Assembly: GCA_040388375.1 (NCBI GenBank)
Contig: JAZKBU010000003.1
Span: 124,001 to 188,000, forward strand
Reading direction: 5' to 3'
Length of the DNA stretch: 64,000 nucleotides
Source: Bacteroidota bacterium
GTDB taxonomy: Bacteria; Bacteroidota; Bacteroidia; UKL13-3
Shown: positions 1-64,000 of the stretch, piece after piece
Layout of the letters: each line of letters starts with the position of its first letter
Numbering within the stretch: position 1 is the stretch's first letter
Made by a program: the position numbers and the translations under genes
The notes under the pieces: generated by a model
What the model was told of the DNA's origin: nothing
The model's input: only the letters and a program-made list of their open reading frames with translations
Database searches by the model: none

Positions 1-1
1 T

Positions 2-505
2 TTAAAACAACGACATAACATAGCACCCGAAGACGATAGAGCCATAGGCAGTTGGAATAGCGAAAAAGAGTTTCAAAAGCTAATGGGTTTGTTTAGAGGG
101 ATAGAGTTATTGGTTTGGATAGTAGGAGTAGGAACCCTGCTGGCAGGCGTAATAGGCGTAAGCAATATTATGCTCATCATAGTAAAAGAACGAACAAAAG
201 AAATAGGCGTGCGCAGAGCCATAGGCGCATCTCCATTAAACATAATGAGTCAGGTAGTATCAGAAAGTATAGTACTAACAGCTATAGCAGGCTATGTTGG
301 ATTAGTGTGTGGCGTATTTGCTTTAGAAGCAGTGAACGTAGCTATAAAAGGACAAGAAACAGGCATGTTTCAAAACCCGGGAGTTGATATAGTTATTGCT
401 TTAAAAGCATTAGCCATACTTGTTATTTCAGGAGCCCTTGCAGGTATTATCCCTGCACGAAAAGCAGTATCAATAAGTCCGGTAGAAGCATTAAGAACAG
501 AATAA
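2..505 (+). CDS. MacB-like ABC transporter permease, 3' part (partial)
   Basis: The reading frame is open from the left edge, so only the last 167 residues are visible and the true start lies outside the window. They form the C-terminal half of an FtsX/MacB-type permease: a membrane segment (IVGVGTLLAGVIGVSNIM), the conserved cytoplasmic stretch KERTKEIGVRRAIGAS, two further hydrophobic segments, and the terminal motif IPARKAVSISPVEALRTE. In this family the permease works with an ATPase and a periplasmic adaptor to move substrates or transmit force across the envelope. The next gene encodes a matching adaptor. Whether an ATPase domain or gene lies upstream cannot be seen. Confidence 0.9.
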   Translation, partial: LKQRHNIAPEDDRAIGSWNSEKEFQKLMGLFRGIELLVWIVGVGTLLAGVIGVSNIMLIIVKERTKEIGVRRAIGASPLNIMSQVVSESIVLTAIAGYVGLVCGVFALEAVNVAIKGQETGMFQNPGVDIVIALKALAILVISGALAGIIPARKAVSISPVEALRTE

Positions 506-514
506 ATTTGGCAA

Positions 515-610
515 CTAGCTACTAGCTCCCGATAGTTATCGGGATGGCTACTGGCATGAAGTATAAAAGTATTAATAAAAAGCTAGCGGCCAGAAGCCAG
601 CAGCTAGAAG
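515..610. repeat. Intergenic palindrome with AGC/CTAG-rich low-complexity flanks
   Basis: The spacer between permease and adaptor contains a perfect inverted repeat, TCCCGATA-GT-TATCGGGA. It is flanked by degenerate repetitions of CTAGCTACTAGC-like and GCCAGAAGCCAGCAGCTAGAAGC-like words. It has no U-run, so it is not a classical terminator for the preceding gene. It looks like a short dispersed repeat inserted within an operon. A lone half-site (TATCCCGATAG) occurs again near 46834. Confidence 0.5.
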
Positions 611-623
611 CAAAAGAATAAGT

Positions 624-1727
624 ATGAAAAAAATAATAAAGACATTAGTATTTGTAGCATTAGGAGCATTGTTTGTATACACCATTTATTACCTGTATGC
701 AAAAAACCAGGAAAAACCTGTTGTATTTAAAACTACCCAGGCCAGCGAAACAGATATAGTTAAAAAAACCTTGGCCACGGGTAGTATTGTGCCACGCAGA
801 GAAATTAATATCAAGCCACAAGTATCAGGCATAATAGAAAAAATATATGTGGTAGCAGGTACACATGTAAGCAAAGGCGATATGATAGCCCGTATAAAAA
901 TTATTCCTAACATGATAAATTTAGCCAATGCAGAAAGCAGGATTACCCGTGCTAAGCTGGCTTTAGATAATGCTAAAATAGACTTTGATAGGTACCAGAA
1001 ATTATATGACCAGAAAATGGTTTCCTTATCAGAGTTCCAACCCTTTGCCTTGTCTTATAAAAATGCCAGTGAAGAGCTGGAAGCAGCCGAAAACAATATA
1101 GCTTTAATAAAAGAAGGCGTAAGCAAATCAGGCGGAAAAGTAACCAACACCATTGTACGTAGCACTATAGACGGAATGATACTCGATATACCCGTTAAAG
1201 AAGGCGGTAGCGTTATAGAAAGCAATAACTTTAACGAAGGAACCACAATAGCTTCCATAGCCGATATGGGTGAAATGATTTTTGACGGCAAGGTAGATGA
1301 AAGCGAAGTAGGAAAAATAAAACCCGGTATGTCGTTAATATTAACCATTGGCGCATTAGACACCTTTAAGTTTGATGCCAATTTAGAATACATAGCACCC
1401 AAAGGTGTAAAAGAAAATGGAGCCATTCAGTTTCAGATTAAAGCCAAAGTAAATTTACAAAAAGGCGTGTTTTTACGCGCAGGCTATAGCAGTACAGCCG
1501 ATATAGTTTTAGCCAGACGCAACAAAGTAATGTCCTTACCCGAAGCCGTTTTACAATTTGAAAATGGTAAAACATTTGTTGAAGTAGAAACCACACCACA
1601 AGTATTTGAAAAACGATTTATACAAACAGGCTTAAGTGATGGAATAAATATTGAAATATTGGGGGGAATAAAAAAAGAAGATAAAATTAAAGATCCTAAT
1701 ATAAGCGCAGAAGAAGAACAGGATTAA
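624..1727 (+). CDS. HlyD/MacA-family efflux periplasmic adaptor
   Basis: This 367-residue protein starts with an N-terminal membrane anchor (residues about 5-25). A split biotinyl-lipoyl domain follows (PQVSGIIEKIYVVAGTHVSKGD, later STIDGMILDIPVKEGGSV), enclosing an alpha-helical hairpin rich in Ala, Glu and Lys. A beta-barrel and membrane-proximal domain complete it. This is the usual order for RND/ABC efflux adaptors, which bridge an inner-membrane transporter and an outer-membrane channel. It lies 118 bases behind the MacB-like permease on the same strand, so a MacAB-type export pair is the natural reading. The helical hairpin is short. Its stop overlaps the convergent dgkA stop by four bases. 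Substrate unknown. Confidence 0.88.
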   Translation: MKKIIKTLVFVALGALFVYTIYYLYAKNQEKPVVFKTTQASETDIVKKTLATGSIVPRREINIKPQVSGIIEKIYVVAGTHVSKGDMIARIKIIPNMINLANAESRITRAKLALDNAKIDFDRYQKLYDQKMVSLSEFQPFALSYKNASEELEAAENNIALIKEGVSKSGGKVTNTIVRSTIDGMILDIPVKEGGSVIESNNFNEGTTIASIADMGEMIFDGKVDESEVGKIKPGMSLILTIGALDTFKFDANLEYIAPKGVKENGAIQFQIKAKVNLQKGVFLRAGYSSTADIVLARRNKVMSLPEAVLQFENGKTFVEVETTPQVFEKRFIQTGLSDGINIEILGGIKKEDKIKDPNISAEEEQD

Positions 1728-2083
1728 AAAAACTTAGGCACAAAAATAAGCACGCCAACAATAACAGCGGCTATAGAAGTAATTAAAACACCGGCAGCAG
1801 CTAAGTCTTTTACCAGTCCTGCTTTGTCGTGTTTTTGTGGATGCAGTAAATCAATGGTTTTTTCAATAGCCGTATTAAAAGCTTCAGCAGCTATTACAGC
1901 CGAAATAGTAAGTGTTATAATAATCCATTCAATGGCATTTAACTCAAAAAACCAGCCGGCAACCACTACAACAAAAGTGGCAAATAAATGCACCATGGCA
2001 TTTCCTTCGTTACTAAAAAGCCATATAATGCCATTTAGTGCAGGTTTAAATGATATGAGCCTTTTATGTATAAAATTTTTCAT
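1724..2083 (-). CDS. dgkA: Diacylglycerol kinase family protein (undecaprenol kinase type)
   Basis: A 119-residue integral membrane protein of DgkA length. It phosphorylates a membrane lipid alcohol; in non-proteobacterial members undecaprenol is a common substrate. The sequence shows NEGNAMVH near residue 25, the signature AEAFNTAIEKTIDLL with the expected acidic residues (Glu67 and Glu74), then KAGLVKDLAAAGVL, and three hydrophobic segments. I chose the ATG at 2083 over the upstream in-frame TTG at 2095 because it gives the conventional N-terminus and length. It converges with the efflux adaptor gene. Confidence 0.88.
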   Translation of the reverse strand: MKNFIHKRLISFKPALNGIIWLFSNEGNAMVHLFATFVVVVAGWFFELNAIEWIIITLTISAVIAAEAFNTAIEKTIDLLHPQKHDKAGLVKDLAAAGVLITSIAAVIVGVLIFVPKFF

Positions 2084-2165
2084 GCTTGGTAACAAAGAAA
2101 GTTAATTTTTATTTTTAAATACATTCCCTTAAGAATATTTTAGGAAAAGGAATAGGTAATTCAAT

Positions 2166-2173
2166 TATTTTTG
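2166..2173 (+). promoter_or_regulatory. Bacteroidota-type -7 box TATTTTTG
   Basis: TATTTTTG matches the TAnnTTTG consensus of the Bacteroidota housekeeping sigma factor and ends only 10 bases before the ATG at 2184. A clear -33 TTG is not visible. If used, the transcript leader would be only a few bases long. Confidence 0.45.
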
Positions 2174-2183
2174 TTGAAAGCAT

Positions 2184-2864
2184 ATGTCAGGAATATATAA
2201 AATAGCAATCGTTTTTTTCTCCTTGTTTATAGGGCAGTTTGTATATGCCCAAAATAAAGAGGTAGTAGATTCAACCTTGGATGAGGAAGAAGTAACAGAT
2301 GTATTGCCAATGCCCGATGGCAAATATAAAATAGGTTTAAAATTAGGTGTGCTGGGTAGTACCATTTCAGGCGAAGAGAACACCAACAACACCATTAAGT
2401 TTGGTTTAAGTGGTGGAGCTTATTTACGCAGGAAATTCAAAAGCGAAAAATGGGGTTTTCAAATAGAGTTAAACGGAAGTTTCAGAGGCAGTAACTACGA
2501 AGCTAATGATACCAACTATTCATCTATCCGTTTGGTATGTTTAGATGTACCATTGTATTTATTTTTTAACCTGACAAAAAACGAAGACCATAAAATTATT
2601 TTGGGACCACAATTTTCCTATTTGTTAAGTTCGGCCTTGTATAAAAATCAATTTAATTTACCCGAATCCAAACCACCCAAACTAGTTGAATACGATATAT
2701 TAGCATGTGGAGGATACCATTACAGGTTAGGTCATATTGCCATACAAACAATGTTTAAATACGGTTTTGTGAATATAAATAATGGTTTATTGCCTAATAT
2801 TACACCCGCTAATCAAGGAAAAAGTATGCATAATCTTATCTTTGAAGTCAACTTATTATTTTAA
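2184..2864 (+). CDS. Outer membrane beta-barrel protein (PorT-like)
   Basis: A 226-residue protein with a signal peptide (MSGIYKIAIVFFSLFIGQFVYAQ) and a run of alternating hydrophobic and polar strands typical of small eight-stranded outer-membrane barrels. It has a glycine-rich first strand (YKIGLKLGVLGSTIS), repeated aromatic strand ends and a C-terminal strand ending in LLF. The family is common in Bacteroidota and its members mostly have unknown roles. It precedes pyrF by 18 bases and may be co-transcribed, though the two functions are unrelated. Confidence 0.75.
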   Translation: MSGIYKIAIVFFSLFIGQFVYAQNKEVVDSTLDEEEVTDVLPMPDGKYKIGLKLGVLGSTISGEENTNNTIKFGLSGGAYLRRKFKSEKWGFQIELNGSFRGSNYEANDTNYSSIRLVCLDVPLYLFFNLTKNEDHKIILGPQFSYLLSSALYKNQFNLPESKPPKLVEYDILACGGYHYRLGHIAIQTMFKYGFVNINNGLLPNITPANQGKSMHNLIFEVNLLF

Positions 2865-2882
2865 TATTTAACATCATTTTTT

Positions 2883-3686
2883 GTGACCAAACAAGAGCTT
2901 ATTAATCAAATAAAAACAAAAAGAAATTTTTTGTGCATAGGTTTAGACACCGATTTATCTAAAATCCCTGCCCATTTACTAGATACCGAAGACCCAGTAT
3001 TTGAATTTAATAAAGCCATTATAGCAGCTACCAAAGATTATTGCGTTTGCTATAAAATAAATACAGCATTTTACGAAGCCAATGGAATAAAAGGTTGGCA
3101 AAGTATGGCCAAAACATTGGCTGAAATTCCGGCTGATATTTTAACCATAGCCGATGCCAAAAGAGGAGATATAGGCAATACCAGTAATATGTATGCCAAA
3201 GCTTTTTTTGAAACACTAAACTTTGATGCTATTACATTAGCTCCATACATGGGCAACGATAGCTTAGCTCCGTTTTTTGAATATAAAAATAAGTGGGGAA
3301 TAGTACTGGCATTAACCAGCAATGCAGGTAGTGCCGATTACGAACAACAAAAAATAGAAGGTGAGTTTTTATATGAGCGTGTGGTTAAAAATACTTGCAA
3401 ATTAGCTACAGATAATAACTTGATGTTTGTAGTAGGAGCCACCAAACCACAGGATTTTATTACCATACGAAAACACGCAGCCAATCACTTTTTATTGGTA
3501 CCGGGTGTAGGTGCGCAAGGCGGTAGTTTAGCCGAAGTAGTTAAATACGGAATGAATAGCGATATCGGCTTATTAATAAATGCTTCGCGAAGTATTATTT
3601 ACGCTAGCAATGGAATCAATTTTGCTGAAGAGGCACAGGCAGAAGCCAAAAGAATGTGCGAAGAAATGAGCGCTTATATTGTTTAA
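2883..3686 (+). CDS. pyrF: Orotidine 5'-phosphate decarboxylase
   Basis: Catalyses the last step of de novo UMP synthesis, OMP to UMP plus CO2, in the cytoplasm. The 267-residue length and sequence fit the longer PyrF subfamily. The catalytic signature ADAKRGDIGNTS places the active lysine at residue 93 between Asp91 and Asp96. The substrate-phosphate region is seen as LVPGVGAQGG and the N-terminal IGLDTD is conserved. Translation starts at GTG; no ATG gives a complete N-terminus. It follows the outer-membrane protein gene closely and converges with the gene at 3697. Confidence 0.95.
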   Translation: MTKQELINQIKTKRNFLCIGLDTDLSKIPAHLLDTEDPVFEFNKAIIAATKDYCVCYKINTAFYEANGIKGWQSMAKTLAEIPADILTIADAKRGDIGNTSNMYAKAFFETLNFDAITLAPYMGNDSLAPFFEYKNKWGIVLALTSNAGSADYEQQKIEGEFLYERVVKNTCKLATDNNLMFVVGATKPQDFITIRKHAANHFLLVPGVGAQGGSLAEVVKYGMNSDIGLLINASRSIIYASNGINFAEEAQAEAKRMCEEMSAYIV

Positions 3687-3696
3687 GCTAACCCGT

Positions 3697-4239
3697 TTAC
3701 TTAACCAGTATTACCCAACCGTCAGCTAACTTATATTTTGGATTTTCAGGTAGTATAAAAGCGGTGATTAGTGTAGTTGTAAGGCCAATACCAACTGATA
3801 TGCCCAACGTCTCCCAAAACCCTATTTTATTGTACCTGAATAAATCAATACCGCCAACATAAGTTGCCACTAATATAGATGTAGACAATAACGATTTTGC
3901 TATAGTTCTGCCCGTAGTAATGCGCCTGAAAGAAACAATATCCTTCAATAAAATAATTCTGTAGCTAGCATCATATTTCCCGCTTAATTTTTGAACCCAT
4001 TCTATTTGAGGTTCATTTATATTTCCCAGTGTTATACTGCTATCAGTTATATCAGTAATTACATTTTTGTGGTGAAACAGTTGGTTATTATAGGCTAAAT
4101 ACTGCACACTTAATGTTTGACCAATACTGGCTTCAATTACCTCATTGCTCCTGGTATTAATAAACCTGATTGTTTTTTGAGCATACAACCCAAAAACAGT
4201 AAAGCATAATAGAAAGAGTAATAAAAAGGATTTTATCAT
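3697..4239 (-). CDS. Hypothetical exported protein with membrane segments
   Basis: I do not recognise this 180-residue protein. The ATG at 4239 is chosen because it opens directly with a signal peptide (MIKSFLLLFLLCFTVFGLYAQ); a longer in-frame start would prepend 17 unlikely residues. The mature part is a small beta-rich region containing EASIGQTLSVQYLAYNN and SYRIILLKDIVSFRRI. Two hydrophobic stretches follow (SLLSTSILVATYVGGIDLF and GISVGIGLTTTLITAFIL). Its ATG overlaps the stop of the upstream DUF2851 gene in an ATGA junction, so the two are translationally coupled. Confidence 0.65.
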   Translation of the reverse strand: MIKSFLLLFLLCFTVFGLYAQKTIRFINTRSNEVIEASIGQTLSVQYLAYNNQLFHHKNVITDITDSSITLGNINEPQIEWVQKLSGKYDASYRIILLKDIVSFRRITTGRTIAKSLLSTSILVATYVGGIDLFRYNKIGFWETLGISVGIGLTTTLITAFILPENPKYKLADGWVILVK

Positions 4240-5519
4240 AAAGTGGGGGCATTGTTTAATACACTGTAACCAATGGCACATTGTAAGCATTTTTGATTAG
4301 CGCAATATTCATTTTTTAATTGTAATAATGCCTGTGTTTGCAAAGCATTTGTTGTTTTTAAATTTAAGCCTGCCCAAAAGGTTACAATATTATTTTTCTC
4401 CGGTTGTAAATCTTCCAGCCAGTTTAGTGCCTTTTGACTTTTTTCTTCATCAAAGCGTAATTTACCGTATAAAAAAACAATAGGTATGACCGCATTAATC
4501 AGCAAAGTATTAATAGCGGCTTTGCCTAAGTCAGTTTTTAAATCATCAAAATCATGATTGCTTAATTCAGATAGATGGATAAGATGCAAATGTTTTAACT
4601 GATACAAGTTAAGCAAGTCGTTAACAGATTCAGCTTCTAAAATTTTAGAAAACAAATGACTGCTTTGGTATAATAAAGCAGCAAATTGCATAAGCCGTAT
4701 AGTTGGAAAATTACTTGGCCTTGTTTTTCCAAATTTCCAGATAGAAGCATCAACACTAATTAGGTTATACTTCTTTTTCAAAAACACATATTCCGATTGC
4801 AGATAACGCAAATAATCATCATTCAGTTTTTTATCTAAAAATCCGGCTGTTCCCAACACCAAAGCCTCTATCTGGCTTAGTTTATCCTTGTGCTTAGCTA
4901 TTACAGTAAGCGGTAAGTTTTGAGCAACCCATTCAAAAGCCTGTTCATTTATTTTTTGCCCAAAATAGCGGGCGGTAATGATGTAAAACGTTTGTTCCCA
5001 ATTGTTATTAGTAGCTTGCAGCAACAACTCTATTCGTTCACATTTGTTTTCTAAACGTTCCACTACCAATCTGTTTAGCCATGTATTTAGTTTAAAATCA
5101 TCAGGTAAAACAAAAATAGACTTGCATGGAATTTCTTGTTTTTGTTGCTGTAGTATAGCGTATTTACTTAAAAGCGATGGAGGTAAAAGCGGTTTAAGTT
5201 CAAGTGTTAAAAAAGGATTATTGGAAGAATCGTAAATAACTTTGTCGTTTTCAAAAACCACATGTAAAATTACATTGTCATATTTTTTATCACCGGTATG
5301 TTTGTGGTTTAACCAATCGCTTGCTTTTATATGAATTTCAATATTACCCACCAAAATAGTATTGTCTATTCTGATCTGGGCATTAAAAAAATCAGGTCCC
5401 GCGTCTTTGTTTAATTGACCCGGATTAATTATTTCAATACGTTGAGAATTGTTTAATAGTAAGTTTTGCTTCGCTAGTATTTTGCTCTGCCATATAAAAT
5501 GCAAAAGTTCTTCTTTCAT
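4236..5519 (-). CDS. DUF2851 family protein
   Basis: A 427-residue soluble protein matching DUF2851, an uncharacterised family common in Bacteroidota. The diagnostic N-terminal region contains HFIWQSK, INPGQLNKDAGPDFFNAQI, GNIEIHIKASDW and the YDNVILHVVFEND strand. The C-terminal region ends with a CANQKCLQCAIGYSVL segment carrying three closely spaced cysteines. Conserved acidic and histidine residues near the N-terminus hint at a nuclease-like or metal-binding fold, but that is inference. It is coupled by ATGA overlap to the exported protein downstream. Confidence 0.85.
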   Translation of the reverse strand: MKEELLHFIWQSKILAKQNLLLNNSQRIEIINPGQLNKDAGPDFFNAQIRIDNTILVGNIEIHIKASDWLNHKHTGDKKYDNVILHVVFENDKVIYDSSNNPFLTLELKPLLPPSLLSKYAILQQQKQEIPCKSIFVLPDDFKLNTWLNRLVVERLENKCERIELLLQATNNNWEQTFYIITARYFGQKINEQAFEWVAQNLPLTVIAKHKDKLSQIEALVLGTAGFLDKKLNDDYLRYLQSEYVFLKKKYNLISVDASIWKFGKTRPSNFPTIRLMQFAALLYQSSHLFSKILEAESVNDLLNLYQLKHLHLIHLSELSNHDFDDLKTDLGKAAINTLLINAVIPIVFLYGKLRFDEEKSQKALNWLEDLQPEKNNIVTFWAGLNLKTTNALQTQALLQLKNEYCANQKCLQCAIGYSVLNNAPTL

Positions 5520-5542
5520 ATTCAGTTACTGCAATATAATAG

Positions 5543-5550
5543 CAAATTTA
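5543..5550 (-). promoter_or_regulatory. -7 box TAAATTTG for the DUF2851 gene
   Basis: Read on the minus strand, TAAATTTG matches TAnnTTTG and ends 23 bases upstream of the ATG at 5519. No convincing -33 TTG is present at the usual distance, so support is moderate. Confidence 0.4.
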
Positions 5551-5651
5551 GAATAATACATTTTTCGAATTATTAATCTATAATTTACACTATAGTAACA
5601 CTATATAAAAATAAAATACAATATATTGCGAAGCTATTTAAACAGCAAAAT

Positions 5652-8435
5652 ATGTTAAAAAAATTTATATTAAACATTAGTTTTTGCTTGGCAGTTATTG
5701 CCTCGCAAGCGCAAGCATTGCTTCCAACAGGTTGGAATTTTTCTTCTCCCAGCAGTACAACACCACCAACGGGGTGGACATTAAATTTAGGTACCAATGG
5801 CAACACTACTTACGCTTTTGGAGTAGGCGATGCTATTGCCTGCAGATTAGATGCAACAGGTGAAAATATAGTGATTAATGTAGCTGACAAACCCGGTACA
5901 TTAAGTTATTATTTAAGCCCCCAAAATGCAGGAAATCCTTGGGGAGGTCAGTTTGATATTCAAGAAAGTAATGATGGAGGAACTTGGTCAATAGTGCGTT
6001 CAGTTACTTCAAAAGCCACTACAACAACCAATTTTACAAATGGTAAGTATACCGATGTTTTAAAACAAACAACTCGTTTTGTCAGGTTTTATTATACCAC
6101 TAAAATAGCAGGCGGTAGTGCTTCTATACCAGGTGGTAATATGGCGTTAGATAGTGTATTAATTACAGCAGCTCCTATTGCAGCAACCCCAACCATACAA
6201 GTTAGTGGCAACACAGGAATTATTGGCAACAATGGTGATTATACCGTAGGTAATGCAACCAGCTTTACTTTTAAAGTTAAAAATGTTGGATCAGCCGATA
6301 CTTTAGTTATTGATAGTATTAATTTTAGTGGAAGTAGTGCTTCAGCATATGCAGTTACCAATACATTTCCTATTAAAGTAGCCTCAAAAGATTCAATGCT
6401 TATTAATTGTACCCTTAATACAAGCGGTAATGGTAGCAGGTTAGCAGCTATTAATATTTTTAACAACGATGTAGATAAACAACAATTTATTGCAAACCTA
6501 TATGGTATTGCCGGTAGCCTTGCCACAGAACCTTTGTTTAAACCCGTATCAGTTACTTTTAGCAATATTACTGCATATGGTTTAAATGTTGTATTAGCCG
6601 ATACAGCTACTGCTTCAACAGAAAACTACATAGTATTGCGCAAACGCAACGGAACAATAACAGAAGTTCCCGTTGATGGACAAACCTACCAAAAAGGAGA
6701 TTATATAGGTGCTGCACAAGTAGCCTATATTGGTCAAGTGGGTTCATTTAAACCAACCTATATTTTGGCCAACAATAACTACACCTTTGCTGCTTTTGCA
6801 TTTAACGGTCCTTCAACTTACGAAAACTATTTAACCAGTAATTTTACTTCATCATCAGTTCAATCATTGGCAGGAAATGCAGGTAGCTACTACAGTAGTA
6901 TCAATACAAGTGCTCCTACTTTCATAGCAGATTTAAGTGCTAAAGTAAATCCACACGATACCATTTTTTATAGCAACTATATTACTACGGTAATCAATAA
7001 TTTTTTAACCAGAGATACCATACAAGGTAAAAAAGTAGTGAATTGCGTATATACAGGCATTGCTTATGTATACAACGAGCCATTTGTGTGGAATGCAAGT
7101 AATAGCACAGGAATATTAACTAGGGAACATACACGTGCGCAAAGCACTATGCCTAGTAATACCGCTGCACAAAATCCAAGCTGGCCTCGTAGCCCAAGTA
7201 ATTTAGAACTACCGGAATATAACGACCAACATAATTTATTCCCTGCCGATCAAATTAATGCAAATGGTGTTCGTTCCAACTATCCTTTTGGGGAATGTGT
7301 AACTGTTACATCTACTTCGCCAACAGGTAAAGGTAAATTGGGTAAAGATGCCAATAACAATACCATATACGAGCCTAAAGATGAGCAAAAAGGAGATTTA
7401 GCACGTGCTTTATTCTACATGTCAGTTTGCTATAACGGTATAAATGGAAACAACTGGAGCTTGCCGTCTAATCAAGGCTTAGCTGTATTATTAAAATGGC
7501 ACCAACAAGATCCACCAAGTGAAGAAGAAATTGCACGTCATGAATACATTGCTTCAGTACAGCACAATAGAAACCCATTCATTGACAATCCTAGCTGGGC
7601 TAATTTGATTGATTTCAAAACAATGACATTGATTCAAAACAAAGTGTTAACGGTAAATGCACCCAATGGTGGCGAAAATCTTATTGCAGGTAAAACAACA
7701 CCTGTTATCTGGTTGTCAGCAAACATAACAGGCAAAGTAAAATTAGAATATACTACTAATGGAACAGACTTTAATTTTATTGATTCAGTAAATGCGACTA
7801 CCGGAAATTATTCATGGACAATACCAGCAGTAGCTACCAGCACTGCAAAAATTAAAGTATCAGCAACCGATAATTCAATCAGCGATTTGAGTAATGCCAA
7901 CTTTACTATCAGTGTACCATCGTTACAATTATTAACCCCTGTAGCTACTGATATATGGAAAGGCAACGACAATAAATATATTACATGGCAAAGTGCTTTT
8001 GTTGATTCTATTACTATTGATTTAAAAGATGGCTCAACATTACTTTGGTCAATAAAAGAAGCTGCAGGTAAAGACAGTTTTTCTATTGCTGTACCAGATG
8101 TAAACGCAAATAATGCCAAAGTTTACATAACCGAAGTAAACGGCAGTTTAAAAGACAGCAGCGCTGCCTTTAAAATTGAAAAAAGCGTATCAGTTCGCGA
8201 AGTATCAAACACAACCTTTGTTGTATATCCTAATCCGTCAAATGGAACCATTTACTTTAATACAAACATGAACATACGCAATGCTACTTATGAATTGTTT
8301 GATGTAACAGGTAAGTTAATGGCTGCGGATAATTTAGATAAAACAAATGCTATCCATATAGCACAAAAAGGAATTTATATTTTAAAGGCAAGTATTGATG
8401 AAAAAACCATTATTAAGAAAATAGTTGTAGAATAG
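5652..8435 (+). CDS. Secreted endonuclease I family protein with T9SS type A sorting domain
   Basis: A 927-residue multidomain exported nuclease. Order: signal peptide (to about residue 22); beta-sandwich region to about 175; choice-of-anchor-D-like domain (about 185-285); FN3-like region (about 290-415); endonuclease I domain (about 430-665); an Ig-like domain starting NAPNGGENLIAGKTTPVIW; and a C-terminal sorting domain with NPSNGTIYF and a KGIYILKASI strand. Catalytic features are REHTRAQS with His493, DQHNLFPAD near residue 525, GDLARALFYM and QHNRNPFIDNP. Family members cut DNA or RNA with a divalent metal. The T9SS tail implies release or cell-surface anchoring, so a role in nucleic acid scavenging is likely (inference). 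Confidence 0.9.
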   Translation: MLKKFILNISFCLAVIASQAQALLPTGWNFSSPSSTTPPTGWTLNLGTNGNTTYAFGVGDAIACRLDATGENIVINVADKPGTLSYYLSPQNAGNPWGGQFDIQESNDGGTWSIVRSVTSKATTTTNFTNGKYTDVLKQTTRFVRFYYTTKIAGGSASIPGGNMALDSVLITAAPIAATPTIQVSGNTGIIGNNGDYTVGNATSFTFKVKNVGSADTLVIDSINFSGSSASAYAVTNTFPIKVASKDSMLINCTLNTSGNGSRLAAINIFNNDVDKQQFIANLYGIAGSLATEPLFKPVSVTFSNITAYGLNVVLADTATASTENYIVLRKRNGTITEVPVDGQTYQKGDYIGAAQVAYIGQVGSFKPTYILANNNYTFAAFAFNGPSTYENYLTSNFTSSSVQSLAGNAGSYYSSINTSAPTFIADLSAKVNPHDTIFYSNYITTVINNFLTRDTIQGKKVVNCVYTGIAYVYNEPFVWNASNSTGILTREHTRAQSTMPSNTAAQNPSWPRSPSNLELPEYNDQHNLFPADQINANGVRSNYPFGECVTVTSTSPTGKGKLGKDANNNTIYEPKDEQKGDLARALFYMSVCYNGINGNNWSLPSNQGLAVLLKWHQQDPPSEEEIARHEYIASVQHNRNPFIDNPSWANLIDFKTMTLIQNKVLTVNAPNGGENLIAGKTTPVIWLSANITGKVKLEYTTNGTDFNFIDSVNATTGNYSWTIPAVATSTAKIKVSATDNSISDLSNANFTISVPSLQLLTPVATDIWKGNDNKYITWQSAFVDSITIDLKDGSTLLWSIKEAAGKDSFSIAVPDVNANNAKVYITEVNGSLKDSSAAFKIEKSVSVREVSNTTFVVYPNPSNGTIYFNTNMNIRNATYELFDVTGKLMAADNLDKTNAIHIAQKGIYILKASIDEKTIIKKIVVE

Positions 8436-8455
8436 TCAATATCATTACCATTTAA

Positions 8456-8492
8456 GAAACTACTTAGATTTAAAACCTAAGTAGTTTTTTTA
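8456..8492 (+). terminator. Rho-independent terminator after the endonuclease gene
   Basis: Perfect 10-bp stem AACTACTTAG / CTAAGTAGTT with a 9-base AT-rich loop followed by a T-run. It also lies at the end of the convergent gene at 8490. Confidence 0.85.
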
Positions 8493-8957
8493 TGCAATAT
8501 GCTGAATACTAAAAGTATTGTTATTAAAGGTAAAGCTCTCGCCAATTTGCTTACCCAGCATAGCTTTTGCCAAAGGCGCTTTGCCAGATATAACAGTTAC
8601 AGTTTGGGCCTCAATACTTACCTGGCCTAGTGCTACACTAACATAAAATAATTTGGTGTCACAATAAACTAGTGAGCCCATAATTACTTGTTTACCTACA
8701 GGCGTATTTTCTAATTTTAACAACGAAGTTAATTCCTCTTTGTTTTTAACAACTTGGCTTGCATTCATATCTCTCGCCAGTTGACTCATAGCTCTGCCCG
8801 TTTCATATTTATCGCCCATACTGCTTTTCTCTTCACTATTGGCTGCTTCTTGCGCTTCTTGCATAGCCTTTTCACCATCAGCTATATGTTGCAGCAAAAT
8901 ATTTTTGCAATGGGTAAACAGCGTTGTTTTATTAATAAGTACAATATTATCGGACAT
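8490..8957 (-). CDS. GreA/GreB-family transcription elongation factor-like protein
   Basis: A 155-residue protein with the two-part Gre layout. The N-terminal helical region (about 1-85) is rich in Ala, Glu and Lys and includes SSMGDKYETGRAMSQLARD. The C-terminal FKBP-like domain contains VISGKAPLAKAMLGKQIGESF, matching the Gre C-terminal signature. Gre factors rescue backtracked RNA polymerase by inserting a coiled coil into the secondary channel. Bacteroidota commonly carry such divergent homologues besides canonical GreA, and here the coiled-coil tip is not obviously the canonical acidic pair. Function in transcription is therefore probable but not proven. Confidence 0.72.
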   Translation of the reverse strand: MSDNIVLINKTTLFTHCKNILLQHIADGEKAMQEAQEAANSEEKSSMGDKYETGRAMSQLARDMNASQVVKNKEELTSLLKLENTPVGKQVIMGSLVYCDTKLFYVSVALGQVSIEAQTVTVISGKAPLAKAMLGKQIGESFTFNNNTFSIQHIA

Positions 8958-8985
8958 GTATTTGTTATAAATGAAAAGAATAAAA

Positions 8986-9024
8986 TAAAAACAGCCTACA
9001 ACTAAAAGTTATAGGCTGTTGAGT
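8986..9024 (-). terminator. Rho-independent terminator after the desaturase gene
   Basis: Read on the minus strand, AACAGCCTATAACT pairs with AGTTGTAGGCTGTT (one G-U wobble) around a short loop and is followed by a T-rich tract. Confidence 0.8.
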
Positions 9025-9040
9025 GAAATATTTTTATGTT

Positions 9041-10135
9041 TTATGCTGCCACTACTATAGTTGGTGCTACACCCATTGCTTTTAAATGCATTAAATGAGA
9101 ACGAACAGCACTAGCCACCGTTGGAAATTCTTTGTAGGTAATATTAAATTCTTCACAAGCCTGTTTTACAATTTTATGTATTTGTGGGTAATGTACATGG
9201 CTTATGCGTGGAAATAAATGATGTTCAATTTGAAAATTTAAACCACCCAATAACCAAGTCATAGAACGACTTTTGGTAGCAAAGTTTGCAGTGGTGTTTA
9301 TTTGATGAATAGCCCACTCTGTTTCAATTTTCATCGAAGTTCCATTGGTATCAACAAAATCCATATCTTCTAAAATATGTGCTAATTGGAAAACAACAGC
9401 AATTACTAAACCGCATACAAAAACAGTAATTAAATAACCAATAATAGTAGGTACTAAGCCGGCAAAAAATATTGGCAATACTAAAAATAAACCGATGTAG
9501 CCTACTTTTGTAATCCAAAATATAAAATGTTCTTTTAAATCCATTTTACGCAAAGGCGTATAATCAGAAATACGGCTGGCAAAATATTTTTTAAAGTCGT
9601 TTAAAAACACCCAGAATAAATAAGTTAAACCGTAAAGTAATAAACCATAAATATGTTGAAAACGGTGATACCATTTACCATCCTGATCAGCATGCACCCT
9701 TATAAAAGGTTTAATATCAATATCATCATCCATACCTTCAATATTGGTATAAGAGTGGTGGTTAATATTGTGTTTTTGTTTCCATAAATAGCTGCTACCG
9801 CCCATTACATTCAGGGAGTAACTCATTGCTTCATTAACCCATTTTTTTGTAGAATAACTGCCATGTGCACCATCGTGCATTACATTAAAACCAATAGCGG
9901 CTAAGTCAACACCTAGTACTATACATAAAGCTACGTTTAGTAAAGCTGATTCAGGAGTGAAAAATACCAATACAATATAAATCAATGCTAATGCCGTTAA
10001 AAGTATAGCAGTTTTACTGTAAAGCTTATAGTTTCCTGTTGATTTAATGTTTTTTGACTCAAAGTAATTTTCAACACGTTGTTTTAAAATGTTAAAGAAT
10101 TCTGGGTTTTTGTTGTCGAATTTAATTTTTGTCAT
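9041..10135 (-). CDS. Membrane fatty acid desaturase (front-end / acyl-CoA type)
   Basis: A 364-residue integral membrane di-iron desaturase introducing a double bond into a fatty acyl chain. The three histidine boxes are intact: HDGAH (residues 87-91), HNINHH (122-127) and the QIEHH variant near residue 305. The Q-for-H substitution in the third box is characteristic of front-end desaturases and related bacterial enzymes. Four to six hydrophobic segments surround the boxes. No cytochrome b5 domain is fused, so an external electron donor is needed. It stands alone with its own terminator; regulation by temperature or membrane fluidity would fit the family but is not visible. Confidence 0.92.
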   Translation of the reverse strand: MTKIKFDNKNPEFFNILKQRVENYFESKNIKSTGNYKLYSKTAILLTALALIYIVLVFFTPESALLNVALCIVLGVDLAAIGFNVMHDGAHGSYSTKKWVNEAMSYSLNVMGGSSYLWKQKHNINHHSYTNIEGMDDDIDIKPFIRVHADQDGKWYHRFQHIYGLLLYGLTYLFWVFLNDFKKYFASRISDYTPLRKMDLKEHFIFWITKVGYIGLFLVLPIFFAGLVPTIIGYLITVFVCGLVIAVVFQLAHILEDMDFVDTNGTSMKIETEWAIHQINTTANFATKSRSMTWLLGGLNFQIEHHLFPRISHVHYPQIHKIVKQACEEFNITYKEFPTVASAVRSHLMHLKAMGVAPTIVVAA

Positions 10136-10231
10136 TTAGTAATAGATAATGAATGCAATATCAACTATTAAATGCGTACTAAATAAAACATAAGTCATGT
10201 TTTTGTAATTTAATAGTTACAGTTATTTATA

Positions 10232-11299
10232 TTAAAAATCCATTCTAAAACGTTCACGTTTAAATTGTTGAAAGGCTAAAGGATTTGCCTTTAAACTGGC
10301 ATTGTCAGTCCTTCGGGCAATAATATCCAAAGCTAAATAAAGGGCATTACGCATGCTGCTTTCATCGGCAGTTCCCTTGCCGGCAATGTCATAAGCGGTA
10401 CCGTGGTCGGGTGATGTTCTCACCACATTAAGTCCGGCTGTGTAATTTACACCATCAGTAAATGCAAAATATTTAAAAGGTATCAACCCCTGGTCGTGGT
10501 ACATAGCTAATACAGCATCAAATTTTTCGTATTGTTTAGCACCAAAAAAGCCATCGGCAGGATAGGGGCCAAAAGCAACAATACCTTCAGCTTGTGCAGC
10601 ATTTACTGCCGGAATAATAATTTCTTTTTCTTCATTGCCAATTAAACCATTGTCACCGGCATGTGGGTTAAGACCCAATACGGCTATTTTAGGTTTAGGA
10701 CAATTGAAATCGTTTTTAAGCGATTCGTTTAATAGTTTTATTTTTTTCAGGATTAAATCGGTGCTTAGTTTTGCAGCTACCTCTTTAATAGGTAAATGGC
10801 CTGTTACCAAACCCACTTTTAACTCTTCGCAAACCAATAACATTAAAAAGTTATGACTACCTAGTTCATGCGCTAAATATTCAGTATGTCCTTTAAAAGG
10901 AAGCAGCTCACTGTTTACCTGGTTTTTGTTTAATGGAGCAGTAATTAGTCCGTCCAGTTTGCCTTCCTTTAAATCGCGGGTAGCCCATTCCAAACTTTTA
11001 AAAGCATATTTGCCCCCGGTAGTATTGGCGTCACCTATTTTTATTTCAACTTCCTCTTCCCAGCAACTAATTAAATTAACCTTTTTAGTGTTTAACTGAT
11101 CCATACTTTTAACAATGTTTACAAAAAAATCAGGCAGACCTATTACCTTTTTCCAATACCCAATAATTTTAGGAGAGGCATAGATAACAGGTGTACAATA
11201 GTCGCAAATACGAGGGTCACTAAGGGTTTTAATTACAATTTCGGGAGCAATGGAATTTACATCGCCAATGGTTATACCTATGATAGGAAGTTTACTCAT
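10232..11299 (-). CDS. pdxA: 4-hydroxythreonine-4-phosphate dehydrogenase
   Basis: Oxidises 4-phosphohydroxy-L-threonine in the DXP-dependent pyridoxal phosphate pathway. Visible signatures are GITIGDVNSIAPEI at the N-terminus, GLITAPLNKN, FKGHTEYLAH with a metal-binding histidine, GLNPHAGDNG, AMYHDQGLIPFK and RTSPDHGTAYDIAGKGTAD. The start is placed at the ATG at 11299 (355 residues, the usual length) and not at an in-frame TTG 11 codons earlier. No other pdx gene is in the window. Confidence 0.95.
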   Translation of the reverse strand: MSKLPIIGITIGDVNSIAPEIVIKTLSDPRICDYCTPVIYASPKIIGYWKKVIGLPDFFVNIVKSMDQLNTKKVNLISCWEEEVEIKIGDANTTGGKYAFKSLEWATRDLKEGKLDGLITAPLNKNQVNSELLPFKGHTEYLAHELGSHNFLMLLVCEELKVGLVTGHLPIKEVAAKLSTDLILKKIKLLNESLKNDFNCPKPKIAVLGLNPHAGDNGLIGNEEKEIIIPAVNAAQAEGIVAFGPYPADGFFGAKQYEKFDAVLAMYHDQGLIPFKYFAFTDGVNYTAGLNVVRTSPDHGTAYDIAGKGTADESSMRNALYLALDIIARRTDNASLKANPLAFQQFKRERFRMDF

Positions 11300-11458
11300 A
11301 TTATTTTCAATAAAGGAAGGCAATTTAACCAAGATTTTGAATACTGCCAGTATTACTTTTAAATAATATATAGTAATTGCTTATCTATAATATAATCAAA
11401 AAACAAATTGTTGAAACGGGGTAATAGTATTATAATTGTTTGTTAAACAAATAAGTCC

Positions 11459-14176
11459 ATGAAAAAAATATACTTAATCAGTATTCTTTTTTTATTATAC
11501 AGCCTGCAAGTCAAGTCAATTAACAAACCCTTTAATCAATCAGTGGGGTATATTGAAAACAAAGGCCAAATAATAGATCAAAATAATAGTTCTAATCCAT
11601 CTGTAAAATATTTATACAATGGTAATGGTTTAAATATACAATTGAAAGTCAATGGATTTAGCTACGATACTTATACCATAGAAAAAAAACCAAAAGCAAA
11701 AAACGAAACATACGAAGAACAAAACCTTCGGGAAAAATTCAAAACTCCACAAGAAGATATTACCTATCATTTCCATCGAATAGACATAGAATTTATAGGT
11801 GCCAATACCAAGCCGACCATAGTGGCCGAACAAGCCAATACCGGCTATACCAATTACTATACCGCTGGTACCAATGAAGAGGGGGTTACTTTTGTGAAAA
11901 CCTATCAGAAAGTAACATATAAAAACTTATATGAAGGTATCGACTTGGAGTTTGTATTGGACCAAAATGATAAACCAAAATACAATTTTATAATACATCC
12001 GGAAGCAGATGCCAGCCTTATAAAATGGAAATATATAGGAGCCAACAAAACCAGTATAGAAAATGACAAGATAATACTGGGTACAGCCTTTGGTAATTTA
12101 GAAGAGAGAATACCAATTAGTTATATGGCAGAAAACAGAGCAAACGTAGAGGTCAAATATCAGCAAAAAGAAAACATCTTTAGCTTTCATGCTAATTTAT
12201 ACAACCAAACCCAAACATTAATTATTGATCCTGTTTTATGGTGTACATATTATGGAGGAGTTGGTAGTGAAAATGGCAGTGATATGAGTATTGATACCAG
12301 CGGAAATATATTTGTTTGTGGGAGTGCATCCTCCAGTTCAAATATAGCCACAATTGGGTCTCATCAAGCAAGTCTTGGGGGTAATAGTGATGACGGTTTT
12401 ATTGTTAAATTCAATAGTTCAGGAGTACGTCTTTGGGGAACTTATTATGGTGGAACTGTAAGTGATGAGTTCAGAAGTATAACGGTGGATAAACAGGGGC
12501 AAAATATTTATGCCGGTGGAGTTACAAATTCAACAATTAATATTGCAACCAGTGGTGCACATCAAACTGCCAAAGGCAGCGCTGGGACAAGTACTCCATC
12601 GGATGCATTTTTAGTTAAATTCAATGATTTAGGTATAAGAATATGGGGAACATATTATGGAGGAGGTGCCTATGACCAAGCCTATATTGTAACAACGGAC
12701 TTTACAGGGAACGTTTACCTGGGTGGTTTAACAAATGCTTCTGATAATATAGCCACAAGTGGGGCTCATCAGGTAAATATTGCAGCGGTTCTATATTATG
12801 ATGGATTTATTGCTAAATTTAATGCCTCAGGTACAAGATTGTGGGGGACTTATTATGGAGGAACTGGTTGGGACGCAATTGTCGGAATAGTTACCGATGT
12901 AACCGGCAATGTGTATGCTTGTGGTGGTACATTCTCAACTAGTGGTATTGCTACAATCGGGGCACATCAGGTAGCACATGCTAATATTGGTAGTGAAGAT
13001 GGACTTGTGGTTAAATTCGATTCGTTAGGTGTTAGGTTGTGGGGAACTTATTATGGTGGAACATCACAAGATGGCCCAAATGATATTACAAATGATAACA
13101 ATGGAGATATTTATATTTGTGGTCACACAACATCTTCTACCAATATAGCAAGTGTTGGTGCCCATATGCCAACTTATGCAGGTGGGCAGGATGGTTTTAT
13201 TGCAAAATTCAATAGTTTAGGAGTACGTCTTTGGGGAACTTATTATGGAGGAAATTCACTGGATGATTTTAAGTCAATAATTATTGATAATATAGGAAAT
13301 GTTTTTTTAGGAGGAGCTAGTTCCTCTACTACAAATATTGCTAGTAGCATAGCTAATCAAACAGTTTTGGGAGGGAGTAGTGATGGCATTGTAGTTAAAT
13401 TTAATAGCTTTGGTGTCCGTTTATGGGCCACTTATTTTGGAGGAAATAATGGTGATGGTATAGGTAGTCTTGGTGTTGACTATGCGGGTAATATTTATGT
13501 ATGTGGTAGCACATTATCCACGTCTAATTTGGCTACCTTTGGGGCACATCAAACAGCTTTGTCTAGTATTAGTTCAACTGATGCGTTTATAGCATCGTTT
13601 ACATCTAGTGGTGGTTTACCTGTGAAATTACTTTCTTTTACTGGTAAAAAAGATAGTAGAAATATTACACTTACATGGCAAACAGCCAGTGAAATAAATA
13701 ATGAAAAATTTGAAATAGAACGTTCTTTTAATAATAAGGATTGGGCCAAAATTGGCAACGTAAAGGGCAATGGAACGAGTAGCATAACAAATCAATACCA
13801 ATTTACGGATAATAGTTTTTCATTAATTAATGAGCAACCGCCAAGTTTATATTATCACTTAAAACAAATAGATTTTGATGGTTCTTTTGAATATAGTAAA
13901 ACTGTTTTAGTATCAAATAGTGGCTTTCAAGAAAATAATATATTACCCAATCCTTTTGTTAATGAATTAACTATTGATTTAAATAGTTCGAATGCAGGAA
14001 TTGCTAAGGTTAAAATTACAGATGTAATGGGAAGAGAATATTATAACAGCAATGAAAATATAAGCGAAGGGTTTAATCAAATACAAGTTAATACTACACT
14101 GTTTGAAAGAGGTATTTATATAATACAAATACTGGTAAATGATGAAATAATTAGCAAAAAAGTATTAAAGCAATAA
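11459..14176 (+). CDS. SBBP-repeat beta-propeller protein with T9SS type A sorting domain
   Basis: A 905-residue exported protein. After a signal peptide comes an N-terminal domain of the type that precedes SBBP repeats (VGYIENKGQIIDQ, then two beta-rich segments up to about 250). Seven SBBP repeats follow, each opening with a WGTYYGG-like motif and continuing D-x-GN-x-Y-x-x-G and IAT-GAHQ. They run from about residue 257 to 715 and most likely fold as a beta-propeller. A GLPVKLLSF stalk module (from about 719) leads into the C-terminal sorting domain (NPFVNELTIDL, ERGIYIIQI). Its role is unknown; adhesion or glycan binding at the cell surface is inferred. The repeats are not identical at DNA level, indicating an old array. 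Confidence 0.88.
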   Translation: MKKIYLISILFLLYSLQVKSINKPFNQSVGYIENKGQIIDQNNSSNPSVKYLYNGNGLNIQLKVNGFSYDTYTIEKKPKAKNETYEEQNLREKFKTPQEDITYHFHRIDIEFIGANTKPTIVAEQANTGYTNYYTAGTNEEGVTFVKTYQKVTYKNLYEGIDLEFVLDQNDKPKYNFIIHPEADASLIKWKYIGANKTSIENDKIILGTAFGNLEERIPISYMAENRANVEVKYQQKENIFSFHANLYNQTQTLIIDPVLWCTYYGGVGSENGSDMSIDTSGNIFVCGSASSSSNIATIGSHQASLGGNSDDGFIVKFNSSGVRLWGTYYGGTVSDEFRSITVDKQGQNIYAGGVTNSTINIATSGAHQTAKGSAGTSTPSDAFLVKFNDLGIRIWGTYYGGGAYDQAYIVTTDFTGNVYLGGLTNASDNIATSGAHQVNIAAVLYYDGFIAKFNASGTRLWGTYYGGTGWDAIVGIVTDVTGNVYACGGTFSTSGIATIGAHQVAHANIGSEDGLVVKFDSLGVRLWGTYYGGTSQDGPNDITNDNNGDIYICGHTTSSTNIASVGAHMPTYAGGQDGFIAKFNSLGVRLWGTYYGGNSLDDFKSIIIDNIGNVFLGGASSSTTNIASSIANQTVLGGSSDGIVVKFNSFGVRLWATYFGGNNGDGIGSLGVDYAGNIYVCGSTLSTSNLATFGAHQTALSSISSTDAFIASFTSSGGLPVKLLSFTGKKDSRNITLTWQTASEINNEKFEIERSFNNKDWAKIGNVKGNGTSSITNQYQFTDNSFSLINEQPPSLYYHLKQIDFDGSFEYSKTVLVSNSGFQENNILPNPFVNELTIDLNSSNAGIAKVKITDVMGREYYNSNENISEGFNQIQVNTTLFERGIYIIQILVNDEIISKKVLKQ

Positions 14177-14186
14177 AAACAATAAA

Positions 14187-14840
14187 CTACAAAGCTTTTA
14201 AACTTGCAATAATTTCAGTCGGATTACTGCTGGCAAACACATAATTACCTGCTACCAATACATCTGCACCTGCTTTCAATAGTTTTGGAGCGGTAACATC
14301 GTTTACGCCACCATCAATTTCTATTAAGCAAGAACTGTTTTTTTGAATAATTAAGCTTTTTAAATCAGCACACTTGCTGTAAGTATTTTCAATGAATTTT
14401 TGTCCGCCAAAACCGGGGTTCACACTCATCATACAAACCAAATCAATATCTGCTATTACATCTTTTAACAAATCAACAGAAGTATGCGGATTAAGTGCCA
14501 CCCCTGCTTTCATTCCGGCTTCTTTTATGGCATGAATGGTTCTGTGCAAGTGGGTGCAAGCTTCGTAATGCACGGAAAGAATATTGGCTCCGGCATTTTT
14601 AAAATCATTAATATAACGCTCCGGCTGCACTATCATTAAATGAACATCTAAGGTTTTAGTGGCTAATTTTTTTAAAGGGACCATTACGGGAAAACCAAAA
14701 GAAATATTAGGTACAAATACCCCGTCCATTACATCAATATGAAACCAATCAGCCTGGCTTTGGTTAATCATTTCAATATCGGTTCCTAATTGGGCAAAAT
14801 TGGCCGAAAGGATAGAGGGAGCAATTAAATGTTTTGACAT
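14187..14840 (-). CDS. rpe: Ribulose-phosphate 3-epimerase
   Basis: Interconverts ribulose 5-phosphate and xylulose 5-phosphate in the pentose phosphate pathway. The 217-residue length is standard for this TIM-barrel enzyme. Signatures are APSILSANFAQLG, the metal/catalytic strand FHIDVMDGVFVPNISFG, DVHLMIVQPERY, MSVNPGFGGQKFIE and EIDGGVN. Metal-coordinating His and Asp residues are all present. Convergent with the SBBP protein gene with a ten-base gap and no obvious terminator hairpin. Confidence 0.96.
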   Translation of the reverse strand: MSKHLIAPSILSANFAQLGTDIEMINQSQADWFHIDVMDGVFVPNISFGFPVMVPLKKLATKTLDVHLMIVQPERYINDFKNAGANILSVHYEACTHLHRTIHAIKEAGMKAGVALNPHTSVDLLKDVIADIDLVCMMSVNPGFGGQKFIENTYSKCADLKSLIIQKNSSCLIEIDGGVNDVTAPKLLKAGADVLVAGNYVFASSNPTEIIASLKAL

Positions 14841-14886
14841 ACTGCTGCGAATATAAAATATAAGTCCGCAACATGAAAATAATTAG

Positions 14887-15579
14887 TTAATCATTTAATA
14901 AGAAGAAACCGATACCTAAGTTGATATTTACAACCGTTTGGTTATAAGAAACATCACCTTGTGGATATATTTTATTGCCCGTTTTATCGATAACTATAAC
15001 ATTTTTTGGTTTAGCATAACTTGAAATATAATCGGCTTCAATTTCTATAAACCATTTATCTTTAAGAGGCAAGTAAATGCCAATACCGAGCCCTGTAATA
15101 AAGCCAAAGCTAGAAGCTTGCGGGAACATAAGTGATTCTTTACTATTGCTAATTTCAATTTCGGCAGTTTTAGAAACGCCTAAGCCACCGAAACCTTTTA
15201 TAAACAATGGTGTTTCCTTACCTTTAAATAGTAAACTGGCAATTACCCCCTGTGTGCTTGATTTTTGAAGTACTTTGGCATTATTGGTTGTATATATATT
15301 ATTGGAAGCTGATCTTAAGTTACCGTCTTCAAGCCCATTGGTGTAGTAAAGATAATTTAAACCAACACAAAAAGTGTTTGCTAATCGGTATTCTGCATAT
15401 AACTTATAGTTTTGACCTGTTGTTGCATAGCCATTATCAACATATAAATTAAAACCACTTGCAAAATTACCGGTAGGCATGGCAAATCCCGTTTGGATAC
15501 CAATTTGTAGTTTAGGAGCTTGTCCGTATGTTTTAAAAGTTGTAATTAGTATTAATAAAAGTAGAGTTTTTCTAAGCAT
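14887..15579 (-). CDS. Outer membrane beta-barrel domain protein
   Basis: A 230-residue protein with a signal peptide ending ...TTFKTYGQA and then alternating amphipathic strands of a small outer-membrane barrel. Examples are KLQIGIQTGFAMPTG, YKLYAEYRLANTFCVGLNYLYY, GFITGLGIGIYLPL and a final strand VVNINLGIGFFLL. It resembles PorT/OmpA-like eight-stranded barrels with no extra periplasmic domain. Function not recognisable. It sits 46 bases upstream of rpe on the same strand but is probably transcribed separately. Confidence 0.72.
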   Translation of the reverse strand: MLRKTLLLLILITTFKTYGQAPKLQIGIQTGFAMPTGNFASGFNLYVDNGYATTGQNYKLYAEYRLANTFCVGLNYLYYTNGLEDGNLRSASNNIYTTNNAKVLQKSSTQGVIASLLFKGKETPLFIKGFGGLGVSKTAEIEISNSKESLMFPQASSFGFITGLGIGIYLPLKDKWFIEIEADYISSYAKPKNVIVIDKTGNKIYPQGDVSYNQTVVNINLGIGFFLLND

Positions 15580-15816
15580 AATTCATGCAATTTTTGGTTA
15601 ATGTTTTTTATTACAAAACAAGATGCTTCAAAATGCAATAATGATTATCTACACTCATAAAAATCAATGGACTTATTTTTTTAATGTATATATGAATGGC
15701 GGGCAAACATAATGTAAGCCTTAAAATCTGATGTAGTTTGTCTTACCCAAAAATACTTTGGTGCGAAATGTAAATTATATTTTCTAGCCTGCTTTGCATC
15801 AATTATACTTGCACCA

Positions 15817-16335
15817 ATGTTTCGCTATAAATTCATTATTTTAATACTTTGTTTAAGTTTGGCCAGAACTGTTTTTGCCCAATACGATGACGAAGTACAA
15901 CCTTATAAAGAACCACAGGGACGTAATAATTGGTATATTGAAGCAGGCGGTGCAGCCCTTTTATGGAGTGCTAATTATGAGAAATACCTGTATCAAAACA
16001 GAACAAAGTCTTTAACATGGACAGGCAGGATTGGCTTTGGTTTTTGCCCGATTGAATACAAATTATTAAACAGCGTTTACCTCGAAAAAAATTCTGTGGC
16101 CATGCCTTTTACCACGTCTCTTGTATTAGGAAAAGGAAAAGAAAAATTAGAATTAGGTGCTGGTTATACATTAGCTACTAAAAACTTTTTAGAGCGCCAG
16201 GTCTTCCCCACTTTTATTGCTGGGTTTAAAGTAATTGATAACAATGGAACTTTGCTTAGAATTAATTATGCCCCACATTACCGCGATGAACAATTTATCA
16301 ATTGGTTTGGTGTGAGTTTAGGTCGTAATTTTTAG
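15817..16335 (+). CDS. Hypothetical exported protein, probable small outer-membrane barrel
   Basis: A 172-residue protein with a signal peptide (to about VFAQ, residue 22) and a mature region of amphipathic beta strands. Examples are WYIEAGGAALLWSANYEKYL, WTGRIGFGFCPIEY, FTTSLVLGKGKEKLELGAGYTL and FINWFGVSLGRNF at the end. I do not recognise a named family. A TATACTTG element ends only a few bases before the ATG, suggesting a very short leader. The next gene, mtaB, has its own -7 box. Confidence 0.65.
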   Translation: MFRYKFIILILCLSLARTVFAQYDDEVQPYKEPQGRNNWYIEAGGAALLWSANYEKYLYQNRTKSLTWTGRIGFGFCPIEYKLLNSVYLEKNSVAMPFTTSLVLGKGKEKLELGAGYTLATKNFLERQVFPTFIAGFKVIDNNGTLLRINYAPHYRDEQFINWFGVSLGRNF

Positions 16336-16357
16336 TTTAGTTTTCCTTTTTCTTTCA

Positions 16358-16365
16358 TACTTTTG
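16358..16365 (+). promoter_or_regulatory. -7 box TACTTTTG immediately before mtaB
   Basis: TACTTTTG is an exact TAnnTTTG match and ends six bases before the ATG at 16372. Because it overlaps a possible upstream TTG start at 16363, it argues for the ATG start and for a leaderless or nearly leaderless transcript. Confidence 0.5.
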
Positions 16366-16371
16366 CATGCT

Positions 16372-17679
16372 ATGCAAAAAACAGTTGCGTTTTATACATT
16401 AGGTTGTAAATTAAACTTTTCCGAAACCAGTTCTATTGGCAGGCAGTTAAGTGAGGCAGGTATGCAAAAGGTTGCTTTTGAAGCAGGAGCTGATGTATAT
16501 GTGGTGAATACCTGCTCCGTAACAGATAATGCAGATAAAAAATGCAAAAAAATAGTAAAAGAAGCTTTACGCCATAATCCGAATGCATTTGTAGCCATAG
16601 TAGGCTGTTATGCGCAGCTAAAGCCAAACGAAATAGCTAAAATACCAGGGGTAGACATTGTATTAGGGGCTGCTGAAAAATTCAACATCAATAATTACTT
16701 AGAAGATTTAAATAAAAAAGAAGTTGCGGTAGTTAAAGAAGGTAAAATAAAAGAAGTTTTAGATTACCACGCAAGCTACTCCATAGGTGACAGAACACGC
16801 TCATTTTTAAAAGTACAAGACGGTTGTGATTATTTTTGTTCGTTTTGCACTATTCCATTGGCTAGAGGTAAAAGCAGAAGCGATACCATAGAAAATACAG
16901 TAAAACAAGCTGCTGAAATTGTTAACCAAGGTATAAAAGAAATAGTTTTAACAGGCGTAAATACTGGCGATTTTGGACATGGAACTGAAGAAAACTTTTA
17001 TTTACTGTTACAAGCTTTAGAGCAGATTGAAGGATTGGAAAGAATACGGATTTCATCAATAGAACCAAACTTACTAACCGATGAAATTATAGAGTTGGTA
17101 GCCCAATCAAATAAAATTGTTCCCCATTTTCATATTCCATTGCAAAGCGGAAGCGATAAAATTTTACAATCAATGCGCAGAAGGTATTTAACAGCGTTAT
17201 ATACTTCGCGGGTTCATAAAATTAAGACGTTAATGCCCCATTGCTGTATTGGTGTAGATGTTATAGTGGGTTATCCGGGTGAAGAACATGAAGATTTTAT
17301 TGATACCTATAATTACTTAAATGAATTAAATATTTCGTACTTGCATGTGTTTACCTATAGCGAGCGTGTAAACACTACAGCTTATAAATTACCGGGTAAA
17401 GTACCCAATAGCGAACGTGCAGATAGAAGTAAAATGCTACATATTTTATCAGACAAAAAACGTCTGGCGTTTTATAACGAACATGTTGGTAAAACCTATC
17501 CGGTACTTTGGGAGGCAGAAAACGATAACAATATAATGTATGGGTTTACCAGTAACTATATAAAAGTTAAAACTAATTACGATCCTATGTTGGTGAATGA
17601 AATAATAGAGGTTGAAATTACTGCCATTGATAACGAAGATATGGTGGCTAAGTGCAAGCTATTACAAATGGTTTATTAG
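16372..17679 (+). CDS. mtaB: tRNA (N6-threonylcarbamoyladenosine37-C2)-methylthiotransferase
   Basis: A 435-residue radical-SAM enzyme converting t6A37 to ms2t6A in tRNAs reading ANN codons. The N-terminal MTTase domain supplies three cluster cysteines (Cys12 in GCKLN, Cys48 in NTCSV, Cys79 in GCYAQ). The radical-SAM domain has the CxxxCxxC motif DGCDYFCSFC (Cys152, 156, 159). The downstream GEEHEDF and HVFTYSERVNTTAY segments and a C-terminal TRAM-like region complete it. MtaB rather than MiaB is inferred from GCKLNFSE and overall spacing. The start is set at the ATG because the -7 box overlaps the longer TTG alternative. Confidence 0.93.
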   Translation: MQKTVAFYTLGCKLNFSETSSIGRQLSEAGMQKVAFEAGADVYVVNTCSVTDNADKKCKKIVKEALRHNPNAFVAIVGCYAQLKPNEIAKIPGVDIVLGAAEKFNINNYLEDLNKKEVAVVKEGKIKEVLDYHASYSIGDRTRSFLKVQDGCDYFCSFCTIPLARGKSRSDTIENTVKQAAEIVNQGIKEIVLTGVNTGDFGHGTEENFYLLLQALEQIEGLERIRISSIEPNLLTDEIIELVAQSNKIVPHFHIPLQSGSDKILQSMRRRYLTALYTSRVHKIKTLMPHCCIGVDVIVGYPGEEHEDFIDTYNYLNELNISYLHVFTYSERVNTTAYKLPGKVPNSERADRSKMLHILSDKKRLAFYNEHVGKTYPVLWEAENDNNIMYGFTSNYIKVKTNYDPMLVNEIIEVEITAIDNEDMVAKCKLLQMVY

Positions 17680-17705
17680 TACGGGCTAATTATACATATT
17701 AAAAC

Positions 17706-17742
17706 AAAAAACGCAAGTACTTAAAGTGCTTGCGTTTTTTGT
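17706..17742. terminator. Bidirectional terminator between mtaB and peroxiredoxin genes
   Basis: AAAAAACGCAAGTACT pairs with AGTGCTTGCGTTTTTT (one wobble) around a three-base loop. A- and T-runs on either side allow termination on both strands between these convergent genes. Confidence 0.85.
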
Positions 17743-17759
17743 TATGTGTTAAGCCTACT

Positions 17760-18233
17760 TTAGTTTAAGCCGGCAAGTGTAGCATTGATAGCTTCAAAAT
17801 TAGGCATGTTGCTCGGAACATCTAATACCTCGGCATATTGAATAATACCTTCTTTGTCAATTACAAATGCAGAACGCTTAGAAACACCGTGCATACCAAA
17901 AGCAGGGAATGTTTCGTGAAGGGCATGGTAAGCAGTTGAAGCTGTTTTATTAAAATCCGATAACAAATCAAATGATAAGTTTTGCTCCTCTTTAAATTTA
18001 CCTAATGTAAATAATGAGTCAACAGAAATAGCAACAACATCAGCGTTGTCGTTTTTATACATGCTAATGCCATCGCGCACTGCGCATAATTGTGCCGTAC
18101 ATACACCGGTAAATGCAAATGGAAAAAAATGTACAATTAAATTTTTATCCTTAAAATCTTCTAGTTTTACTTCTTTTTTGTCAGAGCTAAACAATGAGAA
18201 AGAAGGTGCTTTATCGCCTTTTTGTAATGTCAT
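17760..18233 (-). CDS. Peroxiredoxin (AhpC/TSA family)
   Basis: A 157-residue thiol peroxidase with a thioredoxin fold. The peroxidatic cysteine is Cys45 in FAFTGVCTAQLC, with Cys50 as a possible second redox residue. The N-terminal GDKAPSFSLF and the VSKRSAFVIDKEGIIQY strand are typical. It reduces hydrogen peroxide and organic hydroperoxides in the cytoplasm; no signal peptide is present. The CxxxxC spacing resembles AhpE-like one-Cys or BCP-type members, so the exact subclass is open. It ends at the shared terminator with mtaB. Confidence 0.9.
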   Translation of the reverse strand: MTLQKGDKAPSFSLFSSDKKEVKLEDFKDKNLIVHFFPFAFTGVCTAQLCAVRDGISMYKNDNADVVAISVDSLFTLGKFKEEQNLSFDLLSDFNKTASTAYHALHETFPAFGMHGVSKRSAFVIDKEGIIQYAEVLDVPSNMPNFEAINATLAGLN

Positions 18234-18297
18234 GTTTTATTTGTTTTGTTTATATAATTTGTAACCACAATGGTATAAAAATTGTTTTGAAGAGTTG

Positions 18298-19047
18298 TTA
18301 TAAAACCTCCATTATTCGTTTTATCAACCTGAGCTTGTGGCTGTATTTTTTACTTTCATTATTAATAATACCAAAATTATCTATTTTATCAATACGTACT
18401 TTGCCACTGGCATGTATAATGGTTTCATTGTCCAGCAAAATACCTACATGCGTAATGCGCCCTTCTTCATTATCAAAAAAGGCTAAATCGCCTAATTTTG
18501 CTTCGCTTAAAAAAGCAAGAGTTTGCCCTTGCTCTGCTTGTTGGTATGCATCGCGTTTCAATAAAAAACCATATTGTTTAAATACACTTTGCGTAAATCC
18601 GCTACAGTCAATTCCCCAGGCAGTTCGTCCGCCCCAGAGGTAAGTAGTATTTAAAAACTGTTTAGCTATATCAATAAATGGTAAAAACGTTTCTTTGTAA
18701 TCTAGTTGAAAATGCTGATTGGCAATGGTAAATGATTGGTGTCCATATATACAGCTACCGGCAGGTACCAGCATATTAGTACCATTTATTTGTACACTTA
18801 ACTGAGGATAGCTTTTAACTATACTCACATTGGTAAGATTATGGAGTTCTTGTTCGCTTATAGTATCATATTGTCCTTCACTTATCCAGCCGGTATAATG
18901 GTCGTCAAAAGTTTCAATTTTTATCCAATCAGCCTGTTGGTGAAGTACTTTATATTTTTCGCCAAATAACACTTGGCTCACCATTTCACTTTTGCTTGTA
19001 GGCTGTTCTCTTAACGGGATAAGTGGAAGTAAACAAATGCCAAACAT
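18298..19047 (-). CDS. SH3 plus NlpC/P60 (C40) peptidase
   Basis: A 249-residue protein with an N-terminal bacterial SH3-like region (ICLLPLIPLREQPTSKSEMVSQVLFGE to about residue 60), a second SH3-like stretch, and a C-terminal NlpC/P60 papain-like domain. The triad is visible as Cys148 (GIDCSGFTQ), His200 (ITHVGILL) and His212 (IIHASG). Such enzymes cleave gamma-D-glutamyl-diaminopimelate bonds in peptidoglycan peptides. There is no convincing signal peptide, so recycling of muropeptides inside the cell is a reasonable inference. It is divergent from the Hpt gene with a 52-base gap. Confidence 0.88.
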   Translation of the reverse strand: MFGICLLPLIPLREQPTSKSEMVSQVLFGEKYKVLHQQADWIKIETFDDHYTGWISEGQYDTISEQELHNLTNVSIVKSYPQLSVQINGTNMLVPAGSCIYGHQSFTIANQHFQLDYKETFLPFIDIAKQFLNTTYLWGGRTAWGIDCSGFTQSVFKQYGFLLKRDAYQQAEQGQTLAFLSEAKLGDLAFFDNEEGRITHVGILLDNETIIHASGKVRIDKIDNFGIINNESKKYSHKLRLIKRIMEVL

Positions 19048-19099
19048 ATTTTTTATATTTAAATTAAATCGTTTATTTGTACAAATCTAATTAAAAAAC

Positions 19100-19444
19100 A
19101 TGAGTAATATAGACCTTACCTATTTAAATGAAATATCAGGTGGCGATAACGCCTTTATTCGCGAAATGCTTGATTTGTTTTTAAATACTACGGCTATTGA
19201 AGTAAACGATTTTGACCCATTATTGGCGAATCAAAATTATGAAGGAATAGGCCAATTGGCGCATAAAATGAAAGCCCCTATACAAATGCTAGGTGCAAGT
19301 GATTTGTTTGAAAAAGTACGCGCATTGGAAGCAATTGGTAAGAATAAAACCAATTTAGAAAGCGTTCCCAATTTAATTAATGAAATAAAAGTAAGCATTG
19401 ATAATTTGAAAATTGAAATTGGTCAATTATTGCTTACTATGTAA
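19100..19444 (+). CDS. Stand-alone Hpt (histidine phosphotransfer) domain protein
   Basis: A 114-residue all-helical protein consisting of one Hpt domain. The phospho-accepting histidine is His55 in QLAHKMKAPIQMLGA, matching the AHxLKG...LGA pattern with Lys-Ala in place of Lys-Gly/Ser. Hpt proteins relay phosphate between response-regulator receiver domains in phosphorelays. No kinase or response regulator lies nearby, so this is an orphan component. The first helix (FIREMLDLFLNT) is typical. Terminator follows. Confidence 0.85.
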   Translation: MSNIDLTYLNEISGGDNAFIREMLDLFLNTTAIEVNDFDPLLANQNYEGIGQLAHKMKAPIQMLGASDLFEKVRALEAIGKNKTNLESVPNLINEIKVSIDNLKIEIGQLLLTM

Positions 19445-19465
19445 GAAGCTAAAACGATAGAAACT

Positions 19466-19503
19466 AAAAAATCCCGACACTTTTTAAAGTATCGGGATTT
19501 TTT
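19466..19503. terminator. Bidirectional terminator between hpt and rpmA
   Basis: AAATCCCGACACTTT pairs with AAAGTATCGGGATTT. On the plus strand there is one C-A mismatch, while on the minus strand it becomes a G-U pair. It is therefore a better terminator for rpmA, with T-runs on both sides. Confidence 0.8.
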
Positions 19504-19525
19504 ATTGGATTAATGTTTTATATAA

Positions 19526-19798
19526 TTAAGCTTCAGCTTTTTCAGCTAAAGGTTTAATAGAAACATAACTACGATCGTTAGCTTTTTTACGGAAAACAAC
19601 GGTTCCATCAATTAAAGCAAATAATGTATGGTCTTTTCCAATTCCTACATTATCACCTGGGTGATGTTTTGTTCCGCGTTGACGAATAATGATATTGCCA
19701 GCGTCAGCTCTTTGACCACCAAATATTTTAACGCCTAAACGCTTACTGTGCGATTCGCGTCCGTTTTTCGAACTACCTACACCTTTCTTGTGAGCCAT
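19526..19798 (-). CDS. rpmA: Ribosomal protein L27
   Basis: A 90-residue large-subunit protein located near the peptidyl transferase centre. Conserved sequence includes [43 protein letters not shown] and HTLFALIDG. It starts directly with the mature MAHKKG form, without the cleaved N-terminal extension known in Firmicutes. It lies 30 bases downstream of rplU in the conserved rplU-rpmA order. Confidence 0.98.
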
Positions 19799-19828
19799 GG
19801 TATTTAAATTTTTTTAGTTAAACAATAA

Positions 19829-20140
19829 TTAAGCGTTTATAGCTTCAATTTGAATTTGGGTGAAACATTGACGATGTCCATTCAATTTTCTGTAACCTTT
19901 TCTGCGTTTTTTCTTAAACACAATTACTTTGTCACCTTTTAAATGGGTTAAAACTTTCGCTTTAACATTTGCGCCTGATACGGTTGGCAAACCTACGGTT
20001 ACTGAGCTACCATTATCTAATAGCAGAACCTTGTCGAATTGAACACTGGCGCCTTCTTCGTGCTGTAAACGGTGTACATACACTTTTTGGTCTTTTTCAA
20101 CTTTAAATTGTTGGCCAGCAATTTCTACGATTGCGTACAT
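19829..20140 (-). CDS. rplU: Ribosomal protein L21
   Basis: A 103-residue 50S subunit protein that contacts 23S rRNA. Signatures: [37 protein letters not shown] and the basic C-terminal [16 protein letters not shown]. First gene of the rplU-rpmA operon. The 89-base gap to the alpha/beta hydrolase gene upstream presumably holds the operon promoter; no clean TAnnTTTG box stands out there. Confidence 0.98.
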
Positions 20141-20229
20141 GATTTATTAATTTTAAATTTTTAAGGGCTGCGAATATATGCTAATCTTATTTAAATCCAA
20201 ATACTTAATCAAATAATTTTGAATAAGTA

Positions 20230-21099
20230 TCAAATTCGTTTTTCAATAAATGCCTGAATAGCAGCATTTACCTCATCACTTTTTTCAATTTGTACAAAAT
20301 GGCCTGCATTTTTTAAAAGCAGTACCTCGCTGTTTTCTATTAAAGCTTCCGCTTTTTTTGCAATGCTGCTCACCGTTTCGGTAGGATGCAGTAACAGGTT
20401 GGGAATCATTGCATCGTTTTCTCCAAAAATAATAAGTGTTTCCTGATTTATTTGGGGCAAAAACTGTTGTACTTGCTCTGATAGCATGCCATTAATGGAA
20501 GCCGTAATCATTTGCTGCCAATTGCCCGTTTTTTGTAAAGGAATAAAAGCTTTTGATTCGTCAATTACTTTATTAATAAGCTTATGATCAAAACGATAAA
20601 AGCTTTGTTTAATCGCATTTTCCAAATAAAACTCATTGCTGTACATAAATTGCCCCATCTGAATACTTTGGTTAACCATCATTTTATCCAACTCAGAAAA
20701 GTACTCAAGCCCGCTTGCTGCTATTAAAACAAGTTTACTAACCAAATGCGGATAGCGCAAGGCAAACACCATGGCTATATGCCCACCCATACTGTGCCCT
20801 ACTAAATGAATAGTTTCCAATTGCAAAACATCTATTAATTTTTTGATGCATTCGGCATAAAAAAACATGCTGTATGGATAGTTTCCATGGCTTGAGTTTC
20901 CGTTACCGGGCAAATCAATGGCTATGCAACGAAACTTTTTAGAAAGGTTTTCTGTTGTATAATTCCAAATTCCTTTGTGATTACCTAAACCATGAATAAA
21001 TAAAATAGTTTGTTTCCCTTTGCCTGATTCATTGTAGGCAATTTCTATATCAGATGTGATGAATGTTTTGTTCAATTTAATAATATAAGCGAGTGGCAA
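20230..21099 (-). CDS. Alpha/beta hydrolase
   Basis: A 289-residue alpha/beta-hydrolase fold protein. The oxyanion region is FIHGLGNHKGIW, the nucleophile elbow GHSMGG has Ser103, the acid is likely in FGENDAMIP and the catalytic histidine is in NAGHFVQIEK. It resembles small esterase or carboxylester/C-C hydrolases, but the substrate cannot be read from sequence. The start is uncertain: the frame opens with TTG at 21099, and another TTG at 21075 would shorten it by eight residues; no suitable ATG exists. The palindrome upstream of lon lies in its divergent promoter region. Confidence 0.85.
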   Translation of the reverse strand: MPLAYIIKLNKTFITSDIEIAYNESGKGKQTILFIHGLGNHKGIWNYTTENLSKKFRCIAIDLPGNGNSSHGNYPYSMFFYAECIKKLIDVLQLETIHLVGHSMGGHIAMVFALRYPHLVSKLVLIAASGLEYFSELDKMMVNQSIQMGQFMYSNEFYLENAIKQSFYRFDHKLINKVIDESKAFIPLQKTGNWQQMITASINGMLSEQVQQFLPQINQETLIIFGENDAMIPNLLLHPTETVSSIAKKAEALIENSEVLLLKNAGHFVQIEKSDEVNAAIQAFIEKRI

Positions 21100-21175
21100 G
21101 TTATTTTAATTATTTAATTAGACTTATGTTTAAATAAGAATTAGAAAAATAAAGCAACTAAATAAAAGGTAAAGG

Positions 21176-21200
21176 TATTTGGCACTTGAATTGCCAAATA
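21176..21200 (+). promoter_or_regulatory. Perfect palindrome overlapping a sigma-54-like -24/-12 element upstream of lon
   Basis: TATTTGGCA, seven bases, then TGCCAAATA form a perfect 25-base inverted repeat. Within it, TTGGCAC-N5-TTGC matches the -24/-12 consensus with the required GG-N10-GC spacing. The lon ATG lies 34 bases downstream. It could be a sigma-54 promoter, a repressor operator, or both. On the minus strand the GG-N10-GC spacing is also present but with a poorer -12 match. Confidence 0.55.
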
Positions 21201-21233
21201 TTAATTCCTTAAAAAATAATCACCGTAATATAA

Positions 21234-23711
21234 ATGATAAATATACCTGAAGACGTTAATTTTGAAGAGTGGGCAGATAATGACGATGATGATTCCACCG
21301 GTATTCCGATAACACTTGATGATAAAGATTTATTGGTAAACGTGGAAGATTTGCCCGAAGTGCTGCCAATTTTGCCGCTTCGTAATACAGTTCTGTTTCC
21401 AATGATGGCATTACCTGTTAGTATTGGACGCGAAAAATCCAATAAACTGATTAAAGATGCTAAGAAAAACAAATCGTATATTTTAGTTGTAACCCAAAAA
21501 AACATAAAAGCAGATGAACCGGAAATTGGCGATTTGTACAAAATTGGGACTTTAGCCAAAGTATTAAAGGTTATTAAACTCCCCAATAACCAAGAGACGG
21601 TTTTTTTACAAGGTATTAAGCAAATAAGCCTGCATGATATTACTGAAACAGAACCTTATCTAAAAGGTACATTTACGGTAAATGAGCAATTGGTTGATAC
21701 AGAGGATAGCAATACGCGCGATTTAATAACAACCATTAAAACATTAGCTACTGAGTTAATTCAATTGCATGGCGCTTTTTCGCCAGAAATGGCTAGTGGC
21801 ATTAAACGTATTGACAATCCATTGTTATTGATGGCATTGGTAGCTACTAATTTAAATGCAGAAGTAGAGTCGAAACAACGTATTTTAGAGAATGATTCCT
21901 TGGGTAAAATGGCTCAGGTGCTGGTTGAGTTAATGATGGCTGAAAAAGAGTTGTTACAACTTAAAAATAAAATACAAGACAAAGTACGTGGAGATTTGGA
22001 TAAGCAGCAACGCGAATTTTTCCTTCACCAACAAATTAAAGCTATTAATGAAGAGCTGGGCTCAGAAAGCCCGGAGCAGGAAATTGAAACCTTAAAAGCA
22101 AGAGCTAAGGATAAAAAATGGCAACCGGAAATAGCAGAAGCATTTAATAAAGAACTGGAGCGTTTGAAAAGAATTAATCCAATGGCTCCTGATTATAGTA
22201 TTCAGGTTAATTACTTAAATACCTTGTTGGATTTGCCATGGGATGAAACAACAAACGATAACTTTGATTTAAAAAGAGCAGAAAGCATTTTAAATGAAGA
22301 CCATTTTGGGTTAGAAAAAGTAAAACAACGTATATTAGAATACCTGGCAGTTTTAAAACTAAAAGGCGATATGAAAAGCCCTATACTTTGTTTGTACGGC
22401 CCTCCGGGAGTCGGTAAAACAAGTTTGGGCAAATCAATTGCCAAGGCTTTAGACAGGAAATATGCACGTATAGCATTGGGTGGTTTGCATGATGAAAGCG
22501 AAGTGCGCGGACACCGTAGAACTTACATAGGAGCTATGCCGGGGCGTATTATTCAAAACCTGAAAAAAGTAAAAAGCAATAATCCTGTTTTTGTATTAGA
22601 TGAAATTGATAAAATACAAACCAGTTTCAGAGGCGATCCTTCCAGTGCATTATTAGAAGTATTAGATCCAGAACAAAACGGAACTTTCTACGATAATTTT
22701 GTAGAGATAGATTATGACTTATCAAAAGTAATGTTTATAGCTACCGCTAATAATTTAGATGCTGTTCAGCCTGCTTTGTTAGACAGGATGGAGATTATAG
22801 AAATTAACGGATATACTTTAGAAGAGAAAGTAGAAATAGCCAAAAAATATTTAATTCCAAAACAGGAATTGAATCATGGTTTGAAGAAAAACAGCTTTGA
22901 ACTAAGTAATGAAGTGTTGGAAAAAATTGTAGATGGCTACACCAGAGAAAGTGGTGTACGTGGTTTAGAGAAAAAAATAGCTGCTATTGCAAGGCATATT
23001 GCTATGCAAAAAGTAATGTTTAAGAAAAACAAAAAAACAATTGACTTAACAGATATTCAAACCATTTTAGGGGTTGAGCGTGGCGATAAAGAAATGTATC
23101 AGGGTAATGATGTGGCAGGAGTAGTTACAGGTTTAGCCTGGACAAGTGTAGGGGGTGAAATACTTTTTATTGAAAGTAGTTTAACTAGGGGAGCAGGCAA
23201 ACTTACATTAACAGGCCATTTAGGCGATGTAATGAAAGAATCAGCTATTACTGCATTAACTTTTCTGAAAGCACATTGCGATTATTTGGGTATAGACCCG
23301 AAGGTATTTGACAAGTTTGATATACATATACATGTGCCTGCAGGAGCGGTTCCTAAAGACGGTCCATCAGCAGGTATTACCATGCTTACTTCATTAGCCA
23401 GTTTATTTACCCAACGCAAAGTAAAACCTCAATTGGCTATGACCGGTGAGATTACTTTACGCGGAAAAGTATTGCCAATTGGAGGTGTAAAAGAAAAAAT
23501 ATTGGCAGCTAAGCGAGCAGGAATTAACCATATAATTTTATGCGAAGCCAATAGAAAAGATGTAGAGGAAATAAGTAAACATTATTTAAATGATTTAACT
23601 TTTCACTATGTAAAAAATATGCTTGAAGTTATTGATTATGCTTTGCTTGATGAAAAAGTAGAGCACCCTGTAAATATGACTATTGAAGAAGTAAAACCCA
23701 CTGAAAAATAG
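21234..23711 (+). CDS. lon: ATP-dependent protease Lon (endopeptidase La)
   Basis: An 825-residue cytoplasmic AAA+ protease degrading misfolded and regulatory proteins. Order: LON substrate-binding N-domain (LPILPLRNTVLFPMM from about 41), a coiled coil (about 200-300), the AAA+ module with Walker A GPPGVGKT at 389-396 and Walker B FVLDEIDK, a sensor region, and the C-terminal serine-lysine protease domain. Catalytic Ser712 sits in PKDGPSAGI and Lys755 in GGVKEKILAAKRAG, with the normal 43-residue separation. It is complete. An acidic N-terminal leader (FEEWADNDDDD) is a feature of Bacteroidota Lon. The -24/-12-like palindrome upstream may control it. Confidence 0.98.
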   Translation: MINIPEDVNFEEWADNDDDDSTGIPITLDDKDLLVNVEDLPEVLPILPLRNTVLFPMMALPVSIGREKSNKLIKDAKKNKSYILVVTQKNIKADEPEIGDLYKIGTLAKVLKVIKLPNNQETVFLQGIKQISLHDITETEPYLKGTFTVNEQLVDTEDSNTRDLITTIKTLATELIQLHGAFSPEMASGIKRIDNPLLLMALVATNLNAEVESKQRILENDSLGKMAQVLVELMMAEKELLQLKNKIQDKVRGDLDKQQREFFLHQQIKAINEELGSESPEQEIETLKARAKDKKWQPEIAEAFNKELERLKRINPMAPDYSIQVNYLNTLLDLPWDETTNDNFDLKRAESILNEDHFGLEKVKQRILEYLAVLKLKGDMKSPILCLYGPPGVGKTSLGKSIAKALDRKYARIALGGLHDESEVRGHRRTYIGAMPGRIIQNLKKVKSNNPVFVLDEIDKIQTSFRGDPSSALLEVLDPEQNGTFYDNFVEIDYDLSKVMFIATANNLDAVQPALLDRMEIIEINGYTLEEKVEIAKKYLIPKQELNHGLKKNSFELSNEVLEKIVDGYTRESGVRGLEKKIAAIARHIAMQKVMFKKNKKTIDLTDIQTILGVERGDKEMYQGNDVAGVVTGLAWTSVGGEILFIESSLTRGAGKLTLTGHLGDVMKESAITALTFLKAHCDYLGIDPKVFDKFDIHIHVPAGAVPKDGPSAGITMLTSLASLFTQRKVKPQLAMTGEITLRGKVLPIGGVKEKILAAKRAGINHIILCEANRKDVEEISKHYLNDLTFHYVKNMLEVIDYALLDEKVEHPVNMTIEEVKPTEK

Positions 23712-23763
23712 ATTTTATTGAATACCTGATTTTACCGTGCATCAATAGAAAATGTATAAAAAT

Positions 23764-23798
23764 AAAAAGACCTGCATATTGCAGGTCTTTTTATTTTT
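23764..23798 (+). terminator. Rho-independent terminator after lon
   Basis: AAAAAGACCTGCA / TGCAGGTCTTTTT is a perfect stem with a three-base loop, followed by ATTTTT. Confidence 0.9.
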
Positions 23799-23908
23799 AG
23801 GGTGCTGAATAATAACTTGAAATCGCAGTGATTGATGAGGTTTGCGATTAAATAAGTTTTTTTAATGGGTAAAATTATGCTAATTGCAGAAACTAAAATT
23901 TATAATAC

Positions 23909-24358
23909 ATGAAAAAATTATTATTGATTACAGTAACTATAATTTCTAGTTTGTTTACTGCATTTGCACAACAAAATAACGATGATATAGTTGGTGTTTG
24001 GGAAACAGGTAATGGCAAAGCGAGAGTAAAAATTGATAAAGTAGGCGATTACTATTTTGGTAGAATTATTTGGTTAAAAGAACCATTGAGCGTAGATGGA
24101 AAACCCAAAGTAGATAAGAACAATAAAGATGTGAACAAGCGCAATACACCTATACTAGGTTTAAGACTAGTAGGTGGTTTTAAATGGGAAAGTGAAAACC
24201 GTTGGGAGGGAGGAACCATTTACGATCCGGAAACAGGAAATGAGTATAAATGTAATATTACACTGGTAGATAAAAACACCATGAATATAAGAGGTTATAT
24301 TGGTATAAGTATGTTTGGGCGAACCGATACCTGGAAACGCATAGAACAAAAGAAATAG
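23909..24358 (+). CDS. DUF2147 family exported protein
   Basis: A 149-residue protein with a signal peptide (cleavage after about TAFAQ, residue 21) and a single DUF2147 domain, a small lipocalin-like beta-barrel. Family signatures are DDIVGVWETGNGKARVKI, YFGRIIWLKEP, PILGLRLVGGFKW, WEGGTIYDPETGNEYKC and a final RTDTWKRI. It is predicted to be periplasmic. The biochemical role of the family is unknown, though ligand binding is plausible from the fold. Monocistronic, between the lon terminator and the glycosyltransferase gene. Confidence 0.88.
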   Translation: MKKLLLITVTIISSLFTAFAQQNNDDIVGVWETGNGKARVKIDKVGDYYFGRIIWLKEPLSVDGKPKVDKNNKDVNKRNTPILGLRLVGGFKWESENRWEGGTIYDPETGNEYKCNITLVDKNTMNIRGYIGISMFGRTDTWKRIEQKK

Positions 24359-24469
24359 ATTTTAAAACCTGCCTAAAAAGAAGACTATTTGTTGTCTAAT
24401 GAAGAGAGCCTGTGAATAGTTGAAAATTGAGTTTAGGATTTTCGTACGCATTCTATATTTTCGCCCCGC

Positions 24470-25408
24470 ATGAGTAAGCAATCATTATCTGTAATTATTC
24501 CTTGTTATAATGAGGAGCTTATGATAGAAAAAACCTATCAAAGAGTAAAAAACGTTGTTAACCAATTGGCAATGGTTGATACACAGATAATTTTTATAAA
24601 TGATGGAAGTAAAGATCAAACAGCTAATCAGTTAAATAAAATAGCAGCTAATGATAATCAGGTATTTGTAATACATTTTTCCAGAAATTTCGGACATCAG
24701 GCAGCGGTAACAGCCGGTATTAATAATTGCAATACAGATATAGCTATCATTATAGATGCTGATTTACAGGATCCACCGGAGTTATTTGGTGAAATGATTG
24801 ACTTATACAATTCTTCAGCGTGCAATGCCATTTACTGTGTTCGAAAATCAAGGCCGGGTGAAACCTGGTTTAAAAAAATAACCGCTAAATATTTTTACCG
24901 CTTAATGGATAGGTTAAGCGAAGTACCTATTCCGCTTGACACGGGTGATTTTCGCTTGATAGATAGCCATATTATAAACGAATTTAAACAGTTAACAGAA
25001 AGCAATAAATTTGTACGTGGTTTAATAAGTTGGATAGGTTTTGTACAAATACCTTTTTACTACGAACGCCATGAACGCGAAGAAGGCGAAACAAAATACC
25101 CATTGAAAAAAATGATACGTTTTGCTTTGAATGGTATTATGTATTTTTCGAAAAAGCCACTTAAAATTTCCATTCAGTTAGGCTTAATGAGCACCCTGTT
25201 AGCCTTGGTACTTTTAATATACATACTATACGGCTATTTTGTAAGCGGGGAGGCTGTAGCCGGTTGGGCCAGTACTTTAACAATAGTTATTTTCTTTGGA
25301 GGTATTCAGCTGCTTACCATAGGTTTAGTAGCTCAGTATATTGCCAATATTTTTGACGAAGTAAAAGGCAGACCGGATTATATAATTGCTAAAAAAGTAA
25401 ATTTTTAA
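24470..25408 (+). CDS. Glycosyltransferase family 2, DPM1/GtrB-like, with two C-terminal membrane segments
   Basis: A 312-residue membrane-associated enzyme. The GT-A domain shows SVIIPCYNEE, IFINDGSKDQT, the metal-binding DADLQDPPEL and a GDFRLID acceptor region. Two C-terminal hydrophobic segments (about 230-255 and 265-290) end in a polar tail GRPDYIIAK. Proteins of this layout transfer a sugar from a nucleotide donor to undecaprenyl phosphate, supplying lipid-linked sugar for periplasmic glycosyltransferases. It lies one gene upstream of the GT51/DUF2079 cluster, which may consume such a donor (inference). A TATATTTTCG element sits just before the ATG. Confidence 0.88.
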   Translation: MSKQSLSVIIPCYNEELMIEKTYQRVKNVVNQLAMVDTQIIFINDGSKDQTANQLNKIAANDNQVFVIHFSRNFGHQAAVTAGINNCNTDIAIIIDADLQDPPELFGEMIDLYNSSACNAIYCVRKSRPGETWFKKITAKYFYRLMDRLSEVPIPLDTGDFRLIDSHIINEFKQLTESNKFVRGLISWIGFVQIPFYYERHEREEGETKYPLKKMIRFALNGIMYFSKKPLKISIQLGLMSTLLALVLLIYILYGYFVSGEAVAGWASTLTIVIFFGGIQLLTIGLVAQYIANIFDEVKGRPDYIIAKKVNF

Positions 25409-25466
25409 ATTAGTATCTTGCCGACCTTAAGTTAAATTAAATTAATATTCAAATAAAAATTATACC

Positions 25467-26033
25467 ATGAGTGACCCACGTTTAAAACCAGTATTAGATA
25501 GATTGAAAGAAGAAATGGATTTTGCCATAGAGCATGCCAACAGTGAATTTACTAAAATAAGAGCTGGAAAATCACACCCGAGTATGGTAGATGCGGTAAA
25601 GGTTGATTCATACGGTCAATTAGTGCCTATTAACCAGGTCGCTAATATTAGCACGCCTGATGCAAAAACAATTACTATTCAACCTTGGGAAAAATCAATG
25701 ATACAAGCCATTGAAAAAGGAATTGTTATTGCCAATTTAGGTTTTAACCCTACTAATGATGGTACTTTAATTCGTATTATTTTACCACCATTAACAGAAG
25801 AGCGCAGACGCGAAATTGCTAAGAAAGCAAAAGGCGAATCGGAAAACGCTAAAATAGCTGTTAGAAATATTAGAAAAGAAATAAACGAAACCATTAAGAA
25901 ACTACAAAAAGATGGTTTAGCTGAAGATGAAGCTAAAACGGCTGAAGCAGGTGTACAAAAAACCACAGATGCTTATATTAAAAAAATTGATGATCTTTTA
26001 GCTGTTAAAGAGGCTGAGATTATGCATGTATAA
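25467..26033 (+). CDS. frr: Ribosome recycling factor
   Basis: A 188-residue factor that dissociates post-termination ribosomes with EF-G. Typical sequence includes IRAGKSHPSMVDAVKVDSYG, PLNQVANI-like region PINQVANIS, TITIQPWEKSMIQAIEKGI, LGFNPTNDGTLIRIILPPLTEERR and the C-terminal helical arm. It is complete at normal length. A TATCTTGCC element, a one-base-short version of the -7 box, precedes the gene by about 45 bases. Confidence 0.98.
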   Translation: MSDPRLKPVLDRLKEEMDFAIEHANSEFTKIRAGKSHPSMVDAVKVDSYGQLVPINQVANISTPDAKTITIQPWEKSMIQAIEKGIVIANLGFNPTNDGTLIRIILPPLTEERRREIAKKAKGESENAKIAVRNIRKEINETIKKLQKDGLAEDEAKTAEAGVQKTTDAYIKKIDDLLAVKEAEIMHV

Positions 26034-26063
26034 TTAATTGGTTAATTACTAATTATTTATTCG

Positions 26064-26108
26064 CAATGGTTGGGTTAGTTTGGTGCTTTCTCAACCATTG
26101 TTATTTTT
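26064..26108 (+). terminator. Possible terminator/hairpin after frr
   Basis: CAATGGTTG and CAACCATTG form a perfect 9-bp stem with a 19-base loop followed by TTATTTTT. The large loop makes it a weaker terminator than others in the window; it also sits in the leader of the next gene. Confidence 0.5.
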
Positions 26109-26132
26109 AACAATTATATTTAAAGAGAGCCT

Positions 26133-28205
26133 GTGGTATTAAAAAACAATAAAATAAAATCAATACTCATTATTGCGCTAAAGTTTATAGGTGCTTTTTT
26201 AGTGATTGCTGTTGCTTCATTTTTTTTATTCAGGGGCTATTTTTTAGATAAAGCCATTGCTAAAATTAGCAATAAATTTAAAACCAAATACCAAGCCGAA
26301 CTTAAAATTGGCAATGCTTCATTTATAGGGTTAAGTGGCGTACAGTTAGACAATATAACACTGGTTCCTGAGGGAAAAGACACCCTATTAAACATTAATT
26401 ATTTTGCAACAAGTGTTAGGTTTTGGTATTTGTTTATAGGTGAAGTACGTGTTAAAGATTTAAGCTTAAAGAGCGGTTATATTCAACTGGTAAAAAAAGG
26501 CGATGATAAAAATTTTGATAACTTTTTAAGTAAAAAAGATACTTTAAAAGAGGACACAGATAAGGCAGGCAGTAAAATAAACTATGCCAAAGTAGTTTAT
26601 AAATTAATATCACGGTTATTGGCACAAGTGCCTAATAATGTTTTAGTAGACCAACTCAGTTTAAAGATAGTTGATAATGATAAACACCTTGATTTAGCTA
26701 TCAATGAGCTTTCACTCAACAACCAGGTATTTGATAGTAAAATTATAGTTACCGATAATTTTCAAGCCCAGAAATGGCGTATTAGCGGAACTGCAAAAAC
26801 AAAAGAACGCAGGGCAGATTTAAACATTGAAAGGGTAGATTCAGAAATGGTTATTATTCCATACCTGAATGAACGTTTTGGCTTAATGGCCGCATTTAAT
26901 AAAGTACGTTTTCAATTAGATGGTTTTGAGTTTAGCAACGAAGAGTTAAAAATAGATGGCGCTGCGGCTATTGATAATTTACTAATTAACCATGAACGTA
27001 TTGCTAAAACAGATGTAATTATCAATCACGCAGATATTACTTATCATTATTTATTTGGTACCAATTTCCTGTCGTTGGATAGCAGCACTACAGTCACTTT
27101 TAACCAAACAAAATTTCATCCGTATTTTAAATTAGAAGAAAGGGCAGATGATGAAGACCTGAATAAAAAAGTGCCTCGCAATAAAGAAAACATATTCTAT
27201 AAGTTTTTTGATAAGTACATTGTTTCCATGAACGTGCGAACAGAAAAAACACTTGCACAAGATTTCATTAATTCATTACCAAGTGCCTTGTTTAGCCATA
27301 TACAAGGAATGGAAGCAAGTGGAAGTTTTACTTACAAACTTGATTTTAAACTAGACATTCATAAGCCGAACGAAATGGTTTTTGAAAGTGAAATTGATAA
27401 AGATAATTTACACATAACACAGTACGGACAAGCTAACTTGGAAAAACTAAATGGCAGCTTTATGCATACACCTTACGAAAGAGGCAGACCACAACGTTCG
27501 TTTATGGTAGGCCCGGAAAATGTAAACTATGTAACATACGAACAAATATCGCCATTCATTAAAAAAGCTATTTTAACTACAGAAGACCCATCGTTTATGT
27601 ACCATAGAGGTTTTGTGAATGAAGCCTTTCGCCAATCCATTGCCAAGAATATAAGAGCCGGAAAATTTGCACGTGGAGCCAGTACCATTAGCATGCAATT
27701 AGTTAAAAATGTTTTTTTAACACGCGAAAAAACGATGGCGCGTAAGCTGGAAGAAATTTTGCTCGTATACATTTTAGAAAACAATTATGTGGTTCCAAAG
27801 GAACGCATGTTTGAAGTTTACCTGAATTTAATAGAATGGGGTCCTAATGTATATGGTATAGGTGAAGCTTCGCGTTTCTATTTCCAAAAAAGCCCCGCAG
27901 AACTAACACTGAACGAAGCTTTGTATTTGGCCAGCATTATTCCAAGTCCGAAAGGGTTTATGTATAAGTTTGCAAAGGATGGAACTTTAAAACCTTACAT
28001 GGAAAGAACTTTTCAGTTTATTACCAATAAAATGTTGGTGCGTAACTTAATTATACCTGATGATACCGTTGGGTTAAATTTTAAAGTAAATATTAGTGGC
28101 ATAGCTAAAAGCTATATTATTAAAAGTGATACCATTGTTAACGATAGCATTTATATTGACGATGATGGATTAATAGGAACGGTAGGAGATAAGCAAGAGG
28201 AATAA
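26133..28205 (+). CDS. GT51 transglycosylase-domain protein with long N-terminal region, no transpeptidase
   Basis: A 690-residue protein with an N-terminal membrane anchor (about 10-32). A long beta-rich region of roughly 420 residues follows, whose pattern resembles AsmA/TamB-like periplasmic repeats, and then a GT51 peptidoglycan glycosyltransferase domain. GT51 signatures: catalytic Glu484 in LTTEDPSFMYHRGF, GASTISMQLVKN, RKLEEILLVYILE and YLNLIEWGPNVYGIGEASRFYF. The second catalytic region therefore appears intact. No penicillin-binding transpeptidase domain follows; the protein ends about 40 residues after the transglycosylase fold. The start is GTG, as no ATG fits. Ten bases before the next gene. 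Confidence 0.85.
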   Translation: MVLKNNKIKSILIIALKFIGAFLVIAVASFFLFRGYFLDKAIAKISNKFKTKYQAELKIGNASFIGLSGVQLDNITLVPEGKDTLLNINYFATSVRFWYLFIGEVRVKDLSLKSGYIQLVKKGDDKNFDNFLSKKDTLKEDTDKAGSKINYAKVVYKLISRLLAQVPNNVLVDQLSLKIVDNDKHLDLAINELSLNNQVFDSKIIVTDNFQAQKWRISGTAKTKERRADLNIERVDSEMVIIPYLNERFGLMAAFNKVRFQLDGFEFSNEELKIDGAAAIDNLLINHERIAKTDVIINHADITYHYLFGTNFLSLDSSTTVTFNQTKFHPYFKLEERADDEDLNKKVPRNKENIFYKFFDKYIVSMNVRTEKTLAQDFINSLPSALFSHIQGMEASGSFTYKLDFKLDIHKPNEMVFESEIDKDNLHITQYGQANLEKLNGSFMHTPYERGRPQRSFMVGPENVNYVTYEQISPFIKKAILTTEDPSFMYHRGFVNEAFRQSIAKNIRAGKFARGASTISMQLVKNVFLTREKTMARKLEEILLVYILENNYVVPKERMFEVYLNLIEWGPNVYGIGEASRFYFQKSPAELTLNEALYLASIIPSPKGFMYKFAKDGTLKPYMERTFQFITNKMLVRNLIIPDDTVGLNFKVNISGIAKSYIIKSDTIVNDSIYIDDDGLIGTVGDKQEE

Positions 28206-28215
28206 ACAGTACCGT

Positions 28216-29493
28216 ATGCCAATAAGTAGTAAAATTAATAAGACTGGTTTAGTAATATATGCTTTATTTTTAGTAGAGTTATTGGTGTTTTTTATATTTA
28301 AAAAACAGCTCGATTTTATTGTGGCACCTATTATATTTACTGTTTGTGGTCTGGCTATAGCCTATTATCCTTTAGTGAAAGAACCATTGAATGGTGTGGG
28401 GAATAGGGCTCCTCAAAAGTCTAATAAACATATTGTATACTTAGCATTGGTTGTAGTGAGTGTAAGCTTTTGTTTATGGGCACATTTTATCTTTATCAAT
28501 AATCCAATCGACATTAAAAAATCAGATATTATTCCCTACATAAATGAAGTATATGTAAAACGGTTTTTAAACAATGAATGGGTTTATGCAAAAGCACCCG
28601 GTTTGGGTTATGGCAATTGGACTCCCAATTATTTACCCTTTCACTGGTTTCCTTTTGTATTGGCTAAAGTATTGCAAATAGATTTCCGTTGGATACCCTT
28701 TGTTGCCTATTTATTGAGTGTTTTTATTTATGCCAAACAATTACTAAAACAGGCACATTCAGCTATTAATATAACGGGTAAACTTCTGTTACCATTTGTT
28801 ATATTAATTTTTATCTGTTTTAAACAAACAAGCGAATTAGCACATACCGTAGAATTGCTAATAGCCAGTTATTATTTTTTGCTAAGTATTTTTATCAATA
28901 ACAATTCATTGGGTGGGAGAGGTTTTTCATTAACTGCTACTTTGTTATCGAGGTACGTGGTTATATTTTATTTGCCGGTAGCGTTGTTAATAGAATGGTT
29001 AAGTAATAGGAAACAAGCCATACTACAAGTTGTTTTTGTATTGGTAGCTGTTAGTATATGTTATATTATTCCGTTTTTAAGCAGAGATTGGAGCATCTTT
29101 ACCGAAGGAGCCAAGTCGTATGATATAGCTACATTGGGCGAATGGGATGGACAAGACTGGCAACCTAAAACAGATAATCCATTTCAACTTTTTCAAGGAT
29201 TGGGTTTTGCCTCATGGGTATATTTATTAAGCAATGCCCCCTTACCGGCCAGGGTTGATTTACATAAACACATTATGTTTGCGGCTATTATTATAAGCAT
29301 TGTTTGTTTAGCGTATATAGTATTAAAAAAACACAAAACGGTTAAACCGCAATTTCTACATTTATTAGCTTTAAAAGCACTATTAACTATTGTGTTTGCA
29401 TTTGCTTTAGTTCCTTACAATTATTTGTTTTGGAGCTCTATTGTTATATCCATTACCATAGTTTCTAATTATAAATTAGTCGATGAAAATTAA
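28216..29493 (+). CDS. Polytopic membrane protein, possible GT-C-type glycosyltransferase
   Basis: A 425-residue integral membrane protein with about ten hydrophobic segments. The first large loop contains INEVYVKRFLNNEWVYAK and GYGNWTPNYLPFHWFPF, a position where GT-C fold enzymes carry acidic and aromatic acceptor-site residues. I cannot assign a named family; a resemblance to GT87-like mannosyltransferases is only an impression. It overlaps the next gene by 11 bases and follows the GT51 gene by ten, so the set is one operon. A lipid-linked sugar substrate is inferred from context. Confidence 0.7.
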   Translation: MPISSKINKTGLVIYALFLVELLVFFIFKKQLDFIVAPIIFTVCGLAIAYYPLVKEPLNGVGNRAPQKSNKHIVYLALVVVSVSFCLWAHFIFINNPIDIKKSDIIPYINEVYVKRFLNNEWVYAKAPGLGYGNWTPNYLPFHWFPFVLAKVLQIDFRWIPFVAYLLSVFIYAKQLLKQAHSAINITGKLLLPFVILIFICFKQTSELAHTVELLIASYYFLLSIFINNNSLGGRGFSLTATLLSRYVVIFYLPVALLIEWLSNRKQAILQVVFVLVAVSICYIIPFLSRDWSIFTEGAKSYDIATLGEWDGQDWQPKTDNPFQLFQGLGFASWVYLLSNAPLPARVDLHKHIMFAAIIISIVCLAYIVLKKHKTVKPQFLHLLALKALLTIVFAFALVPYNYLFWSSIVISITIVSNYKLVDEN

Positions 29494-30985
29494 AAGTAAC
29501 GAACATAAAATAGCTTATATGATAATGGTATTTTTTGCCATTATATTTTGTTCCATATCATTGGTTAACCATTATAACTTTAGAACATACTCTTTAGATT
29601 TAGGTTTGCATAACCACGCTATGTACGACTATAGAAACTTGCGCCCCAATTATTCATTGTTGTTAGTGCCTCTTTTTAGTCCTCGTAACCAGTTAAGCGA
29701 TCACTTTGATTTAATGGTTGTTTTGCTATCGCCCTTAAGCTTTATTTTTGGTAATGCCACTTTGTTGGTAGCACAAATTGCAGCCGTTATATTAGGAGGC
29801 TTTGGCACATACAAATATTTTAAATCAAAAGCAGCAGCAGGTTCTACATTGCCTAATTATGCCTTGTTTCATTTTTACAGTATCTGGGGTATTTATTCAG
29901 CCCTTTCATTCGATTACCATAGCAGTGTAATTGGTGCTATGCTTGTGCCATGGTATTTTTATTTTTTTGATAAGCGAAATGTAAAAATGACCATACTCTT
30001 TTTTGTACTTATTATTATTTGTAAAGAAATAATGGGTTTATGGTTATTATTTATCAATTTAGGTTTAGTACTACAAAACAGAAAAGATAAACAACAAATA
30101 AAAAAAGCACTTGCCTTTGCAGGTATAAGCCTTGTTTACTTTTTCTCTATGATTAGTTTTGTCATTCCGGCTTTATCACCAACGGGTAATAACTATATTC
30201 ATTTCTCGTTTGATGTATTAGGTAAAAATCCGGCAGAAGCTATTAAAACCATTCTAACCAGATTTCAGTTTGCTATTACCTTGTTATTTGAAAGCAATAA
30301 CCCCAATCCGAAAACATTTGCTATTAAAACCGAATTACATTTTTATGTATTGTTAGCAGGAGGCTTTGCTTTGTTTTTAAAGCCTCAATATCTAATTATG
30401 CTTATTTCCATATATGCACAAAAATTGTTTAATACTGACCCGATGAAATGGGGTTTAAATTACCATTATAGCATAGAGTTTGTACCCATTATTACATTTG
30501 CATTGTATACATGGCTTATAGAAAACGAACCGTTAAAACACAAAGAGAGATATGCATTGGCTTTTGTGCTTTTGACATTTGGTTCTACCATAGCTTCATT
30601 AGATCATCGTTATTCAGTTTATTACGATAAAGTACAGGCTAACTTTTTTGATGCACGACATTATAAACAAAGCTTTGATGTGTCAGACATGCATGCTATG
30701 ATGAGCAAAATTCCTGCTGATGCAAAAGTGAGTGCAAGTGCCGCATTGGTACCGCATATTAGCTTAAGAGATACTATTTACACCTTTCCGGGTATTCAAA
30801 ATGCCGATTTAATTTTAATTATTAAAGAAGGGAGTACTACCTTTCCCCTTACTGTGGCAGAGTTTAAAGCAGTGATAAAAAAAGTAGAAAACGATACGTT
30901 GCATTACAATAAAGTATATGACCAAAACGATTTGCTTATTTTTAAAAACAAAAATTATATAACCCCCATAAATTTTAATAACTAA
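29483..30985 (+). CDS. DUF2079 family polytopic membrane protein
   Basis: A 500-residue integral membrane protein. DUF2079 signatures are in the first half: LDLGLHNHAMYDYRNLRP, LSDHFDLMVVLLSPL and the segment SFDYHSSVIGAMLVPWYFYFF. The rest has multiple membrane segments and a soluble C-terminal domain (PADAKVSASAALVPHISLRD...) that resembles the end domain of bacterial ArnT-like membrane glycosyltransferases. The family is uncharacterised, and a polyprenyl-phosphate-dependent transferase role is inferred. Its stop and the next start share one base (TAATG). Confidence 0.85.
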   Translation: MKIKSNEHKIAYMIMVFFAIIFCSISLVNHYNFRTYSLDLGLHNHAMYDYRNLRPNYSLLLVPLFSPRNQLSDHFDLMVVLLSPLSFIFGNATLLVAQIAAVILGGFGTYKYFKSKAAAGSTLPNYALFHFYSIWGIYSALSFDYHSSVIGAMLVPWYFYFFDKRNVKMTILFFVLIIICKEIMGLWLLFINLGLVLQNRKDKQQIKKALAFAGISLVYFFSMISFVIPALSPTGNNYIHFSFDVLGKNPAEAIKTILTRFQFAITLLFESNNPNPKTFAIKTELHFYVLLAGGFALFLKPQYLIMLISIYAQKLFNTDPMKWGLNYHYSIEFVPIITFALYTWLIENEPLKHKERYALAFVLLTFGSTIASLDHRYSVYYDKVQANFFDARHYKQSFDVSDMHAMMSKIPADAKVSASAALVPHISLRDTIYTFPGIQNADLILIIKEGSTTFPLTVAEFKAVIKKVENDTLHYNKVYDQNDLLIFKNKNYITPINFNN

Positions 30986-31731
30986 TGGATACCCAATACT
31001 ACAAAGAATATTATGAATTAGAACGCAGTAACTGGTGGTTTACCGCACGTTTGGAAATTTTAAAATCACATATTCAAAAACTATATCCGGGTAGAACCGA
31101 TTTAAATATTTTAAATGTAGGTGTAGCCACTGGAGCTACTTCTGTTATGTTAGAATCTTTTGGTAAAGTAAAATCAATAGAGTACGATGAAGTATGCTTT
31201 AATTTTGTAAAAGAAAAACTACAGATTGATATAGAACAAGGCAGCATATTGGAACTGCGTTTTGCTGAAAATACATACGATTTAGTTTGCGCTTTTGATG
31301 TAATAGAACATGTAGAAGACGACCAGTTAGCCGTTAATGAAATGGCAAGGGTTTGTAAGCCTGAAGGCTTTGTTTTTGTAACCGTACCTGCGTTTATGAG
31401 CTTGTGGAGTCAGCACGATGTAGTGAACCACCATTTTAGAAGATACAAAACCGATGAGTTAAGTAAACTGTTTAACAAAAGCGGACAAATACAATACCTA
31501 ACCTACTTTAATTCGTGGTTGTTTATTCCTATCTGGTTGGTACGTTCATTGAGCAATCAATTTCCTAAATTGTTTAAACGCGATGGTTCAGGAAGCGATC
31601 ATTCTATGTTTACATTGGGCTTTTTAAATACTGTTTTATACTATCTGTTTTTAAGTGAGAATACATTGCTTAAACGAAAAGTAAGTTTTCCTTTTGGTGT
31701 ATCAGCTTTGCTAAGTTGGAAAAAGAAATAA
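30985..31731 (+). CDS. Class I SAM-dependent methyltransferase
   Basis: A 248-residue Methyltransf_11-type enzyme. Motif I is degenerate but recognisable (ILNVGVATGATSVML), the acidic residue follows in VKSIEYDE, and the post-motif DLVCAFDVIEHVEDDQLAVNEMARVCKPEG with VFVTVPA is typical of small-molecule or glycan methyltransferases. The N-terminus (YYKEYYELERSNWWFTARLEIL) is shared with enzymes found in polysaccharide gene clusters. It is the last gene of the GT51-membrane protein-DUF2079 operon and likely methylates the same product (inference). Convergent with the APC permease. Confidence 0.85.
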   Translation: MDTQYYKEYYELERSNWWFTARLEILKSHIQKLYPGRTDLNILNVGVATGATSVMLESFGKVKSIEYDEVCFNFVKEKLQIDIEQGSILELRFAENTYDLVCAFDVIEHVEDDQLAVNEMARVCKPEGFVFVTVPAFMSLWSQHDVVNHHFRRYKTDELSKLFNKSGQIQYLTYFNSWLFIPIWLVRSLSNQFPKLFKRDGSGSDHSMFTLGFLNTVLYYLFLSENTLLKRKVSFPFGVSALLSWKKK

Positions 31732-31738
31732 GCATTGC

Positions 31739-33103
31739 TCATTTCTTCCTGATAGCGTAATAAATAGGAATACCTGCCAATACAAAACACAAGCCGGTAA
31801 AAGCAAATGCTGTTTTATACATCAATAAACTAACACAAATAACAAGTGCCATTACAATGTATAAAATAGGTAAGTAAGGGTAAGCAAATACTTTATAAGG
31901 TCTTTCTGCCTCCGGTTGTTTTTTACGCAGTATAAATACCGCTGCTACAGTTAATATATAAAACAACAAAACAGCAAAAACCACGTAATCTAACAAGTCA
32001 TTATAAGAGCCGGAAAGTACCAGCAATGCAGCCCAAATAGCTTGAAAAATCAATGCTTTTTGAGGTGAGTTGTTTTTATTCAATTGCGATGCCTGTTTAA
32101 AAAATAAACCCTCATCAGCCATTACTTTATATACCCGTGAGCCACTTAAAATAATGCCATTTACACAACCAAAAGTGGATACCATAATTAATACAGCCAT
32201 AATAATAGAACCATTGTTGCCAAATATTTTTTGAAGCAATAAAGTACCTACTCTATCCTGTTGAGCATTTTGAATTTCAGGAATACTTAAGGCATTGATG
32301 TAAATAAAATTAATAATAATATACAATAGTAAAACACTACCTGTTCCAATAATTAATGATAAAGGTAAATTGCGTTTAGGGTTTTCCATTTCACCTGCTG
32401 TAAAAGTTATATTGTTCCATGCATCGGCACTAAAAATAGAACCAACCAATGCAGCCGAAAAAATAACAATACTAAATGTGGGTATGTCTAAACTCGCTGA
32501 TGGAGCGTACTCAATAGCCTCGCTTGGCTGATTGGTGAAAATAAAGTACAAGCCTGCAAAAATGATAAAGAGCAATGAGCCGATTTTACTAATAGTAAAA
32601 ATATTTTGTAACAAAGCCGCTTGTTTTACTTTGCCAAAATTAAATAAGGTTAACAATACAATAAGCGCTATACCCAATACCTGCGTTGAGCTAATGGTAA
32701 AAGTATAGGTACTCGTAATAACTTGCGAAAAAAGTATTTTCTTCTCGCTAAATATCGGAAATATAACACCACTGAATTTAGCAAAACCCACCGCTACCGC
32801 AGCAATGGTTCCTGTTTGAATAATGGTAAACAATGTCCAGCCATATAAAAAGCCAAATAGGGGTGAGTAAGCCTCTTTTAAATATACATATTGCCCGCCC
32901 GCTTTAGGCATTAAAGCAGCCAACTCACCATAACTTAAAGCAGCCATAATAGTAAGCAAAGCAGTAACTAACCATGCCGCAATAAGCATGCTGGGCGAAC
33001 CCAACTCACGCATCATACTGGCAGATACAATGAATATACCTGAGCCAATCATGCTGCCCATAATGAGCATAATACTATCCAATAAGTTAAGTTTTTTATT
33101 CAT
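31739..33103 (-). CDS. APC-family amino acid permease
   Basis: A 454-residue transporter with twelve hydrophobic segments of the APC superfamily. The N-terminus LLDSIMLIMGSMIGSGIFIVSASM holds the conserved GSGIF loop of segment 1. AALSYGELAALMPKAGGQYVYLKEAYSPLFGFLYGW covers segments 2-3, and segment 6 contains IFSADAWNNITFTAGEM. The substrate cannot be read; cationic/neutral amino acids, or exchange as in LAT-type members, are possible. It ends with a short cytoplasmic tail. Divergent from the small membrane protein gene. Confidence 0.9.
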   Translation of the reverse strand: MNKKLNLLDSIMLIMGSMIGSGIFIVSASMMRELGSPSMLIAAWLVTALLTIMAALSYGELAALMPKAGGQYVYLKEAYSPLFGFLYGWTLFTIIQTGTIAAVAVGFAKFSGVIFPIFSEKKILFSQVITSTYTFTISSTQVLGIALIVLLTLFNFGKVKQAALLQNIFTISKIGSLLFIIFAGLYFIFTNQPSEAIEYAPSASLDIPTFSIVIFSAALVGSIFSADAWNNITFTAGEMENPKRNLPLSLIIGTGSVLLLYIIINFIYINALSIPEIQNAQQDRVGTLLLQKIFGNNGSIIMAVLIMVSTFGCVNGIILSGSRVYKVMADEGLFFKQASQLNKNNSPQKALIFQAIWAALLVLSGSYNDLLDYVVFAVLLFYILTVAAVFILRKKQPEAERPYKVFAYPYLPILYIVMALVICVSLLMYKTAFAFTGLCFVLAGIPIYYAIRKK

Positions 33104-33164
33104 TGCTGTAAAGTTTGTAATAACTAGCCAAGTATAATAAATAATTCACAAGGAACAGAATTAT

Positions 33165-33172
33165 TATATTTG
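33165..33172 (+). promoter_or_regulatory. -7 box TATATTTG
   Basis: Exact TAnnTTTG match ending 19 bases before the ATG at 33192. No convincing TTG at -33. Confidence 0.45.
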
Positions 33173-33191
33173 CGCTACTTTATACATTATT

Positions 33192-33635
33192 ATGGAAAAC
33201 AACACTACAGAGCAAAACGCAAGTGAAGCCTATTGGAACAAACAACAAATAATATTACCTAAAATATATTCGAAGCAAGTCATTGTGTTTTTCTCCGTTT
33301 TCTTCTCTGCCATATTTGGTGCCGTGCTGTTAATGCAAAACTTAAAAGATGCTGGTAAACGTAGTGAAGCCAACAAAGTATTATTTTATGCCATACTGTA
33401 TACCGTATTAACAATTTTTATAGTAAACATACCTGCCAAGCCACAAACAGCACTTTCCTTTATATGTAATTTTGCCGGAGGTATTGTATTAGGCGAAGTG
33501 TTTTTTAAGAAACATTTTCCCAATGAAGGGGCGTACGAAAAGAAAACCATTTGGAAGCCTTTGTTTATTTCATTCCTTATTCTTGTTCCTTTTGTATTGG
33601 CTATGATTTATTCAATTGATGAGATGGCTAAGTAA
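33192..33635 (+). CDS. Hypothetical small membrane protein
   Basis: A 147-residue protein with about four hydrophobic segments: near IVFFSVFFSAIFGAVLLM, VLFYAILYTVLTIFIVNI, ALSFICNFAGGIVLGEVFF and LFISFLILVPFVLAMIYSI. A hydrophilic N-terminus (about 25 residues) precedes them. I do not recognise the family and it has no motif suggesting enzymatic activity. It stands alone between the APC permease and the FAD oxidoreductase, with a good -7 box. Confidence 0.65.
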   Translation: MENNTTEQNASEAYWNKQQIILPKIYSKQVIVFFSVFFSAIFGAVLLMQNLKDAGKRSEANKVLFYAILYTVLTIFIVNIPAKPQTALSFICNFAGGIVLGEVFFKKHFPNEGAYEKKTIWKPLFISFLILVPFVLAMIYSIDEMAK

Positions 33636-33683
33636 TAGCCATAATTAAGGGGTTGATTCGCTCGAACAGAAGGAATGTTTTTA

Positions 33684-35243
33684 TTATAGAAGTAAAGAAA
33701 CTGCAATAGCCTTGGCGCAATTTTCTCCATCCATAGCAGCACTTACTATACCTCCGGCATAACCGGCACCTTCAGCACACGGATACAATCCTTTTACTTG
33801 AATATGTTCAAACGTTTCCTTGTTACGTGGAATACGTACTGGTGATGATGTCCTGCTTTCCGTAGCCAGTAAAATAGCTTCGTTGGTTAAATAGCCGTGC
33901 ATTTTTTTGCCAAAAGCCTTCATAGCACCTTGCAAACTTTTAGCTACATACGAAGGTAATATTTCACTTAAATTACGACTAACCGTTCCGGGTAAATAAC
34001 TGCTGTCAGGCAAAATGGTACTGGTTTTATTGTTTACAAAATCGAGCATACGTTGTGCAGGGGCTTGTAATGTTTTATTGCCTTGCTCAAAGCAGTTTTT
34101 CTCCACCATGCTTTGAAAATACATACCCGCTAAAGGTCCTTGTTTTTCAAAAGCTTTAAAATCGTCCTGACCAATAGAAACCACCATGCCTGAATTGGCA
34201 AAAGGATTGTTGCGTTTAGATGGACTCCATCCGTTTACTACAATCTCTCCCGGAGCCGTCATGGCAGGTGCTATAATACCACCCGGACACATACAAAAAC
34301 TAAACACGCCTCTGTCATTTACCTGTTCCACTAAGCTATAACTTGCCGCAGGCAAATATTCACTGCGTTGTGAACCACATTTATATTGTATGCTGTCAAT
34401 TAATGCCTGCGGATGTTCAATGCGTACACCCAAAGCAAAAGGCTTGGCTTCAATGGCTATATTTCTGTGGTGCAATAGTTCAAATATATCGCGTGCAGAA
34501 TGGCCGGTAGCTAATATTACTTGTTGACAGTTGATAGTTGTTTGTTGGTTGATGGTGAGTGATTTTATTTTATCACCATCCAATGTTATATCCGTCAATT
34601 TGGAGTTGAAATGTATTTCGCCTCCGCAGTTTATAATCGTTTCCCTTATTTTTTCAATAATATGTGGTAGCTTGTTTGTACCAATATGTGGGTGACTTTC
34701 GTACAATATGTTTTCTTCTGCACCGTGGTAAACCAATAGCTTTAAAATACGGTTCACATCACCACGTTTAGAAGAACGCGTATATAATTTACCATCGCTA
34801 TAAGTGCCGGCACCACCTTCACCAAAACAATAATTGCTTTCCGGATTTACGGTATTGTTTTTAGTTATGTTAGCTAAATCACGTCTGCGTTCACGTACGT
34901 TTTTACCACGTTCAAAAATGATGGGTTTTAAACCCAATTCTATTAATTGTAAAGCGGCAAATAAACCCGCAGGGCCTGCGCCAATAATGGCTATTTCTTT
35001 TGCATTACTTACATTCTTAAAATCAAATGAGATAGTTTCTTTAACCGGATTTTCGTTGATGAAAACATCTAAAGTTAAATTAATGCGTACAGGTTTTTTA
35101 CGTGCATCAATCGATTTTTTAACATACGTAAAACCATTTATTTCATTAAAATCAATACCAAAATTTTTATTGATTTCAAGCTTAATATCAGCGTCCGTTT
35201 TTAGCTGCTCAGGTAAAGCAGTTAATTGAATAGTTTTCTTCAT
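33684..35243 (-). CDS. FAD-dependent oxidoreductase (uncharacterised dehydrogenase family)
   Basis: A 519-residue flavoprotein. An N-terminal accessory domain of about 85 residues (VKKSIDARKKPVRINLTLDV) precedes the Rossmann FAD-binding motif IAIIGAGPAGLFAALQL, then the family-diagnostic YCFGEGGAGTYSDGKLYTRSSKRG and HPHIGTNKLPHIIEKIRE. The C-terminal FAD segment is YPCAEGAGYAGGIVSAAMDG. This family of large cytoplasmic flavoproteins is widespread but its substrate is unknown. Its gene stands alone, divergent from the sulfatase. Confidence 0.88.
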   Translation of the reverse strand: MKKTIQLTALPEQLKTDADIKLEINKNFGIDFNEINGFTYVKKSIDARKKPVRINLTLDVFINENPVKETISFDFKNVSNAKEIAIIGAGPAGLFAALQLIELGLKPIIFERGKNVRERRRDLANITKNNTVNPESNYCFGEGGAGTYSDGKLYTRSSKRGDVNRILKLLVYHGAEENILYESHPHIGTNKLPHIIEKIRETIINCGGEIHFNSKLTDITLDGDKIKSLTINQQTTINCQQVILATGHSARDIFELLHHRNIAIEAKPFALGVRIEHPQALIDSIQYKCGSQRSEYLPAASYSLVEQVNDRGVFSFCMCPGGIIAPAMTAPGEIVVNGWSPSKRNNPFANSGMVVSIGQDDFKAFEKQGPLAGMYFQSMVEKNCFEQGNKTLQAPAQRMLDFVNNKTSTILPDSSYLPGTVSRNLSEILPSYVAKSLQGAMKAFGKKMHGYLTNEAILLATESRTSSPVRIPRNKETFEHIQVKGLYPCAEGAGYAGGIVSAAMDGENCAKAIAVSLLL

Positions 35244-35400
35244 AATACGTTAGGTTTTTATCCTAAAAAGGTGTGCAATAATAGGGCTATATATTCAAAT
35301 TGAAAAATAGTTGAAGTTTTGTTGCAGTATGAGAGAAGTAGGGGAATTGATACTTTTTGACAGATAATGCCTACATATTAAACATGTAACATGAACAATA

Positions 35401-35430
35401 TTTGTTACCAAGCGGATTTTGTTAGTTTTG
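35401..35430 (+). promoter_or_regulatory. Bacteroidota promoter for the sulfatase gene
   Basis: TTTG at 35401-35404, an 18-base spacer, then TAGTTTTG at 35423-35430, matching the TTTG-N18-21-TAnnTTTG layout of the phylum. The ATG lies 26 bases further on. Confidence 0.6.
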
Positions 35431-35456
35431 ATTTTATACCCTAAAATAAAACAACT

Positions 35457-36938
35457 ATGAACTTTAAAAAGAACCTTGAAGAACTTGGAAAACAACCCGA
35501 TTTTTTAATTATTATAACCGATCAACAGCGCGCTACCCAACACTTCCCACCCGGCTGGGAAGAACAATATATGCCTAACCTGACTTTCTTTAAAAAGAAT
35601 GGTTTTAGTTTTGACAGAGCGTTTTGCAATACATGCATGTGCTCACCCAGCAGAGCCACTTTACTCACAGGAACTTATCCTGCCCAGCATGGTGTTTCGC
35701 AAACCCTGACCGAATTAGGCATTTACTCTCCGGGCGAAATACAACTAGACAATGCATTGCCTAATATTATGAATATGTTGCAAGGCGAAGGTTACGATGT
35801 ACAATACAGAGGTAAATGGCACCTGAGTAAAGGTACTACTACCTATAATACATTGATGTCGGCCGATATTGCTTTGTATGGTGGAATGGGCTGGGTTGCG
35901 CCCGATGCGGGTGAAGATACAGACCCTCTTAATTTTGGTGGTGGTTTTGCTAACCATGATGCCAAATTTATTGACCAGGGGATAAAATATTTACAACAAG
36001 TAAAGGCCAGAAGAGCTGCAGGCGATGCCAAACCTTTTTGTTTAATAGTGTCATTAGTTAACCCGCACGATTTATTGGCGTATCCGCAAAGTGCCGGAAC
36101 CTATGGCTATAACTCATCCAACTGGTTAATACGTGAAGTCGGTTTGCCTAATACGGTGGATGAGCCATTGCTGGAAAATAAAAAACCCATTGCACAGTTT
36201 CAAACACTGCTTAAACTGAATGGAGGCTTAGGTCCTTTACCTAACGATGAGGATAAGTTAAACTATATTAACTTTTATGCATACTTGTTATCAAAGGCCG
36301 ATAATGAAATCAGCCAATTAACCAAAGAGCTATATGCATCCGATGCTAATGGTATTAAGCTAGCTGACAAAACAATTGTAATACAAACAGCCGACCATGG
36401 AGAAATGGGTTTAGCACATGGTGGTTTACGCCAGAAAATGTTTGTAGCTTATGAAGAAGCAATACGTGTGCCGTTGGTTATATCCAACCCTGTACTATTT
36501 GCTGGTGATAAGTTACAAAGTTCATTGGCACTGGCCTCACTGGTTGATGTATTACCTACTATTGCCGATATTGCTAATGTAGCTAATCCTCCAAGCGGAT
36601 TACGCGGAGTTAGTTTATTACCTGTAATAACAGATGGCACTCCCGTACAGGATAGCATTTTGTTTGCTTTTGACGATACCAAGGCAGGGTTGAATAATAT
36701 GCCATCGTTTGTAAATGCAGCTAACCGTATACGTTGCATACGCACCGAAAAGTGGAAATATGACTATTACTTTGATGCAATGGGGTCTTATGCTATGCAA
36801 TATGAGTTATACGACTTGGTAAATGACCCTGATGAATTGAATAACTTGGCTTATGACCCCACTTATCAGTCTATAAGAGAAGAGTTAGGAAAACAATTGA
36901 AACATTTAGAAACAACTAAACTTATGGTACATACCTAA
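35457..36938 (+). CDS. Sulfatase family hydrolase (Cys-type)
   Basis: A 493-residue alkaline phosphatase-superfamily sulfatase. The modification motif CSPSRATLLTG contains Cys62, which must become formylglycine for activity. Metal-binding residues are seen in FLIIITDQQR, and QTADHGEMG supplies the second Asp-His pair. GKWHLSKG supplies the lysine/histidine group. It hydrolyses sulfate (or phosphonate) esters, but the substrate is not readable. Unusually for Bacteroidota sulfatases, no signal peptide precedes the catalytic domain. It has its own promoter and no linked sulfatase-modifying gene in view. Confidence 0.88.
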   Translation: MNFKKNLEELGKQPDFLIIITDQQRATQHFPPGWEEQYMPNLTFFKKNGFSFDRAFCNTCMCSPSRATLLTGTYPAQHGVSQTLTELGIYSPGEIQLDNALPNIMNMLQGEGYDVQYRGKWHLSKGTTTYNTLMSADIALYGGMGWVAPDAGEDTDPLNFGGGFANHDAKFIDQGIKYLQQVKARRAAGDAKPFCLIVSLVNPHDLLAYPQSAGTYGYNSSNWLIREVGLPNTVDEPLLENKKPIAQFQTLLKLNGGLGPLPNDEDKLNYINFYAYLLSKADNEISQLTKELYASDANGIKLADKTIVIQTADHGEMGLAHGGLRQKMFVAYEEAIRVPLVISNPVLFAGDKLQSSLALASLVDVLPTIADIANVANPPSGLRGVSLLPVITDGTPVQDSILFAFDDTKAGLNNMPSFVNAANRIRCIRTEKWKYDYYFDAMGSYAMQYELYDLVNDPDELNNLAYDPTYQSIREELGKQLKHLETTKLMVHT

Positions 36939-37016
36939 TTGTTTGTTCCCGGCTCCGCTCAAATTTATCCAACTGGGTTCATATTGGGCGGAGTCTTATA
37001 TCAATTGGGCAGAGCG

Positions 37017-39134
37017 CTAACTAAACAAATTATATACCAAGAAGCTACTGCCGTAAGCCAATGCTGTTAAGTATACAAATTGTATAAGAGGCCATTTAAT
37101 GCTACCTGTTTCTTTGCGTACAATGGCTATGGTACTCATACATTGCAAAGCAAAAGCATAAAATATCATTAAGGAAAGAAAAGTAGCGGTATTGTAACTG
37201 GGCTTATGGGTACGTGGGCTTATCTCAGCCATCATTTTTTCTTTAATATGGCTAAAGCTATTATCCCCATCGTTATTTACACTATATATGGTTGTCATGG
37301 TACCCACAAATACTTCGCGTGCGGCTAAGGAAGTAAGTAAGGCAATACCTATTTTCCAGTCAAAACCCAAGGGACGAATAACAGGTTCAATTAGCTTACC
37401 AAACTCACCCGCATAACTAGCTTCCAGCTTTTGTGCATTTCTTTGTAAGTGCAATTCTTTTTTATGCAATTCAGTTAAGGTATCGCTGTTTAAAAGCGTA
37501 GTGTATTTTTTCTCTATAGCTTGCATATTGGCATTTGGCCCTGTAGAAGCCAATACCCATAGTATAACTGATACAGCAATAATTATTTTACCTGCACCAA
37601 AAACAAAAGCGCTTCCTTTTTCATAAATAGTAATTAACAGGTTTGAAAACACGGGTACTTTGTAGCCCGGTAACTCTAAAATAAAATAGGTTTTTTCCTT
37701 TTGTTTAATAAAAAATTTAAACATCCATGCACTGAGTAAAGCGGCAAAAAAACCAATTAAATACATCAGCATTAATACCAAACCGTGCATGTTAAAAGGA
37801 CCCCATTTGGCAGAGTCTTCTAGCATCATACCAATTAATAAAGTATATACAGGTAAACGGGCGGAGCAGCTCATGAGTGGTGTTACCAATATGGTTATTA
37901 AACGCTCTTTTTTGTTTTCAATACTACGTGTAGCCATAATACTGGGTACAGCACAAGCCATACCGCCAATTAATGGTACAATAGATTTTCCGTTCATACC
38001 AAACGGACGCATAATTCTATCCATAATAAAACCAACACGTGCCATATAGCCCACATCTTCCAATATGGCTATAAATAAAAACAACAAAATAATTTGTGGT
38101 AAAAATACGATTACACCTGTTAATCCTGCAAGGATACCATGTACTATTAAGTCGTTTAGTATACCTGCCGGGAGTGTTTTTTCTACGTAATTGGTGAATG
38201 AGTTTAGTCCGTATTCCAACCATTCTTTCGGGTATTCGCTCCAGCTAAACATGGCTTGAAAAACCAATAGCAGCAACACTAAAAATATGGCTATACCATA
38301 ATAACGATGCGTTAGTATTTTATCAATTTTTGAAGTAACAGGTGATCTGAGTTGAGCCGTATTTTTAATACGTGCGTACTTAACAGTTTCGTCAATAATT
38401 TGGTAACGTGTTAATACTTCATCTTCCTGAAAACTGATAATATCAAATTCGTAGTGTTTAAATATTTCGCTTAAGCGCGTAGCTTTTTCACTCAATAAAC
38501 TAGATGCATTAATGGCATATTGCAGAGCCGCATATTTATTACGTTTGTCAGTTACTTTGCTAATATCAAGCAATAGCTGTGGGCTTACTTTTTCTAAACT
38601 AAAATACTTGGCAGTAATGCGTAGTTTTTCATCCAACAAAACTTCTTTTAGTTTGTCAATACCTTCTTTCTTGCGTGCATTGATACTTATAATGGGTACT
38701 TGTAGTTTCTCCTGTAATTTATCTAAATCGTATTTTATGCCTCTGCGTTCAGCCACATCAAGCATATTTAAAGCCAATACAATAGGTACTTTTAAATCTG
38801 CTACCTGAGTAAACAAAAGCAAGTTGCGTTTTAAGTTACTGGCATCTGCAATAAATACAACCAAGTCAGGGTAATTAGTTTCTGCTTTGTTACGCAGTAT
38901 TTCGTAGGTTACTAATTCGTCAGCACTTTTTGGATAAAGACTATAAGTACCGGGTAAATCAATAATGTGTGCATTTTTATTGGCACTTAGTTTAAATGAA
39001 CCTGTTTTTTTTTCAACGGTAGTTCCCGGAAAATTAGATACTTTATGGTTTAATCCGGTAAGGGCATTAAACAAACTTGTTTTGCCACAATTTGGATTGC
39101 CTACAAGCGCTACAGTTATTTCTTTTTGTTCCAA
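37017..39134 (-). CDS. feoB: Ferrous iron transporter FeoB
   Basis: A 705-residue inner-membrane Fe(II) importer. The N-terminal G domain shows G1 GNPNCGKTSLFN (residues 12-23), PGTTVEKKTGSF with IDLPGTYSL for G2/G3, and LNMLDVAE for G4. The GDI-like helical region follows, then the Gate/core membrane domain with paired conserved stretches GGMACAVPSIMATRSIENKKERLI and SLAAREVFVGTMTTIYSV. The start codon is TTG, just downstream of feoA's stop, implying translational coupling. The length is normal. Expression in Bacteroidota is usually iron-responsive; no Fur box was identified. Confidence 0.97.
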   Translation of the reverse strand: MEQKEITVALVGNPNCGKTSLFNALTGLNHKVSNFPGTTVEKKTGSFKLSANKNAHIIDLPGTYSLYPKSADELVTYEILRNKAETNYPDLVVFIADASNLKRNLLLFTQVADLKVPIVLALNMLDVAERRGIKYDLDKLQEKLQVPIISINARKKEGIDKLKEVLLDEKLRITAKYFSLEKVSPQLLLDISKVTDKRNKYAALQYAINASSLLSEKATRLSEIFKHYEFDIISFQEDEVLTRYQIIDETVKYARIKNTAQLRSPVTSKIDKILTHRYYGIAIFLVLLLLVFQAMFSWSEYPKEWLEYGLNSFTNYVEKTLPAGILNDLIVHGILAGLTGVIVFLPQIILLFLFIAILEDVGYMARVGFIMDRIMRPFGMNGKSIVPLIGGMACAVPSIMATRSIENKKERLITILVTPLMSCSARLPVYTLLIGMMLEDSAKWGPFNMHGLVLMLMYLIGFFAALLSAWMFKFFIKQKEKTYFILELPGYKVPVFSNLLITIYEKGSAFVFGAGKIIIAVSVILWVLASTGPNANMQAIEKKYTTLLNSDTLTELHKKELHLQRNAQKLEASYAGEFGKLIEPVIRPLGFDWKIGIALLTSLAAREVFVGTMTTIYSVNNDGDNSFSHIKEKMMAEISPRTHKPSYNTATFLSLMIFYAFALQCMSTIAIVRKETGSIKWPLIQFVYLTALAYGSSFLVYNLFS

Positions 39135-39138
39135 TTAA

Positions 39139-39366
39139 TTAATCCACTAATTTAATTTCTACACAACTTGCATCCTGCATACGGAGGCAAACTTTACTTT
39201 CACTTAAGTTAATGGCAATCGGATCACCAAATGGAGCTACATTCTCCAGCTCAACTTCTTCACCGGGTAATATACCCATTTCAAAAAGTTTTAAAGCCAA
39301 TACCTGCCCATGAACTCTTGTAATAATTGCTTTTTGCCCAAAATCTAATTGTGTCAGATTCATCAT
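39139..39366 (-). CDS. feoA: FeoA family protein
   Basis: A 75-residue SH3-like cytoplasmic protein that modulates FeoB. It has LTQLDFGQKAIITRV, ALKLFEMGILPGEEVELENVAPFGDPI and a final CLRMQDASCVEIKL strand. Two adjacent ATG codons at 39366 and 39363 are equally possible starts. First gene of the feoA-feoB operon, four bases before feoB. Confidence 0.93.
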   Translation of the reverse strand: MMNLTQLDFGQKAIITRVHGQVLALKLFEMGILPGEEVELENVAPFGDPIAINLSESKVCLRMQDASCVEIKLVD

Positions 39367-39566
39367 AAGAGGTGCAATTTAGAATAAATCTACATTAGAA
39401 AGCAAGAATTGACAATTGTTGTTGATTTTATTGCTAAATATTAGTTTTAGAAAGATGCCATTAGTACTATTTAGGATTGACTAAAAAGCAAAATGACTGA
39501 TTGAAGGATTATCCAAATTTTTACCATTTCAATAGATAGTTAATTGAAATTAATTATTTTGCGTCA

Positions 39567-40541
39567 ATGAAATTTACTCATTTGGTATGGCTGCTGCTTT
39601 GTTTCATATATGCTTGTACAAATAATAATGTACAGGAAGGTAAAGTGAAGCAAAAGGACAGTATTGTAGCGTTAGTAATTGATACCAATAAAATTCCGAA
39701 TGATAAATTTGGAGAGATGATTAGGTATGGAAGAAACCTAATGCTTAATACGGCTTATTATATTGGGCCGGAAGGAATCAATGGGCAGTATTTAGGTAAC
39801 AAAATGAATTGTACCAACTGCCATCAGGATGCAGGTACCAAGCCATTTTCATTTAACTTAATTAATTCGCATAATGAGTACCCGCAATACAGGGGAAGAG
39901 AGGGGAAAGTTCTATCTTTAGCTGAGCGAGTAAATAATTGTGTAAGCCGCCCGCATAATGGAAAACCTTTGCCTTTAGATGGAAAAGAAATGTTGGCCTT
40001 TTTATCGTATTTGAAATGGATTAATAGCCAAGCTAAGGAAGAGCCTTTTTTAGGAAATAAAAACTTGTCTGTAAACTTTCCGGATAGGGCAGCAAATTCA
40101 GCTGCAGGAGAGGTATTATATGCTAAACATTGTCAAAGATGTCATGGACCTGAAGGCGAAGGTGTAATGAACGTAAACAATGTTACTTATGCCTATCCTC
40201 CACTTTGGGGTCGTTATGGATATCAACCGGGCTCCAGTATGCACCGTATAATTAAACAGGCACAGTGGCTTAAAGCCAATATGCCTTACGATTTGGCTAA
40301 GTGGAATAAACCTGTTTTAACTGATGAAGAAGCTTTAGATATTGCAGCTTTTGTAAATAACGATGAAATACATAAAAGACCCAATCCTCAAACATGGGAT
40401 TATCCTTTTATAAATGATAAAGCAATAGACTATGATAAAGGTCCTTACGCTGATTTTTTTTCAGTGCGACAACACAAGTATGGACCGTTTAAGCCTATTA
40501 TACAATACTGGAAAGATAAAGGACTGAAACCTGTTTATTGA
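39567..40541 (+). CDS. Diheme c-type cytochrome lipoprotein (TsdA/SoxA-like)
   Basis: A 324-residue lipoprotein with signal and lipobox IYAC (Cys17). There are two heme c sites: CTNCH at 82-86 and CQRCH at 189-193. The first domain has the sequence order of thiosulfate dehydrogenase TsdA and SoxA, including ERVNNCVSRPHNGKPL, where Cys125 may correspond to their axial cysteine ligand. The usual Arg-Ser-Met/Leu there is changed to Arg-Pro-His. It is predicted to face the periplasm or sit in a membrane. Thiosulfate oxidation is possible but unproven. A near-consensus -7 box (TTATTTTGCG) lies just before the ATG. Confidence 0.82.
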   Translation: MKFTHLVWLLLCFIYACTNNNVQEGKVKQKDSIVALVIDTNKIPNDKFGEMIRYGRNLMLNTAYYIGPEGINGQYLGNKMNCTNCHQDAGTKPFSFNLINSHNEYPQYRGREGKVLSLAERVNNCVSRPHNGKPLPLDGKEMLAFLSYLKWINSQAKEEPFLGNKNLSVNFPDRAANSAAGEVLYAKHCQRCHGPEGEGVMNVNNVTYAYPPLWGRYGYQPGSSMHRIIKQAQWLKANMPYDLAKWNKPVLTDEEALDIAAFVNNDEIHKRPNPQTWDYPFINDKAIDYDKGPYADFFSVRQHKYGPFKPIIQYWKDKGLKPVY

Positions 40542-40899
40542 TAAGCCATTTAACTGTATTAACCCGTATCACTTAAAATATCTTAGTATGCAGCGTTATT
40601 TTAATGTTAATTTTGTGTGTAATTAAATTCAATATTTTGTTATGAAGATAGCTCCAAAAGCAACGATTATGTAGTGTTTTCACTACGTTTATTGGGTATA
40701 CTAATTTCATTTTAATGTAAAAATTACAAATGCAATTATTCGTCTGTTATTCAGTGTGTTTGAATTTTAATGTTGGCTAGAAAATTACTTAATAATTTTA
40801 AAACATAATAGATTTAAAAAAAACACAAATCAACGAGCATTAATTTATTATTAATTGCCTATTTTACGCCCCAAACAAACAAACAAAACAATTAAATTT
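40542..40899 (+). other. AT-rich upstream region of the first giant T9SS gene
   Basis: No ORF of note in these 358 bases. A TAATTTTG element at 40608-40615 matches the -7 box but lacks a -33 partner. A perfect small hairpin GTAGTG-TTTT-CACTAC lies at 40671-40686 without a T-run. Several A-rich stretches precede the ATG. I cannot place the promoter. Confidence 0.5.
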
Positions 40900-43800
40900 A
40901 TGGAAAAAACAACTACAAAACTCAAATTTGAGTTTTCAAAGTTGCTGTTAGTAGTGCTATTTTTTGGTGCGCTAATAAGTAATTTGAATGCACAAGTAAC
41001 AGTTACAATTACGCTTAATTGTAATGGAAACACTGGTTCTTTAGCATCGGGCTCTGTTAGCTCTACGGGAACTATTAACGATGGAGATATGGTAACCATT
41101 AATAGTTCTGCCAATAGAGGATGGGCCAAATTCGATCTTTCTTTTTTACCTGCAGGTGCAACAATTAATTCGGCTACTGCATTTTTTACGACTTTTTCTT
41201 CTACCTTATCAGGTGCAACTAATTCTGTTTTTGGTTTTACTGGCGACCCGTCAAGTATGACCGGAGCGGCATTATACGCTAATTGCGGTTCAGGTACCGT
41301 TTACAATTCTTCTACTTGGTCGGCAAATGCTTTACAAACTAAAGCGCTTAACCCAGCGGGTATTTCGTTCTTACAAGCTAATGTTGGTAATGCCAACGTT
41401 AATTTAGGTTATGTAAGAGGATCAACAAATACTTATAATATTTCTGGTTACCCTGGTCGTTCGGCTAATACACAACCTCAATTACAAATTACTTATACTA
41501 TTCCTGCAGCAGTTCCTTCTTCTGCAACTACTTTATCTGCAAGTAAAATATTGGTATCATCTGCAACACTAAAAGGAGGTATAACAGTTGGTAGTACACT
41601 TCCAACTAGTGTAACTTTTACTGGTATCGTTATATCAACATCAGCTAACCCTTCAGTGGGCGGCATAGGCGTTATTGATTCATCAACTATTCCTTTGGTT
41701 AATTCTGGAACCATTTCATTTGATGTAACGGGTTTAACTTTAGGTACTACTTATCATTACAGAGCATACGTTCTTGATACTATTGGAACAAGTGCTAATA
41801 TAGCTTATGGTGCTGATAGCACTTTTACTACCCCGACAACTGCTCCGGTTCCAACGGTTCAACGCAATGTAGCTACCAATGTGCTTGCAAATACGGCTAC
41901 TGTTGGAGGGACTATTATTTCTAATGGTGGAATTCCAATTCTTTCAAGTGGAGTGGTATATAGTACTACTAATAATCCTTTACAATTTGGAGTAGGTGTT
42001 GTAGATTCAACTACAAATCCAGTTGTTACTTCAGGAAGTTTTTCAGTTAATCCTGCCGGTTTAACTGCTACTACCAAATATTATTACAGGGCTTATGCCA
42101 CTAACTCAACAGGCATAGCTTATAGTGCTTTAGATAGTTTTACTACTGCACCGGTTGTATCAACCTTTCCTTATACTCAGAATTTTGATGGCGCGGGTAA
42201 TACAGGATGGAATAGTGTTATTGTTGTTGGATCATTTAATAATTGGGCAGTAGGTACTCCAACAAAAGCAACTATTTCAGCGGCCTTTAGTGCTCCTAAT
42301 TGTTGGACAACAGGTCTTTCAACGCAATACGTAGATAACCACGATGCTGCATTAGTTTCTCCTCAATTGGACTTAACAGCATTTACTTCAAATGCTGTTT
42401 TGAAATTTAAACACCGTTTTATCACAGAGTCTTGTTGTGATGGAGGTTTTTTAGAAATTTCTATTGGTGGAGGTGCTTGGACAAAAGTAGAAAATGTAAT
42501 AGGTACTGGAGGGAATTTTAATACTACAAATGGAACAGCTTGGTACAATTTGACAACTCAAGGAAACTCTTGGGCTGATAATAGCAATGCATACTCTACT
42601 CAAGCTGGAGGTTGGATTACTAGCTTAATTCAATTACCAGGAACTTCAGGGCAGTCAAATGTAAGATTAAGATTTAGATTTGTTACAGATGTCAGTGCAG
42701 TTGCAGATGGTTGGGCTATTGATGATATAGAAGTATTCTCTCCTGCAGCTCCAACAGTAGTTACAGGAACAAAAAGCGGTATTACTACAAATATTGCTAC
42801 TATAGGTGGTAATATTACCAATAATGGCGGTGCAGGTATAACAGCAAGTGGTGTTGTATTCAGTACTTCTCCAACGCCAACTATTGCTGGTTTTGGTGTT
42901 GTTGACTCTACTACAAACCCAGTAGTTACCGGTGGTACTTTTACTAAAAATATTGCAGGTTTATTAAATGGTACTACTTATTACTACCGTGCTTATGCTA
43001 CAAATCCGGTAGGTACTTCTTACGGTGCTGATAGTACATTTACTACCAATGCAGCAGCAACAGCTCCAACATTATTAAAAATAGCAGCTACCAATGTATC
43101 TGATACAGGAGCTAATATTGGCGGTAATATTACACTTGATGGTGGTGCAGCAGTAACATCCAGCGGTGTTGTTTATTCAACTACCTCTAATCCGTTAATT
43201 GGCGGTTTGGGCGTTATTGATTCAACTACCAATCCATTGGTAACAACTGGAAGTTTTACATTTAATATAATAGGACTTACTGCTAATACTAAATATTATT
43301 ACTCAGCTTATGCAGTAAATTCAGCCGGTACAACTTATACTTTACAAGATAGTTTTACAACTGCACCGGTTGTATCAACTTTCCCATATACTGAAAATTT
43401 TGATGCTGGTAGCAGTATTGGAACAGGGTGGGCTTCGGTAGCTACGGGTGGTTTAAATGAGTGGGTTCTTGGAACTCCGGCTAAAACACAGTTAAGTGGT
43501 GCTTATAGCGGAACTAAATGCTGGTTTACAAGTACTGCTGCTAATTACTCTGATAACAGTGATGCAGCTGTAGTATCACCTAAATTTGACTGTACAAGTT
43601 TAACAGCAGATCCAATAGTAAGATTCAGACATAACTTCACAACAGAAGCAGGTTGGGATGGATCAGTATTAGAAATATCAATTAACAATGGTGCTTGGAC
43701 TAAGTTAGATAATACTTTAGGAACAGGAGGTAACTTTAATACCGCTAATAGTATTAGCTGGTATAATAACTCAAGTGCTTCAGGTCCAATGACTCCTCCA

Positions 43801-46122
43801 AAATGGTCAGAAAACAGTAGCTTATTTTCAAGTAAAGTAGGTACTTGGATTCAAAGTACAACTCAATTAACAGGAGCTGCAGGCCAGGGTAATGTTAGAT
43901 TTAGAATACGTTTTGCTTCGGATGGTTCAGGAACATCAGAAGGTTGGGCTTTTGATAATATAGAAGTTTTCTCTCCGGTTGCACCAACTATGCTTACTGG
44001 AACAAAAACCAATATTACAACCAGCCAAGCAACTTTAGCCGGTACTATTGTTAGCAATGGTAACGCAACTATAACAGCAAGTGGTGTTGTATTTAGTACT
44101 TTCCCTGCACCAACCCTAGGTGGTTTTGGAGTAGTTGATTCAGTTACTTCTCCATTGGCTACAAACGGAAGTTTTACTGTAAACGTTGCAGGCTTAACCA
44201 ATTCAACTACTTATTACTACCGTGCTTATGCAATAAACGGAATAGGTACTACTTATGGTGCTGATAGTACATTTACTACTAATTCTTCAGCCGTTGCTCC
44301 AACTATATTAAAAATAGCAGCAACTAATGTATCTGACTCAGGTGCTAATATCGGAGGTAATATTACTTCAGATGGAGGTTCGCCAGTAACAGCAAGTGGT
44401 GTTGTATATGCTACTACCAGTAACCCTGCTTTATTGGGGTCAGGTGTAATAGATTCAACTACAAGTCCTTTAGTTACTTCAGGAACTTTCACTGTTAATC
44501 CTATTGGTTTAGCTTCTAATACAAAATATTATTTCCGTGCTTATGCAAGTAATGCAGTAGGTACAGGTTATAGTATACAAGATAGTTTTACAACTGCACC
44601 TATTGTATCAGTTTTCCCATACACTGAAAATTTTGATGGTAGTAGCAGTATTTCTACAGGATGGACAACAGTAGCTACAGGTGGTTTAAATGAATGGCTT
44701 GTTGGAACTCCGGCAAAAACACAGTTAAGTGGTGCTTATAGCGGAACTAAATGCTGGTTTACAAGTGCTGCTGCTAATTATTCTGATAACCATAATGGAG
44801 CAGTTGTTTCACCTAGATTTGATTTTACAAGTTTAACATCAGATCCTGTAGTAAGATTCAGACATAACTTTACAACAGAAGCAGGTTGGGATGCAGCAGT
44901 ATTAGAAATATCAATTAACAATGGTGCATGGACTAAGTTAGATGATAACTTAGGAACAGGTGTAAACTTTAATACACTTAGCAGCTATAGCTGGTATAAT
45001 AGCTCAAGTACTGCCGGTCCGATGACTCCTTCAAAATGGTCGCAAAACAGTAACTTGTTCTCAAGCAATGTTAGCAACTGGATTCAAAGTGCTACCCGTT
45101 TAACAGGAGCTGCCGGTCAGTCAAATGTTAAATTCAGAATACGTTTTGCTTCAGATGGTTCAGGAACAGACGAAGGTTGGGCTTTTGACAACGTAGAAGT
45201 AGTAAATGATTTAACGCCAACTATACCAACAGGAACAGTAACATTAACACCTAATGGAACATCAGTAAACGTAGCATTTGTACCGGGTAACGGTCAAGGT
45301 CGTTTAGTAGTTGCAAGGTTAACATCAACTACAGCAGTTGCTCCTTACGATACTGTTTTATATACAGCTAACGCAGCATTTGGAAGTGGCGACTTAGTAG
45401 GAACAGGTAACTATGTAGTTTACAATGGTACAGGTTCATCAGTAAACGTAACAGGTTTAACTACAGTAACAGGTTACAGTTTTGATGTATATGAGTACAA
45501 TGGTAAATATATGCATAATAAATTTGCAGCCGCCTCAAGCAATACAACTACCACATTACCGGTTAAATTAGTAAGCTTTACAGCTAACAATGTAGAAGGT
45601 AATGTACAATTGAAATGGATAACTGCTAATGAAATAAACAACAAAGGATTTGAAGTAGAACGTTCAGTAGACGGTAAAAACTTCAGTTCAATAGGTTTTA
45701 TAAAAGGCGCAGGAAACACTAACAAAACAACAAACTATAGCAAAATAGATTTAGGCGCATTTGTAGCAACTTCATCAAACGTATTATACTATAGATTAAA
45801 ACAAGTTGATTTTGATGGTACACCAACCTATTCAAATCAGGTAGCAGTGAACGAAAACGAATTGGTATCAAATGGAGTTAAGATTTATCCGAATCCATTT
45901 AACAAAACGTTGACAGTAGATATTTCATCAGATATAAATACAAACACCACGATAGCTATCACTGATATCAGTGGTAAAATAATATCTACAGTTGTGGTAC
46001 CAGTATCAATCGGGAACAATACAACAACGTTACCGAACTTAGATTTATTAACTGCAGGCATTTACTTTGTAAAAGTATCAAACGGTACTAAAGCAGAAGT
46101 ATTTAAAGTAATAAAATACTAA
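40900..46122 (+). CDS. Giant modular T9SS surface protein A (DNRLRE, FN3 and jelly-roll repeats)
   Basis: About 1740 residues from the ATG at 40900, which opens with a signal peptide ending NLNAQ; an upstream TTG frame extension is unlikely. Order: DNRLRE-type domain (about 25-200) with GWAKFDLSFLPAGATI; then three rounds of two FN3-like repeats plus one MAM/choice-of-anchor-J jelly roll. FN3 repeats read ASGVVYSTTSNP and TYYYRAYATN; jelly rolls begin PYTENFDG and end DEGWAFDNVEV. A final beta domain, an LPVKLVSFTANN stalk and a type A sorting domain (YPNPFNKTLTVDI, TAGIYFVKVS) follow. Repeat period is about 1.2 kb and unit DNA is highly similar. Probably an adhesin anchored to the surface. 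Paralogue of the gene at 48793. Confidence 0.88.
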   Translation: MEKTTTKLKFEFSKLLLVVLFFGALISNLNAQVTVTITLNCNGNTGSLASGSVSSTGTINDGDMVTINSSANRGWAKFDLSFLPAGATINSATAFFTTFSSTLSGATNSVFGFTGDPSSMTGAALYANCGSGTVYNSSTWSANALQTKALNPAGISFLQANVGNANVNLGYVRGSTNTYNISGYPGRSANTQPQLQITYTIPAAVPSSATTLSASKILVSSATLKGGITVGSTLPTSVTFTGIVISTSANPSVGGIGVIDSSTIPLVNSGTISFDVTGLTLGTTYHYRAYVLDTIGTSANIAYGADSTFTTPTTAPVPTVQRNVATNVLANTATVGGTIISNGGIPILSSGVVYSTTNNPLQFGVGVVDSTTNPVVTSGSFSVNPAGLTATTKYYYRAYATNSTGIAYSALDSFTTAPVVSTFPYTQNFDGAGNTGWNSVIVVGSFNNWAVGTPTKATISAAFSAPNCWTTGLSTQYVDNHDAALVSPQLDLTAFTSNAVLKFKHRFITESCCDGGFLEISIGGGAWTKVENVIGTGGNFNTTNGTAWYNLTTQGNSWADNSNAYSTQAGGWITSLIQLPGTSGQSNVRLRFRFVTDVSAVADGWAIDDIEVFSPAAPTVVTGTKSGITTNIATIGGNITNNGGAGITASGVVFSTSPTPTIAGFGVVDSTTNPVVTGGTFTKNIAGLLNGTTYYYRAYATNPVGTSYGADSTFTTNAAATAPTLLKIAATNVSDTGANIGGNITLDGGAAVTSSGVVYSTTSNPLIGGLGVIDSTTNPLVTTGSFTFNIIGLTANTKYYYSAYAVNSAGTTYTLQDSFTTAPVVSTFPYTENFDAGSSIGTGWASVATGGLNEWVLGTPAKTQLSGAYSGTKCWFTSTAANYSDNSDAAVVSPKFDCTSLTADPIVRFRHNFTTEAGWDGSVLEISINNGAWTKLDNTLGTGGNFNTANSISWYNNSSASGPMTPPKWSENSSLFSSKVGTWIQSTTQLTGAAGQGNVRFRIRFASDGSGTSEGWAFDNIEVFSPVAPTMLTGTKTNITTSQATLAGTIVSNGNATITASGVVFSTFPAPTLGGFGVVDSVTSPLATNGSFTVNVAGLTNSTTYYYRAYAINGIGTTYGADSTFTTNSSAVAPTILKIAATNVSDSGANIGGNITSDGGSPVTASGVVYATTSNPALLGSGVIDSTTSPLVTSGTFTVNPIGLASNTKYYFRAYASNAVGTGYSIQDSFTTAPIVSVFPYTENFDGSSSISTGWTTVATGGLNEWLVGTPAKTQLSGAYSGTKCWFTSAAANYSDNHNGAVVSPRFDFTSLTSDPVVRFRHNFTTEAGWDAAVLEISINNGAWTKLDDNLGTGVNFNTLSSYSWYNSSSTAGPMTPSKWSQNSNLFSSNVSNWIQSATRLTGAAGQSNVKFRIRFASDGSGTDEGWAFDNVEVVNDLTPTIPTGTVTLTPNGTSVNVAFVPGNGQGRLVVARLTSTTAVAPYDTVLYTANAAFGSGDLVGTGNYVVYNGTGSSVNVTGLTTVTGYSFDVYEYNGKYMHNKFAAASSNTTTTLPVKLVSFTANNVEGNVQLKWITANEINNKGFEVERSVDGKNFSSIGFIKGAGNTNKTTNYSKIDLGAFVATSSNVLYYRLKQVDFDGTPTYSNQVAVNENELVSNGVKIYPNPFNKTLTVDISSDINTNTTIAITDISGKIISTVVVPVSIGNNTTTLPNLDLLTAGIYFVKVSNGTKAEVFKVIKY
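45586..45875 (+). repeat. 290-nt exact direct repeat, copy 1 (in giant protein A)
   Basis: By eye comparison this stretch is identical to 53455-53744. The repeat lies within a longer collinear homology reaching to both gene ends, offset 7869 bases. Confidence 0.85.
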
Positions 46123-46177
46123 ATTAATAATTGTTTTAATGAGCAATAGTTTTTAACACTAACTTATTGCTATTTTC

Positions 46178-46214
46178 AAAAAGGCCACTTGTCAAAAGAT
46201 AAGCGGCCTTTTTG
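46178..46214 (+). terminator. Terminator after giant protein A
   Basis: AAAAAGGCCACTT pairs with AAGCGGCCTTTTT (one A-C mismatch) around a 10-base loop and ends in a T-run. Confidence 0.75.
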
Positions 46215-46467
46215 ATTTGAAGTTGATTAATGAAAAGTAAGAACTATTTGAACAGTGTTTTGAATTGGATTTGGAAAGTAAAAATAGTTGTTAATCGAAG
46301 GTTGATTTTTAGTTGTATGAAAAAATAGTTAGTAATAATATTTATTAGTTTTAATATTTGCTTTGAACAGAACAAGTTTTAAGTAAGAAAAACAAATGTT
46401 CCAATCCAGTTAGAACAAATTAGGAAAATAAAAAAAGGTAGTTATTTATATAAAGCTAGAGAAATGA
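46215..46467. other. AT-rich spacer without recognisable gene
   Basis: After the terminator I see no ORF, hairpin or promoter worth naming here. Confidence 0.4.
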
Positions 46468-46802
46468 ATGATACTTCTGCTTATAAATGATGAGTGGGTA
46501 GAAGTTGGTATGTTTTTAATACAAGGTACTGCTCGTGAAGACCATTATTTAATTATTGATAGACCTATTACTAATAATAGGTTTAGTGATGAATTTTTTT
46601 TGTCGTTTATATGATTACTCATAGTCATGAATACAATAATATCTTGATTCAAAAGGAATGGGTGCAAAATTTTAAACTAGATATAGATAGCCATGTTACT
46701 ACTTATACTTTCATTATTAGAGAGGCTGATATTATCATGGATAAACAATACGGTGCTTTTGATTTGGAATCATTTAAAAAATACTTAGAAGTAAATAGCT
46801 GA
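46468..46802 (+). pseudogene. Possible frameshifted small gene or coupled small ORF pair
   Basis: An ORF of 48 codons from the ATG at 46468 (MILLLINDEWVEVGMF...) ends at TGA 46612-46614. It overlaps in ATGA fashion a 63-residue ORF from 46611 to 46802 (MITHSHEYNNILIQKEW...). A run of eight T at 46594-46601 lies at the junction, and a -1 shift there would fuse both into about 110 residues. Either a broken gene, two coupled small proteins, or a slippage/sequence error. No family recognised. The amino acid composition is gene-like, with balanced charged residues. Confidence 0.35.
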
Positions 46803-47071
46803 AATACAATATTTTATTATTTTACTTTCCTATATCCCGATAGTCGTATAAATTTATTAAATAATATTTATCAAATTAAGTATACCACTTTTTTTTAGTG
46901 TAAACATAAGTGCAAATCAAAATAGTCTCTATAACTATTACGAGGTGTTACTTGGATATTTAATTTGTCAACGGTTATTTTTGATGTGCGAAATTAATCA
47001 CAATAGATGCTAAATGAGGAATATTTTATTTGAAAATAATTGAATGTTAAATAATGGGTAAATTTTATTCA
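46803..47071. other. AT-rich spacer, no gene seen
   Basis: Contains a lone half of the TCCCGATA palindrome near 46835 and a T8 tract, but no ORF or clear signal. Confidence 0.4.
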
Positions 47072-48700
47072 TTAGTTTACTCTATAAACAATGTTTCTGG
47101 TTTTTAGCGGATTTGTTTTTGAAGTAATATTGACTATTATTTCATCCATATTTTTTGTTTTTATTTTTATTGTTTCTTCTTTACTTTTTTGTGCAGCTAC
47201 GGCAATAGTAGAAGAACATTCTTCTATAACTGTATTATTTGATGTAACATTTACTGTATATTCATCATCGTCACTTCCATTATTATTTATTATCAACTTA
47301 ACTTCTTGTTCTTTGTTTAGTTTTAAGTTTTTGGAACTCTTATATTGTATCGTAAAATAATTGGGATAAAGAGAAGAGCAATAATGGGATCTGTAGCTTG
47401 ATTGAGGAGTAAAAATATCTGTTTCTTTATCTCTTCTAAATGAGCGGCATTCCCAAATAATTTCTTTTTTTCTGTTCACTTCAAAAACCCTATTATTCGC
47501 ACCACTTGTGATTAAAATATTGCCATTTGGTAGCAAGTCTGCATCACCGGCTTTAGCACATTTATTTTCTTCCATTTTCGGAAAAGAAAATTTGTATTCC
47601 CATACAATATTTACAAAAGTATCTGATGAAGTAACTTGATTGATTTCTTGTATAGAAGAAACTGAATTAGGTGATTCTTTATCAATAGTATTGTTGTTAA
47701 ATAGTAATAAATTTTTGTTTGGCAGTAAACTTAAACTATGCTGTCCAGAGAAAAACCGATTATTAATATTTCCAATATACTTTATAATATAGGAGGTATC
47801 ACTAGCAGTCCTTATTTTGTTAATGCTATTTAAATTGCGATTACTTATATAAACAATTCCTCTATCTGTATCTATGTCAATGGCATTAATATGGTTTGAT
47901 AAAACATTATCCATTCGTTTGTAATAAATAGGTTCTTCGTCCCATTTCCAATACAAATTATTTTTTCGGTCTATTTCAAATATTACACTGAAAAGTTTAT
48001 CTGTTTCATAACTAAGTTTCTTTTCTGCAACACATAGAAAATGGCCATTTTTTAATTTTTTGAAATCGTGATGATAATTTTTTATCAATGTGGTATCGTT
48101 AAGAAAAAAAGGCGCTTTCCATGTTTTTTTGCCATTTAAGTCCGTTTCAAAAGAACCATTTGACCCATTGTAAGTAATAGTGCCATCTGGATTTAAATTT
48201 AAGTTTCTAGATGCCCCATCGTTATCTGGTAAAAACCAAAGCACTTCCCCCTTTTTGTTAGCAATAACACCATAATCGTACACAATAAGACCATTGTACA
48301 TTTTTAGAGGATTATTGGATTTGGTTTCCTGTTTTATGAGTAGAGAAGAACTCCAATTTGATTTAGCAATATAAAAGTTTGAAATATTTGAAGTAGTTAA
48401 AATACTACCATTTTTTTTGAATCCTTTAGCTCGCCAATAATAGTGGTTTCCGAAGTTAAAGCCACTATCAATCCTTATGGCTAAACCTGCTATTTTTTTT
48501 TTTATAAAAATATGTTTTTCAAATTGATCAAGGCTTGTTGATATTTCTATTTGGTAGCTTTGAGCACCCTCTACTTGTTCATATTCAAACATAATTTGTC
48601 TATAGTTTAAGGTGTCTAAATAGTTAGGACTAATGAGCGTTATTTGCCCAAATAACAAATTGGAAATGAGGTAGAAAAAAATCAAAACGGATAACTTCAT
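47072..48700 (-). CDS. Exported arylsulfotransferase (ASST)-like beta-propeller protein
   Basis: A 542-residue protein from the ATG at 48700, which begins a signal peptide ending LLFGQ; an earlier in-frame start adds 12 residues. After an FN3-like domain (about 20-115) comes a propeller region of ASST type: DYGVIANKKGEVLWFLP, LNLNPDGTITYNG, HHDFKKLKNGHFLCVAE, ISNRNLNSINKI, SGQHSLSLLPNKNLLLFNN and AGDADLLPNGNILITSG. It ends in a small Ig-like domain. True ASST enzymes use a catalytic histidine to move sulfate between phenols; GQHS is a candidate, but enzymatic activity is inference. No T9SS tail. It lies antisense between the two giant T9SS genes. Confidence 0.7.
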   Translation of the reverse strand: MKLSVLIFFYLISNLLFGQITLISPNYLDTLNYRQIMFEYEQVEGAQSYQIEISTSLDQFEKHIFIKKKIAGLAIRIDSGFNFGNHYYWRAKGFKKNGSILTTSNISNFYIAKSNWSSSLLIKQETKSNNPLKMYNGLIVYDYGVIANKKGEVLWFLPDNDGASRNLNLNPDGTITYNGSNGSFETDLNGKKTWKAPFFLNDTTLIKNYHHDFKKLKNGHFLCVAEKKLSYETDKLFSVIFEIDRKNNLYWKWDEEPIYYKRMDNVLSNHINAIDIDTDRGIVYISNRNLNSINKIRTASDTSYIIKYIGNINNRFFSGQHSLSLLPNKNLLLFNNNTIDKESPNSVSSIQEINQVTSSDTFVNIVWEYKFSFPKMEENKCAKAGDADLLPNGNILITSGANNRVFEVNRKKEIIWECRSFRRDKETDIFTPQSSYRSHYCSSLYPNYFTIQYKSSKNLKLNKEQEVKLIINNNGSDDDEYTVNVTSNNTVIEECSSTIAVAAQKSKEETIKIKTKNMDEIIVNITSKTNPLKTRNIVYRVN

Positions 48701-48729
48701 GTGTAAACTTAACTTAACTTTAATTATTA

Positions 48730-48762
48730 TTTGCAAATATGACTATCAAAATGATATTTTTG
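48730..48762 (+). promoter_or_regulatory. Bacteroidota promoter for giant protein B
   Basis: TTTG at 48730-48733, a 21-base spacer and TATTTTTG at 48755-48762 match the phylum consensus. The ATG is 30 bases downstream. Confidence 0.65.
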
Positions 48763-48792
48763 TATTAAACAAATTAACAAACTTAAATTAAA

Positions 48793-51700
48793 ATGAAAAA
48801 AAATTACTTATTAGCGTTGCTTTTATTTATTTCAGCGCTTTCTTTTGGTCAGGTCAGGGTCTTGGAGGATTTTGATGTATCAATGACTCCCACGGGCTGG
48901 ACAAATTCTTTAAATTCGGGAACACTTATATCCAGACAAACCACTGTAAATAGCTATGGTAGGGCTGGTGTAGTTGCTGCAGTAAGAGCCAATAACTATA
49001 ATGTTGCTTCTGGTAATAGAGCACGTTTGGAAACCAATCTTTTTACGTCTTCTGTTTCTGGAGATTCTTTATCATTAGATGTGGCACATAGAGCTTATCC
49101 CGCCTATACGGATTCACTTATCATACATGCTTTTGACGGTACCTCATTTGTAAGATTAATTGGTTGGGGGTCAAGCCAATTATTAGATACTATAACTGGT
49201 ATTACTACGGGTACCCCCATAACAGGTAGTTTTACTCCAACCTCTACCGAATGGTGTCGCAAAACGATTGCACTGCCTATTGGAACAACGCAAATAAGGT
49301 TTGAGTTTTTTTCTAATTTCGGAAATATAATTTGGATAGATAATATTGTGATAGCTACTCCTGGCGCTCCTGTGGTACCTATTACTGGTACTAAATCTAA
49401 TTTAACCTCTTCAAGTGTTAACTTAGCAGCCACTATTGCTAATAGTTTTCCGTCAGTTACCGCTAGTGGAGTGGTTATTGGTACAAGCCCGGGTCCTATT
49501 AGAGGCTCTGCAATTGATTCAGCTTCTAATCCTTTAGTAGCAAGTGGAAGTTTTACAGTTGATGTTACGGGTTTAAGTAACGCAACTACCTATTACTATC
49601 GCACTTATGCAGTAAATAGTGTTGGTACTTCTTACGGCCCTGACAGTACTTTTACAACCAATGCTTCTGCTGTTGCACCAAGTGTTTTAAAAACAGCACC
49701 AAGTAATATTACTACAACTACCGCTACTTTTGGAGGTAATATTACTTCTGACGGAGGTAGCCCTATTCTTGCCAGTGGTGTAGTTTATGGTACTACGTCA
49801 AATCCAACTATCGGAGATCCGGGAGTTGTTGATTCAACTACCAATCCATTAGTTTCAACCGGTACTTATTCATTTAACGTAGCAGGTTTAGCACACTCAA
49901 CAAAATATTACTATAGAGCTTATGCCACTAATTCAGTTGGTACAGCTTATAGTAGCATACAAGATAGTTTTACTACTGCTCCTATAGTGAGTGCGCTTCC
50001 TTATTTACAGAACTTTGATGGTGCTGGAGTTACTGGTTGGTCTACAACCATAGTAACAGGAGGTGTTAATGACTGGGTTTTAGGTACACCAGCAAAAACG
50101 TTTATAAATGGTGCTTACTCTGGAACCAAAGCTTATGTTACCGGCCTAACCGGAAACTATGCAGGTTCTGATTGTGGTGTAGAATCGCCTCAGTTTGATT
50201 TTACTTCACAAACCCTTGTACCAGTATTACGTTTCAAACAAAAATTTGATACGGATGCAGATGGTGACTGGGATGGAGGAGTAGTAGAAATCTCCATCAA
50301 TGGAGGAGCGTGGACCCGTTTAAATTCAACAGTTGGAACAGGTTCAAACTTTAATACTACTTTAAGTACCGGATGGTATAACAATAATACACCTAGCGGT
50401 CCAGTTGGGGCGCCTAAGTTTTCTTACGTTTCATCAGCTTACACAACACAAGTAAACGGATGGATTACCAGTATAACTCCTTTAGTAGGTGCTGCAGGTC
50501 AAGGAAATGTTAAAGTTCGCTTCCGTTTTGGAGCGGATGCTTTTGGAACAGACGAAGGTTGGGCTATTGACGATATTGAAGTTATATTGCCAACAGCTCC
50601 AACTATGGTTACCAGTACAAAAACCAATATTACCAATAATTCAGTAACATTAGGTGGTAATATTACCAGCAATGGAAACTCACCGGTAACGGCAAGTGGT
50701 GTAGTAATCGGAACTTCTGCTGCTCCAACCCTTGGTGGTTTTGGTGTTGTTGATTCTACTACAAACCCTGTAGTTACTGTTGGTGTATATACTAAAAATA
50801 TTACAGGTTTAATTAATTCAACTACTTATTACTACCGTGCTTATGCAACAAATGCAGTAGGTACTACTTACGGTGCTGACAGTACATTTACTACCAATGG
50901 TGCAGCTACAGTTGCTACCGTTACACGTAATGTAGCTACTGCAGTTAATACAACCACTGCAACTATTGGTGGAACTATTAATACCGATGGTGGTGATCCT
51001 GTAACTGTTAGTGGTGTTGTTTATTCAACTACATCAAACCCTGTAATTGGTGGTGGTAGTGTAGTAGATTCAACTACAACTCCTTTGGTTAGTTTAGGTT
51101 CTTTCTCATTTAATGTGGCCGGTTTAACCCACTCAACTAAATACTACTACCGTGCTTATGCCATTAACTCAATAGGTACAGCTTACAGTACACAAGATAG
51201 CTTCACTACAGCTCCTATTGTATCAACTTTACCATATAGTGAAAATTTTGATGGTGTAGGAAATACAGGATGGGCTTCAAGTGCTATAGGCGGTGGTGTA
51301 AACGATTGGCAATTAGGAACGCCTGCAAAAACCAATATTAACTCAGCTTACAGTACTCCTAATGCATGGGTTACTAAATTAACAGGTAACTATAGCAATA
51401 ATTCTTATTCAGGTTTAGTATCGCCTCAGTTTGATTTTACTACTGCGACTGCTGATCCGATTTTACGTTTCCGTCATAAATTCAGGTTTGTACAAACTGC
51501 TATTGATGGTGCTATTGTTGAAATATCAATTAACAATGGAGCTTGGACACAATTAGATAATACAGTAGGAACAGGCGCAAACTTTAATACAGCTAACAGT
51601 ACCTCATGGTATTCCGCTAACACAAGTTTTTGGAATTCACTATCAGGAGCTATGTTTGCTAATAACAGTACTTCTTATGCTACACAAGTAGGTGGCTGGA

Positions 51701-53991
51701 TTCAGTCAACTGTTAGATTAACTGGTGCTGCTGGTCAATCAAACGTGAAAGTAAGAATGACATTTAACTCAACTACATTTACTTTCTTTGGAGTAGAAGA
51801 AGGTTGGGCTGTTGATAATATTGAAGTTTTTCCTCCTGTTGCACCAACTATGCTTACAGGAACAAAAACAAATATTACAACCAACCAAGCAACTTTAGCA
51901 GGTACTATTGTTAGCAATGGTAATGCAACTATAACTGCAAGTGGTGTGGTGTTTAGTACTATTCCAGCACCAACCCGTGGTGGTTTTGGTGTAGTTGATT
52001 CAGCTACTTCTCCATTGGTAACAGGCGGAAGCTTTACTGTAAATGTTGCAGGTTTAACCAATTCAACTACTTATTACTACCGTGCTTATGCAGTAAATGG
52101 AATTGGTACTACTTATGGTGCTGATAGTACATTTACTACCAATGCCTCGGCTGCGGTACCATCGGTATTAAAAGTACCAGCAACTAATATAACAGCATCA
52201 TCAGTTACTTTTGGTGGAAATATTACTTCTAACGGAGGTGACCCAGTAACAGCCAGTGGTATTGTTTATGGAACAACTTCAAATCCTGCTATTGGTGATT
52301 TAGGTATTGTTGATTCAACTACTAATCCTTTAGTTGCTGCAGGAACCTACTCATTCAGTACAGTAGGGTTAACACATACTACTAAATACTATTACAGAGC
52401 ATATGCTACCAATGGTGTTGGTACCGCTTATAGTGTACAAGATAGTTTTACTACAGCTCCTATTATTTCTACTTTACCATACGCTGAAAATTTTGATGGT
52501 GTAACAACACCTTGGACAACTCAGGCTATCAACGGTAGAGTAAATTCGTGGGCTCGTGGTACACCTACTAAAATAGTTCTTAATAGTGCTTTTTCAGCGC
52601 CAAATGCTTTCGTTACTAACTTAACTGCTAATTACGGTTTAGTTGGTGATGAAGAAGGTGCTTTGGTTTCACCACAATTTAACTTTGCGGCTTTAACTCA
52701 GGATCCTGTAGTAAGATTCAGACATAAAATAAAAACCAACAACGATCCAGGTTGGGATGCAGGTAATGTTGAAATTTCATTGAACGGAGGTACTACTTGG
52801 ACTAAATTAAATGACCAGACAGGAACAAGTACTAATTTCAATACATTAACAAGTTATGCTTGGTATAACAGTACATCAGGTAATGGTTTTCTTACTGCTA
52901 ATAAATTTACAAGTTTAACTTCAGCTTACGCTAGTCAAACCAGCGGATGGATTGAAAGTGCTACTCGTTTAACAGGTGCTGCCGGTCAGTCAAATGTAAA
53001 AATTCGTTTCCATTTTGGTGCTGATGCAGCAGGAACAGATGAAGGTTGGGCAATTGACAATATTGAAGTAGTAAGTGATGTAACACCAACTATACCAACA
53101 GGTACAGTAACCTTAACACCTAACGGAACTTCAGTAAACGTAGCATTTGTACCGGGTAACGGTCAAGGTCGTTTAGTAGTAGCAAGGTTAACTTCAGCTA
53201 CAGCAGTTGTACCTTACGATACAGTTTTATATACAGCTAACGCAGCATTTAGTAGTGGTGACATAACAGGTACAGGAAACTATGTAGTTTACAATGGTAC
53301 AGGTTCATCAGTAAACGTAACAGGCTTAACCACAGTAACAGGTTACAGCTTTGATGTATATGAATACAATGGTAAATATATGCACAATAAATTTGCAGCA
53401 GCCTCAAGCAGTGCTACCACAACTTTACCGGTTAAATTAGTAAGCTTTACAGCAAACAATGTAGAAGGTAATGTACAATTGAAATGGATAACTGCTAATG
53501 AAATAAACAACAAAGGATTTGAAGTAGAACGTTCAGTAGACGGTAAAAACTTCAGTTCAATAGGTTTTATAAAAGGCGCAGGAAACACTAACAAAACAAC
53601 AAACTATAGCAAAATAGATTTAGGCGCATTTGTAGCAACTTCATCAAACGTATTATACTATAGATTAAAACAAGTTGATTTTGATGGTACACCAACCTAT
53701 TCAAATCAGGTAGCAGTGAACGAAAACGAATTGGTATCAAATGGCGTTAAGATTTATCCGAATCCATTTAACAAAACGTTGACAGTAGATATTGCATCAG
53801 ATATAAATACAAACACCACGATAGCTATCACAGATATCAGTGGTAAAGTGATATCAACAACATTGGTACCGGTATCAATCGGAAACAATACAACAACGTT
53901 ACCAAACTTAGATTTATTAACTGCAGGCATTTACTTTGTAAAAGTATCGAACGGTACTAAAACAGAAGTATTTAAAGTAGTGAAATACTAA
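48793..53991 (+). CDS. Giant modular T9SS surface protein B
   Basis: A 1732-residue exported protein with signal peptide ending LSFGQ. Order: an N-terminal jelly-roll domain (about 20-190, starting VLEDFDVSMTPTGW); three rounds of FN3, FN3 and MAM/choice-of-anchor-J jelly roll (from about 190 to 1430); a beta domain; the LPVKLVSFTANN stalk; and a type A sorting domain ending EVFKVVKY. It differs from protein A mainly in its N-terminal domain. From about 51841 it is collinear with protein A from about 43981 at roughly 90% or higher protein identity. Likely surface adhesin or matrix protein. Confidence 0.88.
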   Translation: MKKNYLLALLLFISALSFGQVRVLEDFDVSMTPTGWTNSLNSGTLISRQTTVNSYGRAGVVAAVRANNYNVASGNRARLETNLFTSSVSGDSLSLDVAHRAYPAYTDSLIIHAFDGTSFVRLIGWGSSQLLDTITGITTGTPITGSFTPTSTEWCRKTIALPIGTTQIRFEFFSNFGNIIWIDNIVIATPGAPVVPITGTKSNLTSSSVNLAATIANSFPSVTASGVVIGTSPGPIRGSAIDSASNPLVASGSFTVDVTGLSNATTYYYRTYAVNSVGTSYGPDSTFTTNASAVAPSVLKTAPSNITTTTATFGGNITSDGGSPILASGVVYGTTSNPTIGDPGVVDSTTNPLVSTGTYSFNVAGLAHSTKYYYRAYATNSVGTAYSSIQDSFTTAPIVSALPYLQNFDGAGVTGWSTTIVTGGVNDWVLGTPAKTFINGAYSGTKAYVTGLTGNYAGSDCGVESPQFDFTSQTLVPVLRFKQKFDTDADGDWDGGVVEISINGGAWTRLNSTVGTGSNFNTTLSTGWYNNNTPSGPVGAPKFSYVSSAYTTQVNGWITSITPLVGAAGQGNVKVRFRFGADAFGTDEGWAIDDIEVILPTAPTMVTSTKTNITNNSVTLGGNITSNGNSPVTASGVVIGTSAAPTLGGFGVVDSTTNPVVTVGVYTKNITGLINSTTYYYRAYATNAVGTTYGADSTFTTNGAATVATVTRNVATAVNTTTATIGGTINTDGGDPVTVSGVVYSTTSNPVIGGGSVVDSTTTPLVSLGSFSFNVAGLTHSTKYYYRAYAINSIGTAYSTQDSFTTAPIVSTLPYSENFDGVGNTGWASSAIGGGVNDWQLGTPAKTNINSAYSTPNAWVTKLTGNYSNNSYSGLVSPQFDFTTATADPILRFRHKFRFVQTAIDGAIVEISINNGAWTQLDNTVGTGANFNTANSTSWYSANTSFWNSLSGAMFANNSTSYATQVGGWIQSTVRLTGAAGQSNVKVRMTFNSTTFTFFGVEEGWAVDNIEVFPPVAPTMLTGTKTNITTNQATLAGTIVSNGNATITASGVVFSTIPAPTRGGFGVVDSATSPLVTGGSFTVNVAGLTNSTTYYYRAYAVNGIGTTYGADSTFTTNASAAVPSVLKVPATNITASSVTFGGNITSNGGDPVTASGIVYGTTSNPAIGDLGIVDSTTNPLVAAGTYSFSTVGLTHTTKYYYRAYATNGVGTAYSVQDSFTTAPIISTLPYAENFDGVTTPWTTQAINGRVNSWARGTPTKIVLNSAFSAPNAFVTNLTANYGLVGDEEGALVSPQFNFAALTQDPVVRFRHKIKTNNDPGWDAGNVEISLNGGTTWTKLNDQTGTSTNFNTLTSYAWYNSTSGNGFLTANKFTSLTSAYASQTSGWIESATRLTGAAGQSNVKIRFHFGADAAGTDEGWAIDNIEVVSDVTPTIPTGTVTLTPNGTSVNVAFVPGNGQGRLVVARLTSATAVVPYDTVLYTANAAFSSGDITGTGNYVVYNGTGSSVNVTGLTTVTGYSFDVYEYNGKYMHNKFAAASSSATTTLPVKLVSFTANNVEGNVQLKWITANEINNKGFEVERSVDGKNFSSIGFIKGAGNTNKTTNYSKIDLGAFVATSSNVLYYRLKQVDFDGTPTYSNQVAVNENELVSNGVKIYPNPFNKTLTVDIASDINTNTTIAITDISGKVISTTLVPVSIGNNTTTLPNLDLLTAGIYFVKVSNGTKTEVFKVVKY
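53455..53744 (+). repeat. 290-nt exact direct repeat, copy 2 (in giant protein B)
   Basis: Identical by eye to 45586-45875, in the same orientation 7869 bases away. Flanks differ only by scattered substitutions. Confidence 0.85.
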
Positions 53992-54010
53992 TCAGTATTA
54001 ATAACAAAAT

Positions 54011-54046
54011 AAAAAGAGCTCACCTTTTGGTGGGCTCTTTTTTTAT
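54011..54046 (+). terminator. Rho-independent terminator after giant protein B
   Basis: AAAAGAGCTCACC pairs with GGTGGGCTCTTTT (one wobble) around TTTT, followed by a T-run. Confidence 0.88.
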
Positions 54047-54060
54047 ATACCCAAAGCAAA

Positions 54061-54090
54061 TTTGCCTGCTTTTTTATTTGCATAATTTTG
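54061..54090 (+). promoter_or_regulatory. Bacteroidota promoter for the TonB receptor gene
   Basis: TTTG at 54061-54064, an 18-base spacer, then TAATTTTG at 54083-54090. It matches the phylum consensus at the expected spacing and lies directly behind the terminator. Confidence 0.7.
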
Positions 54091-54118
54091 ATATTTTCGA
54101 CCTTTCTAAATAAATAAT

Positions 54119-57103
54119 TTGAAAACAAAATTACTAGCCTATATTTTTCTGTTTTTAGTATTCAATGAGGTAACTGCACAAACAGTTATTAAAGGAAGTG
54201 TACTCGATGCAAAATCGAACGAGAAACTAATAGGAGTTTCCGTTTTGGTAAAAGGTGCTACGAGGGGTGCTCAAACAGACTACGATGGACAATTTACCCT
54301 AAAAACAGAAGCAAGCCTTCCTCTTACATTAGTAGTTAAATACATAGGTTATGAAGTAAAAGAAATTTCAGTAACCGGTACCAATAGCCCCATTGCAGTT
54401 AAATTAAACAAAGCAGAAAATGCACTGAAAGAAATAAAGATTAGCGATAGCAGGATTACAGAAAAAATAAAACAAAATCCCATTACTGTTGAAACAATGG
54501 ATGCCATTGCCATTAAACAAACATCAGCAGCTAATTTTTATGAAGGTTTAGCGCACTTAAAAGGAGTAGATTTAACATCGGCCAGTATAGGTTTTAAAAT
54601 CATCAATACACGCGGTTTCAACTCCACTTCACCCGTAAGGTCATTGCAGTTAATTGATGGAGTAGACAATCAATCACCCGGTTTAAATTTTAGTCTAGGT
54701 AATTTTTTAGGTGCTTCCGAATTAGATATTCAAAAAGTAGATTTAGTAGTAGGTGCAAGCAGTGCTTATTATGGCCCCAATGCTTTTAATGGAGTTATCA
54801 ATATGCAAACCAAAAGTCCCTTTCTGTATCCTGGGCTAACAGCACAGGTAAAAGCAGCAGAAAGAAATTTGTTTGAGTTTGGTGTACGTTGGGCACAGGT
54901 ATTTAAAAACAAAGCGGGAGAAGATAAATGGGCTTATAAGCTTAATTTGTTTTACATGCGTGCCAATGACTGGAATGCAACCAACTATTCGGCTACTGAT
55001 AATTCTCCAGCAGGTAACAGCAATGCCGGTGGATACGATGCTGTAAACAGGTATGGAGATGAATATGTAAACAGGATATTTTATTCACCCTTAGATGGGT
55101 TAACCAAAGTTGGACAAGGATATTATTTGCGCACAGGTTATGCCGAGCAAAGTTTAGTTGATTACAACTCACGGAACTTAAAAATAAGCGGAGCCTTACA
55201 TTATAAAGTAAAGAAAGACGTAGAACTTATTTATGCCACCAGTTTTGGAACAGGTACAACCGTTTACCAGGGTGATAATAGGTTTAGTTTAAAAGACATA
55301 TTGTTTTTTCAAAACAAATTGGAGATAAAAAAAGACAACAAGTTTTTTGTAAGAATATACTCCACCAACGAAGATGCCGGCAATAGTTACGATGTATACT
55401 CAACAGCTATTCTTATGCAAAATCTATCAAAATCAGATTTAGATTGGGGGAAAGATTATAACAATAGCCTCTTTCAAAATTTATCACCCAAAGTATTACA
55501 ATGGTATTCGCAAAATATTGGACAAGGCCTATTTTTAGATACCATACCGGGTAACAGACGCTTAGGTTATATAGAGAATTATTGGCAAACAAATTTTAGC
55601 GATAGCTTATTTAAGTACCACCAAATGGCTAGAGAAAGGTCAGACAATTTGCCCAGCTCAAATGGAACAGGGGTAGCACGTTTTGAGCCGGGAACTGCTC
55701 GTTTCGATTCCGCTTTTAATTCTATTGTTTCAAGAACAAACAGAGAAGGAGGAAGCCGTTTTTTCGACCAATCAGCATTGTATCATATAGCAGGAGGCTA
55801 TGAGTTTTCATTAATAGGGCTCGATTTTAAGAGTGGTGCCAATTATAGATTGTATACTCCGTTTAGTAAAGGAACCATTTTTTTAGATACAGCAGAAAAC
55901 CAGCGCATATATAACAATGAGGCAGGTGCTTATTTAGGAATAGAAAAAAAGTTTCAATCCGATAATATAAAATTCAATAACGAAGACAGGTTGTTAAATG
56001 CCCAGGTTGGTCTAACCGTAGGTGCTTTAGCAGGTGTTTTGTTCAGCGGTATTGCCAAGCAAACAGGCGTTATTACCAATCCGTTCGATTTATTGTTTAC
56101 CGTTGCAGCTATGCCTATTGCAGCATCGCTGTTAGGCTATGCTTATGACAACGGGGCAACTATTAAACTAAGCTTTACCAACAGGGTAGATAAGAACCAG
56201 AATTTTGATTATTTGTGGTCACCGGCAGCTACATTTTTATTTACTAAAAAGCAGCATGTATTGAGGTTTTCAGCCTCATCAGCCGTACGTAATCCCACAT
56301 TAACCGATCAGTATATAAACCTGAACGTAGGCCGCGCAACCCTGTTAGGCAACTTAAATGGTTTTCAAAATTTAGTTACTACCGAATCGCTTATAGATTT
56401 TTTAAATACACAGGATAGGAGCAAACTATTGTACTTTAATGTAGATGCCGTAAAGCCCGAAAGAGTTAAAACAATAGAGTTTGGTTATAGAACAACTATC
56501 AATAAAAAAATATTTATAGATGCCAGTTATTATTACAGTTGGTACGAAGACTTTTTAGGATATAAAATAGGTACCCAGGTTGATATAGATACCAACTTTA
56601 ACCTGATTAATAGTATAAAAACATATAGAGTTACCACCAACTCAAAACAAGTAGTAACCACCAATGGATTTACAATAGGTGTAAACTATTTTTATAAAAA
56701 CTACTTGGGTTTTGTAACCAATTATAGCTTTAACAAATTAGATAAAGGCAATAGGAACGATGGAATTATACCCGCCTTCAATACACCCGAACACAAATAC
56801 AATATAGGCGTAAACGGACGCGATATTGAATACATGAATAAGAGAGAGAAATGGGGTTATAGCGTTAACTACAAATGGCAGGAAGGTTTTTTGTTTGAAG
56901 GCTCTCCGCAGTTTACAGGCACCGTTCCTGCTTATGGAATGGTTGATGCACAATGGAACTCAACCATAACCAAATGGCATGCAGTGGTGAAAGTAGGAGC
57001 GAGTAATTTGTTAAATAACGAAGTTTATCAGGTATATGGAGGTCCTTATGTAGGCAGGTTAGCTTATATATCATTTACCTTTGAATTGAATAACTGGAAA
57101 TAA
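54119..57103 (+). CDS. TonB-dependent receptor with CarboxypepD_reg domain
   Basis: A 994-residue outer-membrane receptor. After the signal peptide (to about TAQ, residue 22) comes a carboxypeptidase-regulatory-like domain (VIKGSVLDAKSNEKLIGVSVLVKG to about 100). The plug domain carries NPITVETMDAIAI, FKIINTRGFNS, VRSLQLIDGVDNQSPG and VDLVVGASSAYYGPNAFNGVINM. A 22-stranded barrel ends in a strand finishing FELNNWK. It imports an unknown ligand powered by TonB. No SusD partner follows, so it is not a Sus-type polysaccharide locus. The start codon is TTG at 54119; no ATG precedes the signal peptide. Complete at usual length. Confidence 0.93.
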   Translation: MKTKLLAYIFLFLVFNEVTAQTVIKGSVLDAKSNEKLIGVSVLVKGATRGAQTDYDGQFTLKTEASLPLTLVVKYIGYEVKEISVTGTNSPIAVKLNKAENALKEIKISDSRITEKIKQNPITVETMDAIAIKQTSAANFYEGLAHLKGVDLTSASIGFKIINTRGFNSTSPVRSLQLIDGVDNQSPGLNFSLGNFLGASELDIQKVDLVVGASSAYYGPNAFNGVINMQTKSPFLYPGLTAQVKAAERNLFEFGVRWAQVFKNKAGEDKWAYKLNLFYMRANDWNATNYSATDNSPAGNSNAGGYDAVNRYGDEYVNRIFYSPLDGLTKVGQGYYLRTGYAEQSLVDYNSRNLKISGALHYKVKKDVELIYATSFGTGTTVYQGDNRFSLKDILFFQNKLEIKKDNKFFVRIYSTNEDAGNSYDVYSTAILMQNLSKSDLDWGKDYNNSLFQNLSPKVLQWYSQNIGQGLFLDTIPGNRRLGYIENYWQTNFSDSLFKYHQMARERSDNLPSSNGTGVARFEPGTARFDSAFNSIVSRTNREGGSRFFDQSALYHIAGGYEFSLIGLDFKSGANYRLYTPFSKGTIFLDTAENQRIYNNEAGAYLGIEKKFQSDNIKFNNEDRLLNAQVGLTVGALAGVLFSGIAKQTGVITNPFDLLFTVAAMPIAASLLGYAYDNGATIKLSFTNRVDKNQNFDYLWSPAATFLFTKKQHVLRFSASSAVRNPTLTDQYINLNVGRATLLGNLNGFQNLVTTESLIDFLNTQDRSKLLYFNVDAVKPERVKTIEFGYRTTINKKIFIDASYYYSWYEDFLGYKIGTQVDIDTNFNLINSIKTYRVTTNSKQVVTTNGFTIGVNYFYKNYLGFVTNYSFNKLDKGNRNDGIIPAFNTPEHKYNIGVNGRDIEYMNKREKWGYSVNYKWQEGFLFEGSPQFTGTVPAYGMVDAQWNSTITKWHAVVKVGASNLLNNEVYQVYGGPYVGRLAYISFTFELNNWK

Positions 57104-57107
57104 CAAT

Positions 57108-57992
57108 TTAATTCAATAACAACCACTCAAAATCAATTTCCTTTCCATTTGTTTTTCGAATACCCGGGGCTGGGAAATGAATATAGTCAAGTAAGTTTCT
57201 GGTCGTAATAATATATTTATTTTTTGATTTAATAGACCCCAAATTCCAGTCAAGTCCAATGCAAAATTTATTTTCCATCGGACCATTGGTATAAGTTCCA
57301 TAGTTGTCAACACCATAACCTATTGCCAGATTTAAAAAGGGAGGAAAGTATTTTTTATAATTGGTCGATACCAAGTTATGTATATCAAAAGTTAACCAAT
57401 AAATATGGCCACTGTAATCATTACTTAAAACCCAGTTTCGGAAATTATTATTGATATAACCAGCAGTAGGATAATAACCCATTTTAAATTTAAAATATTG
57501 TAAAGGCTTTATATTACGCTGCAAAATACCATAGGTTACACCAAGCGTATTAGCTGTTAAATCTTCAAACGAAAATCCAAATGGGGAAAAGCCATCACCT
57601 AATTCAATACTAACAGCCCAAATCATAGGTAAAGCTATGCTAATGATAGCCTTTGTTTTTTCATTATATTTAGCCAAAGTCATTAATTCATTTACTGCTT
57701 GGTAGTAGTAGTATGAAGTATAAAAATGGCCCAATTTATCAACGCCTAAACTATAATTATCAAAAAAGCCATCTTTTTCAATATTGAATTTTTTTTCTTG
57801 TCCACGCCACCACCAATTATATTGAATAACAAAATTAGCTGTTTGATGTGCAGCCAATCCTACTATTAAATACTTTTGCGTTCTAGTTAATGGATTATTA
57901 GGAATAGCAATAGTCTTAGTACTATCGGTTTGCTGCCCGTTTGCGGCAAACGAAAGAACAATAAGTAGTATATTTAAGTATAATTTATTCAA
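57108..57992 (-). CDS. DUF2279-like exported membrane-associated protein
   Basis: A 294-residue protein with a signal peptide (to about ANGQ, residue 20). Family-like segments include YLIVGLAAHQTANFVIQYNWWW, SLGVDKLGHFYTSYYYYQAVNELM and ELGDGFSPFGFSFEDLTANTLGVTYG. The conserved DKxGHF and E/D-rich helices resemble DUF2279, whose function is unknown. The second half carries amphipathic strands. The start appears to be TTG (57992), three bases beyond the stop of the preceding DUF1207 gene, so both are one operon. An envelope role is inferred. Confidence 0.7.
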   Translation of the reverse strand: MNKLYLNILLIVLSFAANGQQTDSTKTIAIPNNPLTRTQKYLIVGLAAHQTANFVIQYNWWWRGQEKKFNIEKDGFFDNYSLGVDKLGHFYTSYYYYQAVNELMTLAKYNEKTKAIISIALPMIWAVSIELGDGFSPFGFSFEDLTANTLGVTYGILQRNIKPLQYFKFKMGYYPTAGYINNNFRNWVLSNDYSGHIYWLTFDIHNLVSTNYKKYFPPFLNLAIGYGVDNYGTYTNGPMENKFCIGLDWNLGSIKSKNKYIITTRNLLDYIHFPAPGIRKTNGKEIDFEWLLLN

Positions 57993-57995
57993 TAG

Positions 57996-58826
57996 TTAAA
58001 AATCGAAATAAAGGCCTATCGTATTAAATGTTGTGCTTTGTTTATAGTTTTGCCCAATTTCAGTTAGTCCGTTAAACTGGTTAATTGCCAATCTGAGTAC
58101 ATGACTATTTTCAAGTGCATACTTGTAACCTAATTGAAAATTATTAGTGCTTGCAAAGTTGCTTTCCTCCCTAAATTTAAAATCAGCGGCATAATATAAA
58201 AAATTATGATTACCCCATTTTATAGGGCTATGTTCCAATCCAACCTGTAAAATCGAAAAGCCCGATATATTTGTTGTTGTTTTAAAATTATGATTATAAG
58301 TAATACCTCCGTAGGTAAAAAAACGATGAGAGGTGTTTTTATAATTCACAAAAATTTGATAGAAGTCTCTCACGTAATTAATAGGTACTAAACCTGCTTG
58401 TATTGCATCATCGCTTAAGTGTTGACTGGTGTGTCCCATACCGCTTCTTAAAGAAAAATTTTCATTTAACTGAAAATCTAAAAATAAATCGACAAAAAAA
58501 TCAACATTGATCACTTGTCCTCTGTTTGTCCATCGGTTAAGGGTAGTATATACAGTTGATGCTACACTGAACTGTAATTTTTGTTTAGTATTACTAATAG
58601 AAGCTACAGGGAAAATGCCGCCCATACTACCTATGTATCCTCGGCTATCAAAAGGTTTTTGAATGCTTAAACGGTGAGCTCTACTGTCAGCCGTATAAAG
58701 AGGTACAATATGTTTTTGGGGTAATAACTCATATTGATACTTTTGGGTTAACGATTGCTGAGCGTTGCTTTTTGGCATAAGTACAACAAAGAGATATAGA
58801 AAGGTGAAAACGGGCAAGCATTTCAT
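57996..58826 (-). CDS. DUF1207 family exported protein
   Basis: A 276-residue protein with signal peptide (to about SNAQ). DUF1207 signatures: YELLPQKHIVPLYTADSRAH near the mature N-terminus and MGHTSQHLSDDAI in the middle, followed by barrel-like amphipathic strands ending TFNTIGLYFDF. The family probably forms an outer-membrane barrel; function unknown. It is the first gene of a two-gene unit with the DUF2279-like protein. Confidence 0.82.
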   Translation of the reverse strand: MKCLPVFTFLYLFVVLMPKSNAQQSLTQKYQYELLPQKHIVPLYTADSRAHRLSIQKPFDSRGYIGSMGGIFPVASISNTKQKLQFSVASTVYTTLNRWTNRGQVINVDFFVDLFLDFQLNENFSLRSGMGHTSQHLSDDAIQAGLVPINYVRDFYQIFVNYKNTSHRFFTYGGITYNHNFKTTTNISGFSILQVGLEHSPIKWGNHNFLYYAADFKFREESNFASTNNFQLGYKYALENSHVLRLAINQFNGLTEIGQNYKQSTTFNTIGLYFDF

Positions 58827-58856
58827 TACAATTGCAATTAAAAGAAATTAATCCAT

Positions 58857-58890
58857 AAAAAAACACGCCCAAGAGCGTGTTTTTTATTTT
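58857..58890 (-). terminator. Rho-independent terminator after hppA
   Basis: AAACACGC and GCGTGTTT form a GC-rich stem with a CCAAGA loop inside A- and T-runs. Downstream of hppA on the minus strand. Confidence 0.88.
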
Positions 58891-58911
58891 ATATAAAACA
58901 GTTAAGTTTAA

Positions 58912-61356
58912 TTATTTTTTATCGTGTCCTTCATGTCCGTGATGTCCATGTTCTTCACCTTCTTCAGCGCAGCAAGCTTTTCCACCTTTACTATCGCCTT
59001 CTTTACACATTTCTTTGCATTTAGCCATGTCGAATTTACCATCAGCACCGTACATGCTTTGGCACATAGCTTTATCTTCAGGAGAACATTGCATGCTATC
59101 GCAATAAGCAGCACACTCTTCTTTAGTCATGCTCATGCATTTTTCTAAATCACAATTACCTATCATACCGCAATGTGCTGACGAATCCATTTCCGAGCTA
59201 CACTCCATTTTATCTTTACACATCATTTCTTTTTCCGATGTGCTTCCGCCATTAACAGCTATATAAGGAGCAATTACTAATGAAACGATTGACATTAATT
59301 TAATCAAAATATTCATTGAGGGACCAGAAGTATCTTTAAAAGGATCACCAACAGTATCACCAGTTACCGAAGCTTTATGTGGCTCTGATTTTTTGTAATA
59401 CATTTCACCGTTAATCAATACACCTTTTTCAAACGATTTTTTAGCGTTATCCCAAGCACCACCTGCGTTACTTTGGAAAATACCCATTAATACACCACTT
59501 ACTGTAACACCGGCTAATAAACCACCTAATACCTCAGGGCCAAATATAAAACCAACAAGAACAGGAGTAATTAAAGCAATTGCACCTGGCATCATCATTT
59601 CGCGGATAGATGCTTTGGTAGAAATAGCTACACATTTCTCATATTCAGGTTTAGCTTTGTATTCCATAATACCCGGAATTTCGCGGAACTGACGTCTAAC
59701 CTCTTGTACCATGTCCATAGCAGCTTTACCCACCGCTTGGATACACAATGCTGAGAAAATAAAAGGAATCATACCACCAACAAATAAGCCGGCTAATACA
59801 TTAGCTTTATAAATATCAATGGCATCAATACCGGCAATACCCACAAACGCAGCAAATAAAGCCAATGAAGTTAAAGCAGCCGAAGCAATAGCAAATCCTT
59901 TACCAGTAGCAGCAGTAGTATTACCTACCGCATCTAAATTATCAGTACGTTCACGAACTTCAGGAGGTAATTGACTCATTTCAGCAATACCACCGGCATT
60001 ATCAGCAATAGGTCCAAAAGCATCAATAGCTAATTGCATAGCAGTAGTTGCCATCATACCAGCAGCAGCAATAGCCACACCGTATAAACCGGCAAAATAA
60101 TAAGAAGCCATGATACCACCGGCTAAAGTTAAAATAGGAATAACGGTTGATTTCATACCTACCGATAAACCACCAATAATATTAGTAGCATGTCCGGTAG
60201 ACGATTGTTGAATAATTGATAAAACAGGGGCTTTACCCATTGCAGTATAATATTCAGTTACAATACTCATAATGGCGCCAACTACAGTTCCAACTACAAT
60301 AGCTAAGAATACATTTAATTTAGAAAACTCATAACCACGTAAGTTTAAAGTTTCAGGTAACATCCAGTTTACAATGAAGTAAGAAGCAATAACGGTTAAA
60401 ATCATAGATGACCAGTTACCTAAGTTCAATGCATTTTGAACGTTCGATTTATCATCCTTAATAGTAACAAACCAGGTTCCAACGATAGAGAATAAAATAC
60501 CTAAACCACATATAACCATTGGTAACAATATTGGCGACATACCACCAAAATTATCTTGCACAGTAATTTCCTGACCTAATACCATGGTAGCTAAAATAGT
60601 AGCCACATACGAACCAAATAAATCAGCACCCATACCCGCTACGTCACCTACGTTATCACCCACGTTATCAGCAATAGTTGCAGGGTTACGAACGTCATCT
60701 TCAGGAATACCAGCTTCAACTTTTCCTACTAAATCAGCTCCAACGTCAGCAGCTTTGGTATAAATACCACCACCAACACGGGCAAATAAAGCAATTGACT
60801 CAGCTCCCAAAGAAAAACCAGTTAATACCTCAATAGAAGTAATAACCGTATTGGCACCTAAGTCAGCAAATATTTTTAAGAAAACAATGAATAAACCACC
60901 TAGACCTAATACCGCTAAACCAGCAACACCTAAACCCATTACTGTTCCACCTGTAAATGAAACTTTTAAAGCTTGTTTTAAACTAGTACGGGCCGCTTGT
61001 GTAGTACGAACATTAGCTTTAGTAGCTACCTTCATACCAATATAACCGGCAGTTGCCGAAAAAACAGCACCTATTATAAATGCAATAGAAATAACCCAGC
61101 TTGAGTGGATTGCTTTTCCGTTCACTTCATGAATTGTTCCTGAATATGCCAACAAGGCAGCAGCAAAAACAACAAAAATACTCAATACCTTCCACTCCGC
61201 TTTTAAAAATGCCATGGCGCCATCGGCTATATAGCCTGCTAATTCTTGCATATTTTTGTCACCTGCATCCTGCTTGCTTACCCAAGCACTTTTAATGGCC
61301 ATAACAATAAGGCCAACAATCCCCAGTGCGGGAACTAAGTAAATTACATTTTCCAT
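58912..61356 (-). CDS. hppA: K+-stimulated membrane pyrophosphatase with Cys/Met/His-rich C-terminal extension
   Basis: An 814-residue enzyme that couples pyrophosphate hydrolysis to H+ and/or Na+ pumping across the inner membrane. Catalytic motifs DVGADLVGK (204-212) and DNVGDNVGD (230-238) are present. Ala at 482 in [10 protein letters not shown] marks the K+-dependent class. About 16 membrane segments end near residue 702. A soluble tail of about 107 residues (708-814) then follows with 13 cysteines, many methionines and a final HGHHGHEGH cluster. In solved members the C-terminus faces the non-cytoplasmic side, so the tail would be periplasmic. The tail is not part of the normal family. 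It has its own terminator. Confidence 0.95.
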
Positions 61357-61529
61357 TCTTTATATTATCTCTTTTTAAAAATCGTGCGAAAATAGGGTAT
61401 AGGAACTAAAACACCAACTGCGATTTAAAAAGCTGTTTTAATGAGATAAAACCCATTATTTTTCACCTTTTAATAAAAATTGTTACCCTTTTGTGTTATA
61501 GTAATTAAAGAGGTAAATATTTAAGCCAG

Positions 61530-62087
61530 GTGAGCATAAAACAGACAGAAACATATAACCTAAAGCATTTATCAAAGCAGGATTTTATTGCTGAAATCTA
61601 TAACAGGTATGGTAAAAAATTGTATGCTTATGCTATTCAAACATGGAACTTAGAAGAAGATAGTGCTTGGGATTTAATCTATAAAACACTTTATAAAGTA
61701 ATCGATTCATATAACAATTATACATTTGATACCGAAGAAAAATTTGCCTCCTTTATATTTAAAATATTTATCAATTACCTAAGAAATCACTACAGGGATA
61801 ATAAACACCTGGTTGATTTTTCAGTAACTGGCGATATAGCCGATGCCGAATTAATGAGCAATGCAGTTGAAAATGATAATTCAAACTCCATTAATTTAAA
61901 ATTAAATCTGTTGAACGAAGAATTAACCAAGTTGGAAGACTGGCAACGAATGCTTTTACTGATGAGAAGCGAGGGCAAAACCTATGCTGAAATAGCTACC
62001 TATATGGATAAGCCCGAACACCAGTTAAAAGTTTACTACCAAAGACTAAAAGAAAAAATAAGCAAACGACTTTATGAGCACTTTTAA
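61530..62087 (+). CDS. ECF-type RNA polymerase sigma factor
   Basis: A 185-residue sigma-70 family protein starting at GTG (no earlier ATG). Region 2 is seen in FIAEIYNRYGKKLYAYAIQ, DLIYKTLYKVIDSY and FIFKIFINYLRNHYRD. A linker rich in Asn and Glu follows, then region 4 with LLMRSEGKTYAEIATYMDKPEHQLKVYYQRLKEKI. It directs transcription of an unknown regulon. The next gene overlaps it by 14 bases and encodes a membrane protein that is likely its regulator. A TACCCTTTTG element near 61485 could be a degenerate -7 box. Confidence 0.87.
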   Translation: MSIKQTETYNLKHLSKQDFIAEIYNRYGKKLYAYAIQTWNLEEDSAWDLIYKTLYKVIDSYNNYTFDTEEKFASFIFKIFINYLRNHYRDNKHLVDFSVTGDIADAELMSNAVENDNSNSINLKLNLLNEELTKLEDWQRMLLLMRSEGKTYAEIATYMDKPEHQLKVYYQRLKEKISKRLYEHF

Positions 62088-63855
62088 TATACCTATAACA
62101 GACCAAGAGCTCCGAATGCTTCTAAAGAAAAATATTTTGGAAGGAAACATGGATGATGCTTTAATAAATGACCTTATAACTATGGAATCAAAAATGGTAT
62201 TTGCAAATAGTTCCGTTATTGTTATACCCAATAACAAAGAACAAAACGTATTAAATAAATTAAACAAGAGCCTGACAAAAGGTGTTGGTTTCTGGTGGCC
62301 CATTGCAACCATTGCAGTTGTTTTAGCTCTATCACTTTTAGTATGGTTTAAATTTACTACGAGCAATCAATCAGCAGCAATGGCTGCAAACCAACCAAAC
62401 AATGCTTATGAAAAAGACTATACACCCAATACCATTATCAATACAAGCGATAGTACATTGGTTGAAAAGCCAGAAAACGAAACTTTAAGACCAAAAGAAA
62501 TAGATACAAATACACAAGTTACCGGGGAGAGAATAATTCAAAACATACCCTTATGGCCCAACTCATTTACAGCACCCTTAGATAGTATAAAAAGTAACAA
62601 TATCGTTGATTATAAATCCCTTGCAGGCATAATAGTAAGCGAAAACAAGTTTACTGTAGATACACTGTTTAATGGCATAAAAAGTTTGTATATAAAAAGT
62701 AGTTATTGCAAAATAGATATTAAGCCAAACAATACAGAAACACTTTTATTAAAAGGCGAGATGGAATTTAAATCAAAAGGAATAGTTATAAATAAACCCC
62801 AATACCAAATTATTATTAAAAAAACCGATACCCTTTTACAAGTAACAATTGAAGGCGGTAAATCAAGTATAGTTTTAGGCGGAATGGTAGATATAACAGG
62901 TTTCTTAAATTTTGATGTGCCGCAAAACATTAACGTAAAAATAGACAATACCAGCTCAGATATACTGCTGACCAAATTAAAAGGACAAATGAAAATAAAT
63001 AACGATTATGGAAATGTACAAGCTACAGATATGCAATCAAACATGATACTTAAAGTACAGTCAGGCAATACCATTTTAAAAGCAATAGAAGGCAATATTA
63101 CTACCGACTGTAATTATGGCAATCAAACATTAACCAATATAAAAGGCCATGTAAGTATGAAAAACAATTCAAGCGATATTGCATTGGCTAATATAAAAGG
63201 TAACACCTTAATCAGTTCCAGCTATGGCAATATTCATATTGATAGTTTAACAGGAAAATTAAAAATAAAACTCGCATCAGGTAATATAACCACCAGTCAT
63301 ATAAATGGCGATTCAGTTGATATAAACAACAGCTATGGCAATATTGTATTAAGCCATGTAGAGGCGGCTGTTAAAGCCAATAATATTTCAGGCAATACTC
63401 ATTTTAACTATGTAAAAGGAAACGTAAAATTAAGTTCATCATATGGTAAACAAAAATTAGCAAACATAACAGGCAGTATTATCAGTAAAGGTGTTTCAAC
63501 CGAAGTAGAACTGGAGAAAATAGAAGGCGATTTAAACATAACTACCAGTTATGGTGATATAACAGCCAGTAACTGTAAAGGAGCAGTAGCCATGAATGTA
63601 ACAAGTGGCAACATTTCAGGAAAAAACATAACACTTACCAATAATATGTTATTGAATAACACCTATGGTAATATAAAAATGCAACTTACCAATACAGACA
63701 GTGACTTGAGTTACGATTTAGTAAATAGCTATGGTACTATAAAATTAGCCAAAGGTGATAATAATATTAAGAAAACAGATGGCTCATTAAAGATAACAAA
63801 AGGAGCTATACAAATAAAAGCAGTTACCACCTCAGGTAACCAATTGTTTGAATAA
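62074..63855 (+). CDS. Membrane protein with beta-solenoid (DUF4097-like) ectodomain, probable anti-sigma factor
   Basis: A 593-residue protein. Residues 1-70 are a cytoplasmic region of helical character (DQELRMLLKKNILEG, DDALINDLI), as in anti-sigma domains. One membrane segment follows (GFWWPIATIAVVLALSLLVWF, about 70-92), then a Ser/Thr/Asn-rich linker and a long repetitive domain (about 280-560). In that domain SYGNI and SGNI motifs alternate about every 20 residues, a pattern typical of DUF4097 right-handed beta-helices. The 14-base overlap with the sigma factor gene points to a sigma/anti-sigma pair with the ladder as an envelope sensor. This is inference; no zinc-finger anti-sigma motif is seen. 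Confidence 0.78.
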   Translation: MSTFNIPITDQELRMLLKKNILEGNMDDALINDLITMESKMVFANSSVIVIPNNKEQNVLNKLNKSLTKGVGFWWPIATIAVVLALSLLVWFKFTTSNQSAAMAANQPNNAYEKDYTPNTIINTSDSTLVEKPENETLRPKEIDTNTQVTGERIIQNIPLWPNSFTAPLDSIKSNNIVDYKSLAGIIVSENKFTVDTLFNGIKSLYIKSSYCKIDIKPNNTETLLLKGEMEFKSKGIVINKPQYQIIIKKTDTLLQVTIEGGKSSIVLGGMVDITGFLNFDVPQNINVKIDNTSSDILLTKLKGQMKINNDYGNVQATDMQSNMILKVQSGNTILKAIEGNITTDCNYGNQTLTNIKGHVSMKNNSSDIALANIKGNTLISSSYGNIHIDSLTGKLKIKLASGNITTSHINGDSVDINNSYGNIVLSHVEAAVKANNISGNTHFNYVKGNVKLSSSYGKQKLANITGSIISKGVSTEVELEKIEGDLNITTSYGDITASNCKGAVAMNVTSGNISGKNITLTNNMLLNNTYGNIKMQLTNTDSDLSYDLVNSYGTIKLAKGDNNIKKTDGSLKITKGAIQIKAVTTSGNQLFE

Positions 63856-63858
63856 CTG

Positions 63859-64000
63859 TTATACCAGTTCAGTAAATAATTTACTTAATAAAGGTTCTGC
63901 TTTATTGGCCGCAGCAATAATTTTTTCTAAGCTAACAGGCTTTAAAGTTTCAGGAAATCCTAAGTCAGTTATAACCGAAATAGTACAAACAGGTATACGC
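63859..64000 (-). CDS. Purine nucleoside phosphorylase, 3' end (partial)
   Basis: Minus-strand frame open to the right edge, giving the last 46 residues: RIPVCTISVITDLGFPETLK... then VSLEKIIAAANKAEPLLSKLF. The VITDLG and KIIAAANKAEP segments match the C-terminus of inosine/guanosine-specific purine nucleoside phosphorylases, which cleave purine nucleosides with phosphate. Only four bases separate its stop from that of the convergent beta-solenoid gene. Most of the gene, including the start, is outside the window. Confidence 0.8.
   Translation of the reverse strand, partial: RIPVCTISVITDLGFPETLKPVSLEKIIAAANKAEPLLSKLFTELV

Follow-up and report, generated by a model that had tools for sequence, protein, structure and literature searches.

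A perfect palindrome in front of lon in one genome of an uncultured Bacteroidota genus, most likely a by-product of a probable sigma-54 promoter

Could a perfect palindrome that lies directly on a promoter serve as the operator of a regulator, or is its symmetry a product of the promoter itself? This question is raised by the DNA in front of lon in a Bacteroidota genome, within a stretch of 64,000 nucleotides that was analysed as a whole and is referred to here as the window. A preliminary description of the locus had read the same bases both as an inverted repeat and as a -24/-12 promoter. The features at issue are the following:

20230–21099, minus strand: alpha/beta hydrolase gene (PF00561), divergent from lon, a neighbour of lon in four of nine genus-mates
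21176–21200, no strand: perfect inverted repeat (two 9-bp arms around a loop of 7 bases), its right arm missing in all nine genus-mates
21179–21194, plus strand: probable sigma-54 promoter of lon, with -24 box TTGGCA (21179–21184) and -12 box TTGC (21191–21194), TGGCA-N6-TTG being conserved upstream of lon
21182–21196, minus strand: possible -24/-12 site TGGCAATTCAAGTGC (GG-N10-GC, -12 box GTGC) directed towards the hydrolase gene, not conserved
21234–23711, plus strand: lon, ATP-dependent protease of 825 aa (Pfam PF05362 and PF02190)

The 25 bases at 21176–21200 read TATTTGGCACTTGAATTGCCAAATA, and the inverted repeat TATTTGGCA-N7-TGCCAAATA that had been noticed there is indeed perfect. We observed that this is the sole place in the window that matches the palindrome pattern at up to 3 mismatches, and that 17 of 100 shuffles contained at least one such match. 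Perfect inverted repeats with 9-bp arms and loops of 3–12 bases occur at nine separate places in the window, which has 35% G+C. Counted with nested copies, these places give 17 rows, compared with a mean of 7.3 (range 2–15) in 12 first-order random sequences. Because equally long perfect repeats are found at nine places, the palindrome taken alone, as a repeat, is no more than chance expectation. Furthermore, two of its nine arm pairs are dictated by the promoter boxes (TGGCA against TTGC). Another perfect inverted repeat, AAAAAGACCTGCATATTGCAGGTCTTTTT, with A and T runs, lies 53 bases past lon (23764–23792) and looks like a two-way transcription terminator.

The promoter motif TTGGCAC-N5-TTGC is contained within the palindrome. 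Its GG (21181–21182) and GC (21193–21194) are separated by ten bases, and the T of TGG is 54 nt from the lon ATG at 21234, so the GG-N10-GC spacing and the suitable distance reported in the preliminary description both hold. From general knowledge of sigma-54 promoters, the lon transcript would start near 21206. A scan of both strands of 21061–21240 found no TAnnTTTG box. Elsewhere in the window, loose -24/-12-like sites of the form TGGTA[CT]-N5-TTG[ACT] are present at 18271 (+), 31538 (+) and 37039 (-).

As a -24/-12 site in front of lon, the promoter exceeds chance expectation, as its conservation shows. In a first set of 76 lon loci, reduced to 74 by the removal of two (L088 and L096) without a lon start, 64 loci had TGGCA-N6-TTG in the 350 bp upstream of lon, compared with 0–2 of the 74 for spacers of 2–5 and 7–11 bases and none of the 74 for the minus strand at N6. 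Some misses carry a one-base variant (TGGTA in L074 and L078), and five Bacteroidales loci (L066, L079, L080, L087 and L091) have no such match upstream of lon. A second, overlapping set, drawn from 58 genomes with one (G053) left out for a cut-off lon start, gave the motif in 51 of 57 loci (30/30 and 21/27). One locus of this set (L238), with only about 200 bases upstream of lon, was counted as a miss, and another (L168) has the one-base variant CGGCA. Nearer to the window, the nine genus-mates (L022–L028, L084 and L090), in which lon is 83–85% identical to that of the window, all keep TTTGGCATTTATATTGT at the identical distance from the lon ATG. The site before lon is very probably, as far as comparative sequence evidence goes, a genuine and widely conserved stress-type (sigma-54) promoter.

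The genome also contains the machinery that such a promoter would need. There is a single copy of rpoN, with an ORF of 489 aa, so that the check on its presence proposed earlier turned out in favour of the promoter. Five sigma-54 activators with a full AAA+ domain were found, four with a receiver domain and one without, and HTH_8 was detected in four of the five. A conserved -24/-12 site, TGGCAANACTTTTGAT, precedes grpE by 67 nt from the ATG in 9/9 loci of the genus (L228 and eight others), and about 20 further bases are kept there upstream of the -24 box. The strict sigma-54 motif was absent from the groES (0/11) and hsp20 (0/5) loci of the genus. Because these two genes lack the strict site, the flavobacterial proteostasis regulon appears to be found only partly in the window's genus. 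Upstream of lon itself, the ten loci of the genus share no block kept in all except the promoter, and no enhancer for an activator was recognised in them.

The protease family COG0466 is one that we take to be Lon. Among the predicted sigma-54 targets of Bacteroidota, COG0542, COG0466 and COG1066 are listed with the enriched proteases (PMC12316311, available portion), so that this regulon shares a Lon-type target with the window, as COG0466. The regulon is a prediction over many genomes, and the available text of that paper mentions neither a palindrome nor divergent control. A closer counterpart is Flavobacterium psychrophilum, in which, according to the accessible part of the report, 5' ends were mapped and Lon, GroES, DnaK, GrpE-DnaJ, HtpG and ClpB were placed under -24/-12 promoters (PMC9723704). 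These sigma-54 (SM4) proteostasis promoters resemble the window in having a -24/-12 site before lon. The two cases differ in that the lon start was mapped in F. psychrophilum, whereas we infer it in the window, and in that GroES belongs to the F. psychrophilum list, whereas groES of the window's genus lacks the strict site; the same part of the report mentions no palindrome (PMC9723704). The sigma-54 promoter at lon is thus of a kind already known and mapped in a flavobacterium. Together, the conserved site and its distance from lon, rpoN, the activators and the F. psychrophilum mapping give the sigma-54 reading of the preliminary description good support.

What, then, of the palindrome? It could be an operator, gained only in this species, at which a dimeric regulator rivals RpoN polymerase for lon, and its perfect 9-bp arms, centred on the promoter, speak for this. 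On the other hand, the right arm is present in none of the nine genus-mates, in which the promoter is intact. Where these read TCAATAT, TAAATAT or TAAAACA after TTG, the window reads CCAAATA; it has TTGC in place of the genus's TTGT, and the flank that comes next completes the arms, whereas only 4–6 of the nine arm pairs are left in the genus-mates. The genome search found no second exact copy of the palindrome, and all six copies with one mismatch lie inside ORFs. The palindrome is also not found at the grpE site, and perfect repeats of its length are common in the window.

Among 92 distinct lon sites, 85 show no more consecutive arm pairs than the two inner ones, which the boxes themselves set. 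The window's site has nine consecutive pairs, and a distant genome (G057, locus L177) has seven, which provides a second lon site of the same form and speaks for an operator. At least two lon sites with arms of at least 7 arose in 3.5% of right-flank shuffles and in 0.2% of single-column shuffles, the window's own flank being included in both. The palindrome at lon is therefore mildly commoner than expected, and we count this as evidence against its being a by-product. When 395 genomes of the class were searched directly for TTTGGCA-N6-TTGCCAAA, 18 sites turned up in 17 genomes, 11 of the sites in ORFs and seven between genes, including the window's. Only two of the 18 lie at lon, those of the window and of G057. 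In one genome (G111; L254 and L261), two similar exported-protein genes each carry this sequence 18–20 bp before the ORF.

As judged from these alignments and searches, the palindrome at lon is rare and not conserved. The proposal that a dyad-binding regulator competes with RpoN polymerase is accordingly unlikely, with the right arm kept in 0/9 genus-mates and no family of sites in the genome: the checks on conservation of the palindrome and on further genomic copies, both suggested at the outset, went against it. We rejected the dyad operator for its lack of conservation and of copies, and give it only a slim chance.

Could the dyad be a bidirectional sigma-54 promoter, for both lon and the divergent hydrolase gene? 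GG-N10-GC occurs on both strands of the dyad, a point absent from the preliminary description, and the hydrolase gene is divergent from lon in the window and in 4/9 genus-mates. RpoN polymerase might then park either way in mutually exclusive closed complexes, and one activator might alternate between lon and the hydrolase gene, a scheme that we consider improbable. The minus-strand -12 box is GTGC instead of TTGC, and the minus-strand site is not kept in the four genus-mates that have the hydrolase gene. Among 35 more distant loci, with flanks of 1.5–2.5 kb, none was found to have the hydrolase gene beside lon. The earlier suggestion that the site also acts on this gene is thus unsupported, given a neighbour present in only four of nine genus-mates and none of the 35 distant loci, and a minus-strand site that is not conserved. 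Conserved control of the hydrolase gene was rejected, as it is not adjacent in 5/9 genus-mates.

A symmetric site elsewhere nevertheless favours the general possibility of a bidirectional reading, being perfectly symmetric and lying between divergent genes (genome G278, locus L250). There, TTGGCA-N6-TTGC is read on both strands at locus positions 1501–1521, fully symmetric and midway between two divergent ORFs that are 86 and 89 bp off, a cleaner symmetric example than that of the window. The bidirectional (pseudo-symmetrical) promoters of E. coli are comparable in that one stretch of DNA may engage polymerase both ways, as the window's might (PMC12825309, available portion). No link to sigma-54 is stated in the accessible text (PMC12825309), and in the window, unlike the E. 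coli case, the -12 box of the minus strand departs from the symmetry, which is also not conserved. A literature search by titles and the starts of abstracts found no paper on symmetric sigma-54 promoters. If the bidirectional reading were true, which for the window we doubt strongly, symmetric -24/-12 sites such as that of L250 would constitute a class of their own, that of bidirectional sigma-54 promoters.

Taken by itself, the motif TTGGCA-N6-TTG has little specificity: the genome contains 75 occurrences (39 forward and 36 reverse; control, 23 and 19), and 28 of the 30 sites checked for context lie inside ORFs, the two other places being lon and a gene for a probable exported protein. The off-register yardstick TTGGCA-N7-TTGC occurs at 26 places. 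From these 75 mostly intragenic occurrences (where checked), one might argue that the -24/-12 match before lon arose by accident and that a different promoter drives lon, but the conservation at lon across the phylum, with the exact spacer, is too strong and no TAnnTTTG box lies nearby on either strand, so this reading was rejected as very improbable.

We therefore favour the reading in which the site is the sigma-54 promoter of lon and the palindrome a by-product of it, and assign it a probability of roughly 0.85 on the strength of the comparisons above. The palindrome is peculiar to the window's genome and most likely a by-product that the promoter sequence gave rise to by chance. It needs no function, because the boxes are partly complementary and the flank of this genome completes the arms. 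In the organism, RpoN polymerase would bind TTGGCAC-N5-TTGC as a closed complex and wait there until one of the five AAA+ activators opened the complex, so that Lon would be made upon a stress signal, probably together with the products of other proteostasis genes, such as grpE. Use of the promoter in the organism, the stress signal and the choice of activator are parts of this scheme that we infer from general knowledge of sigma-54 promoters.

A different element was observed in other Bacteroidota. Of 99 distinct lon upstream regions, 40 contain the palindromic TGNCA-N3-TGNC, and the reversed sequences contain none. Other spacers of 0–10 bases gave 0–8 matches at lon, except for a spacer of 7, with 25 matches that are largely the promoter itself. 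The element at lon (L022–L097) mostly starts 49–62 or 104–142 bases after TGG, with a few starts before it. At grpE (L291–L310), 13 of 20 loci have its start exactly 25 or 26 bases ahead of TGG, and the reversed sequence has none. These grpE loci come from 23 genomes picked for having the element at lon, of which 20 gave a GrpE match above the cut-off. All 20 were scanned, and a 21st match (L311), below the family cut-off, was excluded. At groES of the same genomes (L262–L284), the signal is weak, with 8 of 22 loci compared with up to 6 at other spacers; one of the 23 groES loci had no start found, and six further matches (L285–L290), five of them weak or second Cpn10 matches, were excluded. 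In the window's genus, the element was found at none of the lon (10), grpE (9) or groES (10) loci. Either an activator or a repressor may act at this element, to which a so far unrecognised regulator of chaperone and protease genes in Bacteroidota possibly binds. Our literature search found no paper on it.

These results indicate that partial complementarity between its two boxes can make a -24/-12 site look like an operator. They make sigma-54 control of lon very likely in an uncultured genus of Bacteroidota. In other members of the phylum, TGNCA-N3-TGNC offers a concrete handle on the regulator that may stand behind the chaperone and protease genes.

Follow-up and report, generated by a model that had tools for sequence, protein, structure and literature searches.

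The window, a 64,000-nt stretch of a Bacteroidota genome, contains two genes, A and B, which the original prediction had correctly described as encoding two surface proteins of roughly 1.7 thousand residues in the same orientation. The prediction had also called them a tandem pair. They are indeed neighbours, but they are not directly adjacent, as a 1.7-kb arylsulfotransferase-like gene intervenes on the opposite strand. The features are as follows:

40900..46122, + strand: gene A, T9SS-exported modular surface protein, ~1740 aa (translation; Por_Secre_tail PF18962/TIGR04183, InhA-like MAM and fn3 matches)
40900..41511, + strand: A putative signal peptide and private head, the head without a Pfam match
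41512..45201, + strand: A stalk, three ~1.23-kb [FN3-FN3-MAM] units at 41512-42735, 42736-43968 and 43969-45201 (repeats, module boundaries, FN3 fold match)
45202..46119, + strand: A tail, with Ig/FN3-like linker, pre-CTD sandwich domain and T9SS type A CTD (~45883-46116)
45586..45875, + strand: 290-nt perfect repeat, A copy, in the pre-CTD domain (exact-repeat search, run tests, segmentation)
47072..48736, - strand: arylsulfotransferase-like secreted protein gene (PF05935, E=3.7e-16)
48793..53991, + strand: gene B, T9SS-exported modular surface protein, 1732 aa (translation, domain profile matches)
48793..49359, + strand: B putative signal peptide and private head of jelly-roll/MAM-like type
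49360..53070, + strand: B stalk, three [FN3-FN3-MAM] units at 49360-50583, 50584-51828 and 51829-53070 (repeats, module boundaries)
53071..53988, + strand: B tail including the CTD (~53752-53985)
53455..53744, + strand: 290-nt perfect repeat, B copy (exact-repeat search, run tests)

Both proteins follow the same plan: a signal-peptide-like start leads into a private head of ~200 aa and then into three [FN3-FN3-MAM-like] units, each ~410 aa long, which are followed by an Ig/FN3-like linker, the pre-CTD sandwich domain and, last, a type A CTD. Gene A starts with an ATG at 40900, in a frame that is open from a TTG at 40855, and the N-termini of both proteins, as read from the sequence, are hydrophobic and followed by AQ/GQ. 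At the extreme C-terminus, the Por_Secre_tail/TIGR04183 profile scores 45.4 bits in A and 48.6 bits in B against a cut-off of 23, which places both in the T9SS type A CTD class. The 1.23-kb units were missed by Tandem Repeats Finder because of its period limit of 500 nt. A structural model of a stalk unit matched the FN3 fold, while its MAM part was of low confidence and yielded no reliable MAM fold; stalk units had no PDB match at E 0.01, and AlphaFold, given the A head as a single sequence, produced a model too poor to be usable (pLDDT 44.6). The N-terminal domains had been predicted to differ completely. This is correct for the first ~200 residues, but beyond them both proteins consist of three homologous FN3-FN3-MAM units.

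The 290-nt repeat is mismatch-free at exactly the predicted coordinates, is bounded by mismatches at 45585 and 45876, and is the longest exact repeat of the window, the runner-up being 51 nt. It spans the pre-CTD domain and ends just upstream of the CTD proper (TIGR04183 coordinates), within a ~1.04-kb block of 89-100% identity (89% before the run, 93% after it); directly past both stop codons, the similarity of A and B drops to background. The predicted offset of about 7.86 kb is 7869 nt in the last ~1.04 kb only, and 7860 and 7848 nt in two upstream tracts; likewise, the predicted collinearity over more than 2 kb holds for the architecture, but high identity is limited to positions 45079-46119 of A and these two shorter tracts. 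In 20,000 site shuffles of the surrounding ~93%-identical block, a run of 290 nt was never reached (mean longest run 65, maximum 182). Among degenerate codons for the same residue, 95 in succession are synonymously identical (p = 5e-5). An explanation without recombination, in which purifying selection or convergence acting on the export tail made the two tails alike, would fit the functional constraint on the CTD and the finding that dN < dS in the tail. However, the identity extends to the synonymous sites of these 95 codons, which refutes this explanation barring extreme codon constraint, and the other CTDs of the genome are ~50% identical and congeneric tails ~58-60%; we give it next to no chance of being correct. 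The tails of A and B are 94% identical in DNA, compared with only ~58-60% between either tail and that of any congener, and their last 188 codons are 96.8% identical, whereas 294 CTD pairs of the same genome that are not neighbours average 49.8% and reach 58.5% at most.

A collapsed repeat in the assembly could also produce such identity, and several related congener genes (e.g., in G002 and G008) end at contig edges. Conversely, both copies lie in one 608-kb contig with unique flanks, the sequence differs on either side of the run, the run itself is short by the standards of paired-read assembly, and the wider ~1-kb similarity and the module trees are independent of the run. An artefact is therefore very unlikely.

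Segmentation of the A-B alignment found three sharp-edged tracts of 88-100% identity within a background of 61-67%:

45079..46119, + strand: conversion tract 1, against 52948-53988 of B (89-100% identity by segmentation; tail dS 0.167)
43938..44279, + strand: conversion tract 2, first FN3 of unit 3, against 51798-52139 of B (91% identity by segmentation; dS 0.29)
42888..43051, + strand: possible older conversion tract 3, first FN3 of unit 2, against 50736-50899 of B (88% identity by segmentation; module dS 0.43)

The dS between A and B is thus 0.17, 0.29 and 0.43 in the tail and these two FN3 modules, compared with ~0.9-1.3 in most other modules and a saturated value of 3.2 in one; such a patchwork is what gene conversion leaves behind in paralogues that had already diverged. 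The FN3 module of tract 2 is 91% identical between A and B but at most 75% identical to any other module. The module trees are discordant as well: the tail tree joins A and B as sisters (support 100/100), whereas in the MAM tree units 2 and 3 of A group with unit 2 of G003, G004 and G007 (99/99), unit 3 of B groups with unit 3 of G001 and G009 (97/96), and the AU test rejects sisterhood of the third MAMs of A and B (p=3e-15). Trees of the FN3 modules are short and have weak support; in them, the first FN3 of A unit 3 groups loosely with G009 and G001, hinting at conversion from B to A, a direction that this support is too weak for us to claim. Units 2 and 3 of gene A (window 42736-45201) have MAM domains with 85% DNA identity and a dS of 0.41, which suggests duplication or conversion inside this gene, too.

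A search of the nine congeneric genomes with the tail (E 1e-60) found one homologue in seven of them (49-52% protein identity) and none in two; these relatives are too distant for a strain-level comparison. The single strong homologue in other congeners, the common orientation of A and B, and the 94% identity of their tails would fit a simple recent tandem duplication, with the original identity preserved at the 3' end while the 5' halves either evolved apart quickly or, in one of the two copies, underwent a single replacement. Tandem duplication had also been predicted, there together with N-domain swapping and gene conversion. However, the several alternations of high and low identity require several replacements, not one, dS is near saturation in the intervening modules, and the grouping of A and B MAM modules with different congeners contradicts this scenario, which the AU test further strains. 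Simple duplication is therefore an incomplete and rather unlikely explanation. Because the discordant histories occur within one gene pair and the shared ones are restricted to tracts, gene conversion between already divergent copies is the best explanation. The predicted gene conversion is accordingly upheld by the patchy tracts, by module trees that disagree, by the contrast in dS and by the test on the synonymous run, whereas calling it ongoing goes beyond these results, in which the 290-nt tract is only the latest of several. In G009 and G001, a pair with the same head, the tail dS is also lower (0.33) than that of the stalk (0.36-1.2); thus, part of the 3' identity gradient may be general to the family.

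The congeners also bear on the predicted swapping of N-terminal domains. At an orthologous locus of G003 and G007 (L140 6953-12367 and L139 4987-11337, respectively), the flanks are ~97% identical and the gene starts are similar, but the heads are unrelated, and identity between the two homologues climbs from 57% to 97-99% along the stalk toward the tail. This is a single case in two draft assemblies, in which identity is regained gradually and not in one step, which argues against a simple chimeric join. Since the first MAM of the G003 homologue groups with G009, G001 and B rather than with G007, its 5' part most likely derives from another lineage. Comparable orthologous pairs among the other CTD genes of G003, G004 and G007 are mostly collinear over the stretches compared; thus, head replacement is not a general behaviour of CTD genes in these genomes. 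The replaced head in these congeners supports domain swapping as an evolutionary process. The gene family also changes its genomic place: at the site beside a 708-aa gene, a family member is present in G003, G004 and G007 and absent in G001, G002 and G009, and at the AnmK site one is present in G001 and G009 and absent in G007 and in the genome studied here (G000). This genome contains, at C7:45318-47453, a 31% relative of the 708-aa flank gene with one in-frame TAA. In G007, the C-terminal parts of two CTD genes of ~2,300 codons (L194 and L196) both match one G004 gene (L206), at 83% and 94%, which may be another instance of shared tails.

No further copy of the A head exists in its own genome or in the nine congeners, whereas the B head has relatives in congeners (up to 46% identity) and one weak partial match in its own genome (32% identity). 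Homologues of the A head are patchily distributed, with up to 62% identity, in 9 of 196 sampled genera of the class, its own genus counted, and the genomes sampled from the class include ten others with a relative. These relatives are mostly found at the N-terminus of T9SS proteins, usually right behind the signal peptide, and the stalks that follow them are mostly unrelated, with MAM-like stalks in two genomes of the same family. The distribution is relevant to the possible antigen-variation system of the prediction, and to programmed antigenic or phase variation with the two genes as donor and recipient. Near-identical tails behind different heads would permit head exchange by crossover, and the 290-nt repeats share the same reading frame in A and B. 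However, the single-copy A head and the one weak match of the B head mean that no head donors were found, and a genome search recovered no silent donor copies of the variable segment of the kind that defines silent-cassette systems. Furthermore, A and B are both full length rather than silent cassettes, no switching apparatus was identified, albeit without a systematic search, and the organism has no known host. Programmed variation is thus unsupported and has only a slim probability, whereas ligand variation between lineages is plausible.

The arylsulfotransferase-like gene has its only relative in the genus in G005, at 35%; thus, the A-arylsulfotransferase-B arrangement is specific to this genome among the sampled congeners. 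Downstream of the pair lies a TonB-dependent receptor gene that is present throughout the genus. The genome contains 64 CTD-like matches, which suggest that it encodes the T9SS machinery; two further CTD proteins in the window are an endonuclease I (5652-8435) and a DUF7948/SBBP propeller protein (11459-14176), the latter with a 30-nt exact direct repeat at 12421/13219. Like A and B, other neighbouring CTD genes of this genome (C2:149-153 kb, C5:198-203 kb and C5:11-16 kb) differ in their N-termini. In one C5 pair (73% DNA identity) and in the C2 pair (63%), the CTDs are closer than those of any non-neighbours, as in A and B, whereas the remaining neighbouring pairs are no closer than distant ones. 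The exact shared word in these other neighbouring pairs never exceeds 22 nt; thus, no recent conversion is visible in them. The tail had no match in the PLSDB plasmid database, no Rfam families were found in the window, and promoter-like matches (below the shuffle expectation) and terminator-like matches (near it) were uninformative.

The closest known case is that of kgp, rgpA and hagA of Porphyromonas gingivalis, which encode T9SS modular adhesins that diversify as domains are rearranged and alleles exchanged (PMC5266723), and among which recombination between the neighbours hagA and kgp deletes the DNA between them (PMC9328147); a literature search on T9SS and domain shuffling returned nothing. 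As in these genes, where modules and alleles move between genes and strains, modules of A and B have been exchanged between genes, and we infer homologous recombination between neighbouring copies. Unlike Kgp and RgpA, A and B contain no cysteine protease domain detectable by Pfam search, their stalks are FN3-FN3-MAM units rather than strings of cleaved-adhesin/DUF2436 domains, and their variability is concentrated in the MAM modules and the head, in contrast to a homogenised tail. By sequence, they are probably not gingipain homologues, the only similarity being that of the B head to the gingipain K adhesin domain (PDB 3m1h), which is very weak (E=0.11). The pair resembles the gingipain/HagA adhesins in its natural mixing and matching of modules, probably without being one of them, and does not amount to a demonstrated system of antigen switching.

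Taken together, A and B are probably divergent paralogues, or a resident and an acquired gene, of one modular T9SS family, in which conversion keeps the tails and some FN3 modules alike and the heads and MAM modules, with their separate histories, are replaceable. The family plan would comprise a signal peptide, an exchangeable head, a three-unit FN3-FN3-MAM stalk, a pre-CTD domain and a CTD. Homologous recombination between the neighbouring copies would have caused several conversion events of different ages, and the replacement of heads and MAM modules would have been anchored in the conserved parts, namely the tail, the FN3 modules and, in congeners, also the gene start. The same anchored recombination most likely both homogenises tails and permits head change. 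Comparison of the sequences shows the conversion tracts, the discordant ancestry and, at one orthologous locus of two congeners, a replaced head; RecA-type conversion is the presumed enzymatic route, and head change presumably has selective value. A and B may act as adhesins or in ligand binding, with a division of labour in which the tail would serve export and anchoring, the stalk would project the head, and the head would set what is bound or acted on. More tentatively, and with the odds rather against it, they may belong to a head-exchange family of environmental Bacteroidota, in which a three-unit stalk and export tail are relocated among sites and re-headed by homologous recombination with the signal-peptide region and the tail, both conserved, as its two ends, while conversion between tandem copies maintains the anchors for further exchange.

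These results extend modular recombination of the gingipain/HagA type to a little-studied genus of Bacteroidota, in which ancestry is traced module by module and a head is replaced at one orthologous locus. If this behaviour is general, T9SS cargo could be re-headed by recombination with export and anchoring left intact, and the ligand of the head, rather than whole-gene orthology, would be the right unit of annotation for such proteins.
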